This document shows positions 1 through 42,151 of a DNA stretch of 42,151 nucleotides, in pieces. This DNA is from Atopobium deltae (GTDB lineage: Bacteria > Actinomycetota > Coriobacteriia > Coriobacteriales > Atopobiaceae): the NCBI RefSeq assembly GCF_001552785.1, contig NZ_KQ959491.1, forward strand, positions 1-42,151. Reading direction: 5' to 3'. A program made the translations under genes and the position numbers. A model generated the notes under the pieces. It was not told the origin of the DNA. It saw only the letters and a list, made by a program, of their open reading frames with translations, and made no database searches. How positions within the stretch are numbered: the stretch's first letter is position 1; every line of letters begins with the position of its first letter.

Positions 1-129
1 TTTTATAATTCCTCAAACGTATCTGGTATTCGGTAAAAGGCTGTTGTAAATTCCGTTGAAAGACAGTTTGTCACTCAAAACACCTCATACATTCAAATCG
101 CGCGCTGCTCAACATTACGATAAACCTAT

Positions 130-161
130 GTTCTCAGTGTCAATAGAACGACACTGAGAAC
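130..161 (-). terminator. Strong hairpin at the end of the leftward operon
   Basis: Perfect 12-bp inverted repeat GTTCTCAGTGTC / GACACTGAGAAC with an 8-nt loop, about 90 nt beyond the stop of the last gene of the leftward operon. The transcript has no U tract after the stem, so this is a terminator-like hairpin rather than a textbook intrinsic terminator. The rest of positions 1-251 shows no gene. Confidence 0.5.
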
Positions 162-251
162 GGCCATTTGAACATCTATATCCACGCGCAACATGGCGCA
201 GCATAATGCCGAGCAGCATTGGTGACGTGCGGCACGGACAGCAGCAAAATC

Positions 252-533
252 TTATCTCACAGGTGGACGCAAGTCCCAGTCAGGAAAACAGCTGGCAAAG
301 CCTTCAAGATTTTGCTTGAGGACGACCTTCTCGCTTTGGGCAATTTCGTTTGTATCGCCACCTAAAAGCGCATCGAGCTCACTTAGATAGTCGGTGTCGC
401 CCAGGCCATTGTCGTTACCCATGGCATTAAATGATCCGTCACGCATTCCCATTGAGTCATCTATATGGGCATTCATGGTACTCGTCATAGTATCGCCGTC
501 CTTCGCGGTGGAAATTGTTGCAGTATTGTTCAT
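252..533 (-). CDS. Small acidic protein, last gene of the SPFH operon
   Basis: A 93-residue protein I cannot name. The first half is low-complexity and rich in Met, Asp, Asn and Gly, suggesting disorder. The second half is ordered-looking, with a predicted helix (residues about 48-80) and an aromatic/proline C-terminus containing FPDWDLRPP (about 83-91). It follows the 551-residue coiled-coil gene by about 70 nt in the same direction and precedes a hairpin at 130-161, so it is probably the last cistron of the operon. The ribosome binding site is weak, and a start at an internal Met (residue 16 or 20) is possible. The tail looks like a conserved docking motif, but this is an impression. Function unknown. 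Confidence 0.6.
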   Translation of the reverse strand: MNNTATISTAKDGDTMTSTMNAHIDDSMGMRDGSFNAMGNDNGLGDTDYLSELDALLGGDTNEIAQSEKVVLKQNLEGFASCFPDWDLRPPVR

Positions 534-604
534 AGCGGATTCTCGATCCAGACTTTCGATTCAGACTCTCAATCCATCCTCAACCCAAGCCCTCGACCGA
601 AGCC

Positions 605-2260
605 TTAGGATGCCAAGTACTTCTGGCCCTGTGTTTCGAACTCGCTGACCTTCTCGTTAATCGTGTTCCATTCAGCGACGCAGGCGTCAATGACATCACA
701 TCCAGCGGCTTCGAGTTGACCGTACTTTTCATCCATCTTGTTGAGGAATATGGTAGGATTCACATACGTTTGATAGAACTTATAACCGAAGAACGCCGTG
801 AGTCCCAACAGCAGCGGAGTAAAGATGGGCTGGAGCACGATGCTTGCAAGCGCTAAGACGCCACAGACAATCGTAATGTACATGTTCGTTTTGCCCTTTG
901 TCTGCTTACGATTCTCAACTTCTTGTGCCTTTGTCTCATGCAAGTACTGTTTGTAAGCACTCTTGAGCTCGTCTGCGTCTGAATCCTTGTAAATGGTAAC
1001 CATGTAGTCATTGAGCGTAAGCTGGATGCTTTCGGGAAATGCAGGCTTGGTCTCTTCCAGGTACTTCGTGTATCCGTGGTTAATGTACGGCTTCAAAAAC
1101 GAGATGGCGGTCTTTTTCTCGGAAAGCGAGGCCTCATCCTTGTTAAGAATCGACTTGACCATTTGCTCAGCGAGGCTCAGTTTTTCGTTTTGCGTGCGTG
1201 CTCGCTCGGCCAAAAGCGCCTTCTTTACCTCGGGATAGCGAATGTTTCCGTTGCTCTCTTTAACCTTCGCGAAGCAATACTCCTCATCGCGTAGGCGCAC
1301 CTCTTCGACAGCATAATTGTTAATAACCTCAACGAGGTTGTCATCGACGTCTTGTTTTATCTGCTCAAGGTCAACTGTCGCGTCCTCTATATCTTTAAAT
1401 TCCTGCACCAAATCGTAGGAAGAATACACGCGATCAGTGTAGTTTTTGATAGCGTCAAAGTTGTCAACGTGCGCCTGTAGGTTCCTGTAGACCTTGTCAT
1501 GAGAGCTAGTGCGTGCAACACAAAAGTCCTTCCAGCACTCGGTTTGCGCTTCTTCAAAACCAGGGCCACCCGTTTTAATTTGCCCGAGCCACTTATCGAC
1601 ATAATCGCTGCAAAGGTGCTTGGTATCGGGTCCAAAAACGCCATTGATATAAGCATCAATAAAGGTATAGCATCCTGCGGTAAAGTTTCCAGCGTTAATA
1701 TGCGAGAAGTAAATGTTGAGCCACTCGTAGCAGGTATCGGTCCTCATATTTCTGCGGCAGATAAGGGCCATCGTAAGCGCGGTACGTTCCTCATCACGAC
1801 GCAGAGCTTCTCGGATAGCACGGTCCGCCAGATCACGATCATTGTTAATCCATGCGGCTACAGCAATGAGACAGGGCGCAAGCCAGTACTTGGGCGTCGA
1901 GATCATAAGCTCTTCCGAAACGTTCGAGATCGTCGTCTTTTTGACCAGCGCCAAATCGGTTGCCTGCAGGACACCGAGCATGGTTTTGCGGACCTGCCCG
2001 TACTCACCAAATTCCTTCTCGATTTCTTGACGAACGCGAACGAGCTCCGTGGTGGCCTGCGAAAGCGCCTCTGCACGAATGCGGTCTTTCATGAACTCCT
2101 GAAACTGGCGGTTGAGCTGCGCCAAATCATCCTTGGCGACGCTCAAATCGTCCGAGATGGTATCCACTTTATTGTGAACCTGATGCATTTCCTGCTTCAG
2201 TTCGCTTACGTCTCTTACCAGTGGTTTGATATCAATAAAATTAACAGCCGCTTTTGCCAT
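605..2260 (-). CDS. Coiled-coil, C-terminally membrane-anchored protein of the SPFH operon
   Basis: 551 residues, not assigned to a named family. Residues about 12-100 are heptad-like coiled coil. About 100-440 is a largely helical, Cys/Tyr-containing middle region. About 458-495 holds one or two hydrophobic segments (starting MYITIVCGVLALA). A short polar tail follows with a further helix. An AAAGGAG box sits 6 nt before the ATG, supporting this start. It lies 56 nt after the zinc-ribbon gene in a five-gene leftward run headed by an SPFH protein, so a role as a membrane-associated partner or effector of that complex is inferred from context only. No catalytic motif is seen. Confidence 0.8.
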   Translation of the reverse strand: MAKAAVNFIDIKPLVRDVSELKQEMHQVHNKVDTISDDLSVAKDDLAQLNRQFQEFMKDRIRAEALSQATTELVRVRQEIEKEFGEYGQVRKTMLGVLQATDLALVKKTTISNVSEELMISTPKYWLAPCLIAVAAWINNDRDLADRAIREALRRDEERTALTMALICRRNMRTDTCYEWLNIYFSHINAGNFTAGCYTFIDAYINGVFGPDTKHLCSDYVDKWLGQIKTGGPGFEEAQTECWKDFCVARTSSHDKVYRNLQAHVDNFDAIKNYTDRVYSSYDLVQEFKDIEDATVDLEQIKQDVDDNLVEVINNYAVEEVRLRDEEYCFAKVKESNGNIRYPEVKKALLAERARTQNEKLSLAEQMVKSILNKDEASLSEKKTAISFLKPYINHGYTKYLEETKPAFPESIQLTLNDYMVTIYKDSDADELKSAYKQYLHETKAQEVENRKQTKGKTNMYITIVCGVLALASIVLQPIFTPLLLGLTAFFGYKFYQTYVNPTIFLNKMDEKYGQLEAAGCDVIDACVAEWNTINEKVSEFETQGQKYLAS

Positions 2261-2316
2261 GGCGTACTCCTTTTAACGCTTCGCTTCTTTAACGCTTGTT
2301 CTTCTCCACATGCTGC

Positions 2317-3135
2317 TTAGCTCTTGCTCATCTGCTGCTTAAACTTCTGCAGTTCTTGCTCATATGCCAAACAAAGCTTTGTCTTGTAAGGCGAATTCTT
2401 CATGCCTCTGACAATAGAACCGATGACCAGCACAAAGTGCTCGTAAAAATACGTAGTTTTTGCCCGCAGCGAAAACGTGTCGTGCTTGTAGGGCGACCCT
2501 GGATTTTGCCGTATTGCCTTGATGAGCGCCAAACAGGTTTTTGGAATATCTAAATGCGCTGCAAGCTCTTGATAGTAGGAAGCCATCTGTTCGTCGAGAA
2601 AATCGATCGAGCTTCTGCGCTGAATAAAGTAGGGGCACAGCGCATCGATAAATGCTGCGAGCTCGCGGGCATCCTCCTCCGCCTGCATGTTGGAAGTGGA
2701 AATATAAATGATTTGCTTTTCGTAGTCGATAAGCGTGGGTGCGCTCGCAAGGATCAATGATTGTAACTCGCGGATCTCGTCGTACTCAAGCGGGTCTGCG
2801 TCGCGCTCAATAAGCGAGGCAAAGAAGTTTTGTACGCTCGAGTTTCTCGCATTTTTGACCTCATCATAATAGCTCACGATATACAGCGCGGGCGCATTGT
2901 CGATAAACACATTGAGCACGTCAAGCGCGTAGTGGCGCGCCGAGTCCAAGTCACCATTGATAAAAAAGGTGATGGCATTATCTTTAGCAAGGATGACATT
3001 TTTGTTCTTGCCGATCGTGGCACGCGAATAGTAGGCTTGTTTGCCGCACTGATTGCATATGATTTTGCGCTCCGCAGCAAGAAAGTCGACATCATGGCTT
3101 CCGCATCCAGTACAGCTAAGGTCATTTAGTTCCAT
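2317..3135 (-). CDS. TFIIB-type zinc-ribbon protein of the SPFH operon
   Basis: 272 residues. The N-terminus carries one zinc ribbon: C8-x2-C11 and C27-x2-C30. The rest is a helical domain without recognisable catalytic residues or membrane segments. Short proteins with a TFIIB-like ribbon next to SPFH genes are known from Firmicutes envelope-stress loci such as Bacillus subtilis ydjFGHI (YdjG has the ribbon, YdjI the SPFH domain), and the arrangement here is similar. The gene is 62 nt downstream of the 4-TM protein gene and 56 nt upstream of the coiled-coil gene, all leftward. The ribbon more likely mediates protein-protein contact than transcription. That is inference. Confidence 0.75.
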   Translation of the reverse strand: MELNDLSCTGCGSHDVDFLAAERKIICNQCGKQAYYSRATIGKNKNVILAKDNAITFFINGDLDSARHYALDVLNVFIDNAPALYIVSYYDEVKNARNSSVQNFFASLIERDADPLEYDEIRELQSLILASAPTLIDYEKQIIYISTSNMQAEEDARELAAFIDALCPYFIQRRSSIDFLDEQMASYYQELAAHLDIPKTCLALIKAIRQNPGSPYKHDTFSLRAKTTYFYEHFVLVIGSIVRGMKNSPYKTKLCLAYEQELQKFKQQMSKS

Positions 3136-3197
3136 TGTGCGTCTTCCCTACACATGCATCTTTTACATACATCTTTTACGTACATCTTCTCCACGTA

Positions 3198-3872
3198 CTA
3201 CCGTATGGCATTGCGTGTTTTTACGTTGGTCATAAGCTTGTCGACCTGCTCGATGATACGCGAGGCATCGGTCTTCTCGGCAAGAAGCGTTTGAAGCTCG
3301 TTGAGCTGGTCATATAGTTCATTTTCGATGACAAGTTTTGACTGATTCGACGAGGCATTGCTGTAATCGAGGAACTGCTTGAGTTCAAGAAGGCGCTTTT
3401 TGACATCGAGGTCGGTCGCAGAAGCAAGCACCTCCCCCATCTTTTGAGAAAGCGCTCGATGCGTCTGAACACTACCCTCGACCATGCTGACCTTAGCATC
3501 GGTGCTTGTTGCATAGTTGTGAGAAAACATAATGAGTCCCGCATAGATGCACAGGCAGATAAGGTTAATAAAGATGGTATAGCTGAGCTTATAGTTTGTT
3601 TGGCTTACAATAAAATTGATGGCAAGCACTAGCACCAAATACACGTCAGTGTAAACAAGTGAGGCGTACTGGATCTCATCTGTTTTGAGCATCCCATCAA
3701 AAAAGCCAAGCAAGTAGACAGTGCTTACAAGCGCTGCTATCGCACCAGCAACGCAGGTTGTAAGGAACAGTTCATCCGTTATTTGATCTGTCTTAAAAAT
3801 AAACATTGCGGCGCCCCACACCACAACCAGCAGCACGGGAACGATAAGAGACTTTAGGTCGGTATTCTTCAT
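3198..3872 (-). CDS. Four-TM membrane protein with cytoplasmic helical domain
   Basis: 224 residues. Four hydrophobic stretches are visible (about 9-27, 34-58, 68-92 and 95-115), followed by a soluble helical C-terminal half rich in Leu, Glu and Gln (about 120-224) that could form a coiled coil. The topology recalls the XpaC-like '5-bromo-4-chloroindolyl phosphate hydrolysis' membrane proteins that accompany SPFH or toxic-anion-resistance genes, but I do not see enough to assign it there. GGGAG lies 6 nt before the ATG. It is the second gene of the operon, about 55 nt after the SPFH gene. A copy of the CGAGAAGACC motif lies in its 3' part (3270-3279), encoding Glu-Lys-Thr. Confidence 0.75.
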   Translation of the reverse strand: MKNTDLKSLIVPVLLVVVWGAAMFIFKTDQITDELFLTTCVAGAIAALVSTVYLLGFFDGMLKTDEIQYASLVYTDVYLVLVLAINFIVSQTNYKLSYTIFINLICLCIYAGLIMFSHNYATSTDAKVSMVEGSVQTHRALSQKMGEVLASATDLDVKKRLLELKQFLDYSNASSNQSKLVIENELYDQLNELQTLLAEKTDASRIIEQVDKLMTNVKTRNAIR

Positions 3873-3927
3873 GGTATTCTCCCAAACGTCATTGTTTTAG
3901 CACGGCAGCGACGCGGACTCGGCGGCC

Positions 3928-5283
3928 TTAGCACGTCTGTCCGCATTCCATGCAGAACTTCGCGGCGGGCTCTAACGCATGCCCGCAGTTGGCACAAGTC
4001 GTAGCAAGGCTTGATCCGCAGTTGGAACAAAACTTGGCACCCACAGACACTTCATGTGAACAGTTAGGGCAGGTGGCTTTTGGCTTTTCTTGTGCGAGCT
4101 TTGCGCCGCAGCTCATGCAAAACTTAGCAGCTGGCTCCACGGGTGCCTGACAGGTAGGGCAACTCGAAGCACGAACGGCACCAGGCGTGGCCATGTCGAT
4201 ACTTTGCAAGGTATTCTCGGCAATACTGCCTATGGCGCTTCCCATGCCAGTACCAACCATAGCACCCATGCCTAGGCCCATGCCTGCACCCATAAACGTC
4301 GACGACATTCCCTCGTTTTGCGCGGCCGACTGCATGACGTTGAAGCCCTGTTCCTGCTGATAGGTATAGCCTTCGCGCTCGCGCATGCGCGCACGTGCTG
4401 CAGACTCAATGTCCATCTTTTTGGCAGCGCCTTCCGCACTGAGCTGATCGCGCTTGCGCTGGATTTTCATCTCGTTGATGGCAGCCAGGTCCTCTTCGGG
4501 CACATTGATGGAGTGGAACGAGAAGTTGTCCAGTACCAAACCAAATTCCTCAAAATAGGGTTTGAGCTGCTCAAATACCGCGTCCGAAAACTCGGACAAA
4601 TGCGTCGAAATTCGAAGAATGCCAATGCGCTTATCGATCATCTCGGCGGCAAGCAAATTGGGAACGTACTCAAGAATTTTTGCGCGCATGAAGCTCACAA
4701 ATTCGGCTCGCGAGAAGTTCGCCCGTGTGCCAACCACCTTTTGCAAAAAGATGCGTGCCCAAGTTGCGGCGATGCTGGTGTCTACCTGCTCAAGATGCAC
4801 ACCAAACAAACCATTGGCGCGAACATGCACGTTGACTTCTTCCTCGGGATCCTGTAAAAGAATTGGCTGTTGTGTCCCCCATTTAAGCTCATTCATATAG
4901 GTGGTATTAATGAAGTATACCGTCGAGTGAAATGCAGATTCGCCACTCGTGAACTTGTGCGCCAGATTCCTAAAGGGAGCAAAACGCGCGTCGCCCGTTT
5001 CGAGCTTTATTTTGCAGGGCCCCACAAAAATGGATACCTGGGTCTGACCAGCACTTTCGTCAAGCGAGGTGCCCGTTGACATGTTGTTGGTAAAGATAGC
5101 AATTTGGCTGGGACCGACAATAAGGTATGAGCCAGTTGGAAAATCCTCGTATTCAAACTTATGGGCAATCATAGAAGCCGCAACGTCGTCTTCTGGTTCC
5201 CATTTGATAAGATCAACGGAAAAAGATCCTACAACCCCTGTGTGCTTTTGTTCCTTAGGGTTGGTACTGCTAAAGAGGCCCAT
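3928..5283 (-). CDS. SPFH domain protein with three C-terminal zinc ribbons
   Basis: 451 residues and the first gene of the operon. Residues about 20-280 form an SPFH (band-7-like) domain of the soluble YdjI / 'virion core protein' type; there is no N-terminal membrane anchor. A Gly/Met-rich segment follows (about 325-360). Three treble-clef-like zinc ribbons come next: CPTC/CMSC, CPNC/CSNC and CANC/CMEC (about 378-450). SPFH proteins oligomerise on membranes, and YdjI-type members help recruit stress proteins to a damaged membrane. A strong AAAGGAGG box precedes the ATG. The upstream 450 bp of non-coding DNA presumably holds the operon promoter. Family assignment is firm; the envelope-stress role is inferred from family and operon. 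Confidence 0.85.
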   Translation of the reverse strand: MGLFSSTNPKEQKHTGVVGSFSVDLIKWEPEDDVAASMIAHKFEYEDFPTGSYLIVGPSQIAIFTNNMSTGTSLDESAGQTQVSIFVGPCKIKLETGDARFAPFRNLAHKFTSGESAFHSTVYFINTTYMNELKWGTQQPILLQDPEEEVNVHVRANGLFGVHLEQVDTSIAATWARIFLQKVVGTRANFSRAEFVSFMRAKILEYVPNLLAAEMIDKRIGILRISTHLSEFSDAVFEQLKPYFEEFGLVLDNFSFHSINVPEEDLAAINEMKIQRKRDQLSAEGAAKKMDIESAARARMREREGYTYQQEQGFNVMQSAAQNEGMSSTFMGAGMGLGMGAMVGTGMGSAIGSIAENTLQSIDMATPGAVRASSCPTCQAPVEPAAKFCMSCGAKLAQEKPKATCPNCSHEVSVGAKFCSNCGSSLATTCANCGHALEPAAKFCMECGQTC

Positions 5284-5749
5284 GATTTCCTCCTTTTGCC
5301 TCTGTGGTATCTCAGGAAAAATATAGCATACACTGCAGACACAACTTGTTGCTAAAAGGCTGAATCATCAATTTATCTTATATAGTGACCCCGAAGTGAC
5401 CGAAAGAAGCAATTTACATCTATTGGTCACTAGCGTTAAAAATTTGTACAGCACACAGTTACTTAAAATTGCACATAAGTTGTGCATGAGTTGTGCACAG
5501 CTAAGGCTTAAAAATGCCTGTTCATACCATTTGGAACGCAAAATATACCGTTTGGCGAGAAGGCCAGCGTGGTCTTCTCGGCTTTATCCAAACGCCTCTA
5601 TTAAAAACGGGAACAAACCTTTAAAATTGAACAACTTTTTAATGGAAGTTGTTTTGCTACAGCTGTCTTGAGCCACGTCAGAGACTAAATCGAAGCTTGG
5701 GCCCAGACAATCGGCGACACATATATGAACAAGAGAGGTGACTGTCTTC
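5284..5749. other. Divergent intergenic region, 466 bp
   Basis: Separates the leftward SPFH operon from the rightward acetyltransferase. It must hold promoters for both, but I cannot place them with confidence. It contains TTGTGCA repeats (about 5477-5502) and, at 5554-5581, a GGCGAGAAGGCC followed by the opposite-strand dispersed motif GGTCTTCTCG. A 91-codon open frame here (5396-5671) has no ribosome binding site and no gene-like composition. Confidence 0.6.
5571..5580 (-). repeat. Intergenic copy of dispersed motif CGAGAAGACC
   Basis: Exact copy on the minus strand in non-coding DNA, extended context GCCGAGAAGACC. A near-copy CGAGAAGGCC lies 8 nt to the left on the plus strand, making an inverted pair. 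Confidence 0.7.
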
Positions 5750-6313
5750 ATGGATATCGCAGCTTTGGTATCTCAATTCAGTGAGATGCGACCGCTTCCC
5801 CATGGTTTAACCCTTGCGCAAGCACAGCCACATCATATTCCTCAAATCATGCAAACCATCGAGGCGGCGCGCAAGATCATGCGTCGCTACAACAACTTTA
5901 ACCAATGGACAAGTGTCTACCCCGCCCATGAGGACATCGCAGAAGATGTCGCAGGCGGACGCGGGGTGGTATGTCTCGATAAACACAACACGGTCGTCGG
6001 CTATATGGCACTGTACTTTACCCCGCAGGATAATTATGCAAACATCAGCGGTAATTGGCTGGATGACACCGTTCCCTATGCAACCATACATCGCCTTGCG
6101 GTGCGAGTTGCACGCCACGGCATTGGCAAAATTCTTGCGCAGTGCGCTATGAGCTGCAACATGAGCGTTCGAGTTGACACCCATGAGGTTAACACTGCCA
6201 TGCGTACGCTGCTTACAAATCTTGGCTACCAGGAGTGTGGCACCGTGTGGGTAGAAGATGGCACCCCACGCATCGCATATCAGTGGCTTGGTAAGTTTGA
6301 CTTGTCGGCGTAA
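5750..6313 (+). CDS. GNAT-like N-acetyltransferase
   Basis: 187 residues from the ATG at 5750. AGAGAGGTG ends 9 nt upstream of it, which favours this start over the in-frame GTG at 5738 that lies inside the box. The N-terminal helix-rich part, the central 'VVGYMALYFTP' strand and the 'IHRLAV' strand followed by a helix with VARHGIGKIL match the GNAT fold. The latter stretch corresponds to the acetyl-CoA pyrophosphate-binding loop, though its Gly pattern is weak. The closing 'NLGYQECGTVWVEDGTPRIAYQW' region (positions given in pieces) is typical of GNAT C-termini. The substrate cannot be read. It is monocistronic and converges on ackA. Confidence 0.75.
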   Translation: MDIAALVSQFSEMRPLPHGLTLAQAQPHHIPQIMQTIEAARKIMRRYNNFNQWTSVYPAHEDIAEDVAGGRGVVCLDKHNTVVGYMALYFTPQDNYANISGNWLDDTVPYATIHRLAVRVARHGIGKILAQCAMSCNMSVRVDTHEVNTAMRTLLTNLGYQECGTVWVEDGTPRIAYQWLGKFDLSA

Positions 6314-6385
6314 CACCACCGTTCACAACAATACAATACATGCTCACGCAGAAGATGTGTCATATATATATATATGGTATTCAAT

Positions 6386-6421
6386 GGCGCGTACGTCGAC
6401 TTACCTGTCAACGTACGCGCC
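6386..6421. terminator. Bidirectional hairpin between acetyltransferase gene and ackA
   Basis: Perfect 11-bp inverted repeat GGCGCGTACGT / ACGTACGCGCC with a 14-nt loop, midway between two converging genes. It is very GC-rich but has no T run on either side. It probably acts as a shared transcription end for both genes. Confidence 0.6.
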
Positions 6422-6446
6422 GCATGAAGCAAAATTAACCGCCGAA

Positions 6447-7625
6447 CTACTTGCCAAGAAGATCCTCAACATCCATTGCAATCATGAGCTCTTCGTTGGT
6501 GGGCACCACAAGCACGGTAGCTGCAGAGTCATCCGTCGAAATAATGCGTGGCTCATCCGAGCGAACCTTGTTCTTCTCGACATCAATTTTAATACCAAGC
6601 CAGGCGAGCTCTTTGGCAACCTCTGCACGCGTCAGCTCAGAATTCTCGCCAATGCCAGCGGTAAAGACGATGGTGTCAAAGCCGTGCATCGACTGTGCCA
6701 TCTCGGCAATGAGCTGCGCGATGCGGTAATAAAACATCTTGAGCGTCATCTGGCAATGCTCGTTACCCTCGGAAGCTGCTTGCTCAATGTCGCGCGAGTC
6801 GCTCGAGATGTCCGACAGCGCGCGCAGACCCGACTGCTTGTTCATCATGGTGTCGATCTCGTCGATACTGTAGCCACCAACGCGATACAGATAAAAGACC
6901 GTCGCAGGGTCGATCGTGCCCGTACGCGTACCCATAATCAGACCATCGAGCGGGGTCAAGCCCATGGTAGTGTCCATGGATTTACCATCCTGAATGGCGC
7001 ACAGCGAGGCGCCTGAGCCAATGTGGCAGCTTATGAGTTTGTGGGTCTTCTCGCCCATGAGTTTGTGCGTGAGATACCAAATATAGCGGTGAGAAGTGCC
7101 ATGTGCACCGTACTTACGAATATGGTACTTGTCGACCACGTCACGCGGCAAAGCGTAACGGCTGGCCTTCTCGGGCATGTTGAAGTGGAAAGCAGTGTCG
7201 GGAACAATCACGTTACCGATGGAGGGGAACAAATCGCGGCAGATCTCGATAACGTCGGCCTCGGCGTAATTGTGCAGGGGCGCTAAGGGCGCAACCTCGC
7301 GCACTTTTTGCAGAGTGTCATCGGTGACGACCTCCGACTTGGAGAAGTACCAACCGCCCTGTACCACGCGGTGACCGATGCCTTCGATGCTGTTGATGTC
7401 AAAGCCAGCACCTTTAAGAATCTCAAAGACGTACTGGACGGCAACGCGGTGATTGGGAAGCTCCACGTCCATCTTGGACTTTTGACCGCGCTCTTCATGA
7501 CCGATAAAAGAGTCGTTAATACCAATGCGCTCGCAATTACCCTTTGCCTTCACCTCATGCGTAGTGGTGTCCAGCAACTGATATTTTAAAGATGAACTGC
7601 CAGCATTGATAACAAGAACGTTCAT
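6447..7625 (-). CDS. ackA: Acetate kinase
   Basis: 392 residues, close to the usual ~400. It interconverts acetate + ATP and acetyl phosphate + ADP, the last ATP-yielding step of acetate fermentation in the cytoplasm. Visible signatures are the N-terminal NAGSSSLKYQ (residues 7-16), GAHGTSH, the GSGASLCA phosphate-binding stretch, MGTRTGTIDP and the C-terminal FTAGIGENS. AAAAAGGAG lies 5 nt before the ATG. The usual partner pta is not adjacent, so phosphotransacetylase must be encoded elsewhere. A copy of the dispersed motif (7044-7053) is embedded in sense orientation, giving GEKTHK. Identification is certain. Confidence 0.98.
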   Translation of the reverse strand: MNVLVINAGSSSLKYQLLDTTTHEVKAKGNCERIGINDSFIGHEERGQKSKMDVELPNHRVAVQYVFEILKGAGFDINSIEGIGHRVVQGGWYFSKSEVVTDDTLQKVREVAPLAPLHNYAEADVIEICRDLFPSIGNVIVPDTAFHFNMPEKASRYALPRDVVDKYHIRKYGAHGTSHRYIWYLTHKLMGEKTHKLISCHIGSGASLCAIQDGKSMDTTMGLTPLDGLIMGTRTGTIDPATVFYLYRVGGYSIDEIDTMMNKQSGLRALSDISSDSRDIEQAASEGNEHCQMTLKMFYYRIAQLIAEMAQSMHGFDTIVFTAGIGENSELTRAEVAKELAWLGIKIDVEKNKVRSDEPRIISTDDSAATVLVVPTNEELMIAMDVEDLLGK

Positions 7626-7792
7626 TAAGACTCCTTTTTGTCCATTTCAGCCTCTGCGCGGCGCAGTGCCGGCCGGATGCGAATACGCGGCGAAGCGCCG
7701 TGTGTATTGCAGCAGCGTATGGTGCACGCACCTTCGGTGATGCGCAGACGTGCGCTACACGTAAACTAATATACTATACGTCATATATGCAC

Positions 7793-8131
7793 TTATGCAA
7801 GCGTATCAGACAAGCGATGACCGCCAAGAATGTGCCAATGCAAGTGATGCACGGTCTGCCCAGCATCATCACCCGTGTTGGCTACAATACGAAAACCTGA
7901 TTCACGAACACCGCAGGTGTCGACTACATGCTCAACACAATCAAGCATGCCTGCAAGAAGCTGTCCGTCAACACCATCTAAGATGTTTTCATGATGCGTC
8001 TTGGGAACCACCAAGACATGCACGGGTGCAAGCGGATGTGCGTCCTTAAAGGCTGCAGCCTGCTCGTTTTGATACACCATATCGGTAGGGATGGCGCCTT
8101 GGGCAAGTTTGCAAAAAATACAATCGTCCAT
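7793..8131 (-). CDS. HIT family nucleotide hydrolase/transferase (HINT-like)
   Basis: 112 residues, the normal size for HINT-type proteins. The N-terminal CxxC (C4, C7) followed by 'CKLAQGAIP' and the histidine triad H96-x-H98-x-H100 ending in ILGG are diagnostic. HINT members cleave purine nucleoside phosphoramidates or acyl-adenylates in the cytoplasm; the substrate here is unknown. The start lies 11 nt beyond the stop of xseB and its AGAAGGG box sits inside the end of xseB, so the two are co-transcribed. Confidence 0.93.
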   Translation of the reverse strand: MDDCIFCKLAQGAIPTDMVYQNEQAAAFKDAHPLAPVHVLVVPKTHHENILDGVDGQLLAGMLDCVEHVVDTCGVRESGFRIVANTGDDAGQTVHHLHWHILGGHRLSDTLA

Positions 8132-8142
8132 GTTTAGCCCTT

Positions 8143-8409
8143 CTATTCGTTGATAAACGCAGTGGAAGGTGCGGCGGTGGTATCAGGTACGCTCGCCTGA
8201 TCCTGATCAAGTAATACCTGCACCTGTTGCTCAGCATTTTCCAGGCGCTTGTGAAGATCGGCTAAAAGCTTGACGCCACGACTGTACCTATCGAGCGCTT
8301 CTTCAAGCTCAAGGTCGCCACTTTCCAATGCGCGCACAATGTGCTCAAGCTCGATATTTGCCTGCTTAAAGCTTAACTCTTCAATGGGTGTTTGCGGGGT
8401 GCTTTCCAT
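8143..8409 (-). CDS. xseB: Exodeoxyribonuclease VII small subunit
   Basis: 88 residues. The conserved XseB core is clear: SFKQANIELEHIVRALESG, then LELEEALDRYSRGV and a Leu/Gln coiled-coil helix (about residues 13-70). XseB forms helical stalks on XseA in exonuclease VII, which degrades single-stranded DNA from both ends. An AGGAG box lies 7 nt before the ATG. It lies downstream of xseA in the same leftward operon and is tightly followed by the HIT gene. The last ~18 residues are a variable tail. Confidence 0.95.
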   Translation of the reverse strand: MESTPQTPIEELSFKQANIELEHIVRALESGDLELEEALDRYSRGVKLLADLHKRLENAEQQVQVLLDQDQASVPDTTAAPSTAFINE

Positions 8410-8431
8410 GGTTGATCTCCTGTTCTTGATG

Positions 8432-8469
8432 GTTTGCCTTAGTTGGTGTTGGCGTTTGCCTTAGTTGGT
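8432..8469. repeat. Two-copy direct repeat between xseA and xseB
   Basis: GTTTGCCTTAGTTGGT occurs at 8432-8447 and 8454-8469 (period 22) in the short gap after the xseA stop. It looks like a local duplication; no function is evident. Confidence 0.8.
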
Positions 8470-8484
8470 ATTTGATTTCAGTCC

Positions 8485-9906
8485 TTAACGTTTGCTTGCC
8501 GAGCGGTCGATCTTCTCGGCAGAAGCAGTCTTATCGGCTTTATCGGCTTGCTCGGCAGAAGTGACCCGCGTCTGCAGCGAGCCGTCACGCAGCGTAATGT
8601 TCACAACATCGCCTGGGGTAACGTCGCTTGTCTTTTTTATCACGTGCCCTCCTGCATTGCGCACGATCGCATACCCACGCGAAAGCACGGCAAACGGCGA
8701 CAAGGCCTCGAGGGATGCCGCATTTTTGTCGATGCGCATCACGTAGGGGTGCAACATCTTGGAACCGCAAATATGCAGACGATGCGAAAGGGTTTGCGCC
8801 TGTGTCTTGTAGCGCTCCACAAAGCGAGGAAGGCTGTCAACGAGGCGCTGCTCAGTTTGCAGCAGCGCGGAGGTGTAATCGTCCAGAATAGCAGTGGGGT
8901 CTGTAAGGCAGCGGCGCTGCGCCAAAGCCTCAAGACGGCTCTTCTCGACAGCTAGGCGGTTTTGCAATGCGAGACGCGTGCGAGAGCTGGCTGTTTCGAG
9001 CTCTGTTTTGTGCTGGCGCACCAACGTTCCCATCACGCGGCCCAGACGCTCTTGACGGTTGTTGACCGCAACAACAATTTCGCTGATCGCGGGGGCAACG
9101 CTTTCGGCAGCAGCAGTGGGCGTTGAGGTACGCCTATCGGCGACCATATCGCAAATCGTGACGTCGGGCTCGTGGCCGATACCCGTTACCACAGGCACAG
9201 GACAGGCCGCCACCGCGCGGGCGAGCGCCTCGTCGTTAAAGCACATAAGATCCTCGTACGATCCACCGCCTCGCACGAGCAAAATGCAATCGGGCTGGGC
9301 AGTAGCAGCAATATCAAGCGCGCGCATAATAGTAGCGGCAGCGGTTGTGCCCTGCACTGAGCAACCTGCGCAGAGCAGCGAAACCAACGGATTACGACGC
9401 AGCAGGGTTCGACGCACGTCTTCAATGACGCTACCCGACAAAGAAGTCACGACTGCAACGCGGGTACAAAACGCAGGAATATGGCGCTTTTTAGCGGGAT
9501 CCATCAGGCCTTCGTTTTCGAGCTTTTTGGCCAGAGCTGCAACCTGCTGGCGCAGCAAGCCCTCGCCTGCTATCGATAAACTCTTGGCCTTGAAACTTAA
9601 TTTTCCTGAAGCGGGATAAATATCAAAGGTGCCCGTCATTTGAATTTTGAGACCATCAGCAAGCTGCACACCACTTGCTTGATAAAGGCTCTTCCAAACA
9701 ATGACCTCCATCGCGGCAGTTTCATCTTTAATTTGAAAATAGCAGTGGCCACTCCTGCTGTTGGGCCCTCTAAAACCCGAGACCTCTCCTACCACCGTAA
9801 AGGCAGGAATCGTTTTTGCAGCCGCATTGATAAGCTTGATCGCGTCGGATACCGATAAGGGCTTCTCTTCGGCATCCCATGCAACGGTTTGGTAATTCTC
9901 TTGCAT
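8485..9906 (-). CDS. xseA: Exodeoxyribonuclease VII large subunit
   Basis: 473 residues, slightly longer than the ~450 norm. An N-terminal OB fold (about 15-110) is followed by the catalytic domain with VRGGGSYEDL and CFNDEALARAV, GIGHEPD and DRRTSTPTAAAE (about 205-275). A long coiled coil (about 280-400) and a C-terminal segment with 'VLSRGYAIV' complete it. This is the nuclease subunit for processive ssDNA digestion in mismatch and recombinational repair. AAGGAAG lies 4 nt before the ATG. The last ~25 residues are an Ala/Asp/Lys-rich tail built from motif-like DNA (CTCGGCAGAAG, GATCTTCTCGGC), including a dispersed-motif copy at 8509-8518. The tail looks like expanded linker sequence rather than domain. 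Confidence 0.97.
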   Translation of the reverse strand: MQENYQTVAWDAEEKPLSVSDAIKLINAAAKTIPAFTVVGEVSGFRGPNSRSGHCYFQIKDETAAMEVIVWKSLYQASGVQLADGLKIQMTGTFDIYPASGKLSFKAKSLSIAGEGLLRQQVAALAKKLENEGLMDPAKKRHIPAFCTRVAVVTSLSGSVIEDVRRTLLRRNPLVSLLCAGCSVQGTTAAATIMRALDIAATAQPDCILLVRGGGSYEDLMCFNDEALARAVAACPVPVVTGIGHEPDVTICDMVADRRTSTPTAAAESVAPAISEIVVAVNNRQERLGRVMGTLVRQHKTELETASSRTRLALQNRLAVEKSRLEALAQRRCLTDPTAILDDYTSALLQTEQRLVDSLPRFVERYKTQAQTLSHRLHICGSKMLHPYVMRIDKNAASLEALSPFAVLSRGYAIVRNAGGHVIKKTSDVTPGDVVNITLRDGSLQTRVTSAEQADKADKTASAEKIDRSASKR

Positions 9907-9980
9907 GCATCTTCCTTATCTCTTACGTACGCGGGCATGTGCAAGCGCTTGCGGGCAGGCGCTGGCACTAGGTGCCAGCA

Positions 9981-10688
9981 TCAGTCGTCAGAACGACTTT
10001 TTAAAAGATACAACAACTCTAAGACAGAAATAAGTGCAGCAGCCACATAAGTCAAAGCGGCGGCAATCAGTACCTTGCGCGCACCCTTTGCTACCAGCGG
10101 ACTTAAACCAGACGAAGACGAGCGAATGTAGTTGTACGCACGACGTGAAGCATTAAATTCAACAGGAAGGGTCACAACCTGAAACACCACAATGGCCACA
10201 TAGAGCATGATGGCAAGGTTCACCAGACCTGCGATGCCCATAAACAAACCCGCCATCAGAATAAATACCCAGGCAGACGAAACAAATTGCACAGTAGGAA
10301 CAAGTGCACTACGAAGCTTCAACGGCAGATAACTCTTGGCGTGCTGAATCGCGTGACCCGCCTCGTGACAAGCCACCGCAATCGACGCCACCGAACCGCC
10401 GCGCAAATTATGCTCCGACAGATTGAGTACGCGTGTCCGCGGATCATAGTTATCGGTAAGCTCACCTGCGATGCCCTGAATATCGACACCATATACACCC
10501 TGCGAATCCAACATACGCTGAGCGATCTGCGCACCTGTATGCGGCGTCTTTGCATCAACCGCGCTCCAACGCTTATAAGTTTTACTGATATACAACTGCG
10601 CCGATAAGCCCAGCACCATCGAGACAATTATCAGCGCCCAGTACCAAAGACCGCCACCGTAAAAACTTCCATAAAAAAGGCCGTTCAT
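9981..10688 (-). CDS. YugP-type membrane zinc metallopeptidase
   Basis: 235 residues. A hydrophobic N-terminus (about 14-33) precedes a soluble segment with the zinc site H108-E109-A-G-H112, then three or more hydrophobic stretches (about 127-165 and 205-230). This order matches the YugP / Zn_peptidase_2 family, predicted membrane-bound neutral zinc proteases with no well-defined substrate. The conserved 'LSEHNLRGGSVASIAVACHE' region (about 90-109) leads into the metal site. It sits between xseA and rnd, all leftward, possibly one transcription unit. AAGGATG precedes the ATG by 7 nt. Confidence 0.9.
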   Translation of the reverse strand: MNGLFYGSFYGGGLWYWALIIVSMVLGLSAQLYISKTYKRWSAVDAKTPHTGAQIAQRMLDSQGVYGVDIQGIAGELTDNYDPRTRVLNLSEHNLRGGSVASIAVACHEAGHAIQHAKSYLPLKLRSALVPTVQFVSSAWVFILMAGLFMGIAGLVNLAIMLYVAIVVFQVVTLPVEFNASRRAYNYIRSSSSGLSPLVAKGARKVLIAAALTYVAAALISVLELLYLLKSRSDD

Positions 10689-10819
10689 AGATTTGCATCC
10701 TTACTTTATCTGCTTATTATCTGCTTATGTGTACGTATGTTTGTTATACCCAAAAGCTACTCGCAAGCGCTGCGGGCGAGCAAAGCACGTCGAGAAGCAC
10801 ATCAAGCGCACAACGTGAC

Positions 10820-10829
10820 CGAGAAGATC
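10820..10829 (+). repeat. Intergenic copy of dispersed motif CGAGAAGATC
   Basis: Exact copy in the gap between the YugP-type gene and rnd, context GACCGAGAAGATCATC. Confidence 0.7.
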
Positions 10830-10850
10830 ATCTAACCTCGCTATAGCTCA

Positions 10851-12065
10851 CTAAAAAATCTCGAGACGTCCATTTTTAACGGTCAGAGCCGTCTGCCCGC
10901 GGAAGAGCGATTCAAGCGTTTTACCTGCAAGTTCGTAGCGCCATCCTTCCGATAAGCGCGACGGGGGTGTTGTTTTCTTGCGTGATGATGTGCGTTTTGC
11001 GGCAGCACCCGTCGAGCTCGCGGTCTTCTCGGCAGCAGCGTCCTTTTGATACAGCGCCTCGGCAAAGTTACGCAGGTCATCGCGGGATGCGATGAGTGAT
11101 ATAGCCACGCCAGACTTATCGGCAATGATGCGTAAAAGCGCATACGCCAAATCGAGCACGCTTTCGAATGCAGGATTGTGCTGATGACGTTCAGCGGTCT
11201 GAGGCGTCCAAGCAGCAGGACAGTTGCGACCTGCCTCCAGCGCCTTAAGGATCGCTAAGCGCTCTGCGAAGCTTAGATGCTCCGTACCACGAACACGACG
11301 AACATCATGCTCGGTAGTAGGAGCAAGCCGACACAGCTCAATGGTCGTCTCGTCCGATAAGACCCAGCGGCGCGGACGATTTTCTTTTTGTGCAACGCCC
11401 TCGCGCCAGGCACACACTTCGCGGGCAATAGCCAGCTGTCTACGTGTAAAGGAGTTGGAACGCTTTAAGCGCTTGTAGGCCTCTTCGGGAGCAATATTCC
11501 AACGCGAGGCGTCACAATATGACTCCATCTCGGGCATGACCCAACCCAGACGGTCCTTCTCGATAAGCTGCTGCATCATGGTCTGATAGATGTGCGGCAA
11601 ATACGTCACATCATCGGCGGCATAGCGTAGCTGCTCTGAATCCAGCGGGCGGGCCGCCCAATCGGTCAATGTCACCGTTTTTGGCAGGCGCACACCTTCG
11701 TACAACTGCACAAGCGGCGCCAGTCCCAGCTGATGCGGGTGCCCCAAAAAACCGGCAGCAATCTGCGTATCAAAAATCGGATGGGCGACCACACCTGTTG
11801 CATACTCCAGCACTTCCAAATCCTGAGAGCACGCATGAAATATTTTGACGATTGACTCATCTTTTAAAAGCTCAGCTAAGGGGCTTAAATTTTCTATCAA
11901 TATGGGGTCGATAAGGGCATTGGCGCTTGGGGTGGCCAGCTGCACAAGGCACAGCTTGGGATAAAAGGTATTGTCACGCACAAACTCGGTATCGACTGCC
12001 ACGAACTTCTCGGCACGGACCTGTGCAATAAATGCTTCTAATTCTGAGAAGGCTGAAATATACAT
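10851..12065 (-). CDS. rnd: Ribonuclease D
   Basis: 404 residues. The DEDD exonuclease domain is evident: D25-T-E27-F (motif I), the 'FHACSQDLEVLE' region (motif II) and 'RYAADDVTYLPHIY' (motif III, with the DEDDy Tyr). One HRDC domain follows (about 210-290). A 3'-5' exoribonuclease for tRNA 3' maturation is the family role. The C-terminal ~60 residues include a Ser/Thr/Lys-rich linker (about 345-370) with a dispersed-motif copy (11022-11031), then a short basic tail. AAAGGGG precedes the ATG by 2-4 nt. The gene is divergent from the lipid kinase gene. Confidence 0.94.
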   Translation of the reverse strand: MYISAFSELEAFIAQVRAEKFVAVDTEFVRDNTFYPKLCLVQLATPSANALIDPILIENLSPLAELLKDESIVKIFHACSQDLEVLEYATGVVAHPIFDTQIAAGFLGHPHQLGLAPLVQLYEGVRLPKTVTLTDWAARPLDSEQLRYAADDVTYLPHIYQTMMQQLIEKDRLGWVMPEMESYCDASRWNIAPEEAYKRLKRSNSFTRRQLAIAREVCAWREGVAQKENRPRRWVLSDETTIELCRLAPTTEHDVRRVRGTEHLSFAERLAILKALEAGRNCPAAWTPQTAERHQHNPAFESVLDLAYALLRIIADKSGVAISLIASRDDLRNFAEALYQKDAAAEKTASSTGAAAKRTSSRKKTTPPSRLSEGWRYELAGKTLESLFRGQTALTVKNGRLEIF

Positions 12066-12227
12066 GAGCCCCTTTCGCTTGTGTGGTGCTACCGTTATGC
12101 TACCGTTAGTATGATACCGAGGCGGCGTGTACTACGCCATGGCTCGTACGGCACTATGGCTGTGCGGTGCCACAATCAGTACGCTCTCTACGGTAATAGA
12201 AATGACGCAACATCTGAGGAGAAAATC

Positions 12228-13205
12228 GTGCGTGCGCTTATCATTCACAATCCCCTCTCGGGTTTTGGCTCGGATGCCATCTACGAATTTCAGCGCTCGT
12301 TGCTGCAGCAGGGCGACGAGGCGGTGGTACGAGTCCTGAAGGACAACTTCAATCCCGAGGCAGCCTGCCATAACGTTGCTGATTTTGACCTTGTGGTATT
12401 GTCGGGCGGCGATGGCACGATGGCCACGTTTTTGTATTACCTGAAGAAATTTGCTATTCCTACCTGCATTTTCCCCTCGGGCACGTCAAACTTGTTGTTC
12501 CTAAACTTGGGCAATGCCGCCGACCCTGCCGCCATTGCCAATGCCTGCCGCAATGGTCTTGTTATTAAAAGTGACCTGGGCGAGATTTGCTGGAAAGATG
12601 CACACGGCAGCGTGCATACCAAGGGTTTTTGCCTCATGAGTGGCCTTGGCTACGATGGCGAGTTTATGCAGCTTGCAGCCCAAAACAAAGCCGCGCTCGG
12701 CGAAGCTGCATACTTCGCAGCCGCCATCAGCACTTTGACTCCCAAGGTGTCGCACTTCACGATTACCGTCGATGGCAAAACTTACAAACGCACGGGCATC
12801 TCGTGCATCGTTGCCAATAACGCTATGATCCAGGGAGACATCAAGCTCATCCCCAATAACACCATGACTGATGGCCTGCTTGATATCATGGTCTTGCGCG
12901 TCAACCGCACCTATGAGCTTTTGCCCTCGGTCATTACCTCGCTGTTCGATAAGACTGGCAAAAATCTTGGTCGCCCCATGATAGAAACCTTCCGTGGCAA
13001 GGACATTGAAGTCACATCCACAAAAATGCTTCCTCTACAGACTGATGGAGACCCAAGCGCCTGTGAGGCGCGCTGGTATCACGCGCGAGTCTTGCCAAAA
13101 GTAAATGATTTGATTGTTGATGCCACGAGTTTTTATGCGTCACAGGCACAAAAAGCAGCGACGAATTTGCCTGGAGCGGTGATCCTGCCTTATCCCGCTG
13201 AGTAA
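12228..13205 (+). CDS. YegS/DagK-like diacylglycerol or lipid kinase
   Basis: 325 residues from GTG at 12228. An AGGAG box lies 6 nt upstream, which favours this start over upstream in-frame codons reading through non-coding sequence. The N-terminal NPLSG and the nucleotide-binding GGDGT (residues 60-64), followed by FPSGTSN, are the DAGK catalytic-domain signatures, and 'GLGYDGEFM' and the C-terminal 'TDGD' fit as well. Such cytoplasmic membrane-associated enzymes phosphorylate diacylglycerol or related lipids and recycle the DAG released by LTA synthase; an LTA-synthase-like gene is about 8.8 kb away. Substrate not provable from sequence. Confidence 0.92.
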   Translation: MRALIIHNPLSGFGSDAIYEFQRSLLQQGDEAVVRVLKDNFNPEAACHNVADFDLVVLSGGDGTMATFLYYLKKFAIPTCIFPSGTSNLLFLNLGNAADPAAIANACRNGLVIKSDLGEICWKDAHGSVHTKGFCLMSGLGYDGEFMQLAAQNKAALGEAAYFAAAISTLTPKVSHFTITVDGKTYKRTGISCIVANNAMIQGDIKLIPNNTMTDGLLDIMVLRVNRTYELLPSVITSLFDKTGKNLGRPMIETFRGKDIEVTSTKMLPLQTDGDPSACEARWYHARVLPKVNDLIVDATSFYASQAQKAATNLPGAVILPYPAE

Positions 13206-13234
13206 ACGGATGATCTTCGGGAGCATTACGCTGA

Positions 13235-13244
13235 CGAGAAGACC
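13235..13244 (+). repeat. Intergenic copy of dispersed motif CGAGAAGACC
   Basis: Exact copy between the converging lipid kinase and azlD genes, context GACGAGAAGACCGAC. It is followed by a two-copy GGTCGCCACCC direct repeat (13249-13270). Confidence 0.7.
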
Positions 13245-13288
13245 GACTGGTCGCCACCCAGGTCGCCACCCCGATTGCTGCTCAATCG

Positions 13289-13633
13289 CTACCCTGGAAA
13301 CACCATGGTTAACAGGGTAAAGCCAGCAAGACCTACCACCACGCACCACACAAGCGAACGCGTAATGCGCGCTACAACAATCACCGCCGCAGCAGCAATC
13401 AACGGTACAAGGCCCTGCACTATGCCTTTCTCGAACATGTGAGGACTCAGCAAATCATTCGCGAGCAGCGCTGCGAAGGCCGCAAGAGGAATGAGCGACA
13501 CAGCGTCCTTTACCCGATGCGGCAGCACCTTACCCTTGAGCATGAGCATGGGCGCAATGCGAAAAAGCAAAATGGTGACCGTACAGCAGCCAAAAATAAT
13601 CAAAAAATCAATGGTCGACAAACTCAAGCTCAT
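13289..13633 (-). CDS. azlD: AzlD branched-chain amino acid exporter subunit
   Basis: 114 residues from ATG at 13633. The start overlaps the azlC stop as ATGA, which fixes it and implies translational coupling; an upstream in-frame ATG would run deep into azlC. Four hydrophobic segments and 'LPHRVKDAVSLIPLAAFAAL' (about 36-55) match AzlD, the small subunit of AzlCD permeases that export branched-chain amino acids or analogues. It ends 83 nt from the converging lipid kinase gene, with no strong hairpin between. Confidence 0.9.
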   Translation of the reverse strand: MSLSLSTIDFLIIFGCCTVTILLFRIAPMLMLKGKVLPHRVKDAVSLIPLAAFAALLANDLLSPHMFEKGIVQGLVPLIAAAAVIVVARITRSLVWCVVVGLAGFTLLTMVFPG

Positions 13634-14391
13634 GAAACACTCATTTCGTTTTTTTCTTCGTAGACAAGCCCAGCGATCACGCCAATGGTCGCGCCGACCA
13701 AAATGGCAACGCCACTGAGGCCAAGACATTTACAGGCAAACACGCTGGCCGCCGAGGTTGCGATCACGAGGTAGGCCTGTTTATTCATGCGTTGTGTGCA
13801 GAGAAGACAAATAAAAATGGAGGTCATTGCAAAACTTGCCACAGCCAACGGAATGCTTATGAGACTTCCCAGCAAGCTCCCCAAAAATGCCGACGAGGCC
13901 CACGCGCTCAAGCAGCAAAGATTGAGTATGGTGGCCGATGCAATATCCCAGTCGTCATCCTGTGCAAGACGGTCGAGGTTAAGACCAAAGCTTTCGTCGG
14001 TAACGGTCGCTGCAAATAACATGGTCAGAGGCTTGCCCGTGTTGGTGACATAGGGAGAAAGCGCCGTTGAATATAACAGTTGTCGCGTGTTGATAAACGA
14101 CACGCTCATGATGATGGACAAAATGCTTCCACCCGCAAGGAGCATGTTTGCTGCCATAAATTGACCTGTGCCCGAATAAAAAATGAGGGAAAAAATACCC
14201 ACCATCCAAGGCGTAAATCCTGTTGAATTCGAAAGAATCCCACAAGGAATACCTATGGAGACGTAGCCGAGCATGACGGGCAACGCCAACATAAAAATGC
14301 TCTTTAGGCGGTCTGGCGTCAGACGATGGATGCTAGCCGTCTCGCGGACGTCCTCGTCGGTATTCTCGGCAGTTTGATGTGTTACTTCCAC
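13630..14391 (-). CDS. azlC: AzlC branched-chain amino acid exporter, large subunit
   Basis: 253 residues from GTG at 14391; GAGGAAC lies 7 nt upstream. After a polar ~30-residue leader come multiple TM segments with the AzlC hallmarks 'PVMLGYVSIGIPCGIL', 'SGTGQFMAANMLLAG' and 'FINTRQLLYSTALSPY' (about 37-125). It forms the main pore of an inner-membrane exporter with AzlD, encoded in the overlapping downstream gene. No regulator gene is adjacent. Confidence 0.93.
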   Translation of the reverse strand: MEVTHQTAENTDEDVRETASIHRLTPDRLKSIFMLALPVMLGYVSIGIPCGILSNSTGFTPWMVGIFSLIFYSGTGQFMAANMLLAGGSILSIIMSVSFINTRQLLYSTALSPYVTNTGKPLTMLFAATVTDESFGLNLDRLAQDDDWDIASATILNLCCLSAWASSAFLGSLLGSLISIPLAVASFAMTSIFICLLCTQRMNKQAYLVIATSAASVFACKCLGLSGVAILVGATIGVIAGLVYEEKNEMSVS

Positions 14392-14719
14392 AACGTGCGT
14401 TCCTCACTGGTTTTGTTCTTCATACCCTTCTTCATCCTCGCTAAGGATACAACGTATTTGGTGTTGCGGGTCCGCGCAAAAGCGCAGCGTAAAAGAAAAA
14501 TATAGTATTTAGACGTTTTCTGTGTGCTGATGCATAAGCTCTGTTACATATCCCCAGTCAGTGGTACATATGTTGTAAGTTTATGTTTGTGTGTTTGTAC
14601 ACGCGAAGGCACGCAAAAAACACACGTGAGCAGACGCGCAAACGCACAGCTCCGTACGGGGCGCTCGATGTAGTAAACTAGAGATACTACCTGCACTTGT
14701 GTACGAGAAATGAGCAACC
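14392..14719. other. Divergent intergenic region upstream of azlC and the ABC gene
   Basis: 328 bp without a gene. It should contain promoters for leftward azlC and for the rightward ABC transporter gene. Two dyads stand close before the ABC start (14652-14659 and 14670-14690, listed separately). The middle is GT-rich (about 14560-14610), with no recognisable RNA. Confidence 0.6.
14652..14690. promoter_or_regulatory. Candidate operator dyads before the ABC transporter gene
   Basis: Two inverted repeats: CCGTACGG (14652-14659, perfect 8-bp palindrome) and GTAGTA-N9-TACTAC (14670-14690), ending 29 nt before the start codon. The position and symmetry suggest a repressor site controlling the transporter. 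No regulator gene lies beside it. Confidence 0.4.
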
Positions 14720-17700
14720 ATGATTGAGCTTATCGGCATTCAAAAATCATATAAAACTGGTTCGTTTGTACAAAAAGTACTCAACGATATTTCAGTAACC
14801 TTCAGAGACAACGAATTTGTTGCCGTGCTGGGTCCCTCGGGAAGTGGCAAAACGACGATGCTCAACATTGTTGGTGGCCTTGACCGCGCGGATGATGGCG
14901 AGCTTTTGATCAACGGTGTCTCGACCAAAACCTACAATCACAAGGATTGGGACACCTACCGCAACCATCACGTCGGCTTCGTATTTCAGAGCTACAACCT
15001 CATTCCCCACCAGACAATTCTTTCGAACGTTGAACTGGCATTGACGCTTTCGGGCGTGCCCAAGGCCGAGAAGAAAAAGCGTGCCAGCGAGGCACTTGCT
15101 AGGGTTGGTCTTGGCGAGCACATTCACAAGAAGCCCAATCAGCTTTCGGGTGGACAAATGCAGCGTGTTGCTATTGCTCGTGCGTTGGTCAACGACCCCG
15201 ACATTGTGCTTGCCGACGAGCCCACAGGTGCTTTGGATGTAAAAACAGGCCTGCAGATCATGGATCTGCTTCGCGAAATTTCGCACGATCGCTTGGTTAT
15301 TATGGTCACACACAACCCCGAGCTTGCAGACAACTATGCTACGCGTATCGTAAGTTTGCAGGACGGCTGCATTATTGACGACACGCAGCCAGTCAGTGCA
15401 AAGGAGCGCTTGGGCGATGCGGCTGCTGCGGCGGGAGCGGAACCTACCAACACAAACGCAGGCAATGACGCCACCGCTGTTATCAAGGCATCCGCGGCAA
15501 ACACGCGTGGCGGCTTTAAAAAATCGCGCAAGGCATCGATGTCGTTTTTGACGGCGCTGGAACTGTCGGCACACAACTTGTTTACGAAAAAGGGTCGCAC
15601 GATTCTAACAGCCTTCGCAGGCTCCATCGGCATTATCGGCATTGCAGCAATTCTTGCCCTCTCGAACGGAGTCAATGCCTACATTGAGCGCATGCAGTCG
15701 GATGCCATGGCCTCCTACCCTGTCAGCATTACCGACCGCGCGGCTGACTTTGGTAAGCTGCTCACCACCATGACACGCACCAACGATGAGGACAAGCAGA
15801 AGGATGTCCGCAGTGATCAGGTGGGTATTACCTCGGATGTTTCGTCCATGTTCGATACGGTCAAAAAGAATGACCTCGCAAGCTTCAAAACCTACCTTGA
15901 GTCAAAGGACTCAAAAATCAAGGACTACACCCACGTTATCCAGTACCACTACGGTGCCAAGCCGAAGTTTTATCAGCCCGAGAAGAACGCTAGCACGCTG
16001 CCCTTAGGTAACCTGCTAGGCAGCTCCGAATCGAGCAACCCCCTGCAAAACATGACCGCCACCTATTCTTCGGGAAGCAACACCTCGACCGACAGCTTTT
16101 ACGAGCTGCTAAGTAACCAAAAATTGCTGGATGCCCAGTACAAGGTCGTGACGGGACGCTGGCCAAAAGCGTACAACGAAGCGGTGCTCACCCTCGACAA
16201 AAACGGTCAGATTTCTGACTACACGCTGTACAGCATCGGCGTGCTTGATCCTGCGATTTTCCGCAAGTTGATCGACAACCTCTCGAAGCGCAATGCAGCC
16301 GAGATCGAGCCCGTCAAAAATATTAACTTCACCTACGAAGACGCCTTGAAGCTCCGCTACAAGGTCGTTGAGCAGCCCAATCTGTATCAGTTTAACGAGG
16401 CGACCAAGACTTGGTCGGACATGTCAAAAGACACTGCCTACATGCGCAAAGCTATCGAAAATGGCATCGAGGTGCGCGTAGTCGGCGTCATTCGTCCGCG
16501 TACTTCCAATGCAGCAGCCGCCATTGCACAGGGCATTGGTTACACGCCCGCGCTCACGCAAAAGCTGATGCAGAACACTTCGCAAACCGAGATCGTCAAA
16601 CAGCAGCTCGCACAACCCGATATTGATGTCTTTACCAAAAAGAGCTTCGATGAGCTCAACTCAAGCAAGCACAAGGATTTTGATTTGAGCAAGCTCTTCT
16701 CGATTGATCAGGCCGCGATGGCCAAGGCATTTTCGTTTGATACCTCAAAGTTGGCAGGACTTGCGGGTAATGCCGAGAAGTTCAAGCCAAAGGTCGATTT
16801 TTCGAACCTGTTTGATGGACTTGACCTGACCAGCAGTTTTGATCCAAGCAAGATCACCTATGATCCCGAAGAGCTCAAAAAGGTGTTCCCCGCCGATCTT
16901 ATCGCCACGCTTATGCAAACGGCACCGAAACCAGACTTCTCGCAACTTTCGAGCGAGCTAGGACAGGCGCAGCAAGAGCAAATGGGACAGGTCGTTTTCC
17001 AGATTGCCCGTGGCTTTGTGCCCTGGTGGTTTGCGCAGCATCCTGGTGAGTCGCTGACCGAGACAACCGATCTCACACAAGATTTGCAGGCGTACCTGCA
17101 AACACCTGCCGTACAGACGCAGCTCTCGCACCTGGCTTCGCAGGCGGGCACAACGCTCAAAACGAAGATCGAAAGCTTTATGCAAACGTATTTCACGCAG
17201 CAGTTTGCCCCCTATTTGCAAAATCAGCTGAAGACCTTGGCGGAGGTAGCTGCCAAAAACCTGATGCAGCAAATTGGTGCGTCGATCCAGGCGCAGATGA
17301 GCGTGGTACAAAAGGGTTTGCAGGAAACACTGACTAAAAATCTGACGAGTGCCATGCGGCAAGCGATGCCAAGTCCCGATGCGCTGGGAGCCATGGGCGG
17401 CATGCCCGACTTGTCCAAGGCCTTCTCGTTTGACCAAAAGGCTTTTGCAAACGCCATTCACTTTAATATGACGCAAGAAGAGCTGGGTGATTTGTTCTCG
17501 AACTTGGCGGGTGGCAAGCAGTACGATTATGAGTCCAACCTCGTCAAACTTGGCTATGGCGACTTATCGCAACCCTCGAAGATCGACCTGTATCCCAAGG
17601 ACTTTGATGCAAAAAAGCAGATCATGAACGAGATTGATGCCTATAACGAGAAACTCAAGAAGGAAGGTAAAGAAAAGCAGGTCATCACCTACAGCGACTT

Positions 17701-18145
17701 TACGGGAACCCTCCTGAACTCGGTGACCAACATCGTGAACATGATTTCACTCGTCCTGATTGCCTTTGTCAGCATTTCACTGGTTGTCAGCTCGATCATG
17801 ATTGGCATTATTACCTACATTTCGGTACTAGAACGCCGCAAAGAGATTGGTATTTTGCGTGCCATGGGTGCTTCGCGCGCCAACGTTGCCAATGTCTTTA
17901 ATGCCGAAACCTTTATCGAAGGTCTTATCTCCGGACTCTTTGCTATTTTGTTTGTCGGCGCGGTCTCGGTACCCATCAATGCGGTTGTGAAGCATATTAA
18001 CGGTATCGAAAATATCATGCAGCTTGCTCCCCTTTCGGCGGTGCTGCTCATCATAATTTCTATTGTACTGACCGTTATTGCAGGTATTCTTCCCGCTAGG
18101 AAGGCCGCCAAGGCTGACCCCGTCGAAGCCCTGCGCAGTGAATAG
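14720..18145 (+). CDS. Giant fused ABC ATPase/FtsX-type permease (MacB-like)
   Basis: 1141 residues. The N-terminal ATPase has Walker [10 protein letters not shown] (38-46), Q90, signature LSGGQ (142-146), Walker B VLADEPTG (163-170) and H198. A polar linker (about 220-270) leads to TM1 (about 293-318). A very large extracytoplasmic domain (about 320-1000) follows, then three C-terminal TM segments with the FtsX pattern '[19 protein letters not shown]' (about 1035-1060) and a '[11 protein letters not shown]' end. This type IV-topology architecture, as in MacB and LolCDE, drives periplasmic or extracytoplasmic work (export of peptides or lipids) rather than simple import. The extracytoplasmic part contains repeated short units such as KAFSFD and LFS. 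Substrate unknown; as single-chain half-transporter it probably dimerises. Confidence 0.92.
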
Positions 18146-18162
18146 AAATGTAGCGCTTTTGT

Positions 18163-18608
18163 ATGTGCTTTTTTGCTTCTCGTGTTCGTTACAGCGAAAC
18201 CAATGAGATTGATACGGGTGAGCTCTATGCACGCGCCGATGCTTTGTGGTTCATGTTTGATCGTATCAAGCAGCGTCCCATCGTGGCTCCCGAAGAAGAA
18301 TGGGCTCCGTATGCGCCGCGGATCAAGCAGCGACTGACAAGAAGACTGACAAAAGTGCTAAATCATCGTCAAAGCTCACGCCACCACTGCCGTTGCAGCA
18401 GCTCAAACGCATCTGCGTACAATACGTGCATGCGGCCGTACTCGGCGACACGATCGTACCGCCCGTATACGTTGAGGACGTTGCTGCCAGTGTGCGTTTA
18501 GTTCGTGGGGTCAATGCAGGTGCTGCCTCTAACAATACGGGCGCCGCCTCTACAGCAACGCCCGATACCGAAACCACATTTGCGATTGTTAAGTTCTTAG
18601 ATGCCTAA
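18163..18608 (+). pseudogene. Decayed hotdog thioesterase-like gene (5'-truncated, frameshifted)
   Basis: Two gene-like pieces lie in different frames. From 18163, a stretch reads 'RVRYSETNEIDTGELYARAD' then about 35 more residues to about position 18335. A second frame, from about 18335 to the stop at 18606-18608, contains 'VQYVHAAVLGDTIVPP' and ends 'FAIVKFLDA'. Joined, they resemble the second hotdog domain of acyl-ACP or acyl-CoA thioesterases (the RxRYSExD and Y...A..GD patterns). The N-terminal half is missing: the coding-like part begins just 17 nt after the ABC stop. The junction holds a 12-nt-period duplication of GACTGACAA (18332-18340, 18344-18352). The family call is tentative; the broken state is clearer. 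Confidence 0.5.
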
Positions 18609-18646
18609 GCTTGGGCAGGCGCTTCACGCGCAAGACGAGACTGGGC

Positions 18647-19237
18647 TTACGAAAGCTCTACGATACCCGCTTTGACCTTATCGACAACGTCTTCGCTCGC
18701 ATAGGTTCTGACAAGCTCAAGTGCAAACCCAACAGCACAGGCCATACCCTGGCTTGTGATGATGTTGCCATCATGTACCACACGCTCCTGCTCAAGAATT
18801 GCCCCATGCTCGACGAGCACATCTTGGAAGCCAGGATTTGATGTGGCGTGGACGCCCTTCAGCAGGCCAAGCTTTGCAAAGAGGGATGGGGCAGCGCAGA
18901 TAGCGGCAAGATCCTTGCCTTTCTCGGCATGAGCACGAAGTGCTTTACCCAACGCTTCACAGGCCTCGAGATTTTGCGTTCCCACGACGCCACCAGGTAA
19001 AACCAGCATGTCATAGGCCTCAAAATCAAAATCGTCATCCAGAATGCTGCGATTGCAGACGATGCCGATGTTGTGCGACGAAGTGATTTGCAGCTCCGGA
19101 GTAATCGAGACCATGTCGCATGCGATGCCCGCGCGGAACAAAATATCAACAACGGCAAGGGCTTCGACTTCTTCTGTTCCGTCAGCGAAGAATACCGCGA
19201 CTCGCCTGTCAGATGCTTGTTTGGTTTGTGTTTGCAT
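18647..19237 (-). CDS. DJ-1/PfpI family protein
   Basis: 196 residues. The DJ-1 fold is clear: 'FFADGTEEVEALAVVDILFRAG' start region with the conserved Glu (22/23), the PGG turn 'LVLPGGVVGT' (79-87) and the nucleophile elbow 'AAICAAPS' with Cys114. The class includes YajL/ThiJ-type chaperones and glyoxalase/deglycase-like enzymes acting under carbonyl or oxidative stress; which applies here cannot be told. GAAGGGAG lies 6 nt before the ATG. It follows the U32 gene in the same direction after a gap of about 85 nt. Confidence 0.93.
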   Translation of the reverse strand: MQTQTKQASDRRVAVFFADGTEEVEALAVVDILFRAGIACDMVSITPELQITSSHNIGIVCNRSILDDDFDFEAYDMLVLPGGVVGTQNLEACEALGKALRAHAEKGKDLAAICAAPSLFAKLGLLKGVHATSNPGFQDVLVEHGAILEQERVVHDGNIITSQGMACAVGFALELVRTYASEDVVDKVKAGIVELS

Positions 19238-19321
19238 ATACTGCTCCCTTCACGTTATGGTTTATGTGCTTGTTTAAATTGATTGCGCAATGATGGCTTA
19301 CTGCTATTGCGAAGTTTTAGC

Positions 19322-20650
19322 TTACTGCTTCAGACAGATAATATCGTGCTCATCCATACGATAGGGCAAGAAAATCCTATATGTTCCCATGGCACGCGAC
19401 ATGCAAGTTTGCGGGGTAAACGCGTCGTAGCCATTCCATTCGTACACCTGATCCAGTTCGCATTCTCGGACGTGTTGGCCTGGCGATAAGATCTGGATTT
19501 GTGCGGGCAACTCGAGTTTATTGCGGCAGTGGATGAGCACCTCGTAGAGGGGCTGGTTGCCAGGCGTGACGCTGCAAGGCTCGTTGGGCTTCTCTGCAAA
19601 TGCCGTGGTGGGATCCTCGAGCGCGGCGGGCTTCTCAGCGGGCGCATCGCTGCACGAGATCACGGTCGCGACCATCAGACGATCACGCACATAGTCGATG
19701 TTGCCAGGGTTTTGCGTGGGGTTGCCATAGAAAAAACCTGTAGAATAGGGCCGGTGGCTGACTGCATCGAGCTCGCCTATCCAGGAAGCGGCACTTTCGC
19801 CATCCAAGACGTGGCGATAGGCATTGGTCACGCACGCCGTGTAATAGGCTCCCTTTGCGCGTCCCTCAAGTTTGATGGCCGTAACCCCCGCCGCCGCAAT
19901 GTCATCCAGATGCTCGAGCATGCAAAGGTCGTTTGAGGACAAAATGTAGCTCCAGCGATCGTCCTGCTCCAAGCTCATGCGACGCGTATCTGGTTTAGAT
20001 TCTTCGATCAGCGCCCAGCCCCAGCGACACGGCTGCGTGCAGGCGCCCGCATTAGCGCCACGCTCTCGACCCACAAGCTCGCTTGATAAAAAGCACCTTC
20101 CCGACATAGCCATACACATCGAACCATGGGCAAATACCTCGAGCTCCAACTCTGGACTGATGCGCTTTTTAAGCTGGGCGATCTCGTCCAAGGTCATTTC
20201 TCGTGCAAGCACCAGGCGGCGCGCACCTAAACGCATATATTCCTCGGCTGCAAGCGCATTCATGACGGAGGTCTGCGTCGAGATATGCATTTCCACGTTT
20301 GGTGCATAGCGACGCACAAGCGCCATCGCGCCTAAATCAGCCACAATAACAGCATCAATGCCGATCTGGTTGATAAAATCAAGGTACTCGGGCATCTCAT
20401 CTATGTCGCTATCGCGCAGAATGGTATTAAGCGTGAGATGCACCGTTGCATGCTGTGCATGCGCCTGCTTGACGGCACAGGCCAGCTGCTCGCGATCAAA
20501 GTTCTTGCTCCGCGCGCGCATGCCCCAGTGTTTACCTGCTAAAAACACCTCATCGGCACCAAAGTGCAGCGCCATCTGGAGCTGTTCGGGACCGCCCGCG
20601 GGGGCAAGTAATCGTAATGATGATAAGGACGACGTCATGACAGGTAGCAC
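19322..20650 (-). CDS. Peptidase U32 family protein
   Basis: 442 residues from GTG 20650, or 438 from ATG 20638, which has a better-spaced GAAG box. The N-terminal 'LLAPAGGPEQLQMALHFGAD' barrel start, the 'SMCMAMSGRCFLSS' segment and the Cys-rich 'GACTQPCRW' (about 180-215) define the U32 family, including RlhA/TrhP-type enzymes needed for 23S or tRNA hydroxylation and older 'collagenase-like' annotations. The cysteines fit an Fe-S or metal site. The C-terminal part (about 320-442) carries an Ala/Glu/Pro-rich linker and a small beta domain. The precise substrate is not readable. Confidence 0.9.
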   Translation of the reverse strand: MLPVMTSSLSSLRLLAPAGGPEQLQMALHFGADEVFLAGKHWGMRARSKNFDREQLACAVKQAHAQHATVHLTLNTILRDSDIDEMPEYLDFINQIGIDAVIVADLGAMALVRRYAPNVEMHISTQTSVMNALAAEEYMRLGARRLVLAREMTLDEIAQLKKRISPELELEVFAHGSMCMAMSGRCFLSSELVGRERGANAGACTQPCRWGWALIEESKPDTRRMSLEQDDRWSYILSSNDLCMLEHLDDIAAAGVTAIKLEGRAKGAYYTACVTNAYRHVLDGESAASWIGELDAVSHRPYSTGFFYGNPTQNPGNIDYVRDRLMVATVISCSDAPAEKPAALEDPTTAFAEKPNEPCSVTPGNQPLYEVLIHCRNKLELPAQIQILSPGQHVRECELDQVYEWNGYDAFTPQTCMSRAMGTYRIFLPYRMDEHDIICLKQ

Positions 20651-20721
20651 TTCTCTAGTGGTTTTTATGCTCTAATGGTTTTGATTCTTTAGCTGTTCTC
20701 GGGTCTTGCGGCTTGCGGGTC

Positions 20722-21840
20722 TTAGCGGTTCTCGATGCTGTTCACGTTTTTAATAGCAATCACAATTTTGCCATTCTCGCCACGCTCAAACGAAATGAAA
20801 TCAGACGATGCAGCATACGACGAGGGAAAACTAATCTCAATGCCCGTGTCCGTACGAATGCGATGCGACTTCGCCAAACGTTTAGCAGCACTTTTACCGA
20901 CGCTCACCTTGCATGGTAAATCTTGCTGCGCAAGCTCCTGGCGATATTTTGCAGCCGCCTCGGGGTTCTCATCAGCAAACACCGCATCGCCCAAGCGTTC
21001 TGGCGCAAGGCTGTCCGCCCCGCTTGCCACATCGATGACATACGATTTGGCTTTTGCAGCGGCCAAGGCACTCGACATACCAAAGTCCTGCGCCACCTCT
21101 TCGGCAAGGCGCGTCACACTGTCGACAACCTCTTTGTGCGACGCCATGCGCGTGCAGGATAAGAGCAGATCAGGCACGATGTTTGTTTTTTTACCCATAA
21201 CAGTGCGCGACACATCATGAAAATCAATACTCATGTCATCAGCCATGATCACCACGTAGGTATCGATTTTTTGAGAAGGGTTGGGCAGGGTCGAATCGTG
21301 ACGCACGATGTCGTTATAGGCCTGACCAGCCTCACAGCGCACATCATGCACAAAGGCACGTTTACGCGGAAGAAGCAACAGCGCTAAACCGCGAGCGCCA
21401 GGATCGTCGTAATCTACATCGGCATCAGGGGCGGCATCGATGGATGGGCCAGCGCTATCACCAGCTCCAGCGCCGCCAGCTTCCTGCGAACCAACAGATG
21501 AGCGCTTGGGCGCTGTATCGATAAAATCGACCACAAGCAAATCACACGAATCCAGATCCTCGCTTTTGCGCAGTGCATCGTACAAAACGTCAGCAACATA
21601 ACAGCTGATGTCTAAAAACGATTGCGTTCCAGCAAAGTAAGCGCCCAGCTCCTCGCAAAAAGCTGACCCTTCCAAAAAGCTTCCATGATTCGAGGAGGCA
21701 TTGTTCAAAATATGACGCACACTTTTGGTGACGTACGACTTGGTTTGCTTGACCGACAGATCCATTTCGCGCTGCGAAAGATCACACTGTCCAATTTCCA
21801 GTTCGAATCCATGCAGTACAGCGTGGTTAATACGCAGCAC
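20722..21840 (-). CDS. 37-kDa nucleoid-associated protein (NA37/YejK family)
   Basis: 372 residues from GTG 21840, with AAGGAGG 4 nt upstream, which settles the start. The N-terminal 'INHAVLHGFE' and a helical body with 'DLLVVDF', 'LALLLLPRKRAFVHD' and 'DTYVVIMADD' match the NA37/NdpA family of spermidine-nucleoid proteins. An acidic/Gly-rich insertion (about 113-145) separates the halves. These cytoplasmic proteins associate with the nucleoid, and their exact role is unsettled. Upstream, it diverges from the LTA-synthase-like gene over about 145 nt. Confidence 0.85.
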   Translation of the reverse strand: MLRINHAVLHGFELEIGQCDLSQREMDLSVKQTKSYVTKSVRHILNNASSNHGSFLEGSAFCEELGAYFAGTQSFLDISCYVADVLYDALRKSEDLDSCDLLVVDFIDTAPKRSSVGSQEAGGAGAGDSAGPSIDAAPDADVDYDDPGARGLALLLLPRKRAFVHDVRCEAGQAYNDIVRHDSTLPNPSQKIDTYVVIMADDMSIDFHDVSRTVMGKKTNIVPDLLLSCTRMASHKEVVDSVTRLAEEVAQDFGMSSALAAAKAKSYVIDVASGADSLAPERLGDAVFADENPEAAAKYRQELAQQDLPCKVSVGKSAAKRLAKSHRIRTDTGIEISFPSSYAASSDFISFERGENGKIVIAIKNVNSIENR

Positions 21841-21986
21841 AGTGCCTCCTTAAGGCTCATCTTTACATTCGCATTCATGCGTGGCTTAGCGTAAGATAAA
21901 TGAAGCTTGGTAATTTTTTGAATACGTAGCAGAATAACTATACTCAAAATCATGACTTTACGTATGTGTATATTTTGGAGTGCTGC

Positions 21987-24398
21987 ATGGACGAACATCT
22001 TCCGCTCAGGGCGCGTTGGCTCATTGTTCCACTTGTCTTAAGCATGGTGCTTATTGCGCTGTTTATCTATCTATACAAGCAACGTAAGACGGCAAAATAC
22101 CCTGTCGGACTGGGAACTGTTGCGTGGCTTGTACCTGTGGTGGGCATGAATATTGCCACGGCCGTAGCCATTTACTTGGACCTGTTTACCTGCGATCGCC
22201 TGGCGATTCTGTTCTTTGTGGTAACGGTTTTCTCGGTAGGCCTTATGATCTTGATGCGCGACTTCGTGCACGGCAGCTTCGTAGCATTTTTGCAAAAGCG
22301 TGCCGCAGAAATTGCAGCAACGACGAATAGCAGCGCTTCTGCTGGCGAGAAGCCCGACGAAGCCGCAGGTGACGCTAGCAAGAAGACCAGCAAAGTCACC
22401 CAGGCCACTGCACACGCCACGCGACCTTCTCTGCTTGCAAGGCTACGTGCAAAACTTAAAACCCCATGTGCACTGCAAAAGCTGGCAACCACAGGGTTGT
22501 TTTTACTTATATCGTTTTTACTCTTTATGAGTCTCGAGTTTGCGCAATACTCCAAAATTCTTGAATCGATGGATCCTCTGTTTTTCATTTCCAACCTTGC
22601 ACTGATTTTATTATTTATCACAACGCTGTATTTTTTGGCGCAGCGTCGCGGCGGGCTTATTGCCCTTCTTGCGCTTGTCTTCTTTGATTTTGGCATCGGC
22701 TGCTACTACCTGCTGCGATTCAAATATACCGTCATTATCCCCTCTGACTTTTTCGCTCTGGGTACGGCAGCGTCGGTAGCAAATAACTTTAACTATTATT
22801 TGACTCCTGACGCGTTGTGGGCCGCCTGCTACTTTATGCTTGTCTGTGGCTTCTGTTCGTGGCTACGTCCTATGCCGAACCTTGCGCTTAAACAAACAGT
22901 AGATCAGGTGAAACATGGTGCACATTTCGTAAGCACTGCTCGTACGTGCCCCACAAAACGCTGCCCGCTCAAGGCAGCGTTTGCAAAACTTCGTGCTCAC
23001 CTACAAAGCGCACCAACAGCTGCCAAAAATATGGGAGCATTTCTCATCGGTGCATTTCTCATTTATGTGGTTTGCTTCGTGCTTAATTATCGAGACTTTG
23101 GTGCTATCAATAACTACTGGTCACCGTGGGAAACCTACCGCGTACAGGGCACGCTGGTGAGCTTCATTTCGGAGTGGCAGGACCTCAAGCTCCCCGTTCC
23201 CAAAGATTACTCTGACGAAAAGGCCGAAGAGCTTATTAAGCACTACGCGAACAAGTACGATACAACCCTTGGAGCCACGCCTCAGCGCGCGCAGGCAGCT
23301 GAGCAGTTTAACCAGCTCAAGCCCGCTGTCGTGGCAATCATGAATGAAACCTATAGTGACCTTTCGATCTACGATGGCATGCACGTCGGTTACAAGGGAC
23401 CCGAATATATCAAGAATGGGCTTTCTGATGCGCTATTGTCAGGAACATTATCAATGTCAATTTTGGGCGGAGGTACTGCCAATTCTGAGTTCGAATACCT
23501 AACGAATCAATCATGCTTGTTTACGGGTCCTGGCATTGCATACTCCATTTATAATCTTAAAAACTCCCCCTCGCTGGCTCGCGAGTTTAAAAAGCTTGGC
23601 TATCAGACAACGGCCATGCATCCTTTTGGTGCGCAAAACTGGAATCGCAATAATGCCTATCCCGACCTGGGTTTTGACAAATTTATTTCTGACACGGATT
23701 TTGACCGTGATGCTCCTCGCTGGCGCGGCTGGATTTCCGATCAGGCGAGCTATCAAAAAGTGCTCGATGTTCTCGAAAAAAGTGACAAGCCACAATTTAT
23801 TCTCGACGTCACCGTTGCCAACCATAGCGGCTATGACGATAAGCGCGTTGGCGACGACTATCGCCCTGGCTACCAACCCGATTTTGGCGGTGAAAAAATC
23901 ACCAATGAGCTCAACGAATACCTCGGCTCCATCAAGAGAACTGAAGAGGAATTTCAGTGGTTTATCGAGAAGGTCAAGCAGTTGAAGCGTCCTGTGGTTG
24001 TAGTCTTTTTTGGTGACCATCAGCCATCGTTCCCCACCTATTACAACGATGCTTGGTTTAAAGATGAAGATGAAGCAACTCACCTAGCTCGCTTATACCA
24101 AACCACCTATATCATTTGGGCAAATTACAAGGTTTCTGGTGCAGCACAGAACAATCCTAAGCTTCATGCGTCGGCATCAAATTTGAGTAGCTATACGCTT
24201 CATACCATTGGTGCCCCCTTAACCGATTACCAAAAGGCACAACTCGCCATCAATCAAGAGTTGCCAATTGTCACAAGCTTTACGGTCATGGATAAAGACG
24301 GTACATGGTATTTACCAACCGATAAGAACGCGCCAACAGCAAGCTTGCAAAATGATCTTGCAAAAATGAGTTATTACAACTTTGCTCGAAAGCTGTAA
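21987..24398 (+). CDS. LTA synthase family membrane sulfatase-fold enzyme
   Basis: 803 residues from ATG 21987, with TTGGAG 6 nt upstream. About 340 N-terminal residues hold several TM segments, interrupted by a cytoplasmic Ala/Lys/Thr-rich linker (about 105-160). An extracellular sulfatase-fold domain follows. Catalytic features are visible: E454 in 'IMNETYSDLS', the putative nucleophile T497 in GGGTANSEFE, and D677/H678 in FFGDHQP. LtaS-type enzymes transfer glycerol-phosphate from phosphatidylglycerol to a growing polymer and release DAG. Length and sequence suggest a divergent member, perhaps making another phosphopolymer. A broken second copy lies immediately downstream. Confidence 0.9.
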   Translation: MDEHLPLRARWLIVPLVLSMVLIALFIYLYKQRKTAKYPVGLGTVAWLVPVVGMNIATAVAIYLDLFTCDRLAILFFVVTVFSVGLMILMRDFVHGSFVAFLQKRAAEIAATTNSSASAGEKPDEAAGDASKKTSKVTQATAHATRPSLLARLRAKLKTPCALQKLATTGLFLLISFLLFMSLEFAQYSKILESMDPLFFISNLALILLFITTLYFLAQRRGGLIALLALVFFDFGIGCYYLLRFKYTVIIPSDFFALGTAASVANNFNYYLTPDALWAACYFMLVCGFCSWLRPMPNLALKQTVDQVKHGAHFVSTARTCPTKRCPLKAAFAKLRAHLQSAPTAAKNMGAFLIGAFLIYVVCFVLNYRDFGAINNYWSPWETYRVQGTLVSFISEWQDLKLPVPKDYSDEKAEELIKHYANKYDTTLGATPQRAQAAEQFNQLKPAVVAIMNETYSDLSIYDGMHVGYKGPEYIKNGLSDALLSGTLSMSILGGGTANSEFEYLTNQSCLFTGPGIAYSIYNLKNSPSLAREFKKLGYQTTAMHPFGAQNWNRNNAYPDLGFDKFISDTDFDRDAPRWRGWISDQASYQKVLDVLEKSDKPQFILDVTVANHSGYDDKRVGDDYRPGYQPDFGGEKITNELNEYLGSIKRTEEEFQWFIEKVKQLKRPVVVVFFGDHQPSFPTYYNDAWFKDEDEATHLARLYQTTYIIWANYKVSGAAQNNPKLHASASNLSSYTLHTIGAPLTDYQKAQLAINQELPIVTSFTVMDKDGTWYLPTDKNAPTASLQNDLAKMSYYNFARKL

Positions 24399-24580
24399 TT
24401 GCTGGGCGTCTGTAATTGCTGGGCATATTAGGGATCTGATCGTATTGGTGCTACCAGTCATATCGGTTTGGTTACAAAAACTTGTAAACCCTGCAGTTCT
24501 GTAAGTCATGCGCAAGCATGGTACTACAATAGCCATCGTTTACCTGTGTCGCTGTTGATCTATGTTTGCGAGAATTACAC

Positions 24581-25498
24581 GATGACTCTTCTTACCATGC
24601 TTCTGCGTGAGGCACTACCGCTCGTACCTCTTGTTTTTATCGTTTTGTTTGTAACACTTACTATTTTGAATAGGGTTTTGCGGTGCCAGGATCCAAATCA
24701 TGCTGATCTGCAACTTCACCAAAGCGTGCATGGTCAACAAAACGTGCAAGGTCAACAGGGTCGTCCTGCTGGCGTGGACACGCGAAGCGCGGGGGCAACA
24801 CGCGCGAATGCTGCGCGCTTACTCGCAGCAACGCTTACGAATGTCATAACAGCTAACACCTATGCAAGAGCGCTGCTTGCACTTGGTCTCTCGACGCTTT
24901 TTGGCGGGGCTGCCAACTCCGAGTTCGAGTTTTTGACGGGCAATAGCATGGCCTACATCGGGCTGGCAAATATCCTTACGCCATCTACAACTTTTCGCGC
25001 TGCGATAGCTTGCCTGACTGCTCAAAAAGCAGGGATATACCGCTTCGGCTATCCACCCCAACTTAGCAACTAACTGGAATCGACAAAAACCTACACGGGC
25101 ATGGGTTTCGATCGCTTTTACACTATTGACGACTTCAAGGGAGCGCCGACAAAGACCTGCGCTATTTGGTCGAGAAACTCCGCGCACTCAAAACTCCCGC
25201 CGTCCTTGTCTTTTTTGGTGACCACCAGCCGAACTTCTCGAGCGTCTATAACGATGCCTTCTACCAGGGTGAAAGCGACATCATTCACAACCAGCGCATC
25301 TACCACTCTTCATACGTGATTTGGGAAAATTACCCGCTTGGAGCAAGTGACACAAGTAGCAACCACAACATCACGACTAGTCCCAACTTCCTTGCAGCAA
25401 AACTGCTCTGGCACATCAGGGCGCCTTTGACAGAATATCAACAAGCACAGTTGGCCATACGAAGCAAAATCCCAGCCCTCAACGCCTTTGTTTGTTAG
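24581..25498 (+). pseudogene. Degenerate second copy of the LTA-synthase-like gene
   Basis: Fragments in several frames match the intact upstream protein in order. 24581-25073 starts with one TM segment and a polar linker, then 'GGAANSEFEFLTGNS', where the intact copy has GGGTANSEFEYLTN; the catalytic Thr is Ala. Then 'NWNRQKPT' and, after a frame change, 'GMGFDRFYTIDDF' (about 25099-25140). Finally a third piece, about 25150-25498, has 'AVLVFFGDHQPNFSSVYNDA' and 'APLTEYQQAQLAI'. Most TM segments and a central stretch are deleted. This is a decayed tandem paralogue; no piece should be functional. Confidence 0.85.
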
Positions 25499-25651
25499 AT
25501 TCGGCTGGCAGGTGGCATGATCCAACAGATCAGAATTCCCCTTTATATGGCACTTCCGAAGAATTTCACACAATCACCTACCATAAATTTGCGTGACAGT
25601 TACAATAAACCTTATGACCTGACGAGAATTCACACATCCCCAAGGAGTCTC

Positions 25652-26503
25652 ATGCATTTTGACGATACCAACGTTAACAATACAAACACCAACCCTGACG
25701 AGAAGACCGACAAGCTCGCCACAAACGCCAGCAGCAGTGGTGTCAGCAACAACGCAAACGACCTCGGCCCCAACTTGGGTCCCAGCTATCAACGCGGGCC
25801 CGTGACCTTGCGCGGGCGTATGATTCCTTCGGCCACCTCAACACAGCGTTTCCTCAAAAATCAAGAGATCCAAGGTGAGTGGCTTCAAAAAGATCCTTGG
25901 CGTGTGCTGCGCATTCAAGCCGAATTCGTGAATGGATTTGATACGCTTGCGCAGCTTGGACCTGCCATTTCGGTATTTGGTTCGGCGCGCGTAGCGCCCA
26001 ACACTGCGTATTATGAAGCTGCGCGTGCGATGGGCGCTCTTATCGCACGCAAGAGCTACGCCCTTATTACGGGCGGAGGTCCTGGCATCATGGAAGCTGC
26101 TAATCGCGGTGCAACGCAAGCAGGCGGCGTCTCGGTTGGCTTGGGTATAGAACTCCCCCACGAACAAGGCATGAACGAGTGGGTCAATCTCGGCATCAAC
26201 TTCCGCTACTTCTTCGTGCGCAAAACCATGTTCGTAAAGTACAGCTCGGCGGCCATTATTTGCCCAGGTGGCTTTGGCACGCTTGACGAGACTTTCGAGC
26301 TTTTAACGCTCATTCAAACCCACAAAACCTCGTCGCGCCCCATCGTGCTCTTTGGTATCGACTACTGGAAAGGTCTTATCGACTGGATTCAAAACACCAT
26401 GGTCAAACAAAAGATGATTTCATCGTTCGATACCTCGCTCATCACACTTACCGATAACCCTGAGCAGGCCGTAGAGGTTGTATGTCCCAACGAGCTTAAT
26501 TAG
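25652..26503 (+). CDS. LOG family protein (TIGR00730-type)
   Basis: 283 residues from ATG 25652; AAGGAG lies 5 nt upstream, so the longer in-frame start at 25517 is rejected. The N-terminal ~60 residues are an Asn/Thr-rich low-complexity leader containing a dispersed-motif copy (25699-25708, giving DEKTD). The Rossmann-like core follows, with FGSAR (109-113), GGGPG (141-145) and PGGFGTLDE (205-213). LOG enzymes hydrolyse cytokinin-type or purine nucleoside monophosphates to base and ribose 5-phosphate; older annotation called them lysine decarboxylases. The bacterial role is probably nucleotide salvage. The extended leader is unusual. Confidence 0.92.
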   Translation: MHFDDTNVNNTNTNPDEKTDKLATNASSSGVSNNANDLGPNLGPSYQRGPVTLRGRMIPSATSTQRFLKNQEIQGEWLQKDPWRVLRIQAEFVNGFDTLAQLGPAISVFGSARVAPNTAYYEAARAMGALIARKSYALITGGGPGIMEAANRGATQAGGVSVGLGIELPHEQGMNEWVNLGINFRYFFVRKTMFVKYSSAAIICPGGFGTLDETFELLTLIQTHKTSSRPIVLFGIDYWKGLIDWIQNTMVKQKMISSFDTSLITLTDNPEQAVEVVCPNELN

Positions 26504-26678
26504 AAGCCAAGAAGACCGGCGAGCTGACTAGAGCTTGTAGTTAGCTGCGACCGATTAATTAGCTGCAAGCGATCGCGTCGTGCTCGGTCGCAATTACGAT
26601 GTATATTCACACGAGCATGGCTTTGTATACGTTGTGCACTCCGCGCCACTTCAGAATTGCAACCATTCACTTATAGCC

Positions 26679-26700
26679 CCGACACGCACCTTCGTGTCGG
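26679..26700. terminator. Hairpin downstream of the LOG gene
   Basis: Perfect 7-bp stem CCGACAC / GTGTCGG with an 8-nt loop, 176 nt after the LOG gene stop. There is no T tract, so it is terminator-like at best. Confidence 0.35.
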
Positions 26701-27097
26701 AGTACGCGTATCGCTGAGCACCGTTCACAAAAAATATTTGTGTAGTATTTGCCAAATGCACATGATTTTATATGAAAAAATATTCCGTTTTTATGCATAA
26801 TTTTGCACATTTACTCCAGCTGAATAAAAGCTATAGAACACTATTATCCTTCAGGAAAAGATGCTTCTTCTCTAAACAACCAATGGCGACAAAATCATCC
26901 TCGAGAAAACAAATTTCGTTTGTAGTATTCACAAATGCCTGTGATATATACAAAATTATTGAATATTCCCGTTCAGGCGGCTCCGGTAAAAAACTCGCGT
27001 ATTTTATGCAAAAAGCACCTTTTACCTGCTTATACTTTTCGCAAAAATACCCCTTGCAAAGATATTTTTAACGTGTTATTAATGAATTGTAAAGATT

Positions 27098-27133
27098 GTT
27101 TCTAAATTGTTTCGAATGTTTCTGTAGTGTTTC
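27098..27133 (+). promoter_or_regulatory. Four helically phased GTTTC repeats upstream of a small membrane protein gene
   Basis: GTTTC starts at 27098, 27109, 27118 and 27129, spacings 11, 9 and 11, i.e. about one helical turn. They end 20 nt before the start at 27154. The arrangement suits cooperative binding by a response-regulator-like protein, or the sites may overlap the promoter. Confidence 0.4.
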
Positions 27134-27153
27134 GTGCTGAAGTGAGGTGCTTG

Positions 27154-27357
27154 ATGGGATCTTTAGGAGCCTGGGTTCTTACCCTACCAATGCCGTTGAT
27201 GCTTATGTTTCTTGCGCTGTGTGAGATTGCTTTGCTCGTCTCTGTATTGGGCATTGCTTTTGTCATAAAACAACTCGTTGATTTTATCACGGGATCAAAG
27301 ACGAATCCTTACAATTCCACCACGTATCCTAGCGAGGTTGAATTCCGCTGCATTTAA
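27154..27357 (+). CDS. Small membrane protein of unknown function
   Basis: 67 residues from ATG 27154, with AGTGAGGTG 4 nt upstream; an ATG nine codons earlier has no such box. Residues about 6-42 are strongly hydrophobic, enough for one long or two short TM segments (LMLMFLALCEIALLVSVLGI). A polar tail with Asn, Thr and Tyr follows (about 48-67). I do not recognise a family. It is monocistronic, with its own promoter-side repeats (27098-27133) and a good intrinsic terminator (27445-27493). Confidence 0.65.
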   Translation: MGSLGAWVLTLPMPLMLMFLALCEIALLVSVLGIAFVIKQLVDFITGSKTNPYNSTTYPSEVEFRCI

Positions 27358-27444
27358 GTAGTGTCTGCAGCTTTATACTTCGTGTTTCATGCGCATCGTG
27401 CTGAGCTCCAGCCGATCGCATCACATAACATCAAACACCACGAC

Positions 27445-27493
27445 GCACCGCGTGCATCCCTCTCATTAGCGCGCGGTGCCTTTTTGTGTTTTG
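27445..27493 (+). terminator. Intrinsic terminator of the small membrane protein gene
   Basis: Stem GCACCGCG (27445-27452) / CGCGGTGC (27472-27479), followed by CTTTTTGTGTTTT. The best U-tract terminator on the plus strand in this window, about 90 nt after the stop at 27357. Confidence 0.85.
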
Positions 27494-27520
27494 CTAGAGT
27501 GGTCGTTGTGGACTCTCGCC

Positions 27521-27530
27521 GATCTTCTCG
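27521..27530 (-). repeat. Intergenic copy of dispersed motif CGAGAAGATC
   Basis: Exact copy on the minus strand, between the terminator at 27445-27493 and the membrane-anchored protein gene. Two partial copies (TTCTCGGC, CTTCTCGGT) follow within 70 nt. Confidence 0.7.
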
Positions 27531-27601
27531 CCCAGCTTCTAGGCAGCACTGACTTTCTCGGCAATGCAGACCTTTTCATCGGGCTTCTCGGTCAGCGCTC
27601 A

Positions 27602-28210
27602 CTACTCGATGCGATACTTGCAAAGCCTGTAAAATATCACCTTGCCGGAAGCGTGATTATCATCACTGAACTGCACCACTTCTATTTTGTGCTCGGCGGC
27701 AGTGCGTAAAGCGGAGTCCGTCAATGTGAGCGTTTCTGAATTGCTGATGCTTTGGATCGTGGTGAGTTTTTTGCCATCAACGAACACGAAAGTCTTGTGC
27801 TTGTCGTTCACCGCTTCGGTTGCGAGCTCGACCATCGTTTGCGGCTCATGAGGCGTCAAACCAAAGGACGGAACCTTTTTCTGACCAGGGTAGTAATCTC
27901 CTCCTGGCGTGCGCAAGTACACCAGGCCCTCCCCCGTTTCGCGCTGCTTTGCACCATCAAAATCGGGGCGTGAGGAGGACTGCTGCGATGAAGCGCTGCT
28001 TGAGCTTTGCGAATTGGATTGATTTTTGTCCGCGGCAGCAGAGTCGTCCGTCTGCGTGTTGGGCTTTTGCTGTTGTGTCTGCTGTGATGACGATGCCGGC
28101 GGCATTTCGGGAGTATTAAGATACTTGGGTAACATGACATAGGCGATAATGCCCGCGATAGCAAACACCATCATTCCAGGTATAATCCAACGCACGACGC
28201 GACGCTTCAT
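27602..28210 (-). CDS. Membrane-anchored extracytoplasmic protein with Ser/Gln-rich linker
   Basis: 202 residues from ATG 28210; GAGAAGGG lies about 8 nt upstream. Longer in-frame starts would read through sequence lacking such a box. Basic MKRRVVR, then one TM segment (about 8-28), then a low-complexity Ser/Gln/Asn linker (about 36-85) and a C-terminal domain of about 115 residues. That domain contains 'YLRTPGGDYYPGQKKVP' and 'KHKTFVFVDGKKLTTI'. The layout is that of a signal-anchored surface or cell-wall-proximal protein. No family recognised. Confidence 0.7.
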   Translation of the reverse strand: MKRRVVRWIIPGMMVFAIAGIIAYVMLPKYLNTPEMPPASSSQQTQQQKPNTQTDDSAAADKNQSNSQSSSSASSQQSSSRPDFDGAKQRETGEGLVYLRTPGGDYYPGQKKVPSFGLTPHEPQTMVELATEAVNDKHKTFVFVDGKKLTTIQSISNSETLTLTDSALRTAAEHKIEVVQFSDDNHASGKVIFYRLCKYRIE

Positions 28211-28381
28211 AACACAAGCCCTTCTCGCATAAACTTCAGGTAAAACTTCAGGTGGCGGTATTATACCGTAGATGCCGCAGGCGTGGCGACGGATACCGAT
28301 GCGAGTGTCGTAAACACGGCGCATGACGCAGCGAATGTTGAAGTAGATACCATAGTCGTAAAAGCGAGTGCCGAGAAGCGC

Positions 28382-28420
28382 AGCGCGGGCTGCATTGTTT
28401 TGCACACCCCGCGCTTTTTG
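28382..28420. terminator. Strong hairpin beyond the NADH oxidase gene
   Basis: Outer stem AGCGCGGG (28382-28389) / CCCGCGCT (28408-28415) and inner TGCA/TGCA. A T5 run follows on the plus strand; on the minus strand it is preceded by A5. It lies about 60 nt past the leftward nox stop, so it may end nox transcription. The T run, however, points rightward, where no intact gene precedes it. Confidence 0.55.
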
Positions 28421-28476
28421 TCCTATAGCTCCGCTTTTATCTGATCACTATCGAGTACCGCAGCCGACAAACGCTA

Positions 28477-29820
28477 CTATTTCGCAGACAACGCTGCCAT
28501 CGTGTAGTAGTTGTACGGCTGGTTGAAATGCGGCAAGAAGAAGATATCCAGCAGCGCGAGTCTATCAATCGTAATGCCCTCTTGAATAGCCAGCGAGAAC
28601 ATGTGGATACCTGCGGTCATATCGTATTCGGAAGCCATTTGTGCGCCGAGAACCTTGCGCGTTTTGCCATCGTACACAATGCGAATCTGCACCTCGGGAT
28701 TGGGTGTCTCGACAAAACTGGCCTTTTGCACGTCAGTAAAATCGGTCACGCGAGTATCATAGCCAGCCGCCTGCGCAATGTGCTGCGGCATACCCGTTGC
28801 GACCATCTTCAAATCATAGATGCACAGCGCCGAAGAGCCCTGCACGCCGATGCCCGCCAACTCGGTACCGCAAGCGTTGTGCGCCGCCACAATACCAGAA
28901 CGCACGGCATTCGTCGCCAGCGCAATATAGGACGGCTTGCCATCTTCCGCATTATAAAAGACGCTCGAGCAGTCGCCGATAGCGTACACGTCAGGCTTAC
29001 TCGTCTGCTGCTGATGATTGACGAGAATGGCGCCGTTTTTAAGTGTCTCGAAGCCGTCGTTGACGAAAAGCGCCGTGTTGGGCTTGAAGCCGACGCAGAT
29101 GCAGACCATATCTGCAGCATAGCTGCCCTTATCGGTAACGACATGAGTGACCTTACCATCGGAGCCCTCAAAACGCACGACTTCCTCAGAGAAGTGACAA
29201 TCAATGCCGTGATCGCGCAGGTTTTGGGCCATGCGATCCGAGAAAGCATCATCAAAATTGTTGGTAACACAGCTATGTTCTTTGTCGATAAGAACAACCT
29301 CGCGGCCCGTGCGCTTGAAGGCTTCGGTGAGCTCAACACCAATATAGCCTGCGCCGACAACGGCAACGCGCTTGATCTGCTGATCTTCGAGCTTTTTGAT
29401 AACCTTTTGAGCATCTTGGAAGAGCTTGACTTGCTGAATATTTTGTAAGTCACTGCCTTCGAGGGCAGGAATAATGGGGAGCGAGCCCGTCGCCAAAATG
29501 AGCTTGTCGTACGATTCGTCCCATTCGTTGCCGTCAGGACCAACTGCATGGACGGTCTTGACGTCGTAGTCAATGGACGTTACGCGCGTTTGCATATGCA
29601 CCTTGGCGCCCTTCGCCTCAAAACCTTCGGGCGTCTGATAAAACAGCCCGTCGGGGCCAGAAATTTGCTTGCCAATCCATAAGGCCATGCCGCAGCCCAA
29701 AAAACTGATAACGGAATTTTGATCAAATACCACTACCTCGTTTTTGGGATACGAACCCAAAATAGTGTTAATAGCTGCAGTTCCTGCATGGTTAGCACCA
29801 ATGACCACGATTTTTGACAT
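28477..29820 (-). CDS. nox: NADH oxidase / CoA-disulfide-reductase family flavoenzyme
   Basis: 447 residues from ATG 29820, with AAGGAG 6 nt upstream. The FAD-binding start has the variant GANHAG (8-13) with His11, the redox-active Cys43 lies in FLGCGM, and the NADH site is VAVVGAGYIGVE (about 156-167). The FAD-binding 'VYAIGDCSSV' and a dimerisation domain with 'YNYYTMAALSA' at the end complete it. The single Cys43 and the SFLGCG motif are those of water-forming NADH oxidases, which detoxify O2 and regenerate NAD+ in fermentative bacteria; a CoA-disulfide or polysulfide reductase is the alternative. Confidence 0.9.
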   Translation of the reverse strand: MSKIVVIGANHAGTAAINTILGSYPKNEVVVFDQNSVISFLGCGMALWIGKQISGPDGLFYQTPEGFEAKGAKVHMQTRVTSIDYDVKTVHAVGPDGNEWDESYDKLILATGSLPIIPALEGSDLQNIQQVKLFQDAQKVIKKLEDQQIKRVAVVGAGYIGVELTEAFKRTGREVVLIDKEHSCVTNNFDDAFSDRMAQNLRDHGIDCHFSEEVVRFEGSDGKVTHVVTDKGSYAADMVCICVGFKPNTALFVNDGFETLKNGAILVNHQQQTSKPDVYAIGDCSSVFYNAEDGKPSYIALATNAVRSGIVAAHNACGTELAGIGVQGSSALCIYDLKMVATGMPQHIAQAAGYDTRVTDFTDVQKASFVETPNPEVQIRIVYDGKTRKVLGAQMASEYDMTAGIHMFSLAIQEGITIDRLALLDIFFLPHFNQPYNYYTMAALSAK

Positions 29821-30229
29821 ATGCTTCTCCTTTGGTCGTGGCATACGTTCTTGTGCTGGATGGTACGCGTAGTACGAAATGGTATGCCATATGCTAGTAA
29901 ATATGTAGCATATTATACATCAGGAAGAGAATTACTAGGGCTTTATATACAAATTTTTGGGAGAATACTAGAGCTTATTGTATGCCGACAAACAAGCAGG
30001 CTAGCGATGAAGTCCATCACTAGATCTGCTCGTAGTAAAACGGTCAGATTTTTAGGCGGATTAACAGTATTAGCCGTCACATTTCTGTCACATGAAAGTT
30101 TTTAGTGACATCCACCACAACACGTTGCAGCAGCTAAATAGCCTTATCTATATTTTGATGATTTACGTAATAAGCTATCAAAAACGAAATAAATAAAATC
30201 TTAAACAATGTGATTGAGCTGCAAGAAAT
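29821..30229. other. Intergenic region between nox and tRNA-Cys
   Basis: About 400 bp, AT-rich, without a supported gene. It should carry the nox promoter (leftward) near 29850-29920. A two-copy GTCACAT direct repeat and a GTCAC...GTGAC dyad lie near 30077-30112. No clear terminator is visible after tRNA-Cys. Confidence 0.55.
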
Positions 30230-30303
30230 TGGAGGCGGCACCCCGATTCGAACGGGGGGTAGGGGATTTGCAGTCCCATGCCTTACCACTTGGCCATGCC
30301 GCC
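30230..30303 (-). tRNA. tRNA-Cys (GCA)
   Basis: Folds as a 74-nt cloverleaf with encoded CCA (complement of 30230-30232). Acceptor GGCGGCA/TGCCGCC, anticodon loop CTGCAAA giving GCA, T arm CCCCG-TTCGAAT-CGGGG and discriminator U73, typical of tRNA-Cys. It is leftward, downstream of tRNA-Gly. Confidence 0.97.
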
Positions 30304-30307
30304 CGAT

Positions 30308-30336
30308 AAAAAAGGCCGAATGCGTATCCGGCCTTT
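30308..30336 (-). terminator. Intrinsic terminator between tRNA-Gly and tRNA-Cys
   Basis: On the minus strand, stem AAAGGCCG / CGGCCTTT with a 10-nt loop, followed by T6. It lies between the two tRNA genes, only about 5 nt before the 5' end of tRNA-Cys. Confidence 0.8.
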
Positions 30337-30346
30337 CGCTCTTCAA

Positions 30347-30422
30347 TGGAGCGGGCTACGGGGTTCGAACCCGCGACCTCAACCTTGGCAAGGTTGCGCG
30401 CTACCAACTGCGCTAAGCCCGC
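30347..30422 (-). tRNA. tRNA-Gly (GCC)
   Basis: 76 nt with encoded CCA. Acceptor GCGGGCT/AGCCCGC, anticodon arm CAACC-TTGCCAA-GGTTG giving GCC, and T arm GCGGG-TTCGAAC-CCCGT. A well-placed promoter lies upstream at 30435-30463. Confidence 0.97.
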
Positions 30423-30434
30423 GAACGAATAACT

Positions 30435-30463
30435 ACTTTACGTGAAAAGTCTTTTTTCCGCAA
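30435..30463 (-). promoter_or_regulatory. Promoter of tRNA-Gly
   Basis: On the minus strand, TTGCGG (30458-30463), 17-bp spacer, TAAAGT (30435-30440), 12 nt before the mature 5' end of tRNA-Gly. Confidence 0.6.
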
Positions 30464-30512
30464 GTAGATTTTGAACTTTTTTTTAAACCTTCATGAGCCA
30501 CTCATATCTGCG

Positions 30513-30547
30513 CAGGTATATGCAGGTTTTCGCAGGTATATGTAGGT
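30513..30547. repeat. AGGT repeated with an exact 10-bp period
   Basis: (C/T)AGGT occurs at four successive 10-bp steps (AGGT at 30514, 30524, 30534 and 30544), made of two 20-bp units CGCAGGTATATGYAGGT. It lies between the fprA stop and the tRNA-Gly promoter. Confidence 0.8.
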
Positions 30548-30568
30548 GTGTACAGCTTCCGTCACGAC

Positions 30569-31792
30569 TTACGCCATACGAATCGACGTTTCGTCAAGCG
30601 AGCGAGCCAGTGCGTCAGCCAGCAAACCCAGCTGCTCGACGGTCTTCTCGTCAACGCTCGAACGAACCGAGACCGTCGGCTGCAGCAGTTCGATATCCTT
30701 CATCTTGGCGAACTGCTCTGTCATAAGCGCCGCGGCGCGCGGAGCCCAAGAGCCGTTCTCGATAAGGGCAACGTGGCGCTTTTGCAGAGCGTGCAGACGC
30801 AGCTCGGCGATAAGATCGCGGATGGCGCTAAACATATCCAAGTCGTGAGTCGAGGACGCAAACACGAGGTGCGACGCGCGGAACGCCTCCGAGACCATCG
30901 TGGCCATATCGGCCGTAGCTACGTTATAAATATGTATGTTGCGCACACCACGTTGCGACAGCTGCTGCGCCAAGATCTCGGTCGCCTGCTCGGTGCCGCC
31001 GTAAATACTTCCGCAATACATCACGATGGTCTTCTCTTCAGGCGTATAGGTCGACCACTTTTGATAGGCATCCAAAATAAGATCCAGGTCGTGACGCCAG
31101 ACATGCCCGTGCAAAGGACAAATGAGTGAGATGGGCAGCTGAGCAGCCTTTTTGAGCAAGTTTTGCATGTTGGCTCCATATTTGCCTACAATGTTGGTGT
31201 AGTAGCGGCGAGCGCGGAAAAGCCATGCTGCCTCCCACGAAACCTCATCGGCAAAAAGGTTGCCGCCGAGCGCGCCAAACTCGCCAAAGGCATCTGCCGA
31301 GAAGAGCGCACCCGTTGCCAGATCAAAACTCACCATAACCTCAGGCCAGTGCACCATGGGCGCCGTGACAAACTGCAAGATGTGTTTTCCGAGCTCAAGG
31401 GTGGCACCTTCGGTCACGACGATACTAAAAGGCTCGGGATCGATATGGTGAAACTGTCGCAGCAGGTCAAACGCTTTTTTGGTGCCCACCAACTTCATCT
31501 CAGGAAAACGATCGTGCAGCCAGGGAATCTGCGCGGCATGATCGGGCTCCATGTGGTTGATAATCATGTAGTCAAGCGCGCGCCCGCCCAGGACGTGGAG
31601 CAAATTTTCCCGAAAGCGCGCAGCAACAACATCGTCCACACCGTCGAGCAGACAGGTCTTCTCGTCAAGAATGACGTAGCTGTTGTACGCCATGCCATCG
31701 GGAATGCGATAGCTGTTCTCGAACATGACCAGGCGATAATCCGAGGCACCAATCCAAAAAGTGTCCTCGCAAACTTCACGAATCATATGCAT
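30569..31792 (-). CDS. fprA: A-type flavoprotein (FprA family diiron flavoprotein)
   Basis: 407 residues from ATG 31792; TGAGG lies 6 nt upstream, so the longer in-frame start at 31831 is unlikely. The metallo-beta-lactamase-like domain (about 1-250) has diiron ligands H80-x-E82-x-D84-H85, H148, D167 and a His in PLHGH (228-230). The flavodoxin domain (about 255-400) has the FMN loop CGSIYGGTEQ (260-269). These enzymes reduce O2 to water or NO to N2O and protect anaerobes. There is no rubredoxin domain, so an external donor is needed. A role alongside the NADH oxidase in oxygen defence is likely. Two dispersed-motif copies are in the gene (30641, 31655). Confidence 0.95.
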   Translation of the reverse strand: MHMIREVCEDTFWIGASDYRLVMFENSYRIPDGMAYNSYVILDEKTCLLDGVDDVVAARFRENLLHVLGGRALDYMIINHMEPDHAAQIPWLHDRFPEMKLVGTKKAFDLLRQFHHIDPEPFSIVVTEGATLELGKHILQFVTAPMVHWPEVMVSFDLATGALFSADAFGEFGALGGNLFADEVSWEAAWLFRARRYYTNIVGKYGANMQNLLKKAAQLPISLICPLHGHVWRHDLDLILDAYQKWSTYTPEEKTIVMYCGSIYGGTEQATEILAQQLSQRGVRNIHIYNVATADMATMVSEAFRASHLVFASSTHDLDMFSAIRDLIAELRLHALQKRHVALIENGSWAPRAAALMTEQFAKMKDIELLQPTVSVRSSVDEKTVEQLGLLADALARSLDETSIRMA

Positions 31793-31860
31793 AAAAAGCC
31801 TCATTTCAAATAGGTGCCATTGTGCAGGCACCGTTTTAGTATAGCGTTATACGGCGTGGT

Positions 31861-31891
31861 CGAGAAGATCATCGGTGCTGGCGAGAAGACC
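31861..31891 (+). repeat. Two tandem intergenic copies of the dispersed motif
   Basis: CGAGAAGATC (31861-31870) and CGAGAAGACC (31882-31891), same strand, starts 21 nt apart, in the divergent gap between fprA and the methyltransferase gene. Confidence 0.75.
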
Positions 31892-32015
31892 AACGGTCAG
31901 GCTAACTACCTGCTCAGATGTTCAAAAACCTTATTCGATGGTATGATATTTATAGCTAGGTCAAAACGATACGAACGACCACTAAACTCGAATAAACCCT
32001 CTTAAAGGAGCTTGT

Positions 32016-32777
32016 ATGCCCTCGCGCGAACACTATCAGAATGCTGGAAATCCAGCGGGAGAGTATGGTTCATCCATGCTTGATACCATGAATAGCGGCA
32101 CGCACGAACAACTTGCGTTGTGGGCGCTGCCCCTTTTGTCACAACGAGTCGCGCGGCAGACCTTGGAGCAGCGCGCGCAAGAGCAGCAAGCGTGCGCACA
32201 ACAAGCGGACGCGCAGCAGCCAGCTGTGTGTCAGTCGGACTCGCATCAGTCCACCGAGAAGACCTTCTCGCCCACCATGTCCATCGTTGACCTTGGCTGC
32301 GGCGGGGGTGCAAACTTGGCGCGCCATCATGTGCTCTTCCCACAAGCACAGCTGGCGGGGCTCGATCACTCCCCTGTGTCAGTCGAAAAATCAAAACGCT
32401 TCAACGCAAGCCTCATTAAGCAGGGGCTTTGCGATGTCACCGCGGGAGACGTGGGACAACTCCCCTACGCGGATGCAAGCGCCTCCATCGTCACCGCCTT
32501 CGAGACGACCTATTTTTGGCCCGATCTTGAGCAGGCGTTTACAGAGGTTTTGCGCATTTTGAAGCCTGGGGGCATATTCGTAATTATTAACGAGACCGAC
32601 GGTCGGAGCTTTGACCAGCTGCGTTGGAACGATTTTACACAAGCGCGCGATCTGCTCACCATTTACTCGCAAGAGCAATTAGACGAGCTTTTGCGTAAGG
32701 CTGGTTTTAGCTCGACCGAAACCTGCCGTCATCCGTCCGAAGACTGGATTGAGGTTTTTGCCTACAAAGAATATTAG
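32016..32777 (+). CDS. Class I SAM-dependent methyltransferase
   Basis: 253 residues; AAAGGAG lies 5 nt before the ATG. Motif I VDLGCGGGANL (91-101), the acidic-turn 'LAGLDHS' strand, 'GDVGQLPYADASASIV' and 'EVLRILKPGGIFVI' (about 180-193) define a UbiE/Methyltransf_11-type cytoplasmic enzyme. The substrate is unknown. Residues about 47-87, before motif I, are a Gln/Ala-rich low-complexity insertion that includes an inverted pair of the dispersed motif (32255-32270). The first ~45 residues include an 'SMLDTMNSGTHEQLALWAL' helix pair like those of small-molecule methyltransferases. Confidence 0.9.
   Translation: MPSREHYQNAGNPAGEYGSSMLDTMNSGTHEQLALWALPLLSQRVARQTLEQRAQEQQACAQQADAQQPAVCQSDSHQSTEKTFSPTMSIVDLGCGGGANLARHHVLFPQAQLAGLDHSPVSVEKSKRFNASLIKQGLCDVTAGDVGQLPYADASASIVTAFETTYFWPDLEQAFTEVLRILKPGGIFVIINETDGRSFDQLRWNDFTQARDLLTIYSQEQLDELLRKAGFSSTETCRHPSEDWIEVFAYKEY
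32255..32270. repeat. Inverted pair of the dispersed motif core
   Basis: CGAGAAGACCTTCTCG: CGAGAAG and CTTCTCG flank AC, a 7-bp-arm near-palindrome inside the low-complexity linker of the methyltransferase gene. Confidence 0.7.
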
Positions 32778-32939
32778 CGGCGTTGGCAACTCGGTTGGCG
32801 CCTGACGCTTGTAGGTCAGCAACCGATACAACGCCTGTTGTACGCAGCGCACCCTCGCACAAACGTGTACGCGCACGATTTTTGTACGCATAACCATCAG
32901 TATAACCCTCACAGTTTTATTGGACGTATTGGATACATC

Positions 32940-34403
32940 ATGGATCACGATAAACTTTTTACGCAGACGCCCCTGCTCAAGATGCTCATCATCATTGTTA
33001 TTCCGGGCGCAATTAGCATGCTGACCTCGGCGTTGTTCGATGTTATCGACGGGGTGCTCGTCGGCAACGTGCTTGGCGAAACGGCTTTTGCCGCCATCAA
33101 CCTCGCCATGCCCTACGTCATCATCCTGTTTGCCGTGGGCGATATGATCGGCGTCGGCAGTGCGATTCCCATTTCTATTAAACTTGGCGAGAAGGACAGC
33201 GAAGCTGCCAATAGCATCTTTTCGTATTCCGTCGCCCTTCTCTTTAGCTCGGGTTTACTCGTTGGTCTGGTTATGTTCTTTATTACGCCAACGCTTATTG
33301 CCCTGCAAGGAGCGACGGGTAAACTCGCCGAAACTGCAATCGTCTACCTGCGCGTTTATGCCTGTTTTATTCCGATTTCGAGTATGAACTTTGCGCTTGA
33401 TAATTACCTGAAGGTCTGCGGCAAGGTAAAGCGCTCAATGGTGCTCAACATTTTTATGGCGGGTGCGGGCGCTGTCCTCGAGGCATTTTTGCTTATCTTC
33501 CTCAAGGCAGATGTGTGGGCCGCGGCCTTTGCCTACAGTTTTGCCATGGTTGTGGTTGCTATTATCGGCTTTTGGCCCTTCTTCCAGGGGAAGATGCTTT
33601 TGAAGTTCTCGCGCCCAAAGCCCACGGTAGCGCTGACCAAGCAGATCGTTATGGCTGGCATGCCTGCATTTTTGAACAATATTGCCAGTCGTGTGGTCGC
33701 TATTTTGCTCAACGCGCGCATGCTCACCATTGGCGGAACGCAGGCAGTTTCGATTTACGGCATTATGGTATTTGCCGATACCTTTATTATGTCGGTGCTG
33801 TACGGCATCGTAGACTCATTGCAGCCGTCACTGGGCTATAACTGGGGTTCCAAAAACTACAAGCGCGTGTTTGCCATCGGAAAAAGCCTCTATGTGCTAA
33901 CGGCCGTGTTTGCCCTTCTCTACATCGCTTTTATCGGCTTTGGCTACGAACTTATCGTGCGCATCTTTATGTTTAATGCCGCAAGCGAGTTTATTGTCGC
34001 GGCGCAGGGTGCGTTTTACATTATGGCGCTGCAATGGCTTGTCCGTTGGTTTGTCATGAGCACCAATTCGTTTTTACTCGCCTGCGGGCAATCGCGCCAC
34101 GCGGTTGGGCTTTCTGTTGCTGCAACGCTGGTGCTGCCTTTGGCGGCTATCGTGCTGCTCATGCCCTTTGATCTCTTGGGCGTCTGGCTCAATCCTGTGG
34201 TTTCCAGTTTCGTTTCGGCAGGCATTGCCGCATGGCTTCTGAGCGATTTTTTGCGCAAGATGAAGAGCCGCCGCGAGCAAGCCCACGGGCAGACCAAGGT
34301 GCATAAGGCGTCTGCTGTGTCTGCTGTGTCGACAACGGCTCCAGACGAGATCGCGCATGAGGTAAGCGCAAAGGAAGCTGACATGCCCACATCACAGAAT
34401 TAG
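32940..34403 (+). CDS. MATE family multidrug/cation efflux transporter
   Basis: 487 residues from ATG 32940; the ribosome binding site is weak (TTGGAT), so the start is less certain. About 12 TM segments with the MATE signatures: an N-terminal 'PGAISMLTSALFDVIDGVLVGN' region, and a second half starting with 'AGMPAFLNNIASRVVAILLN' and 'YGIVDSLQPSLGYNWGSKN'. The internal two-fold repeat is visible. Exports organic cations or drugs by Na+ or H+ antiport. The C-terminal ~45 residues are a cytoplasmic polar tail. It converges with the antiporter gene at a gap of 19 nt. Confidence 0.93.
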   Translation: MDHDKLFTQTPLLKMLIIIVIPGAISMLTSALFDVIDGVLVGNVLGETAFAAINLAMPYVIILFAVGDMIGVGSAIPISIKLGEKDSEAANSIFSYSVALLFSSGLLVGLVMFFITPTLIALQGATGKLAETAIVYLRVYACFIPISSMNFALDNYLKVCGKVKRSMVLNIFMAGAGAVLEAFLLIFLKADVWAAAFAYSFAMVVVAIIGFWPFFQGKMLLKFSRPKPTVALTKQIVMAGMPAFLNNIASRVVAILLNARMLTIGGTQAVSIYGIMVFADTFIMSVLYGIVDSLQPSLGYNWGSKNYKRVFAIGKSLYVLTAVFALLYIAFIGFGYELIVRIFMFNAASEFIVAAQGAFYIMALQWLVRWFVMSTNSFLLACGQSRHAVGLSVAATLVLPLAAIVLLMPFDLLGVWLNPVVSSFVSAGIAAWLLSDFLRKMKSRREQAHGQTKVHKASAVSAVSTTAPDEIAHEVSAKEADMPTSQN

Positions 34404-34435
34404 TACTGCGCTAGTACTGGCGCTAGAACTGCGAC
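34401..34435. repeat. Tandem TAGTACTG-type repeats at converging gene ends
   Basis: TAGTACTGCGC, TAGTACTGGCGC and TAGAACTGCG follow one another. The first supplies the MATE stop codon, and the third overlaps the stop of the converging antiporter gene. Confidence 0.6.
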
Positions 34436-36075
34436 AAAAGCACCACGCGATCGTCTGCTTTCAAGCGCGTATTGCCATCAGGGATAATCAAATCGTGGTT
34501 GGCTCGCTGAATCATGACAATAAGCTGCTCGGCGGGTAGCGCAAGCTCTTTGATCTGGCGAGAAACCCATGGATGCTGTGAGTCTACCCGAATCTCTTCG
34601 AGCTCTTCCCCACTGTGATCAAAGAATCCCTCTCCCCCAACGACAAGCACGTCACCTGCGTAAATACGGGTATCACCTGAAGGAACGATGCTTACGGTGT
34701 CGGTGAGCTTCTCGGCAGCGGGTTCTGCACTGGTGGTCTTCTCGCCAGACTCGTCGTCGGCGCCAGACTCGTCGCGCAACACCTTGACAAAAATCATGTT
34801 CGCCTGCGGATCGATCTCCGTGATTGTCTTGTTGCACCAAGGACTTTGCGGCTTCACACGCAGCTGAATAAATTTGAAGGGCGACTTAAACTGATAGTAA
34901 TTGAAGGTGTTCAGCACAGTATCGGAAGGGTCGTACATGTCGAGCACCTTGGTTGCCCACGGCATCAAAAAGCCCTGCAAGAACAGCGAGAAGAGGCAGA
35001 TCACAAACACGATGTGGAACAAATCGATCGCAAGAGGCGCTCCCGAATTCACCGCCATTATCGCAAAGGCGATAGCCGCCGCACCGCGAATACCCGCAAG
35101 CGAAATCAAAATGTTCTGATTCAAGCGCGTTTTAAACACGCTGAGCAGCGCAAAAATACTCACTGGGCGCGCAATCAGCAGCATAAAGGCCATGACGAGA
35201 AATCCGACGGGTATAAACTGGACAATTTTTGCTGGTTCGGACAAAAGGCCGAGCAAGAAGAAGAGCGCGATTTCGACCAGATTGCTCATGCCATCGTAAA
35301 AGAAGATGACATTTTTCTTATGGATAAACTCTTTGTTGCCCAAGTAAATCCCGAGGATGTACAGGGCGAGGTAGCCGTTGCCACCAAGCACATTGCAAAT
35401 AGCATAGGTGCCAAACATGGCAGCTGCGATAAACACAATAAACAGACCATCTTCAGCCAAGTGGAAGCGGCGAATGATAGCCATGCAAAACCAGCCCATC
35501 AAAAAGCCGAGCGTAATGCCAAAAAAGACCTGCTCAAACACCAGAAGCGGAATGGAAATATCCTGCTTCAAAAGGATGGCCAAGCACACCATAATGAGCG
35601 TAAAAGCGGTGGGGTCGTTGGAGCCCGATTCAATCTCGAGCAGGGGCACCGTGTTGTATTTGAGATTGAGGTTGTTCGACACCAAAATGCTCGATACCGA
35701 CGCGAAGTCAGTCGAGCCCACGACAGAGCCTAACAGCAATGCTTCCCACAGCTCAAAGCGCAAAACGTAAAACGCAAAAAATCCGGTAGCAGCTGCCGTC
35801 AGTACTACCCCCGCTGAGGCGAGCGTTATGGCAGGCCACGCAGCTGCTTTTGCCATGTTCCAATTCGTGGTAAAGCCACCGTAAAAAATGATGACCATTA
35901 GGGAAAGGCTCGCGACCGTATCGGCCAGCTGGTAGTCATCAAAATGCATACCTGCTGCTTTAAAGGCAATGCCGAGCGCCAAAAAGAGCAACAGCGACGG
36001 GATGCCCGATTTTTGAGCGATATGAATCGCAAGAAGCGCCAACATGAGCACGAGAGAAAACAATAACAGCTCCAA
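34423..36075 (-). CDS. NhaP2/CPA1-type K+(Na+)/H+ antiporter with TrkA-C domain
   Basis: 550 residues if started at TTG 36075, where GGGAGG ends 8 nt upstream. An ATG 15 codons earlier (36120) lies before this box and would add a non-hydrophobic leader, so TTG is preferred. Twelve to thirteen TM segments (about 1-390) carry CPA-family features such as 'GSVVGSTDFASVSSIL' and 'ESGSNDPTAF' (about 125-160), the ion-binding N-D pair. A cytoplasmic RCK-C/TrkA-C domain follows (about 400-550), with an acidic insert (about 430-465) that includes a dispersed-motif copy (34735-34744). Regulation by nucleotides through RCK-C is likely. Confidence 0.9.
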   Translation of the reverse strand: MELLLFSLVLMLALLAIHIAQKSGIPSLLLFLALGIAFKAAGMHFDDYQLADTVASLSLMVIIFYGGFTTNWNMAKAAAWPAITLASAGVVLTAAATGFFAFYVLRFELWEALLLGSVVGSTDFASVSSILVSNNLNLKYNTVPLLEIESGSNDPTAFTLIMVCLAILLKQDISIPLLVFEQVFFGITLGFLMGWFCMAIIRRFHLAEDGLFIVFIAAAMFGTYAICNVLGGNGYLALYILGIYLGNKEFIHKKNVIFFYDGMSNLVEIALFFLLGLLSEPAKIVQFIPVGFLVMAFMLLIARPVSIFALLSVFKTRLNQNILISLAGIRGAAAIAFAIMAVNSGAPLAIDLFHIVFVICLFSLFLQGFLMPWATKVLDMYDPSDTVLNTFNYYQFKSPFKFIQLRVKPQSPWCNKTITEIDPQANMIFVKVLRDESGADDESGEKTTSAEPAAEKLTDTVSIVPSGDTRIYAGDVLVVGGEGFFDHSGEELEEIRVDSQHPWVSRQIKELALPAEQLIVMIQRANHDLIIPDGNTRLKADDRVVLLSQF

Positions 36076-36171
36076 GTGTGAACCCTCCCAACAAAAGGTA
36101 GAACTTGTACTTTGTGGCACGTCTCGGCACGATGCACAGCGCTGAGCTGTACAAACGAGCTGCTACGCGAT

Positions 36172-36181
36172 GATCTTCTCG
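36172..36181 (-). repeat. Intergenic copy of dispersed motif CGAGAAGATC
   Basis: Exact copy on the minus strand between the antiporter and P-type ATPase genes, context GCCGAGAAGATCATCG. Confidence 0.7.
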
Positions 36182-36215
36182 GCAGCGCCAGCGTCAACGT
36201 CAGTAAAAGCCCAGA

Positions 36216-38585
36216 TTACTGTGCCTGCGGTGTGCGATCGCGCAGCAATGCGATGAGCTTTTTTGCACCAACCATAACCACGGCTTCAAACACACAAAAG
36301 CCAGTCGCCAGCACACTTGCCTCAAACGAGAGCGCCGACATGGCAAACAGATCTGACAAAAACACGGCCGTCAAAATGTAGCCAAGCACGCATCCAATAA
36401 AAATGAAACTGTGCCAGGGCGTAAATGGCTTACTCAAATCAAACAGCACCATAAAGCCTGCAAAGGACAGAAGCAATGCGCTGACCACACCCGCTTCTTG
36501 CGAGCCAATACCCAACCAACGAGCGACGCTTACCATGATTGCTATCGAGAAGAACGCCGTGAGTGCAGGCGGAATCGATTGAAACAGCGCTTCGTATAAA
36601 AATCTCCCCTGTTGCTTCTTGCTATTTTGCTCCATGGCGAGCAAAAAGGCAGGTACGCCAATATTAAACATCGAAACCAGCGAAACCTGTGAAGGTTTAA
36701 GCGGGTACACCCACGCAAACAGAATCGAAAACGTCGCCAGCAAAATAGAAAAAATGTTCTTGTACAAAAACAGTGTCGCCGAGCGCAGCAGGTTGTTGAT
36801 GTCGCGGCGACCCTCAGAAATAATCTGCTTCATGTGACTAAAGTCATCGTCCAGAATAACGACCTGGGCCGCCTGGCGCGCCGCATCACCGCCCGTTCCC
36901 ATAGCAATAGAGCAGTCGGCTTCTTTCATGGCCAAAATATCATTCACACCGTCGCCCGTCATCGCAACGCGAAGGCCGTGCGCCTTCAACGCTTCGACAA
37001 TATCCTTCTTCTGCTCTGGCTTCACGCGACCAAAAATGGTAAATTCTTTGACCGCTTCGAGAAGATCGACGTCGGCTAGATGGTCGGCACTGACGAACTT
37101 ATCGGCAGCAGGGATACCTACCTGCGACGCAATGCGCGAAACCGTCTGCGGATTATCGCCCGAAATAACCATAACGCGCACGTCTTGCTGGCCAAACCAC
37201 GCAAAGGTATCGGCAACGTTGGGGCGCAGGCCATTGACAAGGCTCACAAAGAGGAGCGGCTGAAAGCTGTGGTGGCCACCGTCACTAGACGCGCCGTCAG
37301 CGCCATCGCCAGAGGCTGCTGCCAACACCAGCACACGCTGGCCCTTATTGACACGTTCATCAATGCATGCCTTCACGGACAAAAAGGTCTGTTCGTCCAA
37401 CACAAATTCGGGCGCGCCCAAACGATAGCGCGTATCAGCGGTCTGCAATTCCGAAAACTTATTTTTTGACGAGAAGGCCAAGCGCTTGACCGCATCAAGC
37501 GGCTTGATAATTTCGGCAGCAACCTGCGAGGCATTGACCACGGGCATCTCGTCCTGCCCTGACGCACCAGCTTGCCTGGCCATCATCTGCGGCTGGGTAA
37601 ATGCATGGAGCGCCTGCATCGTGGCGTTAGAATCATCCATACTTGCAACGTAGCGCTGCAACAACACCACGGACGCATCCGTCTGCGACGCCGCCGTGCC
37701 ATCGGGCAAAAATGCTTCGACGACCTCCATGTTATTATCGGTAATAGTACCGGTCTTATCGACACACAGCACATCAACACGCGCGAGCGTCTCGGTACTG
37801 CGCATGTCATGCAGCAACACATGATTTTGAGCCAGGCGCAACGCCGACAGCGCAAGCGCAACCGTTACCAGCAAATACAAGCCCTCGGGGATCATGCCAA
37901 TAGCGGCGCCAACCATCGCCTCCACCGATGCCGAAAACGACTGCCCGTTCACAAACATTGACTGGTAAAACAACAGCGCACCCAAAGGAATAATCACAAT
38001 GCCTGCCACGCGGACGATAAGATCAATGTCGTGCACCATTTCGGAGGGCTTCTCGCGAAGTTGCTTGGCTTTTGCCTGGAGTTTTGCAGCATAGCAATCC
38101 TCGCCTACCTGCGTCAACTGCGCCGTGCAACGACCCGAGACCACAAAACTTCCCGACAAAAGGGTTGCTTCGGGGGTTTTTTCGATCTCGTCAGCCTCAC
38201 CCGTGAGCAGCGATTCGTTTGCTGCGATGCTGCCTTCGATAACCACGGCATCGGCAGGAATTTGCTGGCCCGCCGTGAGCACAATATGATCGCCCACCAG
38301 CAGCTCCTCGCTGGGAAGCTCCAGCTGCTGATTGTCACGAATGATAACGTAGGTCGAGCGAGCGAGCAGAGAAAGCTCATGCAACACCTTGCGCGCGCGC
38401 AACTGCTGCACAATACCGATTAGCGCGTTGGCAACAACCACAGGCAAAAAGGTCAAACTGCGGTAACTACCTGCGATAATCAGCAGAATAGCAATCGCAA
38501 CAAAAATGGCGTTGAAGTACGTAAAAACGTTATTGACCACTATGGCACGCGGCGTTAATTCTGTTCTGTCAATCTTTTTTTTCAT
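36216..38585 (-). CDS. P-type cation-transporting ATPase (E1-E2)
   Basis: 789 residues from ATG 38585, or 797 from ATG 38609; the nearer one sits 8 nt after a TATAAT box, so a leaderless start is plausible. Actuator loop LLTGEADE, phosphorylated Asp276 in DKTGTITDN, and the hinge GDGVNDILAMKEADCSIAMG (the long motif about residues 545-565) are intact. About 10 TM segments. There are no N-terminal metal-binding domains and no CPC motif, so it is a P2/CtpE-like transporter for Ca2+, Mg2+ or another cation rather than a heavy-metal pump. Neighbour to a cation/proton antiporter, suggesting joint ion homeostasis. One antisense dispersed-motif copy (37058-37067). Confidence 0.93.
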   Translation of the reverse strand: MKKKIDRTELTPRAIVVNNVFTYFNAIFVAIAILLIIAGSYRSLTFLPVVVANALIGIVQQLRARKVLHELSLLARSTYVIIRDNQQLELPSEELLVGDHIVLTAGQQIPADAVVIEGSIAANESLLTGEADEIEKTPEATLLSGSFVVSGRCTAQLTQVGEDCYAAKLQAKAKQLREKPSEMVHDIDLIVRVAGIVIIPLGALLFYQSMFVNGQSFSASVEAMVGAAIGMIPEGLYLLVTVALALSALRLAQNHVLLHDMRSTETLARVDVLCVDKTGTITDNNMEVVEAFLPDGTAASQTDASVVLLQRYVASMDDSNATMQALHAFTQPQMMARQAGASGQDEMPVVNASQVAAEIIKPLDAVKRLAFSSKNKFSELQTADTRYRLGAPEFVLDEQTFLSVKACIDERVNKGQRVLVLAAASGDGADGASSDGGHHSFQPLLFVSLVNGLRPNVADTFAWFGQQDVRVMVISGDNPQTVSRIASQVGIPAADKFVSADHLADVDLLEAVKEFTIFGRVKPEQKKDIVEALKAHGLRVAMTGDGVNDILAMKEADCSIAMGTGGDAARQAAQVVILDDDFSHMKQIISEGRRDINNLLRSATLFLYKNIFSILLATFSILFAWVYPLKPSQVSLVSMFNIGVPAFLLAMEQNSKKQQGRFLYEALFQSIPPALTAFFSIAIMVSVARWLGIGSQEAGVVSALLLSFAGFMVLFDLSKPFTPWHSFIFIGCVLGYILTAVFLSDLFAMSALSFEASVLATGFCVFEAVVMVGAKKLIALLRDRTPQAQ

Positions 38586-38592
38586 GCTGTCA

Positions 38593-38623
38593 ATTATAGG
38601 GTAAAACATGCCAATAAGACCAA
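38593..38623 (-). promoter_or_regulatory. Promoter directly at the P-type ATPase start
   Basis: On the minus strand, TTGGTC (38618-38623), 19-bp spacer, consensus TATAAT (38593-38598). The A of ATG 38585 is 8 nt past the -10 box, so transcription would begin at or next to the start codon. Confidence 0.5.
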
Positions 38624-38813
38624 CCTCTCAAAAGGCTCGGATGCTACCTATAAAAATGACATGAGTTTAGACAGCGTTTAGACATGAGTTTAACGAGAAG
38701 CTGCACTAAAATAAAAGCCACATCCGCCAGCGACGCATGGACGCATGAGTACCATGCCAAAGTCTCGGTACGCTGGCACGCATATGCATACCACGTTAAG
38801 GAGAGGACGAGTT

Positions 38814-39863
38814 ATGCAAGGTTTTATCTGCGGAAATACGCAGCTTGCGTGTAAGAATCGCTTGTTCTTACCACCCATGGCCCGCGAGGATTCAATCGAT
38901 GGTCAGCCAAGCGAGAAGCTCATCGATTACTACCGAGCAATGGCGCGCAAGGGCTTTGGGCTTATCATCTTGGAACATGCTTACGTCACGCCCGCGGGCA
39001 AGGCATCGCCCAAGCAAATGGGCATCGATAAACACTATAACACCGACGTGCTCGGGCGCATTGCAGATGCTATTCATGAACAGGACTGCCGTGCGGTTAT
39101 GCAAATTTCTCATGCGGGATGTTCTACCCGCGCCGACCTTCCCGTCACCTTTGCTCCGAGTAAGCTTATTGCTGCCGAGAAACCCGCGCTCGGAAAAATG
39201 CGTCCGCACCATACAACCCGCGCGCTCACGGTCGAGCAGATACAGCAGCTCGTGCAAGCGTTTGTTGACGCCGCGGTGCGAGTGGCTTCACTTGGTTACG
39301 ATGGCGTGGAAATCCACTCGGCGCACGGCTATTTGCTCAATCAGTTTTATTCTCCCCTCATCAATAAGCGCACCGACGACTACGGTGGTTCTCTGCTCAA
39401 TCGCTTACGCATCCACCTCGAAGTTCTCGACGGCGTCCACGCAGCGCTGGGTGACTTCCCCGTTTTGCTGCGCTTGGGCGCTCAGGATTACGAGGCAGCA
39501 GGCAACACACTGCAGGACGCCTGCGAGGCGGCGTGCGTACTTGCACCGCATCTCAGCGCACTTGATATTTCGGGGAGTTTCCATTATTTGTCTCGCCACG
39601 ATTGGAGCGATAAGCGCAAGCACAGCCAGTCTGCCGAGAAGACCGTCGAGCAGCCTGACAATCAAGCACGCAGCGCCAATGGCTTTTTTAGCAAGACCTC
39701 TCATGCAATACGACAGAGCTTGCGACTTTATGGATATGATACGCCCGTGTTACTGGCGGGTGGTTTGCGCAGCAAAAGCGAGGCTGAAGCTGCAATTTTA
39801 CAAGGTGCATGTGACTTTGCGGGCATTGGAAGAGCCGCTTTGAACCCCAGCTTTACGCTGTAA
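38814..39863 (+). CDS. Old Yellow Enzyme family NADH:flavin oxidoreductase
   Basis: 349 residues from ATG 38814; AAGGAGAGG lies about 7 nt upstream, ruling out the earlier in-frame start at 38745. TIM-barrel FMN enzyme: 'KNRLFLPPMAREDS' (about 14-27), 'QISHAGCSTR', 'VEIHSAHGYLLNQFYSPLIN' (about 164-183) followed by RTDDYGGSLLNR, and the C-terminal phosphate-binding 'LLAGGLRSK' and 'GIGRAALNP'. It lacks the C-terminal NAD and Fe-S domains of the two-domain BaiH/FadH type, so it is a stand-alone ene-reductase-like protein. Substrate unknown. A linker around residue 275 (Glu-Lys-Thr) contains a dispersed-motif copy. Confidence 0.92.
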   Translation: MQGFICGNTQLACKNRLFLPPMAREDSIDGQPSEKLIDYYRAMARKGFGLIILEHAYVTPAGKASPKQMGIDKHYNTDVLGRIADAIHEQDCRAVMQISHAGCSTRADLPVTFAPSKLIAAEKPALGKMRPHHTTRALTVEQIQQLVQAFVDAAVRVASLGYDGVEIHSAHGYLLNQFYSPLINKRTDDYGGSLLNRLRIHLEVLDGVHAALGDFPVLLRLGAQDYEAAGNTLQDACEAACVLAPHLSALDISGSFHYLSRHDWSDKRKHSQSAEKTVEQPDNQARSANGFFSKTSHAIRQSLRLYGYDTPVLLAGGLRSKSEAEAAILQGACDFAGIGRAALNPSFTL

Positions 39864-39933
39864 AAAAACGCTACTCGGCAGCCGCTTCTCGCGATCTATA
39901 AGCTAACCTTTAAAAACGGGGCTCGCATGAGAG

Positions 39934-40113
39934 CTATAGGACAAAAAGTGTGTATAGCAAATATCGAAAATAAAAAGCGAGTAGTTTGTGATTAAAACTA
40001 CTCGCTGACCTGTGCAAATGGTGGGCGATGAGGGATTTGAACCCACGGTCTCTTCCGTGGTCGCCTGTGTTGTGGTTGCCTGTGTTGCAGTTGCCTGTGG
40101 TCATTTCTTCCAT
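39934..40113 (-). CDS. Possible 59-residue protein starting with NTGxx repeats, running into the tRNA remnant
   Basis: ATG 40113 has AAAGGAAG 5 nt upstream. The first ~20 residues contain a repeating Asn-Thr-Gly-x-x pattern (TTGNC, NTGNH, NTGDH). The frame then passes through the tRNA 3' remnant and its terminator and stops at 39934, so its second half is not real protein sequence. It may be the cut-off start of a longer Asn-Thr-Gly repeat gene joined to the tRNA by integration, or simply chance reading of 15-bp DNA repeats. Low confidence as a gene. Confidence 0.25.
   Translation of the reverse strand: MEEMTTGNCNTGNHNTGDHGRDRGFKSLIAHHLHRSASSFNHKLLAFYFRYLLYTLFVL
39972..40005 (-). terminator. 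Intrinsic terminator just beyond the tRNA 3' remnant
   Basis: Minus strand: perfect 11-bp stem GCGAGTAGTTT / AAACTACTCGC, 7-nt loop, then TTTTTATTTT. It starts about 14 nt after the CCA of the remnant, and is presumably the original tRNA terminator left on the chromosome side. Confidence 0.85.
40019..40058 (-). other. tRNA 3'-end remnant: likely attachment site of an integrated element
   Basis: On the minus strand it reads as the 3' part of a tRNA: ACGGAAG (anticodon-stem-like), AGACC, T arm GTGGG-TTCAAAT-CCCTC, acceptor ATCGCCC, A73 and CCA (40019-40021). No 5' half is present to the right. The acceptor and anticodon-stem fragments recall actinobacterial tRNA-Val (GAC), from memory. One T-stem mismatch suggests that exact identity with the source tRNA may stop at about 40044. 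The orientation predicts that the element lies to the right and ends at an intact tRNA gene outside the window. Confidence 0.7.
40061..40105. repeat. Three period-15 direct repeats inside the element end
   Basis: TCGCCTGTGTTGTGG, TTGCCTGTGTTGCAG and TTGCCTGTGGTCATT in tandem, immediately inside the tRNA remnant. They could be arm-type integrase sites or part of an Asn-Thr-Gly repeat reading frame on the minus strand. Confidence 0.7.
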
Positions 40114-40266
40114 AACACTTCCTTTCAAAGTAATTACTTTTGTCATTACCTGTACGTTTCTTACCATTCGAGAAACGCTAATCGCTATACAGTTTTCAAG
40201 GTACATATGAATAAGCGCTTATAGCGTTATTCGGTGCTGCTCGGTCGTGCAGAGGACTATAGGTTT

Positions 40267-40276
40267 AACTATAGTT
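40267..40276. promoter_or_regulatory. Palindrome AACTATAGTT at the end of the Xre gene
   Basis: Perfect 10-bp palindrome overlapping the stop codon of the Xre gene. It shares the half-site AACTATA with the divergent-promoter operator at 40514-40535, about 250 bp away. Confidence 0.4.
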
Positions 40277-40484
40277 TCTCATCAAAAAAAATTTGAGTCA
40301 CCGACACATTGAATAGCTGCGCAAGCCTTCGGGCATCCTCGATAGTAAGTAATTCGGGGTTCTTTTCAAGCTTGATATATGTAGGTGTTGAGACTCCTAA
40401 TATGCCAGCTACCTGCTCTTGTGTGAACCGAGCTATTTTTCTGATATCTCTTAACTTTAGAGATCGAGTGGTTTCAGTTACCAT
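40269..40484 (-). CDS. Small Xre/Cro-type HTH regulator
   Basis: 71 residues from ATG 40484; AAGGAGG lies 8-9 nt upstream, so the longer in-frame start is rejected. A single Cro/C1-type helix-turn-helix covers about residues 10-65 ('RKIARFTQEQVAGILGVSTP' then 'YIKLEKNPELLTIEDARRLA'). Size and divergent position opposite the S24 repressor gene match a Cro-like partner in a lysis/lysogeny-type or ICE switch. It could alternatively be the element's antitoxin-like regulator. Transcribed leftward, toward the attachment site. Confidence 0.85.
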   Translation of the reverse strand: MVTETTRSLKLRDIRKIARFTQEQVAGILGVSTPTYIKLEKNPELLTIEDARRLAQLFNVSVTQIFFDEKL

Positions 40485-40513
40485 CGGTAAAGTCCTCCTT
40501 TCGTCTTGATTAC

Positions 40514-40535
40514 AACTATAATTAAATTTATAGTT
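40514..40535. promoter_or_regulatory. Palindromic operator in the divergent regulator promoter region
   Basis: AACTATAA-N6-TTATAGTT, a perfect 22-bp dyad midway between the divergent Xre and S24 genes. Confidence 0.65.
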
Positions 40536-40545
40536 TTTGTAAAGC

Positions 40546-40575
40546 AAATTTTAGTAAAATAAAAATAAATTTTAG
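40546..40575 (+). promoter_or_regulatory. Direct repeat AAATTTTAG before the S24 gene
   Basis: AAATTTTAG at 40546-40554 and 40567-40575, starts 21 bp apart (two helical turns), ending 24 nt before the repressor start. Possible second operator type. Confidence 0.4.
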
Positions 40576-40599
40576 AAACGACGATTTTTGAGGTGTCAA

Positions 40600-41247
40600 A
40601 TGAGCATCGCTGACAATATTCGTGCCTTACGTATCAAGAACAACTTAACGCAAGAAGAATTCGGGGAGATTGCTGGCGTTTCCTCGATGGCGGTGTCTCA
40701 ATGGGAAAACAGCAGGGCTGTCCCTCGAATGGGTGCTGTGCAAAAAATCTCTGATTATTTTGGCATTTCAAAAGGCAGCATCATTGAAGATAACGAGATG
40801 GATGCATTTATCCGCCCTAAAAATGCTCACCCAATCGTAGGCTCTAAGGCGACGCTCCCTCTTCGGGTACTTGGTAAAGTCCACGCAGGCACTATGACGG
40901 ACGAAGAAGTCATAACAGACGAGATCCAAGTCCCCGAAAAGGTAGCCTTGTCTCATAAGCACGCATTTGTTCTTGAGGTAGAAGGCGACTGTATGGATAG
41001 AGTTATCCCTGACGGCTCACATGTTGTGGTAGATCCATATGCAGAGCCGCATACAGGCTCTATAGTGGTCGTTGAAGATGAAAACTACTGTTCTATCATG
41101 CGCCGCTATTATCGTGGCTCACAGTCGCTTATGTTGAGTCCCGATAGCTTTAATGAGGCACACCAAGATGTGATTTACAAAGACGATGAGCCAATAAAGC
41201 TTGTTGGCACGGTTGTATGGTGGCAAGCTGCCGAGATGATGGAGTAA
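40600..41247 (+). CDS. CI-like repressor: HTH plus S24 domain with altered catalytic dyad
   Basis: 215 residues from ATG 40600; GAGGTG lies 4 nt upstream (the in-frame TTG at 40588 is less likely). Xre helix-turn-helix about 4-60, then an S24/LexA-type C-terminal domain (about 85-205). The canonical GDSM serine is Cys131 (GDCMDRVIPDG), and the usual catalytic Lys region reads SIMRRYY, without lysine. An Ala96-Gly97 dipeptide sits where LexA/CI are cleaved. RecA-stimulated self-cleavage is therefore doubtful. It presumably represses the element, binding the AACTATAA dyads. Confidence 0.9.
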   Translation: MSIADNIRALRIKNNLTQEEFGEIAGVSSMAVSQWENSRAVPRMGAVQKISDYFGISKGSIIEDNEMDAFIRPKNAHPIVGSKATLPLRVLGKVHAGTMTDEEVITDEIQVPEKVALSHKHAFVLEVEGDCMDRVIPDGSHVVVDPYAEPHTGSIVVVEDENYCSIMRRYYRGSQSLMLSPDSFNEAHQDVIYKDDEPIKLVGTVVWWQAAEMME

Positions 41248-41319
41248 CGCGTACTCAATTGTCTGGTTAGCTACGGCTAGTACAACGAAAGATTTCAATT
41301 GGAGTATTTAGGAGATACG

Positions 41320-42151
41320 GTGAATAAAATAAATCACGTTCTTACCGAGGAAGAAAAGAACACTATCGAGAGGATGCTCGATAAGTCTCAAGAAGCGTTC
41401 ATTATGGCAATCGAGATTTATAACCGTCCCTCACTTAAGTATAGGGTCGAAGGGTTTTCATTCTTTATTTGCAATGCATGGGAACTTATGGCTAAAGCTC
41501 AGGTTATTAAAACTTTGGGCTACAAAAAGCTAAGCTATACCAATAAAAACGGAGAACAGAGAACCATTACTCTTAAAAAAGCACTAGCGTTAACAATTAC
41601 TAATAAAAAATCACTCATGGTTAAAAACCTAAGCGATGTCATTACCCTAAGAAATACAAGTACTCATTTTATTGTGGAAGAGGATAACCAGATTTATTTA
41701 GGTTTATTCCAATCTTGTATAACGAATTACGAACGATATATGAGCATGTGGCATAGGCGTAGAATTGCAGATATTTTCCCCACTAATTATCTAACTTTAT
41801 GTATTAACGCCTCAATATATGGTGTAAAAAATATTACTGCTCGATATCCTGACGATGTAGCACTTGCTTTAATGAGCAGAAAAGAGACCATCAGTAATAA
41901 CGAAGAGCACTATGCAAACAAGGGCTACAGTTGCATAGTACAACAGGAGCTTGTGTTATCAAAGAAAACTAAAGGCACGTCGAAAAAAGTCGCGTTTGTT
42001 CCTTCAGAACAAGCTGACGAGAATGTTACTGTACTTAAAGAGTATATCGATCCTAAAAATAGCCATCCATACTCCACCACACAATGCATAGTGGAAATAA
42101 ACAAAAGACTAAGAAAAAATAATGTAAAAATATATGTAAACAATGCAGAAA
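41320..42151 (+). CDS. DUF3644-family HEPN-like protein (runs off the window)
   Basis: GTG start at 41320 with AGGAG 5 nt upstream. 277 codons are present and remain open to the edge. The N-terminus has the DUF3644 pattern as I remember it: 'LTEEEKNTIERMLDKSQEAF', 'YNRPSLKYRVEGFSFFICNA' and 'WELMAKA' (54-60), then L-R111-N-T-S-T-H116. R111-x4-H116 is the Rx4-6H motif of HEPN ribonucleases. The C-terminal part seen (about 240-277) is a basic segment that could bind nucleic acid. Many HEPN proteins are RNases in toxin-antitoxin, abortive-infection and CRISPR systems. It follows the repressor by about 70 nt in AT-rich DNA. A defence role is inference. Confidence 0.8.
   Translation, partial: MNKINHVLTEEEKNTIERMLDKSQEAFIMAIEIYNRPSLKYRVEGFSFFICNAWELMAKAQVIKTLGYKKLSYTNKNGEQRTITLKKALALTITNKKSLMVKNLSDVITLRNTSTHFIVEEDNQIYLGLFQSCITNYERYMSMWHRRRIADIFPTNYLTLCINASIYGVKNITARYPDDVALALMSRKETISNNEEHYANKGYSCIVQQELVLSKKTKGTSKKVAFVPSEQADENVTVLKEYIDPKNSHPYSTTQCIVEINKRLRKNNVKIYVNNAE

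What the first reader, a model, noticed from the sequence alone, without database searches (positions are those of the whole stretch)
41320..42151. DUF3644/HEPN-motif gene as possible defence cargo of the element
R111-N-T-S-T-H116 is a HEPN Rx4H motif within a DUF3644-like domain, just behind the repressor on an AT-rich integrated element. HEPN RNases are common in abortive infection and toxin-antitoxin systems. DUF3644 itself is poorly characterised, so this is the best candidate for a new defence module. Its partners, if any, lie past the window edge.
Basis: partly seen in the sequence, partly recalled or inferred. Interest (0 to 1): 0.66.

Follow-up and report, generated by a model that had tools for sequence, protein, structure and literature searches.

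The report
Phage HEPN RNase with antisense RNA
The gene at the window's edge is the front part of a viral self-defence RNA-cutting enzyme, and its relatives elsewhere almost always sit against a previously unlisted, tightly folded small RNA that probably keeps the enzyme switched off and that other viruses seem to carry alone as an escape key.

Summary
A GTG-started gene (41320 to contig end) lies 72 nt behind an S24-type repressor and encodes R111-N-T-S-T-H116 inside a strong DUF3644 domain. R and H are invariant in 140 homologues, the model has a HEPN fold, and PADLOC lists the family as phage-defence candidate PDC-S19. The gene is cut about 50 codons short by the contig end.

Homologues sit in prophages and phage satellites (repressor – DUF3644 – integrase) or in restriction-modification operons. 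New here: every clade member with downstream sequence (96 of 96 non-redundant loci; 0 of 5 divergent members) carries a ~95-nt structured RNA against the 3' end of the gene. It is encoded on the opposite strand, with its own sigma70-like promoter and terminator. Covariation is strong (17 of 26 pairs compensated), and it is absent from Rfam 15. It should lie just past 42151, so it is not in the window. Copies without DUF3644 occur in other phages, some inside tRNA arrays.

Best explanation: a prophage HEPN toxin held off by this RNA, a type III-like toxin–antitoxin/abortive-infection module that other phages evade with decoy RNAs. Enzyme fold and RNA structure are supported computationally; inhibition and defence are inferred.

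The parts
41320..42151 (+). DUF3644/HEPN gene (PDC-S19 family), GTG start, cut by the contig end after 277 codons; homologues are about 320-340 aa
41371..41895 (+). DUF3644 (HEPN) domain
   Evidence: E 5.1e-47; HEPN fold in the model of homologue L003
41650..41667 (+). R111-N-T-S-T-H116, the HEPN Rx4H active-site motif
   Evidence: R and H invariant 140/140
42049..42144 (+). start of the C-terminal EC042_2821 (PF18740) domain, truncated by the contig end; predicted winged-helix-like in a full-length relative
40600..41247 (+). lysogeny repressor: HTH_3 plus Peptidase_S24
40269..40547 (-). divergent Cro-like HTH gene
   Evidence: HTH_3 E 2.5e-9
40019..40044 (-). 26-nt copy of the 3' end of tRNA-Val(TAC) (intact gene elsewhere, C3), likely one attachment end of the element
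39976..40006 (-). 12-bp perfect inverted repeat, terminator-like, downstream of the tRNA remnant on the minus strand

Best explanation
The window gene is the truncated first five-sixths of a prophage-borne HEPN endoribonuclease of the DUF3644/PDC-S19 family. In its clade the gene is one half of a two-part module. The other half is a ~95-nt structured RNA encoded on the opposite strand across the 3' end of the gene, with its own promoter and terminator; its U-tract is the reverse of the gene's terminal lysine codons. Most likely mechanism: (1) the repressor-proximal gene is expressed in the lysogen (inferred from position); (2) the protein dimerises through HEPN to form an Rx4H RNase site (fold and invariance shown computationally; activity inferred); (3) the RNA is made constitutively and binds the protein, perhaps through the C-terminal winged-helix-like domain, keeping it inactive as in type III toxin-antitoxin systems (inferred); (4) infection by a rival phage upsets the balance, the RNase is freed and the infection aborts (inferred); (5) rival phages that carry a copy of the RNA, some inside tRNA arrays, escape (copies shown, escape inferred). 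For the window itself the RNA is predicted, not seen.
For: HEPN: DUF3644 E 1.3e-46; R and H 140/140; VIA-align Z up to 10.0, the top rows almost all HEPN proteins. RNA: present in 96 of 96 clade loci with downstream sequence, absent from 5 divergent members. Reverse-strand promoter matches 10.3/12 on average at a fixed place, against 8.2 shuffled and 8.0 on the other strand, n=94. Structure: 93.3% of cells paired, 17 of 26 pairs compensated, covariation 0.342 against 0.171 (sd 0.006) shuffled and at most 0.097 slid. Strand: 328 G-U against 20 A-C cells. RNA region 0.76 similar between loci, next 100 nt 0.39. In 396 phylum genomes the RNA occurs in only 3, all of which carry DUF3644. The window lies in a supported subclade (0.93) whose other members all have the RNA. 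Orphan copies in 32 non-redundant phage stretches, including between tRNAs in Corynebacterium phage Darwin; DUF3644+RNA phages of the same host species exist. Precedents: AbiF-RCd22 (PMC12373285), phiTE pseudo-ToxI (PMC3475682), orphan Ith-2 (PMC11087260).
Against: No transcript, binding, toxicity or phage assay is on hand. The RNA is not in the window and not found elsewhere in the assembly. Single-sequence folding energies are not unusual (z -1.3 to +1.4), so the structure rests on covariation. Because the RNA lies antisense to the gene's end, it could act on mRNA instead. Some RNA copies sit beside unrelated genes (PGA_cap, Abi_2, NYN), so pairing with DUF3644 is not exclusive.
Confidence: 0.6

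Rival explanations
1. Cis-antisense (type I-like) control: the RNA acts by pairing with the 3' end of the DUF3644 mRNA or by transcriptional interference, and the protein is an ordinary HEPN abortive-infection RNase. This resembles the noncontiguous ith/tha arrangement of phage 80alpha, with an RNA instead of a protein.
For: The RNA is encoded antisense across the gene's 3' end with its own promoter. Tha sits in the same repressor-integrase slot and overlaps an antisense inhibitor gene.
Against: Conservation is of a folded structure with compensatory changes, which cis-antisense pairing does not need. Orphan copies in phages without the gene, some reduced to the P2-P3-P4 core in tRNA arrays, imply action in trans.
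Confidence: 0.2
2. The RNA is a required cofactor, guide or sensor rather than an inhibitor: the HEPN protein works only with it, as with ncRNAs of some reverse-transcriptase defence systems or Cas13 guides.
For: Tight one-to-one association in the clade; HEPN-RNA partnerships lead to Cas13 (PMC12373285 discussion).
Against: Orphan copies in phages, especially within tRNA arrays, are hard to explain if the RNA arms the defence. No variable guide-like segment: the loops are conserved or vary only in the P4 stem.
Confidence: 0.12
3. The conserved element is DNA-level: a bidirectional terminator, an attachment or recombination site, or an operator, and the module is just a standalone HEPN Abi gene.
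For: It lies next to integrase in phages and ends in a terminator-like stem with a U-run.
Against: It is equally present in R-M and other loci without integrase: only 17 of 64 non-redundant genome loci have an integrase within 6 kb. G-U pairs outnumber A-C 328 to 20, which only an RNA of one strand explains. Core copies lie among phage tRNAs without the terminator stem.
Confidence: 0.06

Closest known systems
PADLOC PDC-S19 / HEPN family EC042_2821-DUF3644 (PMC3710099)
   Same: Same protein family: DUF3644 HEPN followed by PF18740; listed as a phage-defence candidate; found with R-M genes as described in 2013
   Different: No partner RNA has been described for it in the sources searched. The C-terminal domain, named REase-like in Pfam, lacks conserved catalytic acids and models as winged-helix-like
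Tha-1/Ith-1 of Staphylococcus phage 80alpha (PMC11087260)
   Same: HEPN Rx4H effector in the repressor-integrase slot of temperate phages, with an antisense gene overlapping its 3' end; orphan inhibitor in a phage lacking the effector
   Different: HEPN is C-terminal in Tha and N-terminal here; no sequence homology by profile; the antisense partner is a protein there and a structured RNA here; the tail-protein trigger is untested here
AbiF with RNA antitoxin RCd22 (PMC12373285, Rfam RF03085)
   Same: Phage-encoded HEPN RNase paired with an adjacent structured RNA; in AbiF the RNA binds and neutralises the toxin
   Different: Different protein family (Abi_2 is not matched by DUF3644) and different RNA (no Rfam match); RNA lies upstream in sense for AbiF, downstream in antisense here
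ToxIN type III toxin-antitoxin and phiTE pseudo-ToxI (PMC3475682)
   Same: RNase toxin with RNA antitoxin, and phages carrying antitoxin-mimic RNA to escape
   Different: The ToxN fold is not HEPN (own knowledge); ToxI is a repeat array upstream in the same transcript; here there is a single non-repeated RNA on the other strand

Membership tests
HEPN superfamily | Conserved Rx4-6H motif with polar residue after R | tested here: met
   R111/H116 140/140, N or D after R 140/140
HEPN superfamily | Four-helix HEPN fold | tested here: met
   AF2 model of L003, mean pLDDT 90.4; VIA Z 10.0 to 4nqf, 9.3 to 2hsb, 8.7 to Csm6, most top rows HEPN. Z alone is middling for helical folds, but motif and hit list agree
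HEPN superfamily | Metal-independent RNase activity | not testable with these tools
   needs biochemistry
DUF3644 (PF12358) | Match above Pfam gathering score | tested here: met
   158.9 bits against 27.6
PADLOC PDC-S19 | Match to PDC-S19 profiles | tested here: met
   E 4.6e-90 over residues 13-274 of the truncated protein
PDC-S19 as defence system | Protects against phage | not testable with these tools
   needs phage challenge
Tha | Sequence homology to Tha-1 | tested here: not met
   hhalign probability 1.1%, although the Rx4H motifs align
Tha | Overlapping antisense inhibitor | tested here: inconclusive
   An antisense element exists in relatives, but it is an RNA; no conserved antisense protein found
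AbiF-abiF RNA | Abi_2 domain (PF07751) | tested here: not met
   Only DUF3644 and PF18740 matched in 77 members
AbiF-abiF RNA | RF03085 RNA motif | tested here: not met
   No Rfam match at the RNA positions
Type III toxin-antitoxin | Structured RNA encoded next to the RNase gene | tested here: met
   In relatives, 96 of 96; not present in the window, whose contig ends before it
Type III toxin-antitoxin | Antitoxin RNA as tandem repeats upstream in the toxin transcript | tested here: not met
   Single copy, downstream, opposite strand
Type III toxin-antitoxin | RNA binds and neutralises the toxin | not testable with these tools
   needs co-expression and binding assays

The most novel reading that the evidence does not exclude
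A new class of RNA-controlled HEPN defence: DUF3644 RNases of prophages and satellites across several phyla are neutralised by a previously undescribed structured RNA encoded antisense to them, and competing phages carry trimmed copies of that RNA, some inside tRNA arrays, as decoys. This would be an independent HEPN-RNA pairing beside AbiF/Cas13.
Probability: 0.55. Interest if true: 0.88.

Novelty: new variant of a known kind. Interest (0 to 1): 0.78.

Why it matters
HEPN RNases with RNA partners are the proposed origin of Cas13. A second, unrelated HEPN family with its own conserved RNA would show that this arrangement arose more than once, would give PDC-S19 a mechanism that can be tested, and would identify a large set of phage RNAs as candidate counter-defence elements. 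Known laboratory phages carry both halves (Streptococcus satellites, Listeria and Corynebacterium phages), and Corynebacterium phage Darwin carries the RNA core alone.

Tried and rejected
REase as the second activity: Pfam calls the C-terminal domain REase-like, but no D-(D/E)xK-type residues are conserved and the model resembles winged-helix proteins only weakly (best VIA Z 5.5), so a nuclease role was not adopted. Membership in Tha rejected on sequence.

Conserved antisense protein (ith-like) sought; the 26-member cluster of antisense frames turned out to be translations of the conserved RNA.

Missing 3' part of the gene and RNA sought in the window's own genome: PF18740 and the RNA model find nothing further.

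The other copy of the attachment core (C3) is an intact tRNA-Val whose 3' side runs straight into murI-like sequence (read by eye, no profile search), not into an element. Integrases elsewhere in the genome could not be assigned to this element; the one on C24 belongs to another prophage at a tRNA-Ala.

Empty-site comparison in the family failed for lack of synteny.

rRNA mimicry: a 17-nt stretch of the RNA core resembles 23S rRNA, but at the 95th percentile of shuffles; not claimed.

Phi11/80alpha 24-nt similarity is too weak with the model (13.8 bits, E 0.66); not claimed.

Foldseek E-values alone were about 0.1 or worse for both models.

Full report
WHAT IS IN THE WINDOW. A GTG codon at 41320, with AGGAG upstream, opens a frame that runs to the last base. 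The window is a whole contig, so nothing lies to the right in this assembly. The product matches DUF3644 (E 1.3e-46), and the first 32 positions of PF18740 begin at 42049. Homologues are about 320-340 aa, so about 50 codons are missing. To the left lie an HTH/S24 repressor, a divergent Cro-like gene and a 26-nt copy of the 3' end of tRNA-Val followed by a terminator-like inverted repeat. GC drops from 50.8% to 40.1% at that point. This is the immunity end of an integrated element; its rest is not in the assembly that could be searched.

WHAT THE PROTEIN IS. R111 and H116 are invariant in 140 full-length homologues, with N35 and Q131. A profile of 77 members finds HepN toxins of the PDB as its best, weak, matches around the motif (E about 0.1). 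An AlphaFold2 model of the homologue L003 (mean pLDDT 90.4) aligns over residues 1-150 with a list headed almost entirely by HEPN proteins: 4nqf Z 10.0, 2hsb 9.3, Csm6 8.7, HEPN toxins 8.2-8.6, and AbiV 6.9. DUF3644 was placed in the HEPN superfamily in 2013 (PMC3710099), and PADLOC holds it as candidate PDC-S19. The C-terminal domain modelled alone gives a compact winged-helix-like fold with only weak MerR-type neighbours and no conserved nuclease residues. It may bind nucleic acid; that is inference.

WHERE RELATIVES LIVE. 45 phage records hold a homologue: Streptococcus phages and satellites, Staphylococcus, Listeria, Corynebacterium, Flavonifractor. The usual order is repressor – DUF3644 – integrase. 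Of 39 non-redundant viral loci, 32 have an integrase-like and 31 a repressor-like gene within 6 kb; of 64 genome loci only 17 and 19 do. There, type I R-M genes are frequent neighbours. In a tree of 104 members the window sits with L003, L078 and L118 (support 0.93), the latter two from Coriobacteria-related sources. So the family is defence cargo both of mobile elements and of R-M loci.

THE RNA. While testing for an antisense inhibitor like Ith of phage 80alpha (PMC11087260), I found that conserved antisense frames were translations of a conserved DNA element starting at the DUF3644 stop codon. Of 103 non-redundant members, 96 carry it. Two others run off the contig 3 nt after the gene, and the five remaining are the divergent branches L079, L080, L082, L083 and L084 (the fuzzy hit in L080 is spurious). 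In an alignment of 88 copies, RNAalifold finds 23 pairs, 15 with double-sided changes. With a hand-refined structure of 26 pairs, 93.3% of cells pair, 17 pairs show compensation, and the covariation score is 0.342 against 0.171 (sd 0.006) in shuffles and at most 0.097 when slid. Helices: an outer stem P1 that varies freely in sequence while pairing at 98.6%, an internal helix P2, a GAAU-type hairpin P3 and a variable hairpin P4. Single-sequence energies are not unusual.

WHICH STRAND. Three things agree. G-U pairs (328 cells) far outnumber A-C (20), so the structure holds on the strand opposite to the gene: 93% paired against 80% on the other. A sigma70-like promoter lies at a fixed place on that strand (mean 10.3 of 12 matches, shuffled 8.2, gene-strand control 8.0). 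P1 is followed by a T-run of 5 or more in 80 of 88 copies, formed by the reverse of the terminal lysine codons. So the gene's tail and the RNA's terminator share the same bases.

SPECIFICITY. None of the Rfam 15 families matches it. A covariance model recovers it at the 3' end of held-out homologues with E below 1e-18, and not in 80alpha or the divergent members. Over 396 genomes of the phylum it occurs in 3, all among the 12 genomes with DUF3644 (Infernal's stricter filters were used). One of its 4 places lies about 320 nt from a contig end, consistent with a gene split between contigs.

ORPHAN COPIES. Two pattern scans of 2.9 million viral contigs gave 122 sites: 83 at a DUF3644 end, 39 not. 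37 have at least 200 nt of sequence on the gene side, 32 after removing near-duplicates, and the fetched stretches hold no DUF3644 elsewhere. All 39 match the model. Some are complete with promoter and terminator. Others keep only the P2-P3-P4 core beside tRNAs on the same strand (L214, L252, L265, L257). The same holds in the annotated Corynebacterium phage Darwin, between tRNA-Lys and tRNA-Arg (28.6 bits); phages Poushou, Colleen and others of the same host species carry DUF3644 with the full RNA. Eggerthella phage LE2-3 carries a core copy downstream of its tRNAs (33.4 bits).

MECHANISM. The best reading is a toxin held by an RNA antitoxin. The RNA structure is under selection, it is tied to the gene, it appears to be transcribed independently, and phages that lack the toxin keep the RNA. 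Precedent exists for each step: RCd22 RNA neutralises the HEPN toxin AbiF of a prophage (PMC12373285); phage phiTE escapes ToxIN by expressing antitoxin-like RNA (PMC3475682); phage Phi7206 carries the Tha inhibitor without Tha (PMC11087260). None of these steps has been shown for DUF3644 here. Cis-antisense control and an activating cofactor remain possible and are listed as rivals.

LIMITS. The RNA is not in the window: the contig stops before it. Its presence there is a prediction from phylogeny (all three nearest relatives have it). No expression, toxicity or phage data were available. The literature search covered open PMC papers only and found DUF3644 in one paper; PDC-S19 in none.

Noticed in passing
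L315:9540-10544 with RNA at 10505-10627; L305:6456-7205 with RNA at 7209-7329: RNA copies directly behind other RNase or Abi genes (Abi_2 in L315, NYN domain in L305), as if the toxin gene in the slot had been swapped while the RNA stayed.
   Followed up: partly
L097:4120-4243 and L323:3159-3282: Staphylococcus phages StB20-like and S-CoN_Ph18 carry an RNA copy right after a PGA_cap gene (in S-CoN_Ph18 the neighbour was not profiled); StB20-like has a second copy at its DUF3644 gene.
   Followed up: partly
L214, L252, L265 (tRNA at 1776-1851, 3817-3892, 3170-3245): The phage tRNA next to the core RNA is called with a four-base anticodon (cccc), a possible frameshift-type tRNA.
   Followed up: no
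G000 contig C24 (L194) 10589-14387: A second prophage in the same genome, integrase next to tRNA-Ala(CGC), with a 365-aa gene between an HTH gene and the integrase (the same cargo slot) and a short sequence shared with window 40150-40190.
   Followed up: partly
window 40057-40086: Two tandem near-identical 15-nt repeats (GTGGTCGCCTGTGTT) just inside the tRNA-derived end of the element, possibly integrase arm sites.
   Followed up: no
RNA core (e.g. L013:6957-7047 minus strand): 17-nt stretch TGGGTTCCCGAATGGGA resembles 23S rRNA (TGGATTTCCGAATGGGA), at the 95th percentile of shuffles; a weak lead to a possible substrate mimic.
   Followed up: partly
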